From Coleofasciculaceae cyanobacterium (GTDB lineage: Bacteria > Cyanobacteriota > Cyanobacteriia > Cyanobacteriales > Xenococcaceae): 64,000 bases of DNA. Shown here piece by piece: positions 1 through 64,000 of the stretch; within the stretch, counting starts at the first letter, position 1; each line of letters starts with the position of its first letter. Under the pieces are notes generated by a model. The model ran no database searches, was not told the origin of the DNA, and was given only the letters and a program-made list of their open reading frames with translations. The translations under genes and the position numbers were made by a program. The DNA lies in NCBI GenBank assembly GCA_036703275.1, contig DATNPK010000025.1, positions 62,001 through 126,000 on the forward strand, in the 5' to 3' direction.

Positions 1-151
1 TCTGTTTATTCACAATATCTGTATATTATGCACACCAATATCGATACTATCGACTGATAAATATTCTATTTGTCTCAATTTACCTGGTGAACATCACATG
101 ACGAAGGATAACGATAAGCTAATAAATTAGAGAAAAATTTTAGCCGAAAAT

Positions 152-1558
152 ATGACCGATATTATTTATATGTTGACTTGGAACTGGTTGAGTGGTTCGC
201 CTCTTATTGCTGCTGCCACAGAAGCTGCCACCGAATCTGATGCGGAAGAAGGTACTTTAATCCTAGCTGGGGTTTTGCTTTGTCTGGTTGTCATTTATTT
301 TGCCAGTCAATTAGGGGGAGAAATTTGTTCCCGCATCAATTTACCTCCAGTGCTAGGACAATTAGTTGGCGGAGTCTTAATTGGTATTTCCGCGTTTCGT
401 TTATTAGTTTTTCCAGAAGGCGGTAGTGTAGCCGAAGATTCTTTAATCATTAGCTTTTTACAAAATACCGCAGGATTAAAGACTGAATCGGCAACCTCAG
501 TGTTCGCTGTTCAAAGTGAGGTCATTACTTTACTCTCAGAATTAGGAGTAATCATTCTCTTATTTGAAATAGGCTTGGAGTCCGATCTTAAAGAATTAAT
601 CCGCGTCGGACCATTCGCTGCTGTAGTTGCAGTAGTAGGGGTAGTTGCTCCCTTCGTTACGGGAACAGTTGGTTTAATCTATATTTTCCATACTCCAGTA
701 ATACCGGCTGTGTTTGCGGGGGCTGCTTTAACTGCTACCAGTATTGGGATTACCGCTAAGGTATTAGCCGAGTTAGGTCAGCTGAGTTCCGAAGAGGGTC
801 AAATTATCATTGGTGCTGCGGTACTAGATGATATTTTGGGTATCGTAATTTTGGCTGTAGTGGCTAGCTTAGTCAAAACAGGAGAAATTCAAATTACCAA
901 TATTGTTTATCTAGTTATCAGTGCTGCGGTATTTTTGATTGGTTCAATCTTACTTGGTCGCTTAGTTAGTCCTTTAATCGTCGGGTTAGTTAACGAAATG
1001 AAAACCCGTGGTGAAGTATTGTTAACTGGTTTAATATTTGCTTTTATGCTATCGTATATCGCTACTGCAATTCATTTAGAAGGTATTTTGGGGGCATTTG
1101 CTGCGGGATTAATTTTAGCCGAAACCGATAAGCGCAAGGAATTGGAAGAACAAATTATCCCTGTTGCCGATTTTCTCGTACCAATATTTTTTGTCTGCGT
1201 AGGTGCCAAAACTGACCTGAGCGTTCTTAATCCTACCGTTGCTAGCAACCGTGAAGGATTAATTATTGCCACATTTTTAATTTTGGTTGCTATCCTGGGT
1301 AAAGTTATTACGGGATTTACCGTATTTGGCAATCCCAATTTAAACAAACTGGCTATCGGTGTCGGCATGATTCCTAGAGGAGAAGTCGGTTTGGTGTTTG
1401 CAGGAGTGGGTTCAGCCAGCGGAGCTTTATCAGAAGCGACAGAAGCAGCCATTATCGTCATGGTAATCACAACTACATTTGTTGCCCCTCCACTGTTGCG
1501 CTTAGTGTTTAATGAGACAGAATCCATAAGTCAATCAGTGGACAAAATTCAAGAATGA
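152..1558 (+). CDS. Cation:proton antiporter, CPA2 (KefB/NapA-like)
   Basis: This is a 468-residue integral membrane protein with about 12 hydrophobic segments filling residues 35-455 and no C-terminal TrkA-N or USP domain. The conserved ion-binding Asp pair lies in a LDDILG motif at about residues 225-230. Conserved Gly-rich helices such as LEGILGAFAAGLIL and the PRGEVGLVFAG segment near 410 are typical of the Na+/H+ exchanger (CPA2) family. It should exchange Na+ or K+ for H+ across the plasma or thylakoid membrane. ATG at 152 gives the full frame; a second ATG at 170 is possible, because the first 30 residues are not typical of the family. The next gene lies about 300 bp downstream, so it appears monocistronic. 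The family is sure; the transported ion is not. Confidence 0.9.
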   Translation: MTDIIYMLTWNWLSGSPLIAAATEAATESDAEEGTLILAGVLLCLVVIYFASQLGGEICSRINLPPVLGQLVGGVLIGISAFRLLVFPEGGSVAEDSLIISFLQNTAGLKTESATSVFAVQSEVITLLSELGVIILLFEIGLESDLKELIRVGPFAAVVAVVGVVAPFVTGTVGLIYIFHTPVIPAVFAGAALTATSIGITAKVLAELGQLSSEEGQIIIGAAVLDDILGIVILAVVASLVKTGEIQITNIVYLVISAAVFLIGSILLGRLVSPLIVGLVNEMKTRGEVLLTGLIFAFMLSYIATAIHLEGILGAFAAGLILAETDKRKELEEQIIPVADFLVPIFFVCVGAKTDLSVLNPTVASNREGLIIATFLILVAILGKVITGFTVFGNPNLNKLAIGVGMIPRGEVGLVFAGVGSASGALSEATEAAIIVMVITTTFVAPPLLRLVFNETESISQSVDKIQE

Positions 1559-1855
1559 CAACATAATTAGGCGAAGCTGAGCGCAAAGACATCTATGAGT
1601 TCCTGTGAAATTAGTCTCCAGTAATTTATGAAACCAAATTGCTTCTTTTTACGTCTCGATAGATCGAACTTCAAGAATGGGTATTATAGATTTCTAATCG
1701 GATTAACTGAAAATATTTTAGGATCTCGATCACTCTTCCTAAGGCAGTTAAACTTGGTACTACGTTCTTGTTGGTGCTTGTGTTGTTTTAGATGGGAGTC
1801 CTGGCTAACCGTATCTGAAAAGTCAGTTATCTACTGTGTTTGAGGAGCAATAATT

Positions 1856-3697
1856 GTGAGATTTCACTGGCTATTATCGGGTTTTATAGGTATTTTTCTG
1901 TTTTGTTCTCCCGCTAAGGCAGGAAAAATTGTATCTTGGGAATTTGAATCACAAGACAATAATTTAATTTTTAAGACCGACGAGGGAGTACAGCCTGAAG
2001 CGGAGCTGCTCAGTAATCCGACACGACTGGTAATCAATTTGCCAGGAACCGTGTTAGATCGAAAAACAGTTAAAGAAAGCTACCAGGGCCCAGTGAGCGG
2101 ATTTCGCATTGGACAACCAGAGCCGGATACTTCTCGGATCGTAGTGGAATTAGCCCCTGGTTACAATATTGATGCCGACGAAATTGAATTTCGCGATGTC
2201 TCCCCGACTCATTGGGAGGTAGAAATGCCACAGCCTGAAGTGTCTCGTGTTGTTTCATCTGATGATGGTGACACTCAAGAATTAGAGTTACCTCAAATAG
2301 AGATGCCAACTGCCTTGCCTGGCTTAGAAGAGGGACAATCTCTTGCAACCCGTACTGGTTCTTCGCATATTAAAGCCACCAAAAATGGCTTTTTTATTGA
2401 CATTGATGGTAATCGTCAAATTAAAATTGATTCAGAAAGAGATGGCGATCGCATTGATTTCTTTCTCGAAGGCATCACTCTCCCAGACGAACTAGTGGCT
2501 CAGTCGATAGAGCTCGATCAATATGGCGTTTCTAGCATTGAGTTTGAGCAGACGGATGATGAAGAAGCTGTTATGAGTCTAACTGTGACCGAAGACAGTC
2601 CTGACTGGCGAGCAACTTTTAGCCGCATCAAAGGTTTATTATTAATTCCAGTAGAAAAATTACCTACTTCTACCACCGCTGCGAATACCGCCGATTTTCA
2701 GTCTGAAGCAACGGAAACTGAGCCAGAATTAGAGCTGAGTGAAGAATTGAGCTCAATTTCATCGATTGAGCTAGTAGATGATTCTGAATTTTTAATTAAT
2801 GCCGATGATGAGCTATCTGCGGTAGTATCTCGACAAAGCAACGGTATTTATCAAATTACCATCGATAATGCGGAGCTAGCAGAAGACTTTCAAGGTCCTG
2901 AACTAGAAGCTGGTAGCCCTATTTCTGAACTCAAGGTACGTCAGGAAAATTCTCGAGTAGTTTTAGAGATCACGACCCGATTGAGATATCGCCTCGGAAA
3001 GCTTAGTGCTGAAGACCAAAAGATTGCTTTACCAATTGAGATCGGAGTAGATCCACTCCCCCCAATGGATGCTCCTTTATTGCCTCCAGGATTTGCTAAA
3101 GCTCCCAAAGACACTATATTTGAACGAGAAATTCCTCCTGTTATTCCTAGCGATCGCCCTAAAATAATTATCGATGCTGGTCACGGCGGAGACGATCCAG
3201 GCACGATCGGCATTGGTGGCTTTCAGGAAAAAGATCTAGTTTTGCCAATTTCCTTAGATGTGGCTGAAATTTTAAAGAAGCAGGACATAGAGGTCATTAT
3301 GACCAGGGATACGGATAACTTTATCAGTCTTGAGGGCAGGACTGACATGGCTAATGATATTGATGCTGATTTATTCGTCAGCATTCATGCTAATGCAATT
3401 AACCTGAGTCGTCCTGATGTCAATGGTTTAGAAACTTACTATTATCAAAGTGGTCGCCGTCTGGCAGAAATAATTCATTGGAGCATCCTCAATGGAGTCA
3501 ATATCGACGATCGCGGTATTCGTCGAGCCAGATTCTATGTTCTGCGGCATTCAACTATGCCCGCTGTGTTGGTAGAAGTAGGCTTTTTGACAGGTGCAGT
3601 TGACTCTTCTCGTCTTAAAGATCCTAACCATCGTCGCCAAATGGCAGAGGCGATCGCCAGAGGAATTGTGGAGTATATTAAACAGAACAATCTGTAA
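1856..3697 (+). CDS. amiC: N-acetylmuramoyl-L-alanine amidase with AMIN domains
   Basis: This periplasmic peptidoglycan amidase splits septal wall between daughter cells. A signal peptide covers residues 1-22 (ends AKAG). An AMIN domain spans about 25-115, a long acidic linker follows, a second AMIN-like module lies at about 310-390, and a C-terminal Amidase_3 domain runs from about 430 to 610. The zinc-site motifs are present: IIDAGHGG near 438, the Glu in GFQEKDL, SIHANA, and the catalytic Glu in VLVEVGF. The start is GTG at 1856, preceded by a good GGAG Shine-Dalgarno about 10 nt upstream; no ATG fits. Glutamate racemase follows 100 bp downstream on the same strand, so two peptidoglycan genes sit together. 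The 613-residue length is usual for cyanobacterial AmiC. Confidence 0.93.
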   Translation: MRFHWLLSGFIGIFLFCSPAKAGKIVSWEFESQDNNLIFKTDEGVQPEAELLSNPTRLVINLPGTVLDRKTVKESYQGPVSGFRIGQPEPDTSRIVVELAPGYNIDADEIEFRDVSPTHWEVEMPQPEVSRVVSSDDGDTQELELPQIEMPTALPGLEEGQSLATRTGSSHIKATKNGFFIDIDGNRQIKIDSERDGDRIDFFLEGITLPDELVAQSIELDQYGVSSIEFEQTDDEEAVMSLTVTEDSPDWRATFSRIKGLLLIPVEKLPTSTTAANTADFQSEATETEPELELSEELSSISSIELVDDSEFLINADDELSAVVSRQSNGIYQITIDNAELAEDFQGPELEAGSPISELKVRQENSRVVLEITTRLRYRLGKLSAEDQKIALPIEIGVDPLPPMDAPLLPPGFAKAPKDTIFEREIPPVIPSDRPKIIIDAGHGGDDPGTIGIGGFQEKDLVLPISLDVAEILKKQDIEVIMTRDTDNFISLEGRTDMANDIDADLFVSIHANAINLSRPDVNGLETYYYQSGRRLAEIIHWSILNGVNIDDRGIRRARFYVLRHSTMPAVLVEVGFLTGAVDSSRLKDPNHRRQMAEAIARGIVEYIKQNNL

Positions 3698-3797
3698 ACT
3701 ACAAGTATTTTTACTGTGATAGTCGATCTAAGTCAAAATTCCTCATTTTCATTTCTATGAGATTACACAAAGATCTAACAATTTAAAATCAAAATCA

Positions 3798-4634
3798 ATG
3801 ATTAAAAATTTACATCAGCGCATTGGCTTGTTTGATAGTGGGGTTGGGGGATTAACCGTATTAAGGGAAATGTATCGCCAGATGCCTACCGAGTCTCTGC
3901 TCTATTTTGCTGATTCGGCTCGTTTGCCTTATGGAACGCGATCGCCCGAAGAAATTTTGTTGTTTGTCCGCGAAATTCTCGACTGGATGTGTAACCAAGA
4001 TGTCAAGATGATCGTTATGGCTTGCAACACTAGTTCGGCTCTAGCGCTGGAAACGGTCAGAAAAGAATACGATATTCCCATTTTAGGTGTAATTCTGCCT
4101 GGCGCGAAAGCTGCCGTCAAACATGGAAAGCGAATCGGTGTAATTGCTACTTCTGCTACCGCTAAAAGTCATGCTTATCGTCAGGCAATTCAAGAAATTA
4201 GTCCTCAAACTAAGGTTTGGGAAATTGCCTGTCCTGAATTTGTCCGTTTGATCGAGCGAAATCAGCTTTATACCAGCTACACTAGTCAAATGGCGCAACA
4301 ATATTTAGCTCCACTCATCCAAGAGCAAATTGACACTTTAATTTATGGCTGTACTCACTACAGACACCTGGAGAAAACGATCCGCGCTTTGTTACCCGCT
4401 TCAGTACAGGTTATCGATCCAGCAGAACACATTGTAGTGGCTGCGGAAAAAGAATTATCTTTATTAGGACTGCGCAATAATCAATTCTCTCTCCCCACTC
4501 GCTTTTACGTCAGCGGCTCTCCTCAACAGTTTGCTGGTTTATCTCAACAGTGGTTGGGTTACTATCCCCAGGTTAAACAAATTAAAACTCAAAAATCAGC
4601 TTCAGAAATAATGGTTCTTAATCCCATTGATTAA
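3798..4634 (+). CDS. murI: Glutamate racemase
   Basis: MurI interconverts L- and D-glutamate to supply D-Glu for peptidoglycan stem peptides in the cytoplasm. The 278-residue length is normal. The N-terminal FDSGVGGLTVLREM motif and both catalytic cysteines are visible, in MACNTSSA (about residue 76) and YGCTHYRHL (about residue 184). The start is ATG at 3798, after an A-rich leader. It follows the amidase gene on the same strand, which fits a small wall-synthesis cluster. No terminator with a U-run was seen immediately after it; an ACTCCG/CGGAGT hairpin lies at about 4659-4700. Confidence 0.95.
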   Translation: MIKNLHQRIGLFDSGVGGLTVLREMYRQMPTESLLYFADSARLPYGTRSPEEILLFVREILDWMCNQDVKMIVMACNTSSALALETVRKEYDIPILGVILPGAKAAVKHGKRIGVIATSATAKSHAYRQAIQEISPQTKVWEIACPEFVRLIERNQLYTSYTSQMAQQYLAPLIQEQIDTLIYGCTHYRHLEKTIRALLPASVQVIDPAEHIVVAAEKELSLLGLRNNQFSLPTRFYVSGSPQQFAGLSQQWLGYYPQVKQIKTQKSASEIMVLNPID

Positions 4635-4786
4635 AAACTTTGACCGCGCAAAGCAGCGAACATTACTCCGCACGGACATAACAAGACTGGCGAACGGAGT
4701 ACCGTACCCTTCACTTTTAACTCTATGCTTTAAGGAATTTTAATTCCCTGGCTAGTATCTTGAGAACTATCAGAAATAATATTTTC

Positions 4787-4888
4787 TTACCGCTTCTGTG
4801 TTTCTGCTATTTTGAGCAAGCCATAGATAATTAGAAGATAAATAAAAGCCAAAAACAAAATGAAAATAGGTAAATTTAGATAAATCAT
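4787..4888 (-). CDS. Possible 33-residue single-helix membrane peptide
   Basis: This short minus-strand frame encodes MIYLNLPIFILFLAFIYL followed by LIIYGLLKIAETQKR. It has one strongly hydrophobic helix with a basic C-terminal tail, the layout of the small one-helix subunits common in photosynthetic complexes. I cannot match it to any known Psb, Pet, Psa or Ndh subunit. There is no clear Shine-Dalgarno. It lies alone in the long murI-sds spacer. AT-rich DNA readily gives hydrophobic codons, so chance is a real alternative. Confidence 0.3.
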   Translation of the reverse strand: MIYLNLPIFILFLAFIYLLIIYGLLKIAETQKR

Positions 4889-5619
4889 TGGTAGTGTCGG
4901 CTCGATGAAATTAGCTTTTTATTAGATAACCCTATAAAACCAAAGATCATTCAGTAGAATTAAAAGTTGTTTTTGAGCTAAATTTCGGACTATGGCTGAC
5001 CTTTTGTATTAGCTTTGATTGACTACTACAAAAACCGCTCATCAGAAACTAGGTCTTCACTGCCCTTTCTGAAAAACGTCCTGATTAAGAATTAATTATC
5101 TGATCAGAAAATTATCAGACAATAACTTTAACAACTGAATATTTTAGTTTTTTAAATCCTCACATCCACAAGTAAATTGCTTATCCCCAATTACCAAATC
5201 AGCTTAGTCGGTAGACAACAAAATACGCTCGAATAAATTAATAAGAGCAAATCTTACTAATGCCAGTCACCCGTACACCTCCGTAAAACGAAGGTGCCTG
5301 CGGGTGACCGTTGGTCAATACTCTTTTACAAAAATTATGTAGGCTAGAAAACTGCCAATCATTAGGTGGCTGTACTAGCTAATCTTGTTAACGCTATTGA
5401 TGCGATCGCACTGCTTAAGATAACGCTAATTTTATAAAAACTTATTGTTATTAGCATAACATAAACATTTGCGATTAAATACGTATAGCATCTAAATTAA
5501 AGGCGAATTTTTAGCTACTTGCGAAGTTAATGGTTGGTTATTAGCTGAGCTTCCCTTAAAATAAGTACAATAATATGTAAAGTTTCTTAAATAAATTATT
5601 TGCCAGACCTGGCTTAACA
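4889..5619. other. Long AT-rich intergenic region upstream of sds
   Basis: No convincing protein gene was seen in this 730-bp stretch. It holds one strong hairpin at 5266-5308, listed separately, and a HIP1 site near 5404. The last 100 bp before 5620 are AT-rich and probably carry the promoter of the polyprenyl synthase gene; I could not fix -35 or -10 boxes. Confidence 0.5.
5266..5308. repeat. Nested hairpin (GTCACCCG/CGGGTGAC)
   Basis: The outer arms GTCACCCG (5266-5273) and CGGGTGAC (5301-5308) are perfectly complementary. An inner stem pairs CACCTCCG (5276-5283) with CGAAGGTG (5289-5296), with one mismatch, around a TAAAA loop. It is much richer in G+C than its surroundings and has no U-run on either side, so it does not look like an intrinsic terminator. 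It could be a dispersed repeat, a small RNA segment or an mRNA leader structure. Confidence 0.6.
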
Positions 5620-6594
5620 ATGACATCTTCTACTACTTCTTTATTAGCACCCGTTGAAAATGATCTCAACACTATGACAGATAATCTCAAGCAATTGATT
5701 GGTGCGCGCCATCCAATTTTGGGTGCCGCTGCCGAACATTTGTTTGATGCAGGAGGTAAAAGAATTAGACCCGCGATCGTTTTGTTGGTTTCCCGGGCAA
5801 CTATGTCGGATCAAAAGCTAACTTCGCGCCATCGCCGTTTGGCAGAAATTACCGAAATGATTCATACTGCAAGTTTAGTACATGATGACGTAGTAGACGA
5901 AGCTGATTTACGTCGCAATGTAGAAACAGTTAACAATTTGTTTGGCGATAGAATTGCTGTATTAGCTGGAGATTTTCTTTTTGCTCAATCATCATGGTAT
6001 CTCGCCAATTTAGATAACTTACAGGTAGTCAAGCTTCTGTCCGAGGTAATCAGGGATTTTGCCGAAGGAGAAATTATGCAAAGCATAAATCGTTTTGATA
6101 TCGATGCGTCGATCGATTCCTATTTAGATAAGACTTACTATAAAACCGCTTCTTTAATGGCTAATAGTGCTAAAGCTGCTGCCGTACTCAGTGATGCTGA
6201 CAATGAAATAGTTGAAGATCTCTATAGTTATGGTCGCAATCTAGGACTGGCTTTCCAAATTGTTGATGATATTTTAGATTTTACTGGCTCAACTGAAGTA
6301 TTGGGCAAACCAGCAGGACTAGATTTAGCTAGTGGGAAGTTAACTTCTCCTGTATTTTATGCTCTCAAACAACAGCCTTATTTAAAAACTTTAATCGAAA
6401 GAGAATTTTCTGAGCCAGACGATCTGAGTAAAGCTTTAGAATTAATTAAAAATAGTGAGGGAATTGAACAGGCTCGTCAGCTAGCAAAGGATCTGGCTCG
6501 TCAAGCTGCACAAAATCTCAGTTGTTTAGCTGCTTCGGACTCCAAAGATGCTCTTCATGAATTAACTAATTACGCTGTTAGCCGTATATATTAA
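5620..6594 (+). CDS. sds: Solanesyl diphosphate synthase (long-chain polyprenyl synthase)
   Basis: This trans-isoprenyl diphosphate synthase extends farnesyl or geranylgeranyl diphosphate with isopentenyl units to make the C45 tail of plastoquinone. The 324-residue length suits the family. The first Asp-rich motif is DDVVDEAD near residues 89-96 and the second is VDDILDFTG near 218-226. GGKRIRPA at about 50 is the conserved substrate-binding segment. The start is ATG at 5620. GalE follows 50 bp later on the same strand, but co-transcription is only a guess. Chain length is assigned from the cyanobacterial context rather than from a diagnostic residue. Confidence 0.9.
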   Translation: MTSSTTSLLAPVENDLNTMTDNLKQLIGARHPILGAAAEHLFDAGGKRIRPAIVLLVSRATMSDQKLTSRHRRLAEITEMIHTASLVHDDVVDEADLRRNVETVNNLFGDRIAVLAGDFLFAQSSWYLANLDNLQVVKLLSEVIRDFAEGEIMQSINRFDIDASIDSYLDKTYYKTASLMANSAKAAAVLSDADNEIVEDLYSYGRNLGLAFQIVDDILDFTGSTEVLGKPAGLDLASGKLTSPVFYALKQQPYLKTLIEREFSEPDDLSKALELIKNSEGIEQARQLAKDLARQAAQNLSCLAASDSKDALHELTNYAVSRIY

Positions 6595-6644
6595 TTCAGG
6601 TTAAGTTAGTAACTTAGTTAGAGTCGATTAAGGAGTAAAGGCGG

Positions 6645-7670
6645 GTGTCATCTAGAAATCAGACTATTTTGGTTACTGGCGGTGCGGGGTATATTGGTTC
6701 TCATGCGGTGCTGATTCTTAAAAAAGCGGGCTATAATGTCATAATTTTAGATAACTTATCTTACGGGCATCGAGAAATAGTTGAAGATGTACTTCAGGTA
6801 AAACTGGTGGTTGGTGATACAAGCGATCGCGTGTTATTAGATCACTTATTTACTACTCATAAAATTGATGCAGTAATGCACTTTGCGGCTTATATAGCTG
6901 TAGGAGAATCGGTCAACGAGCCAGGAAAATATTATCGTAACAACGTTGCTAGTACCCTCAATCTTTTAGAAGCAATGTTGGCACATGGAATTAATCAGAT
7001 CGTTTTTTCTTCTACCTGTGCGGTATACGGGATGCCTAAAGAAGTCCCCATGAGCGAAAATCATCCTCACAATCCTCTTAGTCCTTATGCAGCAAGCAAG
7101 GATATGGTAGAACGCATCTTAAGCGACTTTGATACTGCCTTTGACCTAAAGTCCGTAGCATTCCGCTACTTTAATGCCTGCGGTGCAGATCCAAGTAGTC
7201 TACTAGGCGAAGATCATACGCCAGAAACTCATTTAATTCCTCTGGCTTTACTTACCGCCCTCAAAAAGCGTAAATCGTTATACATTTTTGGTACTGACTA
7301 TGACACTCCTGATGGTACTTGTGTACGAGACTATATTCACGTTAACGATTTAGCTGATGCTCATGTCTTAGGTTTAGAGTATTTGCTGTCTGGGGGAGAA
7401 TCAGAAATATTCAACTTAGGTAACGGGAATGGTTTTTCAGTCAGAGAAGTAATTGAAACTGCCCGTCAGGTGACAGGTTTAGAGATTCCTGTTATTGAAA
7501 GCGATCGCCGCCCTGGAGATGCACCTATTTTAGTTGGCAGTAGTGAAAAAGTTCGCACCATGTTGGGCTGGAATCCAAATTATGCCGATCTGAAAAAAAT
7601 TATCAGTCATGCTTGGCAATGGCATCAGAAAAGACACGGAGAAATAGAAAGGAGCAAGAATGAAGGATGA
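6645..7670 (+). CDS. galE: UDP-glucose 4-epimerase
   Basis: This short-chain (extended SDR) epimerase interconverts UDP-glucose and UDP-galactose for polysaccharide and galactolipid synthesis. The NAD-binding TGGAGYIGSH lies at residues 11-20, the SSTCAVYG segment carries the catalytic Ser/Thr, and the catalytic YAASK is at about 147-151. The 341-residue length is standard. The start is GTG at 6645, with AAGGAG about 10 nt upstream. Its last codons overlap the next gene by 11 bp, which indicates translational coupling. Confidence 0.93.
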   Translation: MSSRNQTILVTGGAGYIGSHAVLILKKAGYNVIILDNLSYGHREIVEDVLQVKLVVGDTSDRVLLDHLFTTHKIDAVMHFAAYIAVGESVNEPGKYYRNNVASTLNLLEAMLAHGINQIVFSSTCAVYGMPKEVPMSENHPHNPLSPYAASKDMVERILSDFDTAFDLKSVAFRYFNACGADPSSLLGEDHTPETHLIPLALLTALKKRKSLYIFGTDYDTPDGTCVRDYIHVNDLADAHVLGLEYLLSGGESEIFNLGNGNGFSVREVIETARQVTGLEIPVIESDRRPGDAPILVGSSEKVRTMLGWNPNYADLKKIISHAWQWHQKRHGEIERSKNEG

Positions 7671-8181
7671 GGGCAGAAAAAGAAACGTAGTCGGCGACAA
7701 ATTTACTCGCCGCCATAATCATCATATTGCTTTAAAGTACCGTAGTAAAACCAACATACTAATAGTTTGTTTCGGGTTAGCATTAGCTTTTGTGTTTTAT
7801 GGCTGTAGGGAAAATAGAGTTACTCAATGCAAACCAATTTTTCAGATTGCCCATAGTGTGGCAGAAAATAGTCACAACTTTAGCTATCTCAACAATAAAC
7901 AGCCAGTAGAAGTAAAAAGCTGGTTGGAAGCAGCCAGTTTAATGAATAGAGCCGCGGATCAGATTCAAGCGTTGCATATCAATGACAGTAAATTAATTGA
8001 ATATCAAAATAAATTTGCCACTGTTTATCGTATTTATGCTCAGGCTACTAATGATGCCGTGCGAGCCAGAGAAAACATGGATTTGTCAACCCTTAAGTCT
8101 GCTCGCAGAGATGCAGAACAAGCGGGTGAAATACAGCAAAACCTGCTTCGAGAAATTAACGCCTATTGTTTAACACCTTAG
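7660..8181 (+). CDS. Hypothetical membrane-anchored protein
   Basis: This 173-residue protein is of unknown function. It has an unusually long basic N-terminus (residues 1-30), one hydrophobic segment at about 33-50 ending in FYGC, then a soluble helical domain of about 120 residues. The Cys could be a lipid-attachment site, but the preceding residues do not match a good lipobox, so a signal anchor is as likely. The helical region with alternating charges resembles cyanobacterial four-helix periplasmic proteins, without an assignable family. It overlaps the end of galE by 11 bp and is probably translated from the same mRNA. Confidence 0.7.
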   Translation: MKDEGRKRNVVGDKFTRRHNHHIALKYRSKTNILIVCFGLALAFVFYGCRENRVTQCKPIFQIAHSVAENSHNFSYLNNKQPVEVKSWLEAASLMNRAADQIQALHINDSKLIEYQNKFATVYRIYAQATNDAVRARENMDLSTLKSARRDAEQAGEIQQNLLREINAYCLTP

Positions 8182-8357
8182 CTCGTCAATCATAATCTTG
8201 ACGTTACATTTTCGCCATAAATGAATTATTTTTCTTTACTTTAGCTAACTATTAAAATAGTTAAATATAATCACCGATCTTTGTAGATTATATTTACATA
8301 GTTTTATTAACAAATAGTAGTTAAATATTTTTTAAATAACTTACATTTAGGCTTAAT

Positions 8358-9509
8358 ATGATTCGTATTTTATTAGTAGACGACCAAAATTTAGTTAGAC
8401 AGGGAATTAAATCACTATTAGAGCAAGACTCAAATTTCCACATAGTTGGGACAGTAAAAGATGGTCATAATGCTCTCAAGCAAGTCGAGCTTTTGTCTCC
8501 TGATATTGTGTTGCTTGACATAGAAATGCCTGGAATGAACGGTATTACTGCCACTAAATATATCAATCATTCATCTCCTCAGACAAAAGTCATTATTCTT
8601 AGCAGCCACGAAGACGAAGAATACTTGACTCAGGCATTTATGGCAGGAGCTAGAGCCTATATGCTCAAAGATAGTTTGATGACGGACTTGAAACAAGCTA
8701 TTTTAGCGGTTAATAATGGATATTCTCAGATAGAGTCTAGGTTGTTAGCTAAGATTTTCGCTCCTGGTAATATTAAATTCCATAAAAGTAAATCCGAGGC
8801 TGAGAACCAAAAAATCGCTCATCACAGCAGAAAATCAAATGATTCTGTTGTGGAAAATCTTCCGCCAAAAGAAACGCCAGAATATAAGCAGGCTGAAGAA
8901 AAGAGTATAATTTCAGTTTCTTCTGTAAAACAACCCTTGCTGTCTCCAGACGAAGTTAGCAAAGTTAATGTATCTGAACCGACAATTCCCAAAAATCCAG
9001 AGTCAGAAGTTAATTTCTCTAATTTAAACTTAGCCAAAACAGTTAACCAGAATAATGTAGTTGAACTTCTGGGCTCAAATTACAATAATAGTCAATTTAA
9101 TCACAATACTCAATCAAAATCCAACGAAGAAAAGAATTTACCTGTTGTTACTAATCAATTTTTTTCTTTTCCTCTTATTCAAGGTTCAGCTTCAAAACTA
9201 AATTCAACCTCTACAAGTAAGCAAAACCAACTATTAAAAGTAGTATTAAAAAGTAAAAATCATCTTCAGAAAATAACCAACAAACCACCATTCTTAAAAT
9301 ATAAAATTAAAATAGCTCGACTTTATAAATTAAAAGCATCACAATACGAACCGCAAATTAAATTCTGCCAAGCCAAATTAGTTTACCATCACTCTCGATT
9401 ATGCCCAGTAATTAAACAGTGGTATGAGACAGGTTTATTAGCAAATGCAGGATTAGTATTTTTGGGAATAATTACGGTTTTGATTATTCATCAAGTATTT
9501 TCTTCATAA
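8358..9509 (+). CDS. Response regulator with C-terminal membrane anchor
   Basis: Residues 1-120 form a clear receiver domain of the NarL/LuxR kind: acidic pair D8-D9, phospho-acceptor D54 in LLDIEMPGMNG, switch Ser about 82 and K104 in MLKDS. The DNA-binding HTH expected after a NarL-type receiver is missing. Instead come about 170 residues of low-complexity Ser/Asn/Lys-rich linker, a basic region (about 285-350) and one hydrophobic helix at about 360-381 at the very C-terminus. The product should therefore sit at a membrane with its receiver in the cytoplasm. No histidine kinase is adjacent. The output is unknown; scaffolding or signalling by protein contact is an inference. Confidence 0.85.
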   Translation: MIRILLVDDQNLVRQGIKSLLEQDSNFHIVGTVKDGHNALKQVELLSPDIVLLDIEMPGMNGITATKYINHSSPQTKVIILSSHEDEEYLTQAFMAGARAYMLKDSLMTDLKQAILAVNNGYSQIESRLLAKIFAPGNIKFHKSKSEAENQKIAHHSRKSNDSVVENLPPKETPEYKQAEEKSIISVSSVKQPLLSPDEVSKVNVSEPTIPKNPESEVNFSNLNLAKTVNQNNVVELLGSNYNNSQFNHNTQSKSNEEKNLPVVTNQFFSFPLIQGSASKLNSTSTSKQNQLLKVVLKSKNHLQKITNKPPFLKYKIKIARLYKLKASQYEPQIKFCQAKLVYHHSRLCPVIKQWYETGLLANAGLVFLGIITVLIIHQVFSS

Positions 9510-9858
9510 TTAATTAAATACACAGCTATAGCACTACGTATAAAAGTTAGGACAATTTTATTTGATTGCCACGTGCTACTTATACAATTTCTCGAAAGTA
9601 ACAAGAGACTTAGTTTTAAGTTAAAAGTCAAAGGTCAAAAGTAAGTCCATGTCATGTTTTTATAAATTAATTTTAATAATTAATAAATTGCTTATTCATC
9701 TAGACACTTTTGATAATTGGTATTACTACTTACGAGTCAGTAGTTGAGGACACGTCTTTTGAGGAAACCTCAAAAGCTCGTGATGTCCGTTTTGTGTCCT
9801 AATCTAATTTTGTACGGCTATAGTATTAATTGCTAATTTCGGTAAATAATCAAGCTAT
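9510..9858. other. Convergent intergenic region
   Basis: This 349-bp spacer lies between two converging genes. It holds no open gene I can support, some AT-rich sequence with repeated AAAAGT(C/A)A words near 9620, and a strong hairpin at 9748-9788 listed separately. Confidence 0.5.
9748..9788. repeat. Hairpin between converging genes
   Basis: CTTTTGAGG (9756-9764) and CCTCAAAAG (9768-9776) are perfect arms around an AAA loop, closed further out by GGACA (9748-9752) and TGTCC (9784-9788). It lies between the ends of the response regulator and the minus-strand membrane protein and may act as a two-way terminator, but neither side has a clear U-run directly after the stem. A dispersed repeat is the alternative. 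Confidence 0.5.
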
Positions 9859-11550
9859 TTAGCTATGCTCTTCGACGATACATTGAGCATCTAAAAGGTT
9901 TAATTTTGTAGTTTGAAAAACGCTGCATCGATCGAATTTACTAATAATTGAAGGTTCTTCGGCTTGTTGTAAAGAAGCGATCGCATTTGGCGTTTCTGGC
10001 TGAAACTGGGTTAGCCAAGGGTTTGTGCTTAAGTATTCAGGAGTAAAAGCACCTCGATCGATGAGCCATAAATTTACCTGGTACTGTTGAACAAACTGAT
10101 TAAGATCGGCTTGATTAGAGCTATATTGAGCCTGAATCAAATCTTTAGTTCGCTGACGAATTTGGGCATAATAGTCCCAATGATAGGGAATACTGTATTC
10201 TTTAGAAACCAAGACTGTACGTTGGGCAAAGCTAGGGATAAAGTCTGCTTCCAAACTAAGGCTAGCGATTACAACATCTTTGGGTTGCTGCTGTAAGAAC
10301 TTATAAAGCTGTGGTGCTTGCCCTGTAAGATAGCTAAGGCGATAAGAACGAGACTGAACGTTAATTGTCGGATACAAGAGGATCGCGCTGGCGATCGCCA
10401 TGATAATCAACTGACTGATCTTAGAAAAATTAGTCATTCGCCGAATAAGTTGGGATAGCAGTATAGCCAGAGTAATTCCAGTGCTTAAGGCAATAACAAT
10501 TCTCCAAGTATGTTGGGAATAGCGACTGGGTAGATGTAAACGAAACAGCAGTAAATGCGACAGGAAAAATAAACCCAGAGAAGTAAATAGTGTTTGCCAA
10601 ATAATCCTGACTTTAACGTTGATTTTACGGACTAAAGGAAACTTACGCGGGAATCTACTAATAATTGGCAGAGATAAGCCAAAGCCCCACATTGCTGAAT
10701 ATTGCCATTCAAAAGGGAAAAATCCGCTTCTTTTCGCTGATAGCCAAAAAATCCAGGGATTATCTACAAAGAACTCGCTTCTTCCTCCTGAATAAAATTC
10801 CGGTAGCCGTTTGGCAGCTTCTAAAGTTACAACTTGACTAAATTCGGCAGTTTGTAGTTGATAAACTCCTAAGATAAAAACTGCCGTAATTAATCCGATT
10901 AAATAAAAATATCTGTCTTGTTGTTGAGTAATCAGATTGAGACTAAGGATACCTGCGGAGATTAAAACTACTTGGGGATAGAATAAACCCTGCAAAATAA
11001 TTAGCAGCAGACAAGGAAATAATTTTTGACGCAGTAAATAATAAACGAATCCGAGAAATAAAAGATAAAAAAAAGCTCTGGGAGTACCAGAAACCAAATC
11101 GTTTAAGAGCCAGAGATTTTGATTCAAGAGCAAACTAGACAAAAACCCTGCCAAGGGAAGAGGAAAGATTTCTAGAGTTACTAAAAAAGCATAAATGCTC
11201 GTGCCAACGCCGAGCAACAAAGGAAGTATTTTATTGAATACAAGCGGTTCAAGTCCGAACAAATTAGCGAGCCAGTATAAAAATTTGTAGCCTACTGGAG
11301 CGACAGAGCTAAAATAGTCAGCAATTAAATCGTTGGTAAATAGCTGAGAATCATTCAATCGCTGCAACCAAAAAACGTGCTGTCTAGCATCATCTTGAAT
11401 AATATAGGAAGATTTTAGGGATACTCCAAATCCCGATAGGCTAAACAACATCGCGACAACAATGCTGGCAGCTAGCCAAAATTTATATTGGGATTTGCCC
11501 AAAAAATCGCTCAAAACTTTATTAGATCCACAAAAAAAAGAATCAGACAT
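9859..11550 (-). CDS. Polytopic membrane protein, GT-C glycosyltransferase-like layout
   Basis: This 563-residue protein has about 10-12 transmembrane helices through residue ~400 and a soluble C-terminal part of about 160 residues. After the first helix comes a loop with QDDARQHVFW (about residues 52-61). An acidic pair in the first extracytoplasmic loop is characteristic of GT-C glycosyltransferases that use lipid-linked sugars. A role in surface glycan transfer is an inference from layout only; I do not recognise the family. The start is ATG at 11550. DUF1995 lies 68 bp upstream on the same strand. Confidence 0.75.
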   Translation of the reverse strand: MSDSFFCGSNKVLSDFLGKSQYKFWLAASIVVAMLFSLSGFGVSLKSSYIIQDDARQHVFWLQRLNDSQLFTNDLIADYFSSVAPVGYKFLYWLANLFGLEPLVFNKILPLLLGVGTSIYAFLVTLEIFPLPLAGFLSSLLLNQNLWLLNDLVSGTPRAFFYLLFLGFVYYLLRQKLFPCLLLIILQGLFYPQVVLISAGILSLNLITQQQDRYFYLIGLITAVFILGVYQLQTAEFSQVVTLEAAKRLPEFYSGGRSEFFVDNPWIFWLSAKRSGFFPFEWQYSAMWGFGLSLPIISRFPRKFPLVRKINVKVRIIWQTLFTSLGLFFLSHLLLFRLHLPSRYSQHTWRIVIALSTGITLAILLSQLIRRMTNFSKISQLIIMAIASAILLYPTINVQSRSYRLSYLTGQAPQLYKFLQQQPKDVVIASLSLEADFIPSFAQRTVLVSKEYSIPYHWDYYAQIRQRTKDLIQAQYSSNQADLNQFVQQYQVNLWLIDRGAFTPEYLSTNPWLTQFQPETPNAIASLQQAEEPSIISKFDRCSVFQTTKLNLLDAQCIVEEHS

Positions 11551-11617
11551 ATCTCGTTAAGGCAAACAGCCACTTTAAAATTACCTTGGCAGCTATAGTT
11601 GCTTCGAGAACCAAAAA

Positions 11618-12361
11618 CTATTGACTAAGAGCCTTGAGAAACTTTTGTAAATTACCTAACAAGCTAGTTTTCTTTTTAGATTGCTTACTATTAATATCTT
11701 CTGTTTCGGGGTTAGTCAAGCGGATCATTAATCGTTCCAAATCTTCTCCCATAGGTTGAGTAGCTAATTCCGTAGCCAACTCATAGCCAGAGTCTCGCTC
11801 TAACCATACCTGCCAGTCAGAGGGATGACAACGCACAATTGCGCCATCTTCAAGAGGACGTAAATAATAACAAGAATAAATATTTTTGATAAAGCGATCG
11901 CGTAACTGTCGTGCAGCCAATCCAATACCAACCATCGCCACGTCTTCTAATTGGGGAATCAAAAAAATCACCAGGCGATCGCCTGCTAATTTACTCAGCT
12001 TCTCGGCGCGCTCTACCTCTACCGCAGAAGGACAAGCGACAATAAATATTTCATCTTCTTCCGCAATTTGAGTTTCAATTGAAGTAAAGCGACTACCCAT
12101 GTCTGTAACTTGAAACGGCTGTTCTCCCCAGTTACGTTTGGCTAAAGCGGCTGCACCCGTATCGGGAAACATTACCTTAACCTTTGAACCAGACTCAGCA
12201 AAAAGTTGGGCAAATTCTAAGGCTAAGGCTTCAGACTTAAGCGCAATTTCAGGAATGACTAATTCTACCTGAATCAGTTTATAGCCATCGGCGATCGCTG
12301 CTTGGGTTGCTTCTTTTGCCTGTTCAACTGCTGCGTCTAAAGTTTCGGGAAAAGTATTCAT
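11618..12361 (-). CDS. DUF1995 family protein
   Basis: This 247-residue soluble protein belongs to the DUF1995 family found in cyanobacteria and plastids. It begins with FPETLDAAVEQAKEAT, and the FPDTGAAALAKR and NIYSCYYLRPL segments are typical of the family. The fold suggests a nucleotide-binding-like alpha/beta protein. Plant relatives include proteins implicated in photosystem assembly, which is family knowledge and not shown here. It is followed by the polytopic membrane protein on the same strand, 68 bp away. Confidence 0.82.
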   Translation of the reverse strand: MNTFPETLDAAVEQAKEATQAAIADGYKLIQVELVIPEIALKSEALALEFAQLFAESGSKVKVMFPDTGAAALAKRNWGEQPFQVTDMGSRFTSIETQIAEEDEIFIVACPSAVEVERAEKLSKLAGDRLVIFLIPQLEDVAMVGIGLAARQLRDRFIKNIYSCYYLRPLEDGAIVRCHPSDWQVWLERDSGYELATELATQPMGEDLERLMIRLTNPETEDINSKQSKKKTSLLGNLQKFLKALSQ

Positions 12362-12491
12362 GAATTAATTGCCCAGAGAAATTAGTTATATTTTAGCGAT
12401 CGATGTCCTGCTTAATTGCTAAGTATTTTTACTTTTAAGCGATCGGCTTTATTCACCAAGCTGCTTTTCGCTTGGGGAAACATTCGTAACT

Positions 12492-12525
12492 AAAAAAACA
12501 GTCTGATTAGTAATTTAACCAGACT
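12492..12525 (-). terminator. Intrinsic terminator (minus strand)
   Basis: On the minus strand AGTCTG and CAGACT form a 6-bp stem around a 14-nt loop, followed by G and a run of seven T. It lies just downstream of the decayed adhesin gene and upstream of DUF1995, so it would insulate the two. Confidence 0.6.
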
Positions 12526-12554
12526 AGACTGCTCGTGCTGTGCTGATGCATTGG

Positions 12555-13313
12555 TTAGTTTAAATTTCCATTACAATAGAAAGCAACGCCGCTATCTCCT
12601 AAAGAGAAGTTAGCTAAGTTTTCTTTGATGTAGGCTAATTCGTTACTATCTCTAGTGAACAGATGAGTTCCGTTGTCGCTGTTGAGCATTCTGTATACTG
12701 GAATAGTATTTAGGCTTTCTTGCTCAGTCTCAAACGCGTAATAAGCAGTACCTTCTAGGGTATAGTTACTTAGATTGCCGAGAATATAGCTTTTCTGGTT
12801 TTCATCCATAGTGTATAGATGCGCTCCAGTTTCTAAATTAAAGGAGCGATAGACTTGCTCAGCATCAGCAAATGATGTGCCTTCATAGTTGTAACTTAGA
12901 TTGCCTACCTAAGACTATGCCTTAACTACGTTGCTTTCATTGCTGTCTGCGGTGTAGAAGTGGAAGCCACGGTCATACTGATAGAAGCAATGTACTTCAG
13001 TCAATTTTAGGCTAGGTTTTGCAGGACTTTTGACTACTGGAGTAGTAACAAACACTACGCTGGCTTGGACTTCATCGGTTACAGAGCTATCGATGACTTT
13101 AATGGTGCTAATGGCGTCAAAAGAGGAAATACCGTTGATATTAAGTGCCGAATTATTGGAGATTGTGCTGTTGTTGACAATCGCTGTTACGTTGGCTTCC
13201 AAATGGATTCCACCACCGACAATTTCTGAGAAGTTGTTAGCAATAGTGCTACCAAAGATTGCTACTTGAGAATCCAAGGCTACATAAATCCCTTGACCGA
13301 GATTATATTGCTA
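12555..13313 (-). pseudogene. Decayed beta-helix / DUF5648-type surface protein
   Basis: A single minus-strand reading frame runs through this region but is broken by two in-frame TAG codons (12915-12917 and 12909-12911). Upstream (13313-12918) it reads as right-handed beta-helix repeats (GIYVALDSQVAIFGSTIANN, then NNSTISNNSA) followed by the start of a DUF5648-like module (YDRGFHFYTADSNE). Downstream of the stops the same frame continues with further copies (GAHLYTMDEN, GTHLFTRDSNE). No start codon or signal peptide is present, because the 5' end is cut off by stops near 13313. Typical relatives are large secreted or surface adhesins, so this is the C-terminal remnant of one. Confidence 0.75.
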
Positions 13314-13478
13314 ATCTAATTATTAACGATTTTGCCAGAGCTATTGCTAGGCTTCTAAGCGTTTGATCTGCTATTTAATCGATCGCCAAAAACTATTTTC
13401 TCTATCTCGATCGATAACTGCGTCGATTTATTTAAGATCGAGATGTTTAATTTGTGTGCAGAGTGTAGAGAATAGAGA

Positions 13479-13946
13479 ATGGAAACAAATTTTATGACGC
13501 TGGCGGGAATAGTTAAACCAGGACATCAGGTAGCTTCAGGAAATGCCGCAGCTAGTCCTTATGAACGAGGTACGCTGGAGATGCAGCTTCCTTTGTTTAA
13601 AGCTTTGGGACTCGATCTCAGTGGCTTCTTTTTGGGAACGTTAAACATTTCGATCGCTCCTCATACTTTTAAATTAGTTCAGCCAAAATATACCTTTCCT
13701 TTGGTCAAGTGGCATCCAGACTATGCTGCGGAAACTTTTTCTTTTTCCCCTTGTCAGGTGGTGCATCAAAATATTAGCTATGACGGATTGATTTACTACC
13801 CCCATCCTGAGACTAAAATTGGACATTTTCAAGACGATTCAATTTTAGAAGCGATCGCTCCTAAAATACCGCAACTTAATTACGGCGATCGTTTAATCTT
13901 AAAGATAAATCCTCAAGAGATTGAACTAAATTTAGTAGAAAAATAA
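13479..13946 (+). CDS. Conserved hypothetical protein, archaeal riboflavin kinase-like pattern
   Basis: This 155-residue soluble protein has a segment GIVKPGHQVASG (about residues 10-21) and a later GFFLGTLNISI (about 50-60). That pairing resembles the GxVxxGxGxA and PGTLN motifs of the CTP-dependent riboflavin kinase (DUF120) cradle-loop barrel. A second notable motif is YYPHPETKIGHFQD. The resemblance is my reading of motifs, not a confirmed homology, and cyanobacteria normally carry a bifunctional RibF. The start may be ATG 13479 or ATG 13494. The cupin gene follows 20 bp downstream, so the two are probably co-transcribed. Confidence 0.75.
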   Translation: METNFMTLAGIVKPGHQVASGNAAASPYERGTLEMQLPLFKALGLDLSGFFLGTLNISIAPHTFKLVQPKYTFPLVKWHPDYAAETFSFSPCQVVHQNISYDGLIYYPHPETKIGHFQDDSILEAIAPKIPQLNYGDRLILKINPQEIELNLVEK

Positions 13947-13966
13947 AGTTTTGGCGGACGTAAAGA

Positions 13967-14458
13967 ATGAACAAACATGACTTGATTAAACATCTATCTT
14001 TAACCGAGCATACAGAAGGTGGCTATTTTGTGGAAAGCTATCGCTCAGATATTGAGATACCCACCCATAGAGTCGGAAGCGATCGCAGTATACTTACCTC
14101 GATTTATTATTTACTTACCGACGATCGCCCTATCGATTATTTGCATCGCAATGAATCAGACATCCTCCACTATTTCCAAGCTGGTTCGCCCATTACCTAT
14201 ATATTGCTTAGTCCGTCAGGAGAATTGAAAAAAGTTAAATTAGGACTTAATTTTGCCCAAGGAGAAGTTGCTCAGTTACTTGTACCAAAACGCTATTGGA
14301 AAGCTGCGGTATTGTCAGCAGGAGAATTCGGTTTGCTAGGTGAATCTGTTGCTCCAGGCTTTGACTACCGCGATCTGGAAATTGCTCAAGCTGATTTTTT
14401 TCAAGCATCTTTTCCCGAACTATGGTCAGAATTGTCGCCTTATATCAAGCCTAGTTGA
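13967..14458 (+). CDS. Cupin, DUF985 family
   Basis: This 163-residue protein of the DUF985 cupin family begins with the hallmark LTEHTEGGYFVESYRS and continues with TSIYYLLTDDRP, SDILHYFQAGSP and the late GEFGLLGESVAPGFDYRDLEIA. It is a single beta-barrel domain with no obvious fusion. Family members bind small ligands or sugars; the substrate is unknown. It starts 20 bp after the preceding gene and converges with the M23 peptidase gene. Confidence 0.88.
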   Translation: MNKHDLIKHLSLTEHTEGGYFVESYRSDIEIPTHRVGSDRSILTSIYYLLTDDRPIDYLHRNESDILHYFQAGSPITYILLSPSGELKKVKLGLNFAQGEVAQLLVPKRYWKAAVLSAGEFGLLGESVAPGFDYRDLEIAQADFFQASFPELWSELSPYIKPS

Positions 14459-14547
14459 TGTCAATTTAGACGTTGGTAGTTTGATGTATGACGTACAATG
14501 TGTTTCTTTTATACCTCTTAGCTCTTATGCCTAGAGTGACACGAGAG

Positions 14548-15714
14548 TTAATATTTATTAGTATCTGTTTTATTCAGGTCAATTGCCATGACATATTTTG
14601 CTGGATCTTCATGTTTGCCATTAACTTTGAGACGTAAATCTAAATGCGCTCCCGTTGACCAACCAGAACTACCAACCTGAGCAATATTCTGATTCTTCGA
14701 GACTATCGTTCCTGCTTTGACTATAATTGAGCTATTTTTTAGATGACCATAAGTCCCAATTAACCCATTGCCATGATCGATTTCAATCCAGTTGCCTAAT
14801 TGATCGCCACAAAACAAATTACCAAAGTCGGCACAGCCAGAAACTACTTTAGTAACAATTCCATTACCAATTGCGACCACAGGAGAACCATAGGGAGCAC
14901 CGTAGTCAATACCCTGATGGAACTGTAGCTGATTACTATAGGGTCTTATGCGCCAACCAAAAGGACTAGCAATGCGTTTAGTCTCGGGGGCTGGATTAGC
15001 TAGCTTGGTATTTTTGGGAATAAAAGAGCTATTTGCCTGTGGAAAAGACACAATTAGACTACTACGGGACAATTTAGGAAATAATTTTGGCAATTTGGGC
15101 GATAAAGGCTTGGAAATTGACGCTGGTGAAGAACTTTGAAAGCTTTCGTATTGATAATCCAATTTGGTAGATTTGACTGGCTTTAATGCAATTGCTTCTC
15201 GATCGACTCGCTGTTGCCAAGAAAAAACGCATCCTGGATTGATTAATTTGCCTAATAATGACTGGGAAAGCTCGGTATTGTTAAGTGTTGGTTCGACAGA
15301 GACAGCATACAGTAGAGAGGTTTGCTGCTGCGAATTGAATAATTGCTCAGTCCTATTGCCGTAATCTAGTAGTCCATTAACATACTCTGTTTTCTGTAGC
15401 GATCGCTCTTGACAGTCATTAAAAAGCGCGTTGGGTAATAAAATATTAGCAACTTGCCGTAGCCATAAATCTGAGTTAGAGATTATCTCTGAACGTTGGT
15501 GAATTTCTTCTAGTTTTCCCAAAGCATTATTAGCTAGGCAATTAACTGCTAAATCCGACGCCTTACAGGCTGAACTCAAACCAGGATGAGCAATTTTTGG
15601 TTGAGCCAAGTCAACGACTTGCTGCTGATTATCCATATTTATTACAGTAGAGTTAGCCAGAGCGATCGGCGTTATTCCCGCTATCAATAATCCTAAAGCT
15701 ATAGTCTTCACCAT
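14548..15714 (-). CDS. M23 family peptidase (LytM-type), exported
   Basis: This 388-residue exported protein has a signal peptide at residues 1-20 (ends ALANS), a roughly 200-residue N-terminal region without recognised domains, and a C-terminal M23 domain from about residue 250. HQGIDYGAPYGSPV supplies the first metal-binding His and Asp, and YGHLKNS supplies the third conserved His. The last motif, normally HxH, reads HLDLR here: the second His is Asp, a substitution that occurs in a subset of M23 proteins. It may still cleave peptidoglycan cross-links or may regulate an amidase. The gene converges with the cupin gene. Confidence 0.87.
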   Translation of the reverse strand: MVKTIALGLLIAGITPIALANSTVINMDNQQQVVDLAQPKIAHPGLSSACKASDLAVNCLANNALGKLEEIHQRSEIISNSDLWLRQVANILLPNALFNDCQERSLQKTEYVNGLLDYGNRTEQLFNSQQQTSLLYAVSVEPTLNNTELSQSLLGKLINPGCVFSWQQRVDREAIALKPVKSTKLDYQYESFQSSSPASISKPLSPKLPKLFPKLSRSSLIVSFPQANSSFIPKNTKLANPAPETKRIASPFGWRIRPYSNQLQFHQGIDYGAPYGSPVVAIGNGIVTKVVSGCADFGNLFCGDQLGNWIEIDHGNGLIGTYGHLKNSSIIVKAGTIVSKNQNIAQVGSSGWSTGAHLDLRLKVNGKHEDPAKYVMAIDLNKTDTNKY

Positions 15715-15875
15715 TTTTGAAGCTAGTTTAATATTTGGGTATTTGACTCTAGTAATATTTACTTAGATAGATAACAAAGTCCTTACATATATTCACATAT
15801 TTCTGAGCTTTTTCAAATATCAAATTGAATAAGCGATCGGAAATATTACTAACATCTAGTGTGGTAAAAATACAT

Positions 15876-16427
15876 ATGATACAAGCATCCAAATTGTTTC
15901 CTCGCAGAACATTTAATCGCATCTGCTTAACTACGGCAGTTCTTAGTTTGGCGATCGCTCTTAATAGTTGTGGCACATCAGAATCAGGTGCAGGCCAATA
16001 CGAAGCAACCGCCAAGACTACCTACACCTGGCGAGTAAACTATGCCAACGCTCCGACAGAAAACAAAGGGGGACGCTATGAGGAGTTTGAGTCAACTTCA
16101 CTAGTTAACGTTAATGGAGAAAAGCCTGAAGGTGCAGTATTACAAGATGACAACACGGGAATTTGGTGGCCCAAATTGCCTCCCAAACCATCCATCGATG
16201 AAATAGAAGCGAGAAAAAAACAACCTTCCGAAAAAATTGGCAGGCTGGAATTAGGACAAGACGTGGAGTATCGAGTCAAATTTGACCGAGAGGGCGAAAG
16301 ACTCAACTTACCCACTAACTATTCTGTCTATCGGCAAGTAGCCAAAGCTTATCCAGACACACCTTTAAGCTTCACTATGGGGGTAAACAATGGCTCGGTA
16401 ACTAAAGCTACGCCCGTCACCAATTAA
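15876..16427 (+). CDS. Putative lipoprotein
   Basis: I choose ATG at 15876 over the upstream TTG at 15825 because it puts a normal signal peptide at the N-terminus: basic RRTFNR, a hydrophobic stretch, then a lipobox LNSC at about residues 32-35. The mature domain (about 150 residues) has repeated aromatic and charged segments but no family I recognise. It would be a lipid-anchored periplasmic protein. It is divergent from the M23 peptidase gene with about 160 bp between the starts. Confidence 0.75.
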   Translation: MIQASKLFPRRTFNRICLTTAVLSLAIALNSCGTSESGAGQYEATAKTTYTWRVNYANAPTENKGGRYEEFESTSLVNVNGEKPEGAVLQDDNTGIWWPKLPPKPSIDEIEARKKQPSEKIGRLELGQDVEYRVKFDREGERLNLPTNYSVYRQVAKAYPDTPLSFTMGVNNGSVTKATPVTN

Positions 16428-16514
16428 ACCGCTTCGCGGTAAGCTCTTAGCTCTTAAAACATTTTAAAGTTAACCCTCTTTTTTAAAGCGATCGCTTTTA
16501 ATAGCTCAGGAAAA

Positions 16515-17123
16515 TTATTTACTTTTCCAACGCTCTAGGGGAATGCAGTCGATATCTAGAGTGTCCAAAGTTCGAGCTACAACAAAATCAACCAAATCAT
16601 TAATAGTTTTAGGATGATGATACCAGGCGGGAATTGCTGGTACAACTTTCACCCCAGCTTCAGCTAAGGCAGTTAGGTTACGTAAATGAATTAAGCTCAA
16701 TGGAGTTTCCCTGGGAACAACAACCAAAGGTTTACCTTCTTTGAGCTGCACATCCGCTGCTCTTTCTAATAGATCTGAGCTTAGTCCTGCGGCAATTTTG
16801 GCGACAGTACTCATGCTACAGGGAATAATTACCATTCCTAAAGTACGAAAAGAACCACTAGCAATATTATCTCCCACATCACCCCAACGATGGCAATTAA
16901 GCGTTCCTCCTGATTTTATCCCAGCTTGCGATCGCCAAAAAAGCTCTTGTTTTTCTGGTTCTGCGGGCATCTTAATGTTTTCTTCTGCTTGCCAAACCAT
17001 ATAAGTAGCACGAGAAGCTACTAATTCAATTGTGTACTCAGCAGCCAACAGATATTTTAAAGTGCGCACAGCATAAATCAGTCCCGAAGCACCACTGACT
17101 CCGACAATCAAGGGTTTGGTCAT
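16515..17123 (-). CDS. ubiX: Flavin prenyltransferase UbiX
   Basis: This enzyme attaches a dimethylallyl group to FMN to make the prenylated-FMN cofactor of UbiD-type decarboxylases in quinone synthesis. The N-terminal VGVSGASGLIYAVR (residues 7-20) binds flavin phosphate, and the central IPCSMSTVAKIAAG and LVVVPRETPLSLIHLRNL segments are signature UbiX motifs. The 202-residue length is normal. The start is ATG at 17123, 21 bp after the stop of the HEAT-repeat gene, which suggests a two-gene operon. Confidence 0.95.
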   Translation of the reverse strand: MTKPLIVGVSGASGLIYAVRTLKYLLAAEYTIELVASRATYMVWQAEENIKMPAEPEKQELFWRSQAGIKSGGTLNCHRWGDVGDNIASGSFRTLGMVIIPCSMSTVAKIAAGLSSDLLERAADVQLKEGKPLVVVPRETPLSLIHLRNLTALAEAGVKVVPAIPAWYHHPKTINDLVDFVVARTLDTLDIDCIPLERWKSK

Positions 17124-17144
17124 GTAATATTTATTAACTAATCC

Positions 17145-17894
17145 TTAAATCAATCCTTCAAACTCTAGTTCTTCGATCATCTGTAAACCACCAGGATCGC
17201 CGACCTTGAGAATAGCACTTCTTGCGTCATCCTTAACCCCAAAATCATCATCTTCGACTAAAGATTCAATTAAAGCATCGATCGCCGTAGCATAAACTAC
17301 GTTAGATGGTAGCTCTCGGCATAGTTGCCCAATTGCCCAGGCGCAGTTACTCCGCACTGCTGAAGTTTTATCTCTTCTCAAACCCTGAATTAAAGGCGGA
17401 ATGGCTGCAATAATATCCTCATAATTTAGAGGAGCAATCTGAGCTAAACCACTCGCTGCCCAAAGCCTTACGGCTGAAATATCAGTCTTTAGAGCGTGGA
17501 GCAATGGTTGGAGGGCGCGACGATCTTTACTGTTGCCCAATGCCCAAACTATTCCTTTGCGGACATAACCATTAAAATCTTTGGCTAATAGCTCAATTAA
17601 TGGCTCGACCGCACTACGATCGGTGTTTCGACCCAAAGCGTAGGTAGTGCTGACTCTAATTAAAGGACAAGCATCATTTAATAGCTCGATCAATAGAGGA
17701 ATAGAACGCCGATCTTCTAATTCACAAAATGCCCTTGCCGCTAACATTTTGTCTGAAGCTGTATCAGATTTCAGCAACTCTAGCATTCGCTCTGGATTTG
17801 GAGGAGGAATTTTAGCTTCAGAATCTACCGAATCAATATGATCTAGAGGACTGGTTAGTTCAGCTTCGATAAAATTTAGTTCGTCATTTTTCAT
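17145..17894 (-). CDS. HEAT-repeat (PBS lyase-type) protein
   Basis: This 249-residue soluble protein has an acidic N-terminus of about 35 residues, then about six helical repeats of about 31 residues, such as RRSIPLLIELL, DRSAVEPLIELL and DRRALQPLLHAL. Repeats of this type occur in phycobilin lyases (CpcE/F) and in NblB, and also in non-enzymatic scaffolds. No lyase-specific residue can be assigned, so a role in pigment attachment or degradation is only possible. It sits directly upstream of ubiX on the same strand. Confidence 0.85.
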   Translation of the reverse strand: MKNDELNFIEAELTSPLDHIDSVDSEAKIPPPNPERMLELLKSDTASDKMLAARAFCELEDRRSIPLLIELLNDACPLIRVSTTYALGRNTDRSAVEPLIELLAKDFNGYVRKGIVWALGNSKDRRALQPLLHALKTDISAVRLWAASGLAQIAPLNYEDIIAAIPPLIQGLRRDKTSAVRSNCAWAIGQLCRELPSNVVYATAIDALIESLVEDDDFGVKDDARSAILKVGDPGGLQMIEELEFEGLI

Positions 17895-18004
17895 TATTAC
17901 TTATACTTGGGATCGCTCTGTGATTATCTAATTCCTGGCAGGTTGTTAAAGTCTAATATTTTACGTCTTTTTATCTTTCGTCGCGATCGTTCCCTCACTT
18001 CTTG

Positions 18005-18047
18005 CTCCGTCCCTATGCTTGAGGTTTCCTGAAGCTTAGGGACGGAG
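18005..18047. repeat. Long inverted repeat
   Basis: About 20-bp arms, CTCCGTCCCTATGCTTGAGG and CCTGAAGCTTAGGGACGGAG, pair with two mismatches around a TTT loop. It lies outside the left side of the IS element and upstream of the HEAT-repeat gene. It could be part of the IS left end, an older insertion scar or a terminator; no long U-run follows on either strand. Confidence 0.55.
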
Positions 18048-18356
18048 TGCTTTTAGTGATGGGACTGGGCTTTCAAGCATCTGAATTTACTTCAGATGAC
18101 AGCCCCTTATGTAAGCGACATTTAATTACTAAATTTTACAAAACAATAGTTTGAATTGTAAAATCTATAGCATATTAATGAGTAATAACAATACAACATT
18201 TAGGTCGAAATGTTTAATCTCATTTACAACTACAAATTACAGCCTACAACTAAACAAATAGAACTGATTGAGCATAACCTTAAGGTTTGTAAATCTGTTT
18301 GGAATCACGCTCTTTACGTGCGTAAGCTTTGGTAAAACAGCCGTAGTTGTGAGATT

Positions 18357-18390
18357 AACAATATATTCACTCAAGAGTGAATATATTGTT
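18357..18390. repeat. Perfect 16-bp palindrome at the tnpB frameshift
   Basis: AACAATATATTCACTC (18357-18372) and GAGTGAATATATTGTT (18375-18390) are exact reverse complements separated by AA. It falls exactly where the tnpB reading frame changes, between CEIN and YSLKSEY. Confidence 0.9.
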
Positions 18391-19290
18391 GAACCGTTTG
18401 AATATCCTTCCTATCATACTCAATCTGCTGAATTAACTAAAGCCAAGAAAACAAATGCTTTTCTTAAGTCTGGTAATGCTCAAGCGATGCAGCAAACATT
18501 GCGTAAGTTAGATAGAGCATTTAATGAGATGAAGTCTAAAAAGATGGGCTTCCCTAGATTTAGAAAGAACTTAAAGTCTTTTAATATACTTGGCAGAATA
18601 TCTGTAGATAAAAATTATCTACAGATGCCATTACTTAAATCAATTAAGTTGAGAAAGTCTAGGGATATTCCTGAAGGATTTAAGATTAAACAAGTTCAAA
18701 TCATTAAAAAAGCCAGTGGTTACTATGCCAATGTAATGATTGAATTAGATGTTGATGTTGTTAAACCAATTCCTCACGGTCATGCTGTAGGAATTGATGT
18801 AGGCATTCAAAGTATGATTGCAACTTCTGATGGATTAATACTTCCAAGACCTAAGTTCTTAGATAAAGCACTGCGTAAGATTGAATTACTACAAAGAAGG
18901 CTTAAAAGGAGAACTATAGGCTCTAACAACTGGAAGAAATTACAACATCGAATTGCATTACTACATGAAGCTGTTGCTAATAGAAGAAAAGAATACCATT
19001 TTAAACTTGCTTATAAGCTTTGCCAGAAGGTAGGAATGATATTTGTAGAAGATATTAACTTTGTTGCTTGGAGTAGAGGATTATTCTGTAAGCAATCTCT
19101 GGATATGAGATTAGGACAATTCTTTAATATTTTAGAATATGTCTGTAGCAAAACTGATACCTATTTTGCTAAGGTCAACAAAGATTATACATCTCAAATA
19201 TGCCCTAACTGCGGTACTTACACGGGCAAGAAGACATTAGCACAAAGAGTGCATAAGTGTTCAGAATGTGGATATGAGCAAGATAGAGAT

Positions 19291-20083
19291 GTGCGACCCG
19301 TTTCAGCCTAACTACAATTTGTAGGAACGCTGAGGGGATTAACTAGAACCTAGAAAATACAATAACTCTAGACTCATGTAGGTTAAATTCCTACCGATGA
19401 ATGATACGTTTGAACCCATATCCTATGTGCTCCTAGGTAACATCATAGTGGTGCAGAGCTAGGATAAAAGCAGATAGCTAATAGCCGAAATTGGTAACTC
19501 TGCAAGGAAAGCTGTTTATGTTCAACAAGGTCTAATTAATCGTAAGTCTCGTAACTTGCAAGTAGTGGAACGGCTTATACACTACGCCAAAAGGCAAATA
19601 GAGGTATGTGTTTCTTATGTCTCTTAAGAAAAAAAAAAAGAATATTAAATTGAAAGAGTTAATATTTTATCATCAATAGACCTCTCGGGATACAGATTAG
19701 GAACTAAGAACAACGTGAAATGAGTTTAGGGAACGGGATAACCCCATATTTCTATCAAGACCTTATCTTGATAAACCAGATGTGAAGCGTATGAAATATG
19801 GGAGTAGGATGCTGTAAAAAGCCAATGCTTAACCTGAAATAACAGGTAATGCCTGACAAGGATGGATGTAATGTCTGAGATATGCTGACGTGCAGCCCTG
19901 AGTCTGAGTAGGGAAATAAGTAGTTCTTAATATACCTAATACACCTATCTTTGATAGAGTGTGGGATAAAAAAGGAACAAAATACAAATTACCGAAAAGC
20001 CAGGAGGAGCCGTGTGCGGTGAAAGTCGCAAGCACGGTTTTGAATGGGAGTGTCAGAGAGCGATCTCTGGCTCGACCCCTAAC
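19291..20083 (+). mobile_element. ORF-less group II intron inside tnpB
   Basis: The 5' end GTGCGACCCG matches the GUGYG consensus. Domain V is at 20007-20041: GAGCCGTG pairs with CACGGTTT, with a GAAA tetraloop and the catalytic AGC. Domain VI follows at about 20045-20077, with a CAGAGA-GCGA-TCTCTG stem and a candidate branch A near 20075, eight nt from the 3' end, which reads CCTAAC. The exon junction GAT|GTA restores DRDVAAAQ of TnpB. A candidate EBS1 GTCTCT (19619-19624) can pair with the last six exon bases AGAGAT (19285-19290, one G-U). At 793 bp there is no maturase ORF, so any mobility would need a maturase in trans. The call is very secure; the class is not assigned. Confidence 0.92.
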
Positions 20084-20329
20084 GTAGCAGCAGCTCAAAT
20101 AGTAAGAAATAGAGGATTAGAAATTAGTGCGGTCGGTGCGCCCGTGCTTCAAGTAGCCCTGGAATGGCGTTTGATCGCGGACATTTTTGATGTCTAGAGT
20201 CGAGCCTATAAGGGAATCCCTCGGCTATGCCGAAGGAAGGTTCAAATTTCCATACTACTGTCTGATTGTTTGAACGAGGAACAATCTCAAGCAGGATTAA
20301 GATAATCACTTATTACTCATTACCAAGAA

Positions 20330-21082
20330 TTATGCTTCAAGATCCTCTATAAATAAAAGGGCTTCCTTGGCAGCAGCTTGTTCTGAAGCTTTTTTAGATT
20401 GACCATAACCTTTACCTAAACAGCGATTTTGAAACCAGACTTCCGCTACAAAGCGATCGCCTGAATAATGAGCTAATTTAGCTTGATTCTCTTTTGGCAG
20501 TAATGATTTAAGCTCCCTATTTTCTGCTACCTTATACTCGGGCAAAATTTTATATTTTCTCTGAGTCCATTCCTGAAGCGCGTCTTTATAGTTAAAACGT
20601 GCAGGATCGTTACGAACTTCTTCGGCTTTGGTTTTTAACACTCGATCTAACCACGGACGAATCAAATCCATATTATGAGTACTAAGATATAGCGCGCCCA
20701 ACACTGCTTCAAAAGCATCAGCTAACCAAGATTGCCTACCTGCGGGGTTGCCTGTAGCATTGTTACCAATTGTCAGATAAGGTTCAATGCCATAACTTTC
20801 GGCTAATTGAGCCAAAACGCGATCGCTAACCAAGATGGAACGAATTGCTGCAAATTCTCCGACTGGCTCTTGAGGATAAATTTCCAGTAATAATTCAGCC
20901 GAAATTAGGCGCACTACCGAATCACCAACAAATTCAAGCTGTTCGTAATTATGGGTTCGAGAAATACTGGGATGGGTCAATGCCAAATCTAATAAAGACC
21001 AGTTAATCGGCGCAGTGGCAGGTAACCCTAACTTTTGGATTAATATTTGGAGTTGTTTTTGTCGTCTAGGGTCTTCAAACAT
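20330..21082 (-). CDS. rnc: Ribonuclease III
   Basis: This enzyme cleaves double-stranded RNA in rRNA maturation and in antisense regulation. The RNase III signature reads LEFVGDSVVRL at about residues 45-55, with downstream acidic residues in SWLADAFEAVLGALYLS, and a C-terminal double-stranded RNA-binding domain covers about 170-245 (KALQEWTQ region onward, ending GQSKKASEQAAAKEALL). The 250-residue length is close to the family norm. The start is ATG at 21082, about 30 bp downstream of the RNase P RNA on the same strand. Confidence 0.95.
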   Translation of the reverse strand: MFEDPRRQKQLQILIQKLGLPATAPINWSLLDLALTHPSISRTHNYEQLEFVGDSVVRLISAELLLEIYPQEPVGEFAAIRSILVSDRVLAQLAESYGIEPYLTIGNNATGNPAGRQSWLADAFEAVLGALYLSTHNMDLIRPWLDRVLKTKAEEVRNDPARFNYKDALQEWTQRKYKILPEYKVAENRELKSLLPKENQAKLAHYSGDRFVAEVWFQNRCLGKGYGQSKKASEQAAAKEALLFIEDLEA

Positions 21083-21110
21083 TTAGGGCGTGTCATCATT
21101 GGGGGGAAAG

Positions 21111-21616
21111 AGAGAGAGTTGGAACGTAAGCCGGATTCTGTTCTCAAACCAACATAACTTTGATTTGAGGGTAGTTATCTATCTAGGATGTCTGTTGCCA
21201 AACACCTCTTGCGGTTCACCAACGGTCAGGCAATTCCTGTCTTTTCGGGCGCGTTTCTTGGCGCGAGTTTCCCTCGCGGGGTCGCTTCTCCTGTTCCAGA
21301 CGGAGAACCTGACCTAAATCGGGATGGGAAAAAGACCAACCATAACCCCTTCGACCTTGCTCCCTACCAGGGTTTACCGAGCCAGTACCTCTCGATACTG
21401 CTGGTGCGCTCTTACCGCACCTTTGCACCCTTACCAAAACCGTAAGGACAGTTCGTGAACTGCCCTTGCATTTTAAATTGGCGGTATTTTTCTGTGGCAC
21501 TATCCTCGCGATCGCTCGCACTGGGAATTACCCAGTAAGTCTGGTCTTTTGGGAGTCCGGACTTTCCTCAAATCTGCCTCAAAGGACAAACTTGCAACCA
21601 CCTCACCAACTCTCTC
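21111..21616 (-). ncRNA. rnpB: RNase P RNA (type A, cyanobacterial)
   Basis: Read on the minus strand, the RNA starts near 21616 with GAGAGTTGGTGAGG and ends near 21111 with CCAACTCTC, which close helix P1. The conserved core GAGGAAAGTCCGGACTCCC lies at about 21550-21570. GGTAAGGGTGCAAAGGTGCG and GGTAAGAGCGCACC follow, and the 3' conserved CAGAATCCGGCTTACG sits next to P1. The roughly 506-nt length is at the long end for the type. The RNA processes 5' leaders of tRNA precursors with the RnpA protein. Exact ends are inferred from pairing. Confidence 0.95.
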
Positions 21617-21919
21617 ATTTATCTAGTTTATTATTGATTGATATATAACCTCAAATAAAATTGCTAATTTATGTAGATCTAAGTGATAGTTATACTGTTT
21701 ATAACCCAAGACGTATGCACAGATTATCAAGACGGGTTTTATGTACCACAAGGGCATAAAACCCGCTGCGTCGCGGTAAGACGCAGCATTGCTTCGGATT
21801 GTACGCTGTAAACTTTTTCTGCTCCAGGTTCGATCAACAATGATGCGCCCAGCAATACCTCTTAAAATTAATAGTTAAGTGAGTTAAATGTATATTTATT
21901 TATCTAGGATAATTTGACC
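21617..21919. other. Divergent promoter region between rnpB and a DUF3611 gene
   Basis: The region is non-coding. Two adjacent hairpins stand out: CGGGTTTTATG (21733-21743) with CATAAAACCCG (21755-21765), then CTGCGTC (21766-21772) with GACGCAG (21780-21786). Neither has a U-run. Promoters for rnpB (leftward) and the DUF3611 gene (rightward) must lie here, but I cannot place them reliably. Confidence 0.5.
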
Positions 21920-22528
21920 ATGAGTAAAGAATCAGAAATTACCCCTTTTGAGAGCAAGACTAATTCTAGTTCTACTTCTCCTCCGCTATCAAAATCATCA
22001 CGGATGCGTCGAGCAGCTACGGCTCTAAAATGGGCTGGTTTAGCTGGGTTTTGGGTTCAAATATTCTTTGGGGTAGTTTCCTCGGTTACTCTGGCTTTGG
22101 CCATCACGAATCGAGCCGAAAGAAGTAACTCTGGAGTTGGGTTTAGTCTGTTTTGTGCCGTTTGTGGATTGATTTGTCTGATCGTCGGAATTTGTATTTC
22201 TTTTAGATACGGCAAAATAGCCAATAAATTTGCGACACCTAATGTTACTCCACCCAAGAAATCTACCACGATTAAAATAATTCAAATTGGTGTGATTACT
22301 AGTCTGGCTGGTACATTAATTACTATCTTGGGTGCGGAAACGATCGCTGGTATTGTTCTTTCCAAGACTTTGGCTTTCGATCCAGCTAAAGTTTTTAATA
22401 ATCAATCCAATACAGAGTTTGTTAATTCTTTGGATGTATTTATTATCCAAGCCTGTATTAATGTGATCTTTGCCCACTTTGCGGGGTTAGTTAGCTCTCT
22501 ATGGCTTTACACTCGTATCGATAAATAA
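21920..22528 (+). CDS. DUF3611 family membrane protein
   Basis: This is a conserved cyanobacterial/plastid membrane protein of 202 residues from ATG 21920; a TTG two codons earlier is less likely. After a hydrophilic 40-residue start come four hydrophobic segments (about 45-70, 80-105, 130-155 and 175-195). The first contains WAGLAGFWVQIFFGVVSSVTL, typical of DUF3611. Its function is unknown. It is followed on the same strand by Ycf20 and glycerate kinase. Confidence 0.83.
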   Translation: MSKESEITPFESKTNSSSTSPPLSKSSRMRRAATALKWAGLAGFWVQIFFGVVSSVTLALAITNRAERSNSGVGFSLFCAVCGLICLIVGICISFRYGKIANKFATPNVTPPKKSTTIKIIQIGVITSLAGTLITILGAETIAGIVLSKTLAFDPAKVFNNQSNTEFVNSLDVFIIQACINVIFAHFAGLVSSLWLYTRIDK

Positions 22529-22617
22529 GTACGGTTGAAATACTAATCTTTTTCCCTCACCAATCCAGACACACAGTACACACAATATATTTCGTGCGGC
22601 TCAAACCTTAATTAAAA

Positions 22618-22971
22618 ATGCAACGTACTCGTCTAAACAGTTTAGTAGATACTATTGGCGATCGCCTCGATCAATTATTTAATAATCCTTGGCGACGAGT
22701 TTCTCTAAGCTTGATTAGCATTCTCTTGGGATTTTTTATGGGTTCGGCAATTTCCACAACTGCTGGAGCCGCTGCGGTTTGGGATGTTTCGGCAGCAGTT
22801 ATCTTATTGATATTTACCGAATTTGTCAGTAAGTTGGTTTATAGTCGTCGCAACCGTCAAGAAAAAGACGCATTACCTAAAAGGCGATCGCTCTATGTTG
22901 ATGCGTTGAATTTATTTAAAATTGGTTTGATCTATAGTCTGTTTATAGAAGCCTTCAAAATAGGGTCATAA
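22618..22971 (+). CDS. ycf20: Ycf20 family protein (DUF565)
   Basis: This 117-residue membrane protein has two hydrophobic segments (about 30-50 and 55-75). It carries the family pattern TRLNSLVDTIGDRLDQLFNNPWRR followed by LGFFMGSAISTTAGAAAVWD. Ycf20 is found in cyanobacteria and plastids, and a plant relative affects non-photochemical quenching, so a thylakoid role is expected but not shown. Glycerate kinase starts 8 bp after its stop, which supports co-transcription. Confidence 0.85.
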   Translation: MQRTRLNSLVDTIGDRLDQLFNNPWRRVSLSLISILLGFFMGSAISTTAGAAAVWDVSAAVILLIFTEFVSKLVYSRRNRQEKDALPKRRSLYVDALNLFKIGLIYSLFIEAFKIGS

Positions 22972-22979
22972 ATTGAGGA

Positions 22980-23933
22980 ATGAAAGAGGAGGTTGAGCGC
23001 CCAAGATTAAAAGATTTAATCGCTCGTGGAGTAAGATCGGCGTATTTTATCAAGTTATCTACTGAAGTAGTTGCAGTCTGTCGCAGTTTAGGAATACAAG
23101 ATCGTCAGCGAGTCTTAACCAACTTAGAACGGTTGTGGCTACCTACCGCATTGGATTTAGCTACGGCGAAGCAAGAACTAGGCAGGACTTTAATCCAGGG
23201 GGTTTTGGGGAGTCAGGGAACAGGGAAAACTACCTTGTGCATAATACTTAAACTGATCCTCAATTATTTAGGTTTTTCTGTTGCTACTGTGTCGATCGAC
23301 GATCTGTATCTGACCTATGCTGAAAGACAAGTTTTGCAACAGCAAGACTCGAGGCTGATCTGGCGTGGCCCTCCTGGGACTCATGATCTTAATTTGGGTT
23401 TAAAGATAATTAGTCAGTGTTTACAGCAAGATAACTCTATACAGATTTTAATGCCTCGTTTTGATAAATCTGCTGTTAATGGAGCAGGCGATCGCACCAA
23501 GTCAGAAATTATAGCCAAGCCTGATATTTTATTGTTTGAAGGTTGGTTTGTGGGGGTACAACCCATAAAAGAAGACTACTTTAATGATTCTCCTGCGCCA
23601 ATTAACACCTCAGATGATCGGCAATTTGCTTTAGATTGTAATCAGCGTTTACGAGCCTATTTGCCTTTGTGGTCACAATTAGACAGTTTAATTGTTTTGT
23701 ATCCTGAAGATTATTGTCTTAGTAAACAGTGGCGTAAAGAAGCGGAACATAAAATGATTGCTACAGGTAAAACTGGTATGAGTGATGAGGAATGCGATCG
23801 CTTTGTGGAGTATTTCTGGAAGTCTCTCCATCCAGAATTGTTTATCAAGCCTTTAACTAGTACCGCAGATCTGGTAGTGGAGATCAAAAGCGATCGCTCT
23901 TTAGGCAGAATTTATCGGCAAACGAATTCCTAA
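22980..23933 (+). CDS. glyK: D-glycerate 3-kinase
   Basis: This P-loop kinase phosphorylates D-glycerate to 3-phosphoglycerate in the last step of photorespiration. The Walker A motif GSQGTGKTT lies at about residues 77-85. The conserved SIDDLYLTYAER (about 110-121), RGPPGTHDL and LLFEGWFVG (about 184-192) are typical of the plant/cyanobacterial (PRK-like) glycerate kinases. The 317-residue length is normal. It starts 8 bp after ycf20. A region of HIP1 sites follows its stop. Confidence 0.9.
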   Translation: MKEEVERPRLKDLIARGVRSAYFIKLSTEVVAVCRSLGIQDRQRVLTNLERLWLPTALDLATAKQELGRTLIQGVLGSQGTGKTTLCIILKLILNYLGFSVATVSIDDLYLTYAERQVLQQQDSRLIWRGPPGTHDLNLGLKIISQCLQQDNSIQILMPRFDKSAVNGAGDRTKSEIIAKPDILLFEGWFVGVQPIKEDYFNDSPAPINTSDDRQFALDCNQRLRAYLPLWSQLDSLIVLYPEDYCLSKQWRKEAEHKMIATGKTGMSDEECDRFVEYFWKSLHPELFIKPLTSTADLVVEIKSDRSLGRIYRQTNS

Positions 23934-23962
23934 AGCGATCGCTAAAAGTAAGGCTAGCAATT

Positions 23963-24736
23963 TTATAAAGCAGGCGGCTGATTTTGATAATTTAACCAAT
24001 GGGATAATACATAAGCTTTATGTCTATCTAATTTGTCTGCAATACCTCCTGCAACAAATGAAACAAAAGGTTCAACACCCAATTTAGCTTGCTTCCTCAA
24101 ATCTGCATTCATCCGAGTTAGGTAAACAGGAATATGCTCCAAAATTTCTTCAGGTTTTATCTGTCCATAGGCTTCACAAAAAACTTCTAAACGTCTTTTA
24201 AGACTTTCATCTGATACTTGCTTTCCTGTTATTTCTTGAAGATTCGGATGAAAAGGAATGAACTCAAAAACAAACTCCGCCACATTGTCTATGGCATAGC
24301 CATAACGTGCCAAGTCCCAATCAATAATTCCCTGAAATTTACCATTTTTCTGAATACAGTTCCAAGGGCCTAAATCTCCGTGAGAAACGATCGTGTCAGA
24401 CTCTGGTGAGGTTAGTCCCCAGCTAAACTGAGCATCATCTTTCAACCTAAACTCAGCAACAACATCATGATAACTTTTGAGCCATTCACCTAAGTGTCCG
24501 ATAAATTCATCAGTCTTAATTGCTTCACACCAAGGTCTAAAAATTGGTTCGCCAGGAAGATAAGAAAGATATTCATAGTCATCGTCGCGATCGAGAAGTC
24601 TAGGAACACGCTGAAAATTTTTGGCTTCGAGATATTTAAGTAACTGGTGAATAGCAGGGCTTCCTGCTGTAAGCTTACGCCGAACTATATTGTCTTTGAG
24701 AGCAACTGAATTAACATTACCTCCAACAAGAGGAGT
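23963..24736 (-). pseudogene. Aminoglycoside phosphotransferase-fold kinase, start lost
   Basis: The minus-strand frame stays open for 257 codons and reads as an APH/choline-kinase-type phosphotransferase. It begins TPLVGGNVNSVALKDNIVRR, with catalytic-loop HGDLGPWN and metal-binding IDWD intact in the second half. No ATG or GTG exists before the catalytic half; only a TTG at 24445 is available, which would remove the N-lobe. An ATG at 24745 lies in another frame and a TAA (24737-24739) closes this one, so a small lesion at the 5' end is the simplest reading. Substrate unknown; resistance is not implied. Confidence 0.65.
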
Positions 24737-25032
24737 TTAGTCATTATAAGAGTTCATTGAATTAGTTGTGATTTAATTCTCAAAAATTCTGCAAATTAAA
24801 TATTAGAATGAATTGTGAATTGAGGGTTACACAACAGGCGATCGCTTATCTCATTCTGTTTCAATTTTGATTTTATTTCTGGTGTCACAATACTTAATAT
24901 CGTTTAGATTGCCAACCGTAGGGTATGCAAAGCCAACTCCATAATCAAATTTTTTACAATAAAAAAAGTAGGCTTTATTATCACCTACTCCATAATCAAA
25001 TTTATTTATAATTATCAATTGTCAATTGTCTA
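24737..25032. other. Intergenic region with a 17-bp direct repeat
   Basis: Non-coding DNA downstream of thiC. ACTCCATAATCAAATTT occurs at 24936-24952 and again at 24987-25003. The second copy overlaps the thiC terminator. Short TCAATTG tandem words follow at about 25015-25025. Confidence 0.5.
24961..24989 (-). terminator. Intrinsic terminator of thiC
   Basis: On the minus strand AGTAGG and CCTACT form a 6-bp stem around an 11-nt loop, followed at once by seven T. It lies about 45 bp past the thiC stop. Confidence 0.65.
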
Positions 25033-26427
<1,395 letters not shown>

Positions 26428-26435
26428 CTATAAAC

Positions 26436-26513
26436 AGCTTCCCTACGCTGGTGCTAACCAGTCTCAGGTTCTTAGGGTATATCTCAGCCCAAATCTTGAG
26501 GCACCCCTAGCTA
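26436..26513 (-). promoter_or_regulatory. TPP riboswitch (THI box)
   Basis: Read on the minus strand, the leader holds the conserved TPP aptamer parts in order: AGGGGTGCC, GGCTGAGATATACCC, GAACCTGA and CTGGTTAGCACCAGCGTAGGGAA. It ends about 20 nt before the thiC start codon. That spacing suggests control of translation initiation, because no separate terminator stem with a U-run is visible between aptamer and gene. Confidence 0.96.
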
Positions 26514-26849
26514 CATGCGAATTCTAACACTATTTAAGTCATCGTTTCACCGTGATCGACAAAGTAATCATTTCTTAATTCAAAGCATTATTTCTTAAAT
26601 TTAGGCGTTAACAAAAGCTTAATAAATTTCTTGACCAGTTTGGTTCCTGATTTAGTTATTTTGTACTGTTTTACTCGACTGCTGGCTAATGTATCCAGCA
26701 ATTTTATATTTCTCTCAAACATGATTAATTTTATTGTCGAAATAATCGAGAGTCGGTTTGACAGTTTTGTGCAGCAATTAGTATGATTTGGGCTAATTAA
26801 TTGATCGATAATAGTACGGCTCTAGCTTCAGAATTAATCTATTTTGTAT
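26514..26849. other. Divergent promoter region
   Basis: A 336-bp AT-rich spacer between the thiC riboswitch and the rightward membrane-protein gene. I see no open gene, repeat or RNA in it; promoters for both directions are expected. Confidence 0.4.
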
Positions 26850-28748
26850 ATGGAAAGCTTGCTTATAATTTTTAGAGTTTTTGTCGGCAGCGCGGGCATC
26901 AGTTTTTTAGTATGGTTAATTGTTCATTTTAATGGCAAAACTTTATTAGGAATCTTCGATTTAATTACTTCGCGTATTGTTAATCGCAGTCGGTCTAATC
27001 TTAGGGCTAAGAATTGGTTATCTATTGCTACAGAAACTGAAGTAATTCTTTTGGGGTTATGCCCGATAGCGATCGCCTCTTTAGTTAGTACAATGGGGCA
27101 AAATTGCCAGCATAGTATTCCAAGTTTTTTAATTACCGAGGTAATTGTTTTAGGTTTATTTTTATTTATTCCTAAGCGAATTAAAAGCAGCAGCAATTTT
27201 TTGGGCGAACGATATTATCGCTCTAATTGGGTAATTTTTCTGATAGCAACTATTTGGTGTTTAGCATTTTCTGTTTGGGGATATTTGGCAATCGATCCTG
27301 AGATAAATCAAGGCGTAGATCGACTATTAGTCAATGGCAATGGCGATATGTGGTTTTATGTGCGAAGATTTGCTGCTTATACAGTTAATAACGTCAGCTT
27401 TGATAATCAACCTGCCTGTTTTTATTTACAAGATAGTCCCAAAAAGCTTAGTTCTTTTATCGGGTCAATCATTGTTTATGGTTCACCAAATACAGTATTG
27501 GGAATTACCTGGTTTCAAGGTTTATTAGGCTGTAGCCTATTTTTAAGCTTATTTGGTAACTGGCAAAATTTTAATTACCAGAGACAAAGCTTATCTAAAA
27601 AAGGAACTATCGCAGCAATTATTTGGGCGATCGCTTCTCCTTCGGTTTTTTGGCTGATTATTAGCTCCTATCTATCTAATGCTTTATTTGTCATAATTTT
27701 TATTTTAAGTCTAACTGCTGCTCGTCGAATTTGCTTAAATATCAATAAATATCCCTTCTATGCCGAAAGCATTTTATTATTTAGCTTTATTCTTAATATA
27801 TTTTCTTTTTATCTTGTCTTCTTGCCTGTTGCCTTAATTTTTTATCTCGCTACCTTATTTATTTATCGATACGAGCTGTATTTGCAACCATATTTAGGAA
27901 TTATTAATTTTAGCAAGGTAATGCTATCTGCTGGAATAAGTATTTTAATCTGCTGTATTTTATTTAGACATCAAATTAACTTAAATGAAGTATCAGTAAA
28001 CTTAAACGCTTTGACAGAACATGGTAAAAATTTTGTGCCATTAAATCCTTGGAGTTTAGTTCAGGAAAAACCTAAGCCAATGCCTAACATTAAGGACTTC
28101 GGAGTCTGGTTTAATATTGTGGTGGGTGCTATTTTCTGTGGGTTTGTTCTCAAAACAATTTATCGCAATCTACTCGATTTGAAGAACAATAAAAAAACTA
28201 ATAGCGTTTGTTTTAAAGACTTAATCGCTGCTGCGCTGGTAGTCGGGGTTTATCTGGTTTATCTTTTAGCCTATATCCCTTTAGAATATACCTACCGCTT
28301 GGGTAAATTTGCCGTTTCTATTTTATACCCTCTAGCTACCGTTGCTACTTTGCCTACAGTTTTATGGTTTCGCGATCGCTTTTATCATCAAAAATCGCGC
28401 ATTTTCCAATTAACTTGTTCAGTATTGTTAATATTTCATATAATTTTACATATTGATAAGACTTTGTATTTGCAAGCGCAACCAATAGGAAAATATCAGC
28501 TAGTTTCTACCAATCATCTTGAAGATATTAATAGCTTGACTATTATCAAATGCCAAAATGCTTCTAGTAGTCAAAAATATCAAAAAATCTTAGGTTTAGA
28601 TTTAGCTAAACGATACCCACATTTAAAAATTAACGTAATTACCGATCCAAATTTGAGCGATAATTTTCCTCCCTCTGAAGCAATACTAAGAGGTACAGAT
28701 GTTCTAGAAGCAGACAAAAACCTCTGTATCTTTAAGATCGATCTTTAG
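26850..28748 (+). CDS. Large polytopic membrane protein, unknown
   Basis: From ATG 26850 (a TTG two codons earlier is less likely) the product is about 632 residues with roughly 12-13 hydrophobic helices through residue 550 and a soluble C-terminal tail of about 90 residues. A loop after the fourth or fifth helix reads NGNGDMWFYVRRFAAYTVN, with an acidic residue and aromatic pattern similar in placement to GT-C transferases. No named family recognised. Its architecture parallels the 563-residue protein at 9.9-11.5 kb. A role in surface glycan assembly is inference only. Confidence 0.75.
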   Translation: MESLLIIFRVFVGSAGISFLVWLIVHFNGKTLLGIFDLITSRIVNRSRSNLRAKNWLSIATETEVILLGLCPIAIASLVSTMGQNCQHSIPSFLITEVIVLGLFLFIPKRIKSSSNFLGERYYRSNWVIFLIATIWCLAFSVWGYLAIDPEINQGVDRLLVNGNGDMWFYVRRFAAYTVNNVSFDNQPACFYLQDSPKKLSSFIGSIIVYGSPNTVLGITWFQGLLGCSLFLSLFGNWQNFNYQRQSLSKKGTIAAIIWAIASPSVFWLIISSYLSNALFVIIFILSLTAARRICLNINKYPFYAESILLFSFILNIFSFYLVFLPVALIFYLATLFIYRYELYLQPYLGIINFSKVMLSAGISILICCILFRHQINLNEVSVNLNALTEHGKNFVPLNPWSLVQEKPKPMPNIKDFGVWFNIVVGAIFCGFVLKTIYRNLLDLKNNKKTNSVCFKDLIAAALVVGVYLVYLLAYIPLEYTYRLGKFAVSILYPLATVATLPTVLWFRDRFYHQKSRIFQLTCSVLLIFHIILHIDKTLYLQAQPIGKYQLVSTNHLEDINSLTIIKCQNASSSQKYQKILGLDLAKRYPHLKINVITDPNLSDNFPPSEAILRGTDVLEADKNLCIFKIDL

Positions 28749-28758
28749 TCTTGATATA

Positions 28759-29019
28759 TTAATTATTCAAACTAGTGTTTAGACGATTGAGCAAAAGTAA
28801 TCGGACATTTAGTAGTGAACTGATCCGTCTGAGATCTGGCTGTATAAAAGTTAATAGATAAAGACAGATAGGTTGATCGGTAGGTATTGTAGTGGTTTTG
28901 TTGGCGGGAGTTGGTTTTTCGGGCAACTGCGATCGCTTTGGGCTAATTATGTCCACAGATAAACAGGGATAATTGGTTTGCTTGCCAACCACATCTAAGT
29001 TTTTGATCGTACTAATCAT
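28759..29019 (-). CDS. Small doubtful ORF downstream of the transglutaminase gene
   Basis: This 86-residue frame starts with ATG 5 bp after the stop of the transglutaminase-like gene, which is the only argument for it. It has no domain, signal peptide or clear composition of a folded protein, and a Leu/Arg-rich C-terminus. It may be a chance frame in the 3' spacer. Confidence 0.25.
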   Translation of the reverse strand: MISTIKNLDVVGKQTNYPCLSVDIISPKRSQLPEKPTPANKTTTIPTDQPICLYLLTFIQPDLRRISSLLNVRLLLLNRLNTSLNN

Positions 29020-29024
29020 TTCAA

Positions 29025-30695
29025 TTAATTTGAGGTTGGCTGCAACTCGTCTAGAATTATAAAGCGAATGTGGTTAAGGGATAATTCGCCAATGGAAGCA
29101 GTTTCTTTCTCTATCTTGACTCCTTCACTGGTAATGATTTCAAAAGAAGTATCTTTGGCCATCTCTGCATGATACCAAGACAGTCCCATAAAAAAGCGGG
29201 TAGGATATGGTCCTCCCTCAAAAAGATCGTCGGGATTGGATTCCATTGGTAGCCAACCGTAGCCAGGAAGATAAAACTCCATCCAGACATGATTATAGTC
29301 GGGCTGTAAAGGTATGTTTTGCTTGAAAGGATCGCCAGGACATTTATATCTGCCGACGGTACGACAGGCAATACCGTTGAGACGGCACAAAGCTAAGAGC
29401 AAGCCGAGATATTCCCCGCATGAACCTACTCCCCGCTTGAGAACAATATCTGGAGTGTCAATATGAGGTTTAATACCATAGGCTAGTTTGTCGTAGACAT
29501 AGTTGCGAATACTGTAAACTTGACGCAAGAGATTGGTTTCCGAACCGATCGCAATTTTGGCAGCCTGACGAATAATTTCCGTATCCATTGCCAAATTATC
29601 GTTGTCTGTGAGATACTTTTGTTTAAATTCAGCCGTAAGTTGGGGTATGTTTTGGCAATGATCGGGTTTGAGCTGGTATTTGATACTCCAAACTTCTAAA
29701 ACTGCCTTCCAGCCAAAAAGGTGACGCTGTTCGGAATTAAAATTATCGAACTCGAATACAGCGATTCGCTGCCCATCTTTAATCTCTTCTTTGAAGGGTA
29801 GCCCGATCGCCATAACCTCGCGAATCTTTTGTCTGTCTGTCTCGGCGGGTAAAGCGATTCGCCATTGTAAATCTTTAATTTCAATCGGATCGAGAGGAGA
29901 AATCTCTTCGGTATAGGACATCTCAACTAGATAGCCATTGGAGAGTGCAAAGTTTTGCTCGTGGTTGTAATAAAAGTAGAGGGGATGAATGAAGGTAAGA
30001 TCGCGATATTGTAATTCGTAGTTGGGTTCGGCGTTAGGATTATCGCGGATATAGATTTCGCGATCGGCGTATGCCACATATAAAGTTTCTTTTCCTTCCG
30101 CATCAGTCTGAAAAGCAAGTCCCGTAGGCGATGGGAAGGGAGTCAACAGACTAAAGATTGTTTCTCCTGTAGCTCGATCCAAACAATAAACAGTTTGCTC
30201 CAAGGTGTCCGTCAGCCAAATTTCTTCTTCTTTGACGGTGATGTTTTCTAATCCAATTCCAGGGGCATAAAAATGAGTGATTTTAGTAGCGCGATGGCGA
30301 TCGTAAATGAGAATTTTGCCTTGCTTTTGACTAGTAAGGTAGATCGTCGATTCCCAGACAGCAATTCCGTCAATATCGTTATCTAAACGTAAAAATAATT
30401 GCGGTTCAAAATCTTTGGTGATTAAAGAACAACAATAAACACATTCTCGGTTGGTAAACCATAAAATATTGTCGCTTATGGCTAAACCTGTCGCACCCAA
30501 AAAATCCGACCAATTACGGGTATTCACAATTGTGGTGTTGTCTGTTTCTGGATCGATTTGTAATAAATAACCATTATGAGAATCTATCGCCCAAATCAAG
30601 CCTTCGTGAAATACGATGCCGTGGATTGAACTTGCTGCGATCGGTCTAATGGTAGTTTTGTTCCCCATCACAGAAACATTGGAATCAGTCATCAT
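29025..30695 (-). CDS. Beta-propeller / transglutaminase-like protein
   Basis: This 556-residue protein has two parts. Residues 1-270 form repeated blades of an NHL/SMP-30-like propeller (IHGIVFHEGLIWAIDSHNGY, then GLAISDNILWFTN). Residues about 380-510 hold a transglutaminase-like core with Cys426 in GVGSCGEYLG, His469 in DYNHVWMEF and an Asp in ESNPDD. The catalytic triad therefore looks intact. No signal peptide is visible, so it is probably cytoplasmic. Such domains act as peptidases or cross-linkers; the substrate is unknown. The start could be either of two adjacent ATGs at 30695 or 30692. Confidence 0.82.
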   Translation of the reverse strand: MMTDSNVSVMGNKTTIRPIAASSIHGIVFHEGLIWAIDSHNGYLLQIDPETDNTTIVNTRNWSDFLGATGLAISDNILWFTNRECVYCCSLITKDFEPQLFLRLDNDIDGIAVWESTIYLTSQKQGKILIYDRHRATKITHFYAPGIGLENITVKEEEIWLTDTLEQTVYCLDRATGETIFSLLTPFPSPTGLAFQTDAEGKETLYVAYADREIYIRDNPNAEPNYELQYRDLTFIHPLYFYYNHEQNFALSNGYLVEMSYTEEISPLDPIEIKDLQWRIALPAETDRQKIREVMAIGLPFKEEIKDGQRIAVFEFDNFNSEQRHLFGWKAVLEVWSIKYQLKPDHCQNIPQLTAEFKQKYLTDNDNLAMDTEIIRQAAKIAIGSETNLLRQVYSIRNYVYDKLAYGIKPHIDTPDIVLKRGVGSCGEYLGLLLALCRLNGIACRTVGRYKCPGDPFKQNIPLQPDYNHVWMEFYLPGYGWLPMESNPDDLFEGGPYPTRFFMGLSWYHAEMAKDTSFEIITSEGVKIEKETASIGELSLNHIRFIILDELQPTSN

Positions 30696-31044
30696 CTTAA
30701 TCAGGTCAAAATCCTAAAACTGTAATTACCGTCTTCTAATCCAGATTAAAACAATTAGTAGTTTGAATTAATTGCCAATCCTTAAAATTAGCTAGAGACT
30801 TATACGGTATCCTATAAAAGGTCAAGTATTCTGCATCAGAAACTGCATAACTACACTAAGAAGGGTCGATTTAAAGATGCTAAGTATTTTAGCTGTTTCG
30901 GGGCAGTGAGAATAATACCTTTGTTCTACCTAGTAAGCAAATTGTAGGCGATCGCGTCGAATATTGAGCAAAATATACTTTTGTAAACTTTTGAAATATC
31001 TTAAGATAGTACTTACTAGGCAAATCAGCTGCTATTTGCCAAAG
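30696..31044. other. Intergenic region
   Basis: A 349-bp spacer between dnaJ (ending leftward at 31045) and the transglutaminase gene. It contains a hairpin GGCAAAT/ATTTGCC at about 31019-31040 just past dnaJ, possibly its transcript end, but with no U-run. No gene seen. Confidence 0.4.
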
Positions 31045-31944
31045 CTAGAGATTCTTAATAATATTTTTACGGGGATTAAACTGCTCTAATTCTCTTAATT
31101 TTTCATATAATTCCTTTTCTTTAGGGCTAATTTCTTGAGGCGCAACAATTTGAATTTCTACTAGCTGATCGCCTCTATTTCCCAATTTACCAAAGTAGCC
31201 TTTATTTGCCAGGCGTAATCTCTGACCCGATCGCACTCCATTAGGAATGCTAACCTTAACTAAACCATCAATAGTCGGAACTTCGATCGCGCTACCCAAA
31301 ATTGCTTCACTCGGCGTAACAGGAACTTGGCAATAAATATTTTCTCCCTGAATCTCAAAGAAGGGATGACGTGCCACGGTAATCTTAAGATATAGATCTC
31401 CGTTTTCAATGCCCTGCCCTTTGAGGCGAATGCGCTGCCCATTGAACATTCCCGCTGGCATATCTACCTCTAAAGATCTGCCATCCTCTAAGCGTATTTT
31501 TCTTTTGCCTCCCCGATAAGCCTCATCCAAACCCAAGGTCAATTTAGCTTCAATATCGCGACGCTGGGTAGTGGAACGGACGACTCTTTCTCTTTTGGTA
31601 GTTCCAGGACTATAATCCTGGCTGTCTACTCTAACGCGGGAACGTTCGGCAGTACCACCTTTTGTTTCTGAGCGATTATTGCGACCAAAGTTACTAAAAG
31701 AACCAGCCTTGTTGATAAAGTTTTTGCGAGTGATCGACTGATCGTACTGCACCCGCCTAGTTTGGTCTGACAAAACCTCGTAGGCTTCGACAATATCTTT
31801 AAATTTCTCTTCAGCAGCTTTGTTGCCCAAATTGCGATCGGGATGATATTTGATGGCTAATGTGCGATAAGCTTTTTTAATCTCATTACTAGGGGCATTT
31901 TTATCAACGCCCAGCATTTCATAATAGTTACGCACTTCCTGCAT
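31045..31944 (-). CDS. dnaJ: DnaJ co-chaperone (type II, without zinc fingers)
   Basis: This 299-residue J-protein has a J domain at residues 5-70 with HPD at 34-36, a Ser/Arg-rich linker of about 55 residues in place of the G/F and zinc-finger regions, and a DnaJ_C substrate-binding part from about 130 onward ([33 protein letters not shown]). It should stimulate the ATPase of the adjacent DnaK and hand over clients. It starts about 40 bp after dnaK, separated by heptamer repeats, so the two form an operon. In cyanobacteria this pairing is characteristic of DnaK3 and its DnaJ. Confidence 0.93.
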
Positions 31945-31949
31945 ATCTC

Positions 31950-31977
31950 AGTTGTTAGTTGTTAGTTATTAGTTATT
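31950..31977. repeat. Four tandem heptamers between dnaK and dnaJ
   Basis: AGTTGTT occurs twice and AGTTATT twice in direct tandem (31950-31977). This fits the short tandemly repeated repetitive (STRR) class known from cyanobacteria. It fills most of the dnaK-dnaJ spacer, immediately upstream of the dnaJ start. Confidence 0.9.
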
Positions 31978-31987
31978 AATCGTTGCG

Positions 31988-34324
31988 TTAGAACCATTCA
32001 TCGTCGTCATCATCCCAATCGTTTTCATAGGAGGCCTTGCGTGGTGAAGTATTGCGACCATTGTAACGGTCTTGTGGTGGAAATTGATCGCGGCTGCTGG
32101 CACCTCTTGGCGTAGTCGGTTCTCGTCTGGGTGCATAAGGGTCTGAATTAGCATAAGGATCTTCATAACCAGGACGGCGAGATTGATTGCTATAACCTCT
32201 ACCGCGATCGCCGTAGTCATCGTATCCCGCAGCAGGACGGCGAGGTTGATCGCCGTAGCCATCATTGCTAGGACGACGAGGTTCATTAACATACCCATCG
32301 CCATAATTATCATCGTATCCTGTGTTGGCTCGACCTGCACCGCGTTCTGGAGGATAGCCATAGCGATCGCGTTGCGTGTCCGCAGGATAATCACCATAAT
32401 AATCTGTCTGGCGCGGGTTGTATGAATAGTCCTCATCAAACTTGTCATCATCCCCTAAGAAAGTCTTCTTAATTGCCCCAAAAAAGTTGTCATCATCTTC
32501 GTCGTCGTATTGCAGCCTAACCTCACGGTTAAGCTCATATAGAGTGTCCTGTAAGTCTGCTTCTGCCCGATCTAAAGTTCTTTCATCATCTTGTTCGAGA
32601 CTTTTAAGAATTTCTTCACACAGCACATCAATCCGACGGCGATAATAACTAGCGAATTGACTGCCAAAGTCTAAGGTTACTTCTTTCAGCTTTCGTTGCG
32701 CCTGATCGGTTAAAGCCTTGGCGCGGTTACGTTTTTCAACTCGCTCTCTTCTAGCGCGGTCTTCCTCAGCAAATTTTTCCGCCTCACTAATCATGCGATT
32801 GATTTCTGAATCGCTAAGGGTCGAAGCACCCGAAACTGTAATACCCTGTTCCCTACCTGTAGTTTTATCTCTGGCTGTAACCTGTAAAATACCGTTAGCG
32901 TCAATGTCAAAGGATACCTGAACCTGGGGAACTCCTCTGGGCGCAGGGGGAATACCTGTTAGCTTAAATCTACCCAGAGATTTATTCCCACTTGCCATTT
33001 CTCGCTCTCCCTGAAGAGCATGGATTTCTACTACCGTCTGATTGTTCTCACCTGTAGAGAATACATCCGAGCGACGTACGGGAATCGTCGTATTGCGGGG
33101 AAGCAATTTTTTCATTACCCCGCCAATGGTTTCTAAGCCTAAAGATAAGGGAGTAACGTCTAACAAGAGGACATCTTTAATTTCATTGGTCATAATACCC
33201 GATTGAATGGCAGCACCAATTGCTACTACTTCATCAGGATTGACGTTTTGATTGGGTTCGAGGTCGATGTAGCTACGAACCAAATCCTGCACCATGGGGA
33301 TGCGGGTTGAACCACCGACTAAAACTACTTCATCAATATCCATTGGACCAAGACCAGCGTCAGAAATTGCTCGTTTGAGAGGACGGCGCAGACGACTGAC
33401 TAAATCGCCACAAAGTTCTTCAAATTTAGCGCGATTTAGCTTGATTTCAATGTGTTTTGGACCATCTTCGGTGGCGGTAATGAAAGGTAGGTTAATTTCG
33501 GTAACAGATAGCTTAGATAGCTCAATTTTAGCTTTTTCGGCTGCTTCAGTGAGCCTTTGTAGAGCTTGGCGATCGCTTTTTCTCAGATCCACTCCTTCTT
33601 GCTTCAAGAACTCTTCGGCTAACCAATTGACGATGCGGCGATCAAAGTCATTTCCTCCTAATTGAGTATCACCACTGGTCGATTTAACTTCAAATACGCC
33701 ATCACCAATATCGAGGATGGAAACATCAAAAGTACCGCCCCCCAAATCAAACACCATAATAGTTTGAGGACGACGCTGATCGAGTCCATAAGCCAAGGCT
33801 GCTGCGGTTGGTTCATTAATGATGCGGAGTACATCCAGCCCCGCAATCCGCCCTGCATCTCTGGTCGCCTGTCGTTGAGAATCATTAAAATAAGCAGGTA
33901 CGGTAATTACTGCACCAGTGATCGATTCTCCCAGATAGCGTTCTGCCTCTTCAGCCAGCTTGCGTAGGATCATTGCCGAGACTTCTTCGGGGGCAAACTC
34001 TTTTTTTAACTTGGGACAGCGAATTTTAATATTGCCCAGTTCATCTCGCTTAATGGTGTAAGGAACTCGCTTAGATTCTGGCTGTAGTTCAGCATACTGA
34101 CGACCCACAAATCTTTTGACACCGTAAAAGGTATTTTCTGGATTCAAGACGCTTTGTCGTCTTGCCAACTGCCCAACTACTAATTCTCCATCTTTATTGA
34201 AGCCAACTACAGAGGGGGTAGTTCGCATTCCTTCTGAATTAGCAATTACTATAGGCTTACCACCCTCCATTACCGCTACTACGGAATTAGTTGTTCCCAA
34301 ATCGATGCCGACTACTTTTCCCAT
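31988..34324 (-). CDS. dnaK: Hsp70 chaperone DnaK with long C-terminal extension (DnaK3-like)
   Basis: The ATPase domain (about 1-385) has [12 protein letters not shown], the [13 protein letters not shown] phosphate loop and [10 protein letters not shown]. The substrate domain follows (about 390-600). From about residue 620 a 150-residue tail appears that is rich in Tyr, Asp, Arg, Asn and Gly (repeats such as [14 protein letters not shown] and [12 protein letters not shown]), ending in DDDDEWF. At 778 residues it is far longer than ordinary DnaK and matches the length of cyanobacterial DnaK3, reported to be thylakoid-associated; DnaJ lies downstream. Naming it DnaK3 rests on length and neighbour. 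Confidence 0.95.
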
Positions 34325-34507
34325 GGGTGCAATGGTCTCCTAGAATCGTTCCCCAAAATATATATACTACGAGGTTTTAATTTGCTTTGGCAGGTTAACA
34401 CTATAATATTTTTGATTTATTCTTTTTAGTTTACTTCAAGAAAAACTGAGGGCTGATGTAATAGGTCTGCATTAAATAGAAATATTAGATATTCACTTTT
34501 GGTAATT

Positions 34508-35149
34508 ATGATTTATCTTGATTCAGTATCGCTCGATGAAGCCAAAGCAGCAGTAGGAATGGGTTGGATTAAAGGAATTACCACCAACCCCACTTTATTG
34601 AATAAAAGTGATTTATCTGCTGAAGAATGCCTTAAACAGTTGTCAGATATTAGCCCAGGAGAACTATATTATCAACTATGCGCTACTAACTTTGAGCAAA
34701 TGGTTACAGAAGGAAACAAGGCTGCCGAACTTATTGGCAACAAGATTGTGCTAAAAATTCCTGCTACTGAATTAGGTTTTCGGGTAACAGCCCATCTCTC
34801 TCCCGATATCCCCTGCTCTGTAACAGCTATTTATAGTCCTGTTCAAGCTGCGATCGCCTCAGAAGCAGGAGCCAAATATGCGATCGCCTATGTTAACCGC
34901 GCCACCAGACTTTTAGGAGATGGTTTGGCATTAGTACAGGAAATGTCCAGTCTGCTAAAAAATAGCCAGACAGAAATTTTGGCAACCAGCATTAAGTCTC
35001 CAAAAGAGGCAGCAGATACTTTACAAGCGGGAGCGCATCATCTTACAGTTCCGATGAACATTTTGCGAGCAATGACTGCCCACGAGCTATCGCAAACAAC
35101 CGTAACCGAGTTTTTCAACAATGGAATCGGTATTTCTCTTAGCTCTTAG
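34508..35149 (+). CDS. Transaldolase/fructose-6-phosphate aldolase family protein
   Basis: From ATG 34508 (TTG three codons earlier is less likely) the product is a 213-residue class I aldolase barrel of the TalC/FSA type. Early KGITTNPTLL, the Schiff-base Lys in KIVLKIPAT (about residue 82), YAIAYVNRATRL and the late ATSIKSPKEAADTLQAGAHHLTVP are hallmark segments. It would cleave or form sugar phosphates; fructose 6-phosphate and sedoheptulose 7-phosphate are family substrates. The short FSA-type length excludes a classical transaldolase. It is divergent from dnaK. Confidence 0.9.
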   Translation: MIYLDSVSLDEAKAAVGMGWIKGITTNPTLLNKSDLSAEECLKQLSDISPGELYYQLCATNFEQMVTEGNKAAELIGNKIVLKIPATELGFRVTAHLSPDIPCSVTAIYSPVQAAIASEAGAKYAIAYVNRATRLLGDGLALVQEMSSLLKNSQTEILATSIKSPKEAADTLQAGAHHLTVPMNILRAMTAHELSQTTVTEFFNNGIGISLSS

Positions 35150-35226
35150 CTTTTAGCTCAATGTAACTTATATTATTAAATTGAACGATGGCAGATGTAG
35201 TCAAATTCTCAAAAAGTAGTTATACA

Positions 35227-35754
35227 TCAAGTAAAAATAGTAACTACCTTAGCTAATTGAGCGAATATATCGGCAACTTTTTCTCCTGTTTTGGCAGAAG
35301 TCGTGTAAATGCCAACTATTTGCTGAAAACTATAGTTACTATAATTTTCAATGAGCTTGCTTAACTTTTCTGGCGAAATTAAATCTGCCTTGTTCAAAGC
35401 GAGAATAATCACCCCTTGAGGATTTACATTAAGAAACAATTTGATGTGCTGCTTTAAATTGGCAAGCGTACCAGAACGAGTCAGATCGGCAACAATAATT
35501 GAACCGCTGGCTCCTTTAAGATAACTAGGAGTAATCGACTTAAATTTGGTAAGACCTTCCAAATCCCAGATTAAAAGGTTAACCTGATGGCAATCTAACT
35601 TTGTCTCGATCTTGACTGATTTGCGAGATACTTTAACTCCTACTGTTGAAAGATATTGGTCACTAAACTTATCATCAATAAAACGTCGTACCAGACTAGT
35701 TTTACCGACATTAAAATCTCCTAGCAGACAAATTTTTTTGGTTATTATCGACAT
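35227..35754 (-). CDS. Rab/Ras-like small GTPase
   Basis: I start at ATG 35754, 10 nt after the OmpA stop, giving about 175 residues; earlier codons in the frame overlap the upstream gene. Motifs are complete: P-loop GDFNVGKTS (12-20), DLEG in place of DxxG, NKAD, and SAK in TTSAKTG. This is a bona fide Ras-superfamily GTPase of the bacterial Rab-like type, without lipidation motif. No MglB/roadblock partner lies nearby. It is the last gene of a minus-strand cluster with a BON/OmpA membrane protein, which suggests a membrane-linked switch. Confidence 0.9.
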   Translation of the reverse strand: MSIITKKICLLGDFNVGKTSLVRRFIDDKFSDQYLSTVGVKVSRKSVKIETKLDCHQVNLLIWDLEGLTKFKSITPSYLKGASGSIIVADLTRSGTLANLKQHIKLFLNVNPQGVIILALNKADLISPEKLSKLIENYSNYSFQQIVGIYTTSAKTGEKVADIFAQLAKVVTIFT

Positions 35755-35764
35755 TAAATCTTGA

Positions 35765-36316
35765 TTATTGCAACAAATTCGTGGGAATAAATGGCTCGAA
35801 GCTGACATAGCCGTTGAACCATAATGCTCGCTCGTCTTCTGCTTTTGCAAGCAAAAATACTGAGTCACAATTAGCACCGAGTCGATTAGGCTGAATTCCT
35901 CTGGCTACCAAAGCAGTTTTAACACCTTGACACCGCTTTTCACCTAATTTTTGATTAATTTCAGTTAAACCTCGACCATCGCTATGTACTACTAACTTTA
36001 AATGTAGCTGAGGATAAAGATCCAAAAATTGTTTAATCACATTAATCTTACTCAAGTTGTCGGCAAAATCTAGCCGCTCGGAATCAGATTCAAAATAAAT
36101 TTGCTGCTCAACCATTGGTAGCTGCTCCTCCACCTCAAAGATTATTCGCTCAACTCCAGGTATCTGGCTAAAAGCTTGAGTAATAGCTTGATAAATAGAT
36201 TGATCTAGGATAAACCCCTTGATGATCAGAGTTTTTGGTTGATAACTTGTTTGAATAATTACCTTGGGCTGTCGATTAAATAGGTTGGTTAGCCTTTGGA
36301 TTTCGCCTCCTAGAAG
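35765..36316 (-). CDS. OmpA-like domain, open frame without canonical start
   Basis: The open frame (183 codons) begins immediately at the stop of the upstream gene. It reads GGEIQRLTNLFNRQPKVI, a BON-like module (TLIIKGFILDQSIYQAI), and an OmpA/MotB-type peptidoglycan-binding domain (IYFESDSERLDF, then LHLKLVVHSDGRG and KRCQGVKTALVARGI). No ATG exists; a GTG at 36133 would cut off the BON-like part. A perfect AGGAGG overlaps the upstream stop, followed 4 nt later by an ATC codon. The likeliest reading is a single gene split by a one-base frame change near 36312; reinitiation at a rare start is the alternative. Confidence 0.7.
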   Translation of the reverse strand, partial: LLGGEIQRLTNLFNRQPKVIIQTSYQPKTLIIKGFILDQSIYQAITQAFSQIPGVERIIFEVEEQLPMVEQQIYFESDSERLDFADNLSKINVIKQFLDLYPQLHLKLVVHSDGRGLTEINQKLGEKRCQGVKTALVARGIQPNRLGANCDSVFLLAKAEDERALWFNGYVSFEPFIPTNLLQ

Positions 36317-37992
36317 CTAGGGTTAATCGGGACATCGACCGTAGCGATTTGATTATTTAACTGACGGTTATTTTGGCTGGCAATTTGCTGAGTAATTACG
36401 GCTGCGCGATCGCGGAGATATTCACTGGGAACTCTACCGCTAACGGTTAATTTACCATCTTTTACTTTAGAGTCTAAACGATATACAGATAGTTCTGGTA
36501 CTGCGTCTAGTTTAATAGCTGCTGTTTGTTCAACCTTTTGAGCCATCTTGGCACGATAATTGACTATGCCCCAGGGAATAAAAACCAAACCAAGCAGCAA
36601 AATTATCAGCCATAACAACATGGGTGGAGACGAAGATTTTTGTGGCTTATCTTTATTCTGTTGGCTTAATTGCTCCAGCTTAGTTCTAATTGCTAGAGGA
36701 ATAGTCACCATGTTACCATTGTAGTCCTGAATGTCATCGCCGTATTCTAGGACAATTTCAGCCAAAACTTGGCGAATTTTGCTTCTAAATTGCTTATCTG
36801 GTTTTCCTTGAATCACTACCGCTAAATAGCAATATCCTGCCGCTTCTAAAGGAATTTGCCAGTCACCATAGTCGATTGAGTCCAATTCTAAGCCAGAAGT
36901 AATGCAGTCATTAGCAAAGCTGCGAATTGCGGTGAGCATTCCCCCAATCAGGTCGCAATCAAGCTGTTTTTCTCCTGGTTGCTGTATTTCTTGGATAACT
37001 ACACCTGAATCTTTATTAATGAGAAATATCGCCTGTACCTGATATCCGACCGATTCTTGGAAAATCAATTCGGTTTCAGAAACTCCTTGAATTCTGGCTC
37101 GTATTTTGCGCTTGATGCCAGTAGGACTGAGAGTACTTTCTACTTTGCTATTGATCTCTTGCACAACTTTGACCATGTATTTAGAGATCGTGCTGCCAAT
37201 CACAGGATAGAGCGCATCTACCATGGCATCTCGTTCCGATTCAATCTGAGCTTTAATTGCTTTGCCCATTTCTGGCCCTAAAACCTGGGGAATAGCATTT
37301 TGATCCAGACGAATTTGTTCTCTAATCGACAGGGCAATTTCTGGGGCGATCGCTCTGGCAATGGCTTCGGGGTCAAGGTTCATTTCTGCGCTAATAGCAG
37401 AAGGCAGAATTTTGGCGATCGCTGCTGCCATTTTGGGGGAGTCTTCGGCTACGCGATGTTCAATTAGCTGATCGAGAACAGGCCTGACTGTTTGAATGAC
37501 TCTCTCTTTAGAATCGTCCAGCTTAAATTGGAGTAGTTCGACAATTAAAGGAACTAAGCTATTAACTACATCAGCCAATTCCTCAGTCGAAGCCTGGGCG
37601 GTATCTATTGCTTCAACTTGCTCTATAGAACGAAAACTAGGATTGTTATAATAATTTTTTGAAGATTTTGGTACTGTTTGTCGCAAGAAAGCTTCGTATT
37701 CAACGGCTTCATTTAAAGTAGGTTTTGATTCACTCTCAATCTCAACTTTGATTTCAGGATAATTAAAGCCGGCATGCGTCGAATCTGATTGTGATACATC
37801 TTCTAAAGATAATTCAATATTTTCGGACAATGAGTCAAGATGATTGACAGAGTCTGGCTTCAAAAAAGAATCATCCTGAGCTACTTCTCGCTCTAATAAA
37901 AAATTAATCAGATCTTCAATTGGCTCTAAGTCAAGTGAAGCTAAATTTTGGTTGGTAGCTGAAGCCGGTAGATTTTCGGGAGAAGAATTCAT
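36310..37992 (-). CDS. Membrane protein with C-terminal BON-like module (N-terminal part of an OmpA-family protein)
   Basis: This 560-residue product has an acidic N-terminus (about 1-130), a helical region with repeated AxAxxxxPxI patterns (about 190-290), an alpha/beta domain (about 290-440), one transmembrane helix (about 452-473) and a periplasmic stretch with LTVSGRVPSEYLRDRA, typical of a BON module. It stops at NPSF, exactly where the next frame continues with GGEIQRL and an OmpA domain. It probably forms one protein with that frame in relatives: a cytoplasmic sensor part, membrane helix and wall-binding domain. The Rab-like GTPase follows. Confidence 0.75.
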   Translation of the reverse strand: MNSSPENLPASATNQNLASLDLEPIEDLINFLLEREVAQDDSFLKPDSVNHLDSLSENIELSLEDVSQSDSTHAGFNYPEIKVEIESESKPTLNEAVEYEAFLRQTVPKSSKNYYNNPSFRSIEQVEAIDTAQASTEELADVVNSLVPLIVELLQFKLDDSKERVIQTVRPVLDQLIEHRVAEDSPKMAAAIAKILPSAISAEMNLDPEAIARAIAPEIALSIREQIRLDQNAIPQVLGPEMGKAIKAQIESERDAMVDALYPVIGSTISKYMVKVVQEINSKVESTLSPTGIKRKIRARIQGVSETELIFQESVGYQVQAIFLINKDSGVVIQEIQQPGEKQLDCDLIGGMLTAIRSFANDCITSGLELDSIDYGDWQIPLEAAGYCYLAVVIQGKPDKQFRSKIRQVLAEIVLEYGDDIQDYNGNMVTIPLAIRTKLEQLSQQNKDKPQKSSSPPMLLWLIILLLGLVFIPWGIVNYRAKMAQKVEQTAAIKLDAVPELSVYRLDSKVKDGKLTVSGRVPSEYLRDRAAVITQQIASQNNRQLNNQIATVDVPINPSF

Positions 37993-38187
37993 AAACTGTT
38001 GTCACTATTTATCTAGCTATAGTCAGCCTAAAGCGTGAGTAACATTAAATATTATGTTTTTATAATTATGTTTTTGTAATTATATAGCTACACAGATTTA
38101 GAATTCACTACCAATATCGGCAAAGCTACGCTCAGAGCAGAACAAAGATCGAGGTAAAGACCTAAAATAATCCCAGGTTTGTGTATT

Positions 38188-39825
38188 TTAGTCATTGGAC
38201 ACTTTTGAGCGCTCGAGCCAGATTTTCTGTTGTAATGTGGGAAGAGGAATATTATTTTGCTCAAAAGCTTTCTGCAAACGGCGACGAAATTCCCGAGCAA
38301 CTGCCCATTGCTTTAATGGTTCAGTCTTAATCCAAATACGAACCACCGAACCGCGATCGCTGAAATTGTCTACTCCCAAAACTTCAGGCGGTTCAATAAT
38401 TTGCTCTTGCCAGTCGGATTCTTGATCCATTTCATGAGCAATCCGACCAATTAGTTCTAATGCCAGATCTATTTCGGCCTGGTAGGCAATAGGAATATCA
38501 ATTTCAGCTCTCGACCACTGACTAGAAAGATTAGCTACGGTTTTGATTTCACTATTGGGAATAGTAATTAATCTGCCTTGACCATCTCTAAGCTGAGTGA
38601 TGCGCAGGTTTAAGTTTTCTACCAACCCAGCGAATTCTCCGATCTCGATGACATCACCCACAGCATACTGATCTTCCAAGATGATAAAAAAGCCGTTGAG
38701 AGCATCTTTGATAAAATTTTGCGAGGCGAAAGAGAGCGCTAGTCCTAAAATACCCGCACCAGCCAGCAGAGGAGTAACGTTGATTCCAATTAGGGCTAAA
38801 GCAGCCAAAATGCCCAATACAATCCATAAAATGGCGATAATTCCGCCAATCAGACGGGTAATAGTCGTAATTCTCACCTGAATTCGGCGACGGACATCTC
38901 GACTCAAAACGTAGTTTGCTGCCACGGTGTTATTCAGCTTGGCAATTAAGATATTACTTAAACGGATTAAAATGTAGGTCGTTAAACCGACAAGGAAAAT
39001 TCGCAGGGGAATCCGAACCAAAGTAATTAGCCAAATTTGCAGCGATCGCGTCTGGGGAAATAGACCTAAAATGGCTAAAATTCCTCCTAACCACCAAGCT
39101 AGCTGAAAAACCTGTAACAAACCGTATTGTATTGACCGCAGATTAAACTTTTGCTTGTGATTGACATAATCAGCTAAAGACCGAAGAAAAGGCAGTTGAT
39201 TAGTCTCTAGTTTGGCTTTAACTTCTCGAGAACGTTTTAAACCGTCAGTAATCATCAACTGCCCGAATAAAATAACCAAAGCAGTAATTCCAGCTAACTG
39301 TGCCTGTCTAATCATCTGCGATCGCGATCGTTTGTGTCTGGCTTGTTTTAGTGCAGATTCGAGCTGATTGGCAATTTCTCCTGCCTGATGTTCTAGATTC
39401 ACCCCTCTAGTAGCAGCATCTTTCGAGTCGAGAGTCATCACGGGGAATCGGCGATCGCCTATTGCCACATAAATATTTTCTTGACTTCCCTGATTTTCGG
39501 GATAAACTTCCAATTGATCCCGTTTTTGGGCGAAATATGTCTGGCTAATCTCCTTAATTCTTTCCTCGGTATATTTAATTCTCTGAGGCAGATTAGACCT
39601 GCGATCTAAAATACTAAATACACAGCGACCATCAAGACGCACACAAGCAGAAGCTACAGCGTTATTTGGATTTTGGTTAAAGTTGAAGGTTTCCCAATTA
39701 ATTTGCGGCAAAAAAGGCAGCTGCGCTCCGACAGAAGCCGTCAGGGGCAAATAAAAAGCTAAAGTTAGAACCAAGACTACTAATCGTCTACGGAACATAA
39801 TTTTAAGCCAACTAGTTTTCAACAT
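38188..39825 (-). CDS. Mechanosensitive ion channel, MscS family
   Basis: This 545-residue MscS-type channel has a signal-like N-terminus, a periplasmic region of about 180 residues, several helices (about 190-370) and the MscS core. The core includes the pore-lining helix (GAGILGLALSFASQNFIKDALNG, about 355-377) and the beta domain (GDVIEIGEFAGLVENLNLRITQLR). It opens under membrane tension to relieve osmotic downshock. ATG 39825 or ATG 39798 may be the start; the latter gives a cleaner signal peptide. It lies upstream of the OmpA/GTPase cluster on the same strand, with a 195-bp gap. Confidence 0.92.
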   Translation of the reverse strand: MLKTSWLKIMFRRRLVVLVLTLAFYLPLTASVGAQLPFLPQINWETFNFNQNPNNAVASACVRLDGRCVFSILDRRSNLPQRIKYTEERIKEISQTYFAQKRDQLEVYPENQGSQENIYVAIGDRRFPVMTLDSKDAATRGVNLEHQAGEIANQLESALKQARHKRSRSQMIRQAQLAGITALVILFGQLMITDGLKRSREVKAKLETNQLPFLRSLADYVNHKQKFNLRSIQYGLLQVFQLAWWLGGILAILGLFPQTRSLQIWLITLVRIPLRIFLVGLTTYILIRLSNILIAKLNNTVAANYVLSRDVRRRIQVRITTITRLIGGIIAILWIVLGILAALALIGINVTPLLAGAGILGLALSFASQNFIKDALNGFFIILEDQYAVGDVIEIGEFAGLVENLNLRITQLRDGQGRLITIPNSEIKTVANLSSQWSRAEIDIPIAYQAEIDLALELIGRIAHEMDQESDWQEQIIEPPEVLGVDNFSDRGSVVRIWIKTEPLKQWAVAREFRRRLQKAFEQNNIPLPTLQQKIWLERSKVSND

Positions 39826-39992
39826 AAGCCTGATATTTAGTTCAACTGCAAATTATCTAACGATTGATGACCAATAACAATTTCAACTGGCTTATTTTGT
39901 TAGCACCAGCTCACTTAACTAATAACTACTAGCTCCAAGAATAGAGATATAATTTGTTACGAAAGCTATTTTAATACTTTGTTCTTTACTTT

Positions 39993-40364
39993 ATGAATAA
40001 TAACCCTGTCACCAACGCCTTTTTTTTTGGTAGAGCATTAGCAGAAGTCATGAGCGAAAAGCTAGAAGAATCGTTCACTAACACGATGAGCGACTTAGGC
40101 AAATTTGATGCTGAACAAAGAGAAAACTTAAGACAACTTATGGAAGAGGTACAGCTACGAGCCGAACGTACGGTAAGTAACACTTCTTATCCTTCTTCCC
40201 CTTCTTATCCTAACAATAGCAATAATAGTAGTACTGGTAATGCTCCTAGTACAATTAATATTGATATCAGTAGCAACAACTCAGATGATTTGCAGACCAT
40301 GCTTGATCGACTGAGAGCTGAAATTGCTACCTTAAGGGCGGAATTAAAAAAATATCCGAACTAA
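39993..40364 (+). CDS. Small conserved cyanobacterial protein (DUF6825-like)
   Basis: This 123-residue soluble protein starts NNNPVTNAFFFGRALAEVM, has a helical N-terminal half (EKLEESFTNTMSDLGKFDAEQRENL), a Ser/Asn-rich spacer (about 65-90) and a C-terminal coiled-coil (LDRLRAEIATLRAELKKY). I believe it is the widely conserved cyanobacterial family annotated DUF6825; relatives have been linked to thylakoids, but this is from memory. The start is ATG 39993. It is divergent from mscS. Confidence 0.75.
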   Translation: MNNNPVTNAFFFGRALAEVMSEKLEESFTNTMSDLGKFDAEQRENLRQLMEEVQLRAERTVSNTSYPSSPSYPNNSNNSSTGNAPSTINIDISSNNSDDLQTMLDRLRAEIATLRAELKKYPN

Positions 40365-40557
40365 TACAAATCTTATTAGGCAAATTGCCTATCTCAGCAA
40401 TCCCTTGCTCTTAAGCTTTTTAAACCATGAATCTTAATCTGTCTAGCTAAGTGTTGCTGTTAATTAACTGTCTTTTTGACGATATGTCGCTACTATTTAG
40501 ATTAGTTAATCTTACTTAACCAAATAACATCATAATTAACTTTTTGTTATAAACTCA

Positions 40558-42351
40558 GTGTCTCCTGCTTTTCCCAATCAAAATTCAATAGATTACGAGT
40601 CGAATAAGTCCGAGCAAGTGAATAATGAACTCAAGCCTGTTCTATCCCAATCCGATGACACAAAAGCTGTACTAGTAGTTTCTACTAAATCTTATCGCTG
40701 GAATCGAGCTAAATATTCTCGAAATCGTCGCCGAATCGATATTTGGCTTTTTGCATTTTCTTTTCTGTTTAGTAACTGGCGCGATAATCGTAAGTGGACT
40801 TATTTTGGCGGGCATACCCCAGAAAAACAGGCAGCTAGACGCAAATCGCAGGCTATTTGGATCAGAAAGAATTTCTTAGAGTTAGGGCCTACTTTTATTA
40901 AACTTGGTCAATTATTTTCTACACGGGCAGATTTGTTTCCGATTGAATATGTAGAAGAATTATCTAAGCTACAGGATCGAGTGCCTGCTTTCGATTATGA
41001 GCAGGTTAAAGAAACTGTTAAGTCTGATTTTTCTAAGCCAATCGATCAACTGTTTTCTAGTTTCGATCCGATTCCTTTAGCGGCAGCTAGTTTGGGTCAG
41101 GTGCATAGAGCGAAGCTGCATAGCGGTGAGGATGTAGCAGTCAAGGTGCAAAGACCAGGACTCAAACAGTTATTTACCGTAGATTTGGCTATATTACGCC
41201 AGATTGCCCGCTATTTTCAAAACCATCCCAAATGGGGTAAAAACCGCGACTGGCTCGGAATTTATGACGAATGTTGCCGAATTTTGTGGGAAGAAACTGA
41301 TTATCTCCAGGAAGGTCGCAACGCTGATACTTTCCGTCGTAACTTTAGAAGCGAAGATTGGGTTTGCGTACCACGGGTTTACTGGAAATACACTTCTCCT
41401 AAGGTATTGACTTTAGAGTATATGCCAGGCATTAAAATTAGCCATTACGAAGCGATCGAAGCTGCTGGTTTAGACCGCAAGGTACTAGCAAGGCTGGGAG
41501 CAAAAGCTTATTTACAGCAGATACTCAATGGCGGCTTTTTCCATGCCGATCCACACCCAGGAAACATTGCAGTAAATACAGATGGTTCTTTGATTTTTTA
41601 TGATTTCGGCATGATGGGTCAGATCGAAACCAATATTCGAGAAGGCTTGATGGACACTTTAGTCGGAGTGGCACAAAAAAATTCCGACAAAGTAGTTAAC
41701 TCGCTAATCAATTTGGGAGCATTAGTACCGACGGGGGATATGAGTTCGGTCAGGCGTTCGATCCAGTTTATGCTGGATAACTTTATGGACAAGCCTTTTG
41801 AAGAACAGTCCGTAGACGCAATTAGCGAAGATTTGTATGAAATTGCTTATGGTCAACCATTTCGCTTTCCTGCTACCTTTACTTTTGTGATGCGAGCCTT
41901 TTCTACTTTAGAAGGCGTTGGCAAAGGTCTAGATCCCGAATTCAACTTTATGGAAGTAGCTCAACCCTATGCAATGAAGCTTATGACTAAAAGCAATAGC
42001 TCCAACGGTAGTACAATTTTTGATGAATTAGGTAGACAGGCAGCACAGGTCGGGTCAGCAGCCCTGGGGTTACCTGGACGAATCGACGATACAATAGATA
42101 AATTAGAAAGAGGAGATTTGCGAGTTCGCGTTCGTTCTCTTGAATCGGAACGGGTTATGCGTCGCCTAAGTGCCATTCAACTAGGAACGAACTATACTGT
42201 ATTATTCAGTGCGCTACTTATTTGTGCCACTCTTCTTTTGGTTAGTGAGTTTGAGATCTTGGCAGCGATCGCTGCTGTGATTGCACTTGTGCCTGGATGG
42301 GCATTACTGCGATTACTAAAACGTCTCGATCGCATTGACCGTATGTTCTAA
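40558..42351 (+). CDS. ABC1/UbiB family atypical kinase
   Basis: This 597-residue atypical kinase of the ABC1/ADCK/UbiB family supports quinone and lipid metabolism at membranes. The core runs from about 110 to 440, with KLGQLFSTRADLFP, the Ala-rich AAASLGQVHRAKL in place of a P-loop, VKVQRPGL, catalytic HADPHPGNI and YDFGMMGQ. Two hydrophobic helices lie near the C-terminus (about 545-590). The start is GTG 40558. Cyanobacteria have several paralogues; which one this is cannot be told. It is followed by a PP2C phosphatase on the same strand. Confidence 0.92.
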   Translation: MSPAFPNQNSIDYESNKSEQVNNELKPVLSQSDDTKAVLVVSTKSYRWNRAKYSRNRRRIDIWLFAFSFLFSNWRDNRKWTYFGGHTPEKQAARRKSQAIWIRKNFLELGPTFIKLGQLFSTRADLFPIEYVEELSKLQDRVPAFDYEQVKETVKSDFSKPIDQLFSSFDPIPLAAASLGQVHRAKLHSGEDVAVKVQRPGLKQLFTVDLAILRQIARYFQNHPKWGKNRDWLGIYDECCRILWEETDYLQEGRNADTFRRNFRSEDWVCVPRVYWKYTSPKVLTLEYMPGIKISHYEAIEAAGLDRKVLARLGAKAYLQQILNGGFFHADPHPGNIAVNTDGSLIFYDFGMMGQIETNIREGLMDTLVGVAQKNSDKVVNSLINLGALVPTGDMSSVRRSIQFMLDNFMDKPFEEQSVDAISEDLYEIAYGQPFRFPATFTFVMRAFSTLEGVGKGLDPEFNFMEVAQPYAMKLMTKSNSSNGSTIFDELGRQAAQVGSAALGLPGRIDDTIDKLERGDLRVRVRSLESERVMRRLSAIQLGTNYTVLFSALLICATLLLVSEFEILAAIAAVIALVPGWALLRLLKRLDRIDRMF

Positions 42352-42433
42352 AAAGATATCAGGCTGCAATCACTAAAATGTTGCAAATGTTGACTGGATC
42401 TTTGGTTTTTATCAGTTTATCGACTAACTGTTT

Positions 42434-43159
42434 ATGAAGCGTCAATTTATAGGTCTTACGGATACAGGAGTTGTCAGAACAGCCAACCAAGATAATTACT
42501 TTGTAGACGATCAGTTGGGACGTTTTTTCATTGTAGCCGATGGTATGGGAGGACACGCTGGCGGACAAGAAGCGAGTAAAATCGCTACAGAAATAATTAA
42601 TGCCTATTTGCAACAGCACTGGAACTCTCCCTTAGACTCACAGGTGCTACTCAAAGAAGCGGTGGAAAAAGCTAACGTAGGCATCATTCAAGATCAGCGC
42701 AGCAACCCAGCAAGGCGCGATATGGGTACTACCGTGGTGGTGCTTATCTTTCGAGATGAACACCCTTTATGCGCTCATGTAGGAGATTCTCGTTTATATC
42801 GTTTACGAAGTTCTCAATTAGAGCAAATTACTGACGATCATACCTGGGTCGGTATGGCTCTGAAAAAAGGCGAGATTAATGCAGAACAAGCAAAATTTCA
42901 TCCCTGGAGGCACGTTCTATCTCAGTGCTTAGGACGAGAAGATTTGCAGCACATTGATATTCAGGAATTTGAAGTGCAGCCTGGCGATCGCCTGTTAATT
43001 TGTAGTGATGGTTTGACTGAAGAAGTTACCGATGAGCAAATTGAAGCTGCTTTGGCTAACTTAAAAACCTGCCAGGAAACCGCTCAAGAATTAATTGATG
43101 CAGCCAAGGCAGCAGGAGGATCGGATAACATTACAGTGGTTATTGTCGAACAAGAATAA
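42434..43159 (+). CDS. PP2C-type protein serine/threonine phosphatase
   Basis: This 241-residue metal-dependent phosphatase of the bacterial Stp1 type is complete. Metal-site motifs are TDTGVVRTANQDNY (about 8-21), VADGMGGHAGG (about 35-45), AHVGDSRLYRLR (about 117-128), ICSDGLTEEV and GGSDNITVV at the end. It is a single soluble domain and would dephosphorylate Ser/Thr sites set by Hanks-type kinases; none of these is in the window. It starts 82 bp after the ABC1 kinase gene. Confidence 0.95.
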   Translation: MKRQFIGLTDTGVVRTANQDNYFVDDQLGRFFIVADGMGGHAGGQEASKIATEIINAYLQQHWNSPLDSQVLLKEAVEKANVGIIQDQRSNPARRDMGTTVVVLIFRDEHPLCAHVGDSRLYRLRSSQLEQITDDHTWVGMALKKGEINAEQAKFHPWRHVLSQCLGREDLQHIDIQEFEVQPGDRLLICSDGLTEEVTDEQIEAALANLKTCQETAQELIDAAKAAGGSDNITVVIVEQE

Positions 43160-43196
43160 GCTCAAATACCGAATGCGCGATCGTTAATTAAACTAA

Positions 43197-44378
43197 ATGC
43201 TGGCTGAAATAAAAAACACTGCTGAGAAATTTACCCCAAGATTGATTGAAATCCGTCGCCATCTTCACGCTCATCCTGAATTGAGCGGCGAAGAACACCA
43301 GACTTCTGCCTACATTGCCGGGGTACTTTCTTCCTGCGGCTTGAATGTCAAAGAAGCAGTCGGCAAGACGGGAGTGATTGGCGATCTAGCAGGTTCAGGA
43401 AGCGATCGCCGTACTTTGGCAATTCGCACTGATATGGATGCCCTACCGATTCAAGAGCATCTGGAATTAGACTTTGCCTCACGCAAACCTGGAATTATGC
43501 ACGCTTGTGGTCATGACGTTCATTCTACCTTGGGTTTGGGTACAGCGATGGTATTATCCCAGCTATCGAGTAATCTGCCTGGAAATGTCCGCTTTTTGTT
43601 CCAGCCTGCCGAAGAAATTGCTTTGGGGGCAAAATGGATGGTAGAAGATGGCGTTATGGAAGGAGTAAATGCGATCTATGGAGTTCACGTATTTCCTTCA
43701 ATTCCCGTTCGTCGGGTTGGCATACGCTATGGAGCATTAACTTCCGCAGCGGATGAATTAGAAATTATCATTCAGGGAGAGTCGGGACACGGTGCGCGTC
43801 CTCATCAGGCGATCGATGCCGTCTGGATTGCGGCTCAGGTAATTACCGCACTACAGCAAGCGATTAGTCGGACTCAGAACCCATTGCATCCGATTGTTTT
43901 GTCTATAGGGCAAATAGAAGGCGGTAGAGCGCCTAACATAATTGCCGACCACGTGCGGATGGTTGGAACAGTGCGATCGCTTCATCCCGAAAGCCATGCC
44001 AATTTACCTCAATGGGTTGAGAATATTATTCAAGGTATCTGCCAAACTTACGGTGCTAAGTGCCAAGTAGATTACCGTAGAGGAGTTCCTTCGGTACAAA
44101 ACGACAAAACCCTAACTCAGATTATTGAATCAGCTACTCGCGAAGCCTGGGGGGATGATAGTATACAGATTTTGCCAGACCCTTCTTTAGGTGCAGAAGA
44201 TTTTTCTATTTATTTAGACAAAGTACCTGGCTGTATGTTTCGTCTTGGAGTCGGACACCACAACAAAATTAACTATCCTCTCCATCATCCTAAGTTTGAA
44301 GTGGATGAAGATGCTATTCTGACTGGAGTGGTAACCATGGCTTATGCTGCTTATAAGTATTGGCAGGCAGCAGCCTAA
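43197..44378 (+). CDS. M20 family amidohydrolase/carboxypeptidase
   Basis: This 393-residue metallohydrolase is of the M20D group (hippurate hydrolase, N-acyl amino acid and IAA-conjugate hydrolases). Metal ligands are in RTDMDALPIQE, MHACGHDVHS (with the catalytic Cys/Asp/His cluster) and the PAEE motif. The late GAEDFSIYLDKVPG and HHPKFEVDEDA complete the site. It has an inserted dimerisation domain (about 180-290) with GHGARPHQAIDAV. It should hydrolyse an amide bond of an N-acylated amino acid; the substrate cannot be told. It starts 37 bp after the phosphatase gene. Confidence 0.93.
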   Translation: MLAEIKNTAEKFTPRLIEIRRHLHAHPELSGEEHQTSAYIAGVLSSCGLNVKEAVGKTGVIGDLAGSGSDRRTLAIRTDMDALPIQEHLELDFASRKPGIMHACGHDVHSTLGLGTAMVLSQLSSNLPGNVRFLFQPAEEIALGAKWMVEDGVMEGVNAIYGVHVFPSIPVRRVGIRYGALTSAADELEIIIQGESGHGARPHQAIDAVWIAAQVITALQQAISRTQNPLHPIVLSIGQIEGGRAPNIIADHVRMVGTVRSLHPESHANLPQWVENIIQGICQTYGAKCQVDYRRGVPSVQNDKTLTQIIESATREAWGDDSIQILPDPSLGAEDFSIYLDKVPGCMFRLGVGHHNKINYPLHHPKFEVDEDAILTGVVTMAYAAYKYWQAAA

Positions 44379-44507
44379 CTTAAGTGACATACTCCACTGA
44401 AAAATGTTTAAAAAGTAGTATTGACCAGGCATTTTTTTAACAGCTATCAATTAAGATTTTTTTGAGCATATTTGAGCCTAATTTAAGCAAAACTTTACTT
44501 TTGCTGC

Positions 44508-44714
44508 CTAAATAACCCAGACACAGGCAAACACCATAAAGGTAAAACAGATTACATTTAGTGTTAGCAAAAGTACCCATTGACCTATATTGATAAAGCT
44601 AAATTGATTTAAAGACTGAATAGCCTGATTTGCTATCTTTTGCGAAAAGCCTGTCTGGCTTTTTTCAAGAACAATTAAGTTTGAGTAATTAGATTCAACT
44701 GAGTTATTTAGCAT
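44508..44714 (-). CDS. Small putative single-helix membrane protein
   Basis: This 68-residue frame has a polar N-terminus (about 1-40) and one C-terminal hydrophobic helix (about 45-68). No family recognised and no strong Shine-Dalgarno. It lies alone on the minus strand between two rightward genes. The tail-anchored layout is plausible for a real protein, but AT-rich spacer DNA can give such frames by chance. Confidence 0.4.
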   Translation of the reverse strand: MLNNSVESNYSNLIVLEKSQTGFSQKIANQAIQSLNQFSFINIGQWVLLLTLNVICFTFMVFACVWVI

Positions 44715-45223
44715 TGTTGAGACTGTTTTTATGGGGCAATGAATTGATTAAATGATTGAAACTCAGGCACCAAAACTAAACTTATCAATTAGTTTGCTAA
44801 TCAAAGATTTTTTCAGCAATAAACAATAAACAAGAGCAAAGTGATTAATAACTATAATTGCGCTCGCAATTAGTCAAAACCTCGATTTAGCAAACACCTT
44901 AATGAATTAAGACATAAACAGCTCGTTTCGGCATTTCTATTAACGGTGCAAATCAAATGTTTTGCTCCACTAATAAAATTACTTGTACTACTGTAACAGA
45001 TTGTAAAGAAAATGCCTAGTTATTTAAGCGTTTTGAATAAATATTTTAAATCCAATTAAGTATGAACATTAAAAACACAGCTTTAAACAGGCTTTAAAAA
45101 ACAGGACATTTTTATTAACTTTAGATTAACCAACTAAGAAAATATTTAAGCAGCGAAAAACTGGATATTATTCTAGGTAATAATATTTAGATAAATATAC
45201 CCAAAAACATTTGCTTAAAATTT
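44715..45223. other. AT-rich intergenic region
   Basis: A 509-bp stretch with no open gene, hairpin or repeat that I can support. It is very AT-rich toward its right end, consistent with a promoter for the gene at 45224. Confidence 0.4.
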
Positions 45224-45670
45224 ATGTTAAACAAGATTTTTGCGATAAAATCGCTAAATATTGTCATCGTTGAACCTAATAGACAACAAGGAAGGCAGTT
45301 AAGCGAATTAATTACGCTCAAAAGACCTAATCTTCAAGTGATCTTGTTAGAAAATTCCGAGCAAGTCTTTTCCTTGATGTATGGGGAAATGGCGATTGAT
45401 ATTTTGTTCTTTGATATAGAAGAGGAATCTAATACCGACAATTTAGCCTTGATTAAAGCAATTTCACCCCAAACCAGCCTGATACATTGGAGTGATTATC
45501 AACACCCAGAAGTAATTGAGCTGCTTTATTCTCTTGGAGTTAATTCTTTTTGTACCAAACAAAGCGATGCAGAAATTGTTTTAGAAGCTATGGACTTGGC
45601 AGCCAACTATCCTCAATCTTTATATTTAGATCGAAAGTTATATCAATGCTTATCCTGGCTGAAAAACTAA
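45224..45670 (+). CDS. Degenerate receiver-domain (CheY-like) protein
   Basis: This 148-residue protein has the beta/alpha pattern of a response-regulator receiver and no output domain. NIVIVEPNRQQG takes the place of the usual acidic pair (only Glu remains), ILFFDIEEES carries an Asp at the phospho-acceptor position, and NSFCTKQSD keeps a Lys at the expected position. Loss of one acidic metal ligand suggests phosphorylation is weak or absent, so it may be a pseudo-receiver. No kinase is adjacent. Confidence 0.75.
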   Translation: MLNKIFAIKSLNIVIVEPNRQQGRQLSELITLKRPNLQVILLENSEQVFSLMYGEMAIDILFFDIEEESNTDNLALIKAISPQTSLIHWSDYQHPEVIELLYSLGVNSFCTKQSDAEIVLEAMDLAANYPQSLYLDRKLYQCLSWLKN

Positions 45671-45731
45671 GCTCAAAATGCAAATTCAGACAAATGAGAT
45701 AAGCTAGTATTCACGCCGATTAATAACTGCT

Positions 45732-47147
45732 ATGTCTGACTCATTTGCCGAACATAAAAATCGACTGACTGAATTAATTGCTAAATATCGCGATCGCGTT
45801 GACTTTCTGACAATTCGTTTGGAACAAGGCGAAGAAACTAATATTTTATTACGAACCAATAAAATAGAAACCTTGAGTGAAAGTATCGCTTTAGGTGGAC
45901 AGGTTCGAGCTTGCTATCGTGGCGGTTGGGGATTTTCCGCGTTTGACGATCTAACAAGTTTAATCGCTAGAATCGAAGAAGCGATCGCTGCGGCGAGAAT
46001 GGTAGGAGAACTGTCAACCACCCTAGCACCAGTTGAACCGATCCAAACAGTTTGTCGTGTTCCCCTAAGAGGAAGCGACCCCAGAAACATCTCTTTGGCA
46101 GCTAAAAAGGCTTTGTGCGATCGCTATAACAACCTGCTGCGTGGTTATCATGATTGTCTCACTGCCACTACCGTTAGCTACGGAGATAATTCGCAAAAGA
46201 TTATCATTGCGACATCCGAAGGGAGCGTCATTGAGCAGTCTTGGTCAGATATGGAAATGCGCTTTTCAGCTACGGCTAGAAAAGACAACATAATTCAAAC
46301 AGGAAGAGAAACCACAGGTTCCCGACAGGCTTATGAAGATTTAACTAGTTTAGATCAACAGGTAATTAGTGCAGCACAAAGGGCGGTTGATGCTTTAACT
46401 TTGCCAAAAATTCAGGGAGATATCTACACCGTAGTTATCGACCCAATCTTAACCGGGTTGTTTGTTCACGAAGCTTTTGGTCATCTCTCCGAAGCCGATC
46501 TGGCTTATGAAAATCCTGACCTGTTAGAAGTAATGAGCATGGGCAAACGTTTTGGTTCTCCAGAGCTACAGATTTTTGATGGAGCTGCGCCAATTGAGTC
46601 GGAAGATAATTATATCCATCGAGGTAGCTATTTTTATGACGATGAAGCTACTCCTGCTACTACGACTCAGCTAATTAAAGATGGAGTTTTAGTCGGTAGA
46701 CTGCATTCTCGCGAGACTGCTGGCAAGCTAGGAGAAACGCCTACGGGTAATGCGCGCTGCTTAGATTATCACTATTCGCCTATTGTACGGATGACCAACA
46801 CCTGGATTGCTAGAGGGAAAACGCCTGTTAAAGATTTGATTCAAGATGTCAGTGAAGGAGTCTATGCGCGTAATTGGCTGGGTGGAATGACTAACGGGGA
46901 AATGTTTACCTTTAGTGCGGGAGAAGCCTGGATGATTCGTAACGGTGAACTGGCAGAACCAGTCAAAGATGTAACTCTCTCAGGAAATGTCTTCAAAACC
47001 TTGGCTAATATCGAAGCGATCGGCGATGATTTTTATTGGGATGAGTCTGGCGGTTGTGGTAAAGGAGGACAATCAGGACTAGCAGTTGGCTGTGGCGGGC
47101 CAAGTTTAAGAATTAAAGATGTAACCATTGGTGGTAATTCTGATTAA
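45732..47147 (+). CDS. tldD: TldD-type zinc metalloprotease
   Basis: This 471-residue protein is of the TldD/PmbA family. The zinc motif HEAFGH starts at about residue 246 (HExxxH), followed by the typical GNARCLDYHYSPIVRMTN and the late CGKGGQSGLAVGCGGP. TldD normally pairs with TldE in trimming peptides; no TldE is next to it. It is soluble and cytoplasmic. The start is ATG 45732. A hairpin with a U-run on the opposite strand lies past its end. Confidence 0.92.
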   Translation: MSDSFAEHKNRLTELIAKYRDRVDFLTIRLEQGEETNILLRTNKIETLSESIALGGQVRACYRGGWGFSAFDDLTSLIARIEEAIAAARMVGELSTTLAPVEPIQTVCRVPLRGSDPRNISLAAKKALCDRYNNLLRGYHDCLTATTVSYGDNSQKIIIATSEGSVIEQSWSDMEMRFSATARKDNIIQTGRETTGSRQAYEDLTSLDQQVISAAQRAVDALTLPKIQGDIYTVVIDPILTGLFVHEAFGHLSEADLAYENPDLLEVMSMGKRFGSPELQIFDGAAPIESEDNYIHRGSYFYDDEATPATTTQLIKDGVLVGRLHSRETAGKLGETPTGNARCLDYHYSPIVRMTNTWIARGKTPVKDLIQDVSEGVYARNWLGGMTNGEMFTFSAGEAWMIRNGELAEPVKDVTLSGNVFKTLANIEAIGDDFYWDESGGCGKGGQSGLAVGCGGPSLRIKDVTIGGNSD

Positions 47148-47760
47148 TGACTATTAAGTGGCGACATTTTAGTGTAAAAGGCTACAATATTATTCAAATA
47201 GAAAAAAACCCAGTTTTTTACGACTGGGTTCTGGAGCAAGACCGAGTGATAAGCTAGTTATGAAGAGTTTTTTAACTAGCTTGGTCACAAAATATTTGAT
47301 TGGAAATAGCCTTTGTTTACTACTAGAATTTATCATCTTATTTATTTAACTGAATTACAACAGTATATTTACGATGATTTTATTGGCGAGTTTTTTCAAT
47401 TACTAGTTATTTTTACTGAAATATAGACTAGTTTAGCTCAATTAGCGAATGTAAATAGGTGTTATTAATTAATTTTAATTGCGATCGCGCATTAGCTAGC
47501 CTCTAATCTAAAGCTAATACCATTTCTCAAATGTAATAAAAGACGTGCTAGCAGCTAGTAGTAGAACGTCCAGATTAATTTGTTGGGTATTAAAATTATT
47601 TTCAGCCCCCTAACCTCCAAGCTTGGGGGAATTAGCTCAGTACTTCTAGCTTAGACATGGTACTACTAGCTGACTTGTGACTTTTGAAAGTGTTCTATCC
47701 AAACAGGATTTAGTATAAGATCGAGTATTATTTTGAAGTTGATAATTGCCCCTGGTTGAA
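47148..47760. other. Intergenic region with a candidate small RNA
   Basis: A 613-bp gene-free stretch. Its left part (47200-47280) holds a pair of hairpins described separately. The rest is AT-rich with one HIP1 site near 47482, and I see no open gene. Confidence 0.5.
47200..47280 (-). ncRNA. Candidate small RNA with intrinsic terminator (minus strand)
   Basis: Read on the minus strand, a 10-bp perfect stem AAGCTAGTTA/TAACTAGCTT (about 47252-47283) is followed by a 20-nt linker ending CTTGCTCCAG. A second perfect stem AACCCAGT/ACTGGGTT (47207-47230) is followed by a T run. Hairpin, single-stranded linker and terminator form a typical bacterial sRNA. It does not fit any cyanobacterial RNA I know. 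The promoter was not identified, and on the plus strand the same DNA could instead be the 3' end of tldD. Confidence 0.45.

Positions 47761-64000: not shown

Follow-up and report, generated by a model that had tools for sequence, protein, structure and literature searches.

The 793-nt group II intron at positions 19291–20083 (+ strand) of the window, the 64,000-nt stretch of contig DATNPK010000025.1 analysed here, is, at a probability of about 0.85, one of eleven ORF-less class IIB copies that have spread by EBS-guided reverse splicing with a helper acting in trans, the tnpB gene of a decaying insertion sequence (IS) being one of the sites reached. The element is a genuine group II intron, in sense orientation and in phase 0, at the catalytic Asp codon of that gene; the TnpB motif itself does not appear to be a reusable home of the intron family.

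An ORF-less group II intron in a broken tnpB gene

Against the full Rfam model Intron_gpII (RF00029; gathering score 40), positions 20005–20083 match with 51.5 bits (E 3.3e-7), covering domain V (20007–20040, +) and domain VI (20046–20078, +), the latter with an unpaired A at 20075, near the 3′ end, as the presumed branch point. Group II introns begin with 5′ GUGYG and end with AY 3′; the window intron begins GTGCGACCCG and ends CCTAAC, consistent with seven other copies aligned at full length, all of which have GTGCG...AC ends. An empty site in a relative (G175) defines the ends independently of the copies: tnpB is continuous there, and window positions 19290 and 20085 correspond to 2169 and 2171 of locus L204. 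With a length of 1 mod 3 and 25 stops in the exon frame within the intron, an unspliced message could not encode the C-terminus. No maturase ORF lies inside the intron, the longest stop-to-stop stretch being 84 codons, antisense. The preliminary description of this DNA had proposed the group II assignment, the exact ends and the lack of a maturase ORF, and all three are borne out.

The intron structure is backed by compensatory changes among the copies: two-sided changes are seen at 49 of the 211 pairs in the consensus fold of eight copies. Within domains V and VI, compared across 15 copies (12 distinct), 98.3% of cells are paired and 11/25 pairs carry two-sided changes, values of which neither was reached in any of 500 shuffles; the count of further pair types was reached by 342/500 shuffles. 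Sliding the partner along these domains lowers pairing to 36–48%, and the single-sequence fold has a z of −2.82, with 0/20 shuffles as stable.

The host is a tnpB of IS200/IS605 type. Its 5′ exon (18211–19290, +), which runs through the RuvC-III Asp codon, scores 209.7 bits against the NCBIfam model guided_TnpB (cut-off 100) and 180.3 against the narrower NCBIfam model IS200_TnpB, below the latter's cut-off of 425; zinc-ribbon CxxC pairs and RuvC residues are present, and the gene matches solved TnpB. The 3′ exon (20084–20197, +), placed by the exon join and the empty-site alignment, begins VAAAQIVRNRGL and continues to the stop. As had been predicted, joining the exons restores a single frame in phase 0 (...CSECGYEQDRD/VAAAQIVRNRGL, also written EQDRD/VAAAQ), and the insertion lies directly 3′ of the RuvC catalytic Asp codon: in an alignment with ISDra2 TnpB, whose catalytic residues are D191, E278 and D361 (PMC10097598), the second D of DRD falls on residue 361 (counted by hand). 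An interruption of the 5′ exon had been overlooked; by comparison with a 418-aa relative in another genome (G120), an in-frame stop and a frameshift near the start leave no intact tnpB reading frame, so that a full TnpB would not be restorable by splicing alone. An inverted repeat in the frameshifted N-terminal part (18357–18390; reverse-strand self match C25:80357-80390) coincides with the stretch where the frame is lost. Other RNAs identified with Rfam in the window are ordinary, namely a TPP riboswitch (26423–26518), RNase P RNA class A (21111–21613) and 6S RNA (63112–63295), all on the minus strand.

Exon pairing and the copies of the intron family

Two stretches of the 5′ exon pair with the intron: IBS2 (GCAAG, 19278–19282, +) with EBS2 (CTTGC, 19555–19559, +; 5/5), and IBS1 (AGAGAT, 19285–19290, +), which corresponds to the Arg-Asp codons of the DRD motif, with EBS1 (GTCTCT, 19619–19624, +; 6/6 with one G.U), the last in a hairpin loop about 60 nt downstream of EBS2. 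Near the 3′ end of domain I, EBS3 (C at 19693, +) pairs (1/1) with IBS3, the G at 20084 (+) that forms the first base of the 3′ exon; its column is the sole one of the alignment to pass the test of pairing with exon position +1, doing so in 8/8 copies (seven Watson–Crick pairs and one G.U). Such EBS3/IBS3 pairing is a class IIB feature (PMC2882425).

Pairing of each copy with its own site exceeds pairing with shuffled sites, the sums being 48.5 vs a mean of 36.84 for EBS1 (10 copies, P 3e-5) and 45.5 vs 22.26 for EBS2 (11 copies, above all 100,000 shuffles, P 1e-5), P values that overstate independence, since the copies share ancestry and the EBS registers were chosen once the alignment had been viewed. 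All three sequences covary with the exons of each copy, which identifies the intron as class IIB, with targeting sequences that differ between copies. Misfits to the own 5′ exon occur at EBS1 in three of the ten copies tested (C111, C16 and C15) and at EBS2 in two of eleven (C111 and C16); for a fourth of the ten (G162) the own site ranks second at EBS1, another copy's site being slightly better. The C15 copy has a perfect EBS2 despite its EBS1 misfit, and is better suited to the C64 site (6/6, 5/5) and the C108 site (6/6, 4/5) than to its own. In the C16 copy (L004), whose 5′ and 3′ exons look like pieces of different genes (the 3′ exon a response regulator by a Pfam match to the 3′ part only), EBS3 alone fits, a combination suggesting exon exchange, and recombination between copies is the likely origin of this arrangement. 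Exon exchange between intron copies has been reported in Thermosynechococcus elongatus (PMC2882425).

A search of the own genome, which is placed in the same genus as one taken as Chondrocystis sp. NIES-4102, returned 20 matches to the intron, six of them full-length; counting junctions gives eleven 5′ and eleven 3′ junctions, hence eleven copies. These are multiple, free of a maturase ORF and diverged in EBS, the features of ORF-less introns of the TeI3 kind. Apart from the window copy, one lies in frame in a PAS/HisKA (histidine-kinase) gene, one is the C16 pair of a 5′ exon and the response-regulator 3′ exon, one splits a second tnpB spread over contigs C108 and C103, and one interrupts domain IV of a sister intron on C34, forming a twintron; the six remaining copies show no long ORF across the junction. 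Copies L007–L016 are partial, so the pairings of C108 with C103 and of C34 with C68 are putative.

The twintron (L081, positions 9865–10649 of G000:C34, with L080 at the end of G000:C68, a presumptive contig join) occupies the target AAAGAACTAAAAC, and the C111 copy, which lies outside any intron, the target AAAGAAGTAAAAC; the two have a 13-nt target in common except for one base. In Chondrocystis NIES-4102, one copy lies within a gene annotated as an IS66 transposase, in antisense orientation. Among the matches listed from a search of 388 genomes, with some match in 206 and two candidates scored per genome, coverage outside the host's family reached at most about 250 of the 793 nt. At G280:C190 (L067, 1–600), sequence of the intron family from nt 227 onwards is immediately preceded by the end of another group II intron, at the point at which the Chondrocystis copy contains additional sequence; this looks like nesting, cut off by the contig start.

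Probable spread of the family, and insertions in tnpB

EBS1, EBS2 and EBS3 differ between copies and mostly match the copies' own sites, which makes EBS-guided reverse splicing into DNA, by retrohoming or retrotransposition, the most likely means of spread; changes in the EBS would open new targets for the family, and the tnpB of a decaying IS200/IS605 element would be one such target. For splicing and mobility the copies would depend on a reverse transcriptase/maturase acting in trans, most likely that of a related intron with its own ORF, e.g. on C24 or C84; mobility, splicing and the order of events are read here from comparisons of DNA. Reverse transcriptase matches number eleven in the own genome. 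The C24 intron begins GTGCGACCCGTTTAG and the C84 intron GTGCGACTCGTTTAG, sharing the 5′ end motif of the window intron, and both resemble it in domains II–III and in domain V; NCBIfam TIGR04416 identifies the C24 ORF as a group II reverse transcriptase/maturase (336.3 bits). Similarity to the window intron is modest (about 45 bits over domains II–III), so that the C24 or C84 ORF is an uncertain candidate for the helper maturase.

The preliminary description had further suggested that the RuvC-III motif serves the intron as a reusable home in many IS copies, and had named copies at unrelated sites as evidence that would speak against it. Such copies are what searches of the own genome and of its relatives returned: by their flanks, nine of the eleven copies counted by junctions lie outside tnpB. 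That the family recognises the conserved DRD codons is accordingly very improbable. In its favour, IBS1 coincides with the Arg-Asp codons, EBS1 would fit 21/40 other tnpB sites, and three tnpB genes of the own genome carry group II introns. Against it, all 40 tnpB rows that span the position (the best loci of 19 relatives, and the own genome) are uninterrupted, EBS2 reaches 4/5 or better at 2/40 sites and 11/12 over the three pairings is found at 0/40, and the two other tnpB insertions of the own genome are at different positions. Those rows, twenty from relatives and twenty from the own genome (L235 and L246 being the same gene), were drawn from 47 loci, comprising the best locus in 19 of the 26 other genomes of the host's family (L204–L222), the 27 other tnpB matches of the own genome (L223–L249) and L250; among eight loci whose alignment stops short of the site, L247 and L248 run on uninterrupted by eye, and the other six stop before the site or at a contig edge. 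The EBS1 fit to 21 sites arises because IBS1 is the Arg-Asp codons, and the own genome contains nine matches to the EBS1+EBS2 target pattern vs seven to a backward control pattern. Site-specific homing was rejected on the uninterrupted rows, the poor EBS fit and the near-control target count; the fits and pattern counts indicate that the DRD codons serve as IBS1 through a coincidence of coding and not as an address of the family, and the catalytic-Asp position, eye-catching as it is, is probably incidental. A pattern scan of genome contigs for DRD followed by an intron start, which says nothing on rarer true cases, gave at least 119 stretches, with a zinc-ribbon motif upstream in 0/119 examined.

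Two further accounts concern the history of the copy. Carriage of the intron by transposition of its host IS, in the manner of an IStron, is very unlikely: tnpB exon 1 has no second DNA copy in the own genome and the intron copies there have no flanks in common, although two loci of the genome taken as T. elongatus look like an intron-carrying ISEL1 deletion derivative at two genomic places, and a second copy in the genome taken as Chondrocystis NIES-4102 (L064 in G198) and a copy in another genome of the genus (L075 in G019) have the same 60 nt as 5′ flank, both lying antisense in a DDE_Tnp_1_6 transposase gene. It is possible, at less than even odds, that the intron came with or into a decayed IS and now neither splices nor moves, a reading compatible with the main identification; the stop and frameshift of the window tnpB and the in-frame stop of the C108 tnpB point that way, whereas the fit of all three EBS of the window copy, its intact domains V and VI, and the mobility at some time implied by eleven copies, one of them nested, point the other.

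Group II introns do occur elsewhere in tnpB. TnpB genes are present in 27/27 genomes of the host's family among the matches listed, and the own genome has 28 tnpB-like matches, the window's included; group II introns also interrupt two of the other genes, at positions different from that in the window gene. On C20, an intron encoding a reverse transcriptase splits tnpB just before the RuvC-I motif, the halves aligning to residues 9–184 and 185–375 of the intact paralogue L230; the C108/C103 halves join without gaps across 139 residues of L230 (73% identical). Domain V matches of the own genome lie in tnpB in 3/31 cases, above the DNA share of tnpB (P 6.6e-4, a value that assumes 1.1 kb for each of the 28 matches and ignores survival bias and relatedness). 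Across genomes, tnpB was found within 620 nt downstream of 5/123 introns tested, one of the five being antisense; the 123 were taken from 166 intron matches, a hand-summed total (own genome 13/31, G416 22/28, rest 88/107), and the three tnpB insertions of the own genome lie outside them. One intron encoding a reverse transcriptase in G035 is clearly in a tnpB whose exons match L232 on both sides (60.7% joined over 333 residues); a second case there is weak, with a 3′ exon 24% identical (E about 5e-11) and a 5′ exon at E 0.001 only. In the genome taken as T. elongatus (G416), the L301 intron interrupts tnpB at its beginning, falling in the second codon on the assumption of a GTG start, and G394 has a C-terminal tnpB remnant only. 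Two apparent in-gene insertions were discarded: the 3′ exon at L299/L302 of G416 starts just past DRD, suggesting a second DRD insertion, but the 5′ exon is the start of the ISEL1 tnpB and deletion is therefore the better explanation; L381/L410 of G394 have tnpB sequence downstream only, with no 5′ exon found. Six insertion positions in tnpB were seen, three in the own genome, two in G035 (one weakly matched) and one at the T. elongatus tnpB start, and they differ between cases. That tnpB is a preferred, recurrent landing zone for cyanobacterial group II introns, hit at many different positions, with splicing gating an RNA-guided nuclease and the catalytic-Asp insertion one product of conflict between TnpB and retroelements, is unlikely.

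Relation to known nested elements

Nesting of this kind is already known from another cyanobacterium, T. elongatus, in which 28 group II introns, 17 of them ORF-less, have been described with EBS families, twintrons and exon shuffling, three ORF-less introns sharing a conserved insertion site within ISEL1, an element of the IS200 family (Mohr et al. 2010, PMC2882425). The genome taken as T. elongatus likewise gives 28 intron matches and has three introns following ...GTGAGGCGTGGA, one then continued by tnpB and two by the C-terminal end of tnpB; on our own reading of this genome, the ISEL1 site (family F4) would be the very start of tnpB. Two of its loci, L414 and L415, have 1132 bp in common, made up of the left part of ISEL1, a group II intron and the right part of ISEL1 with most of tnpB missing, and look like an intron-carrying non-autonomous IS, a group II equivalent of the IStron.

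The window family resembles the TeI3 introns of T. elongatus in being ORF-less, class IIB and cyanobacterial, with EBS-diverged families, twintrons, exon shuffling between copies and an insertion in an IS200-family element; unlike F4, which uses one site in a multicopy IS, the window intron lies at the RuvC-III Asp codon of a broken single-copy tnpB, and the T. elongatus helpers were tested in mobility assays, whereas the helper proposed here is a candidate from sequence (PMC2882425). RmInt1 in ISRm2011-2 is also a group II intron in the transposase-encoding region of an IS, with splicing needed for the protein, but is described as a class D intron in an IS630-Tc1 element, unlike the window intron without a maturase ORF in a TnpB gene (PMC4238363). 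IStrons similarly combine a self-splicing intron with an IS element, but their intron is of group I and both parts move together (Tourasse et al. 2014, PMC4227781); the window intron is group II and gives no sign of co-movement with the IS. In Trichodesmium, where ORF-less introns also occur and an intron nested in an intron likewise forms a twintron, in vivo splicing is documented for 17 group II introns (Sci Rep 2015, PMC4649490), whereas the present family is known from DNA.

With the ISEL1 introns and RmInt1 as precedents, the finding belongs to a known kind, and the novelty claimed for it in the preliminary description is weakened: ORF-less group II introns in an IS200-family element are already in print (PMC2882425). 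No description of an insertion directly after the RuvC-III Asp codon was found in the open-licence literature as accessible. If tnpB proves to be hit above chance in many genomes, splicing would serve to switch RNA-guided nucleases. The specific proposal of a home at the TnpB motif does not hold; the family offers instead a clean natural set of ORF-less introns in which EBS1, EBS2 and EBS3 are mostly matched to their sites, and thereby a second cyanobacterial lineage, after T. elongatus, in which retargeting can be tested.
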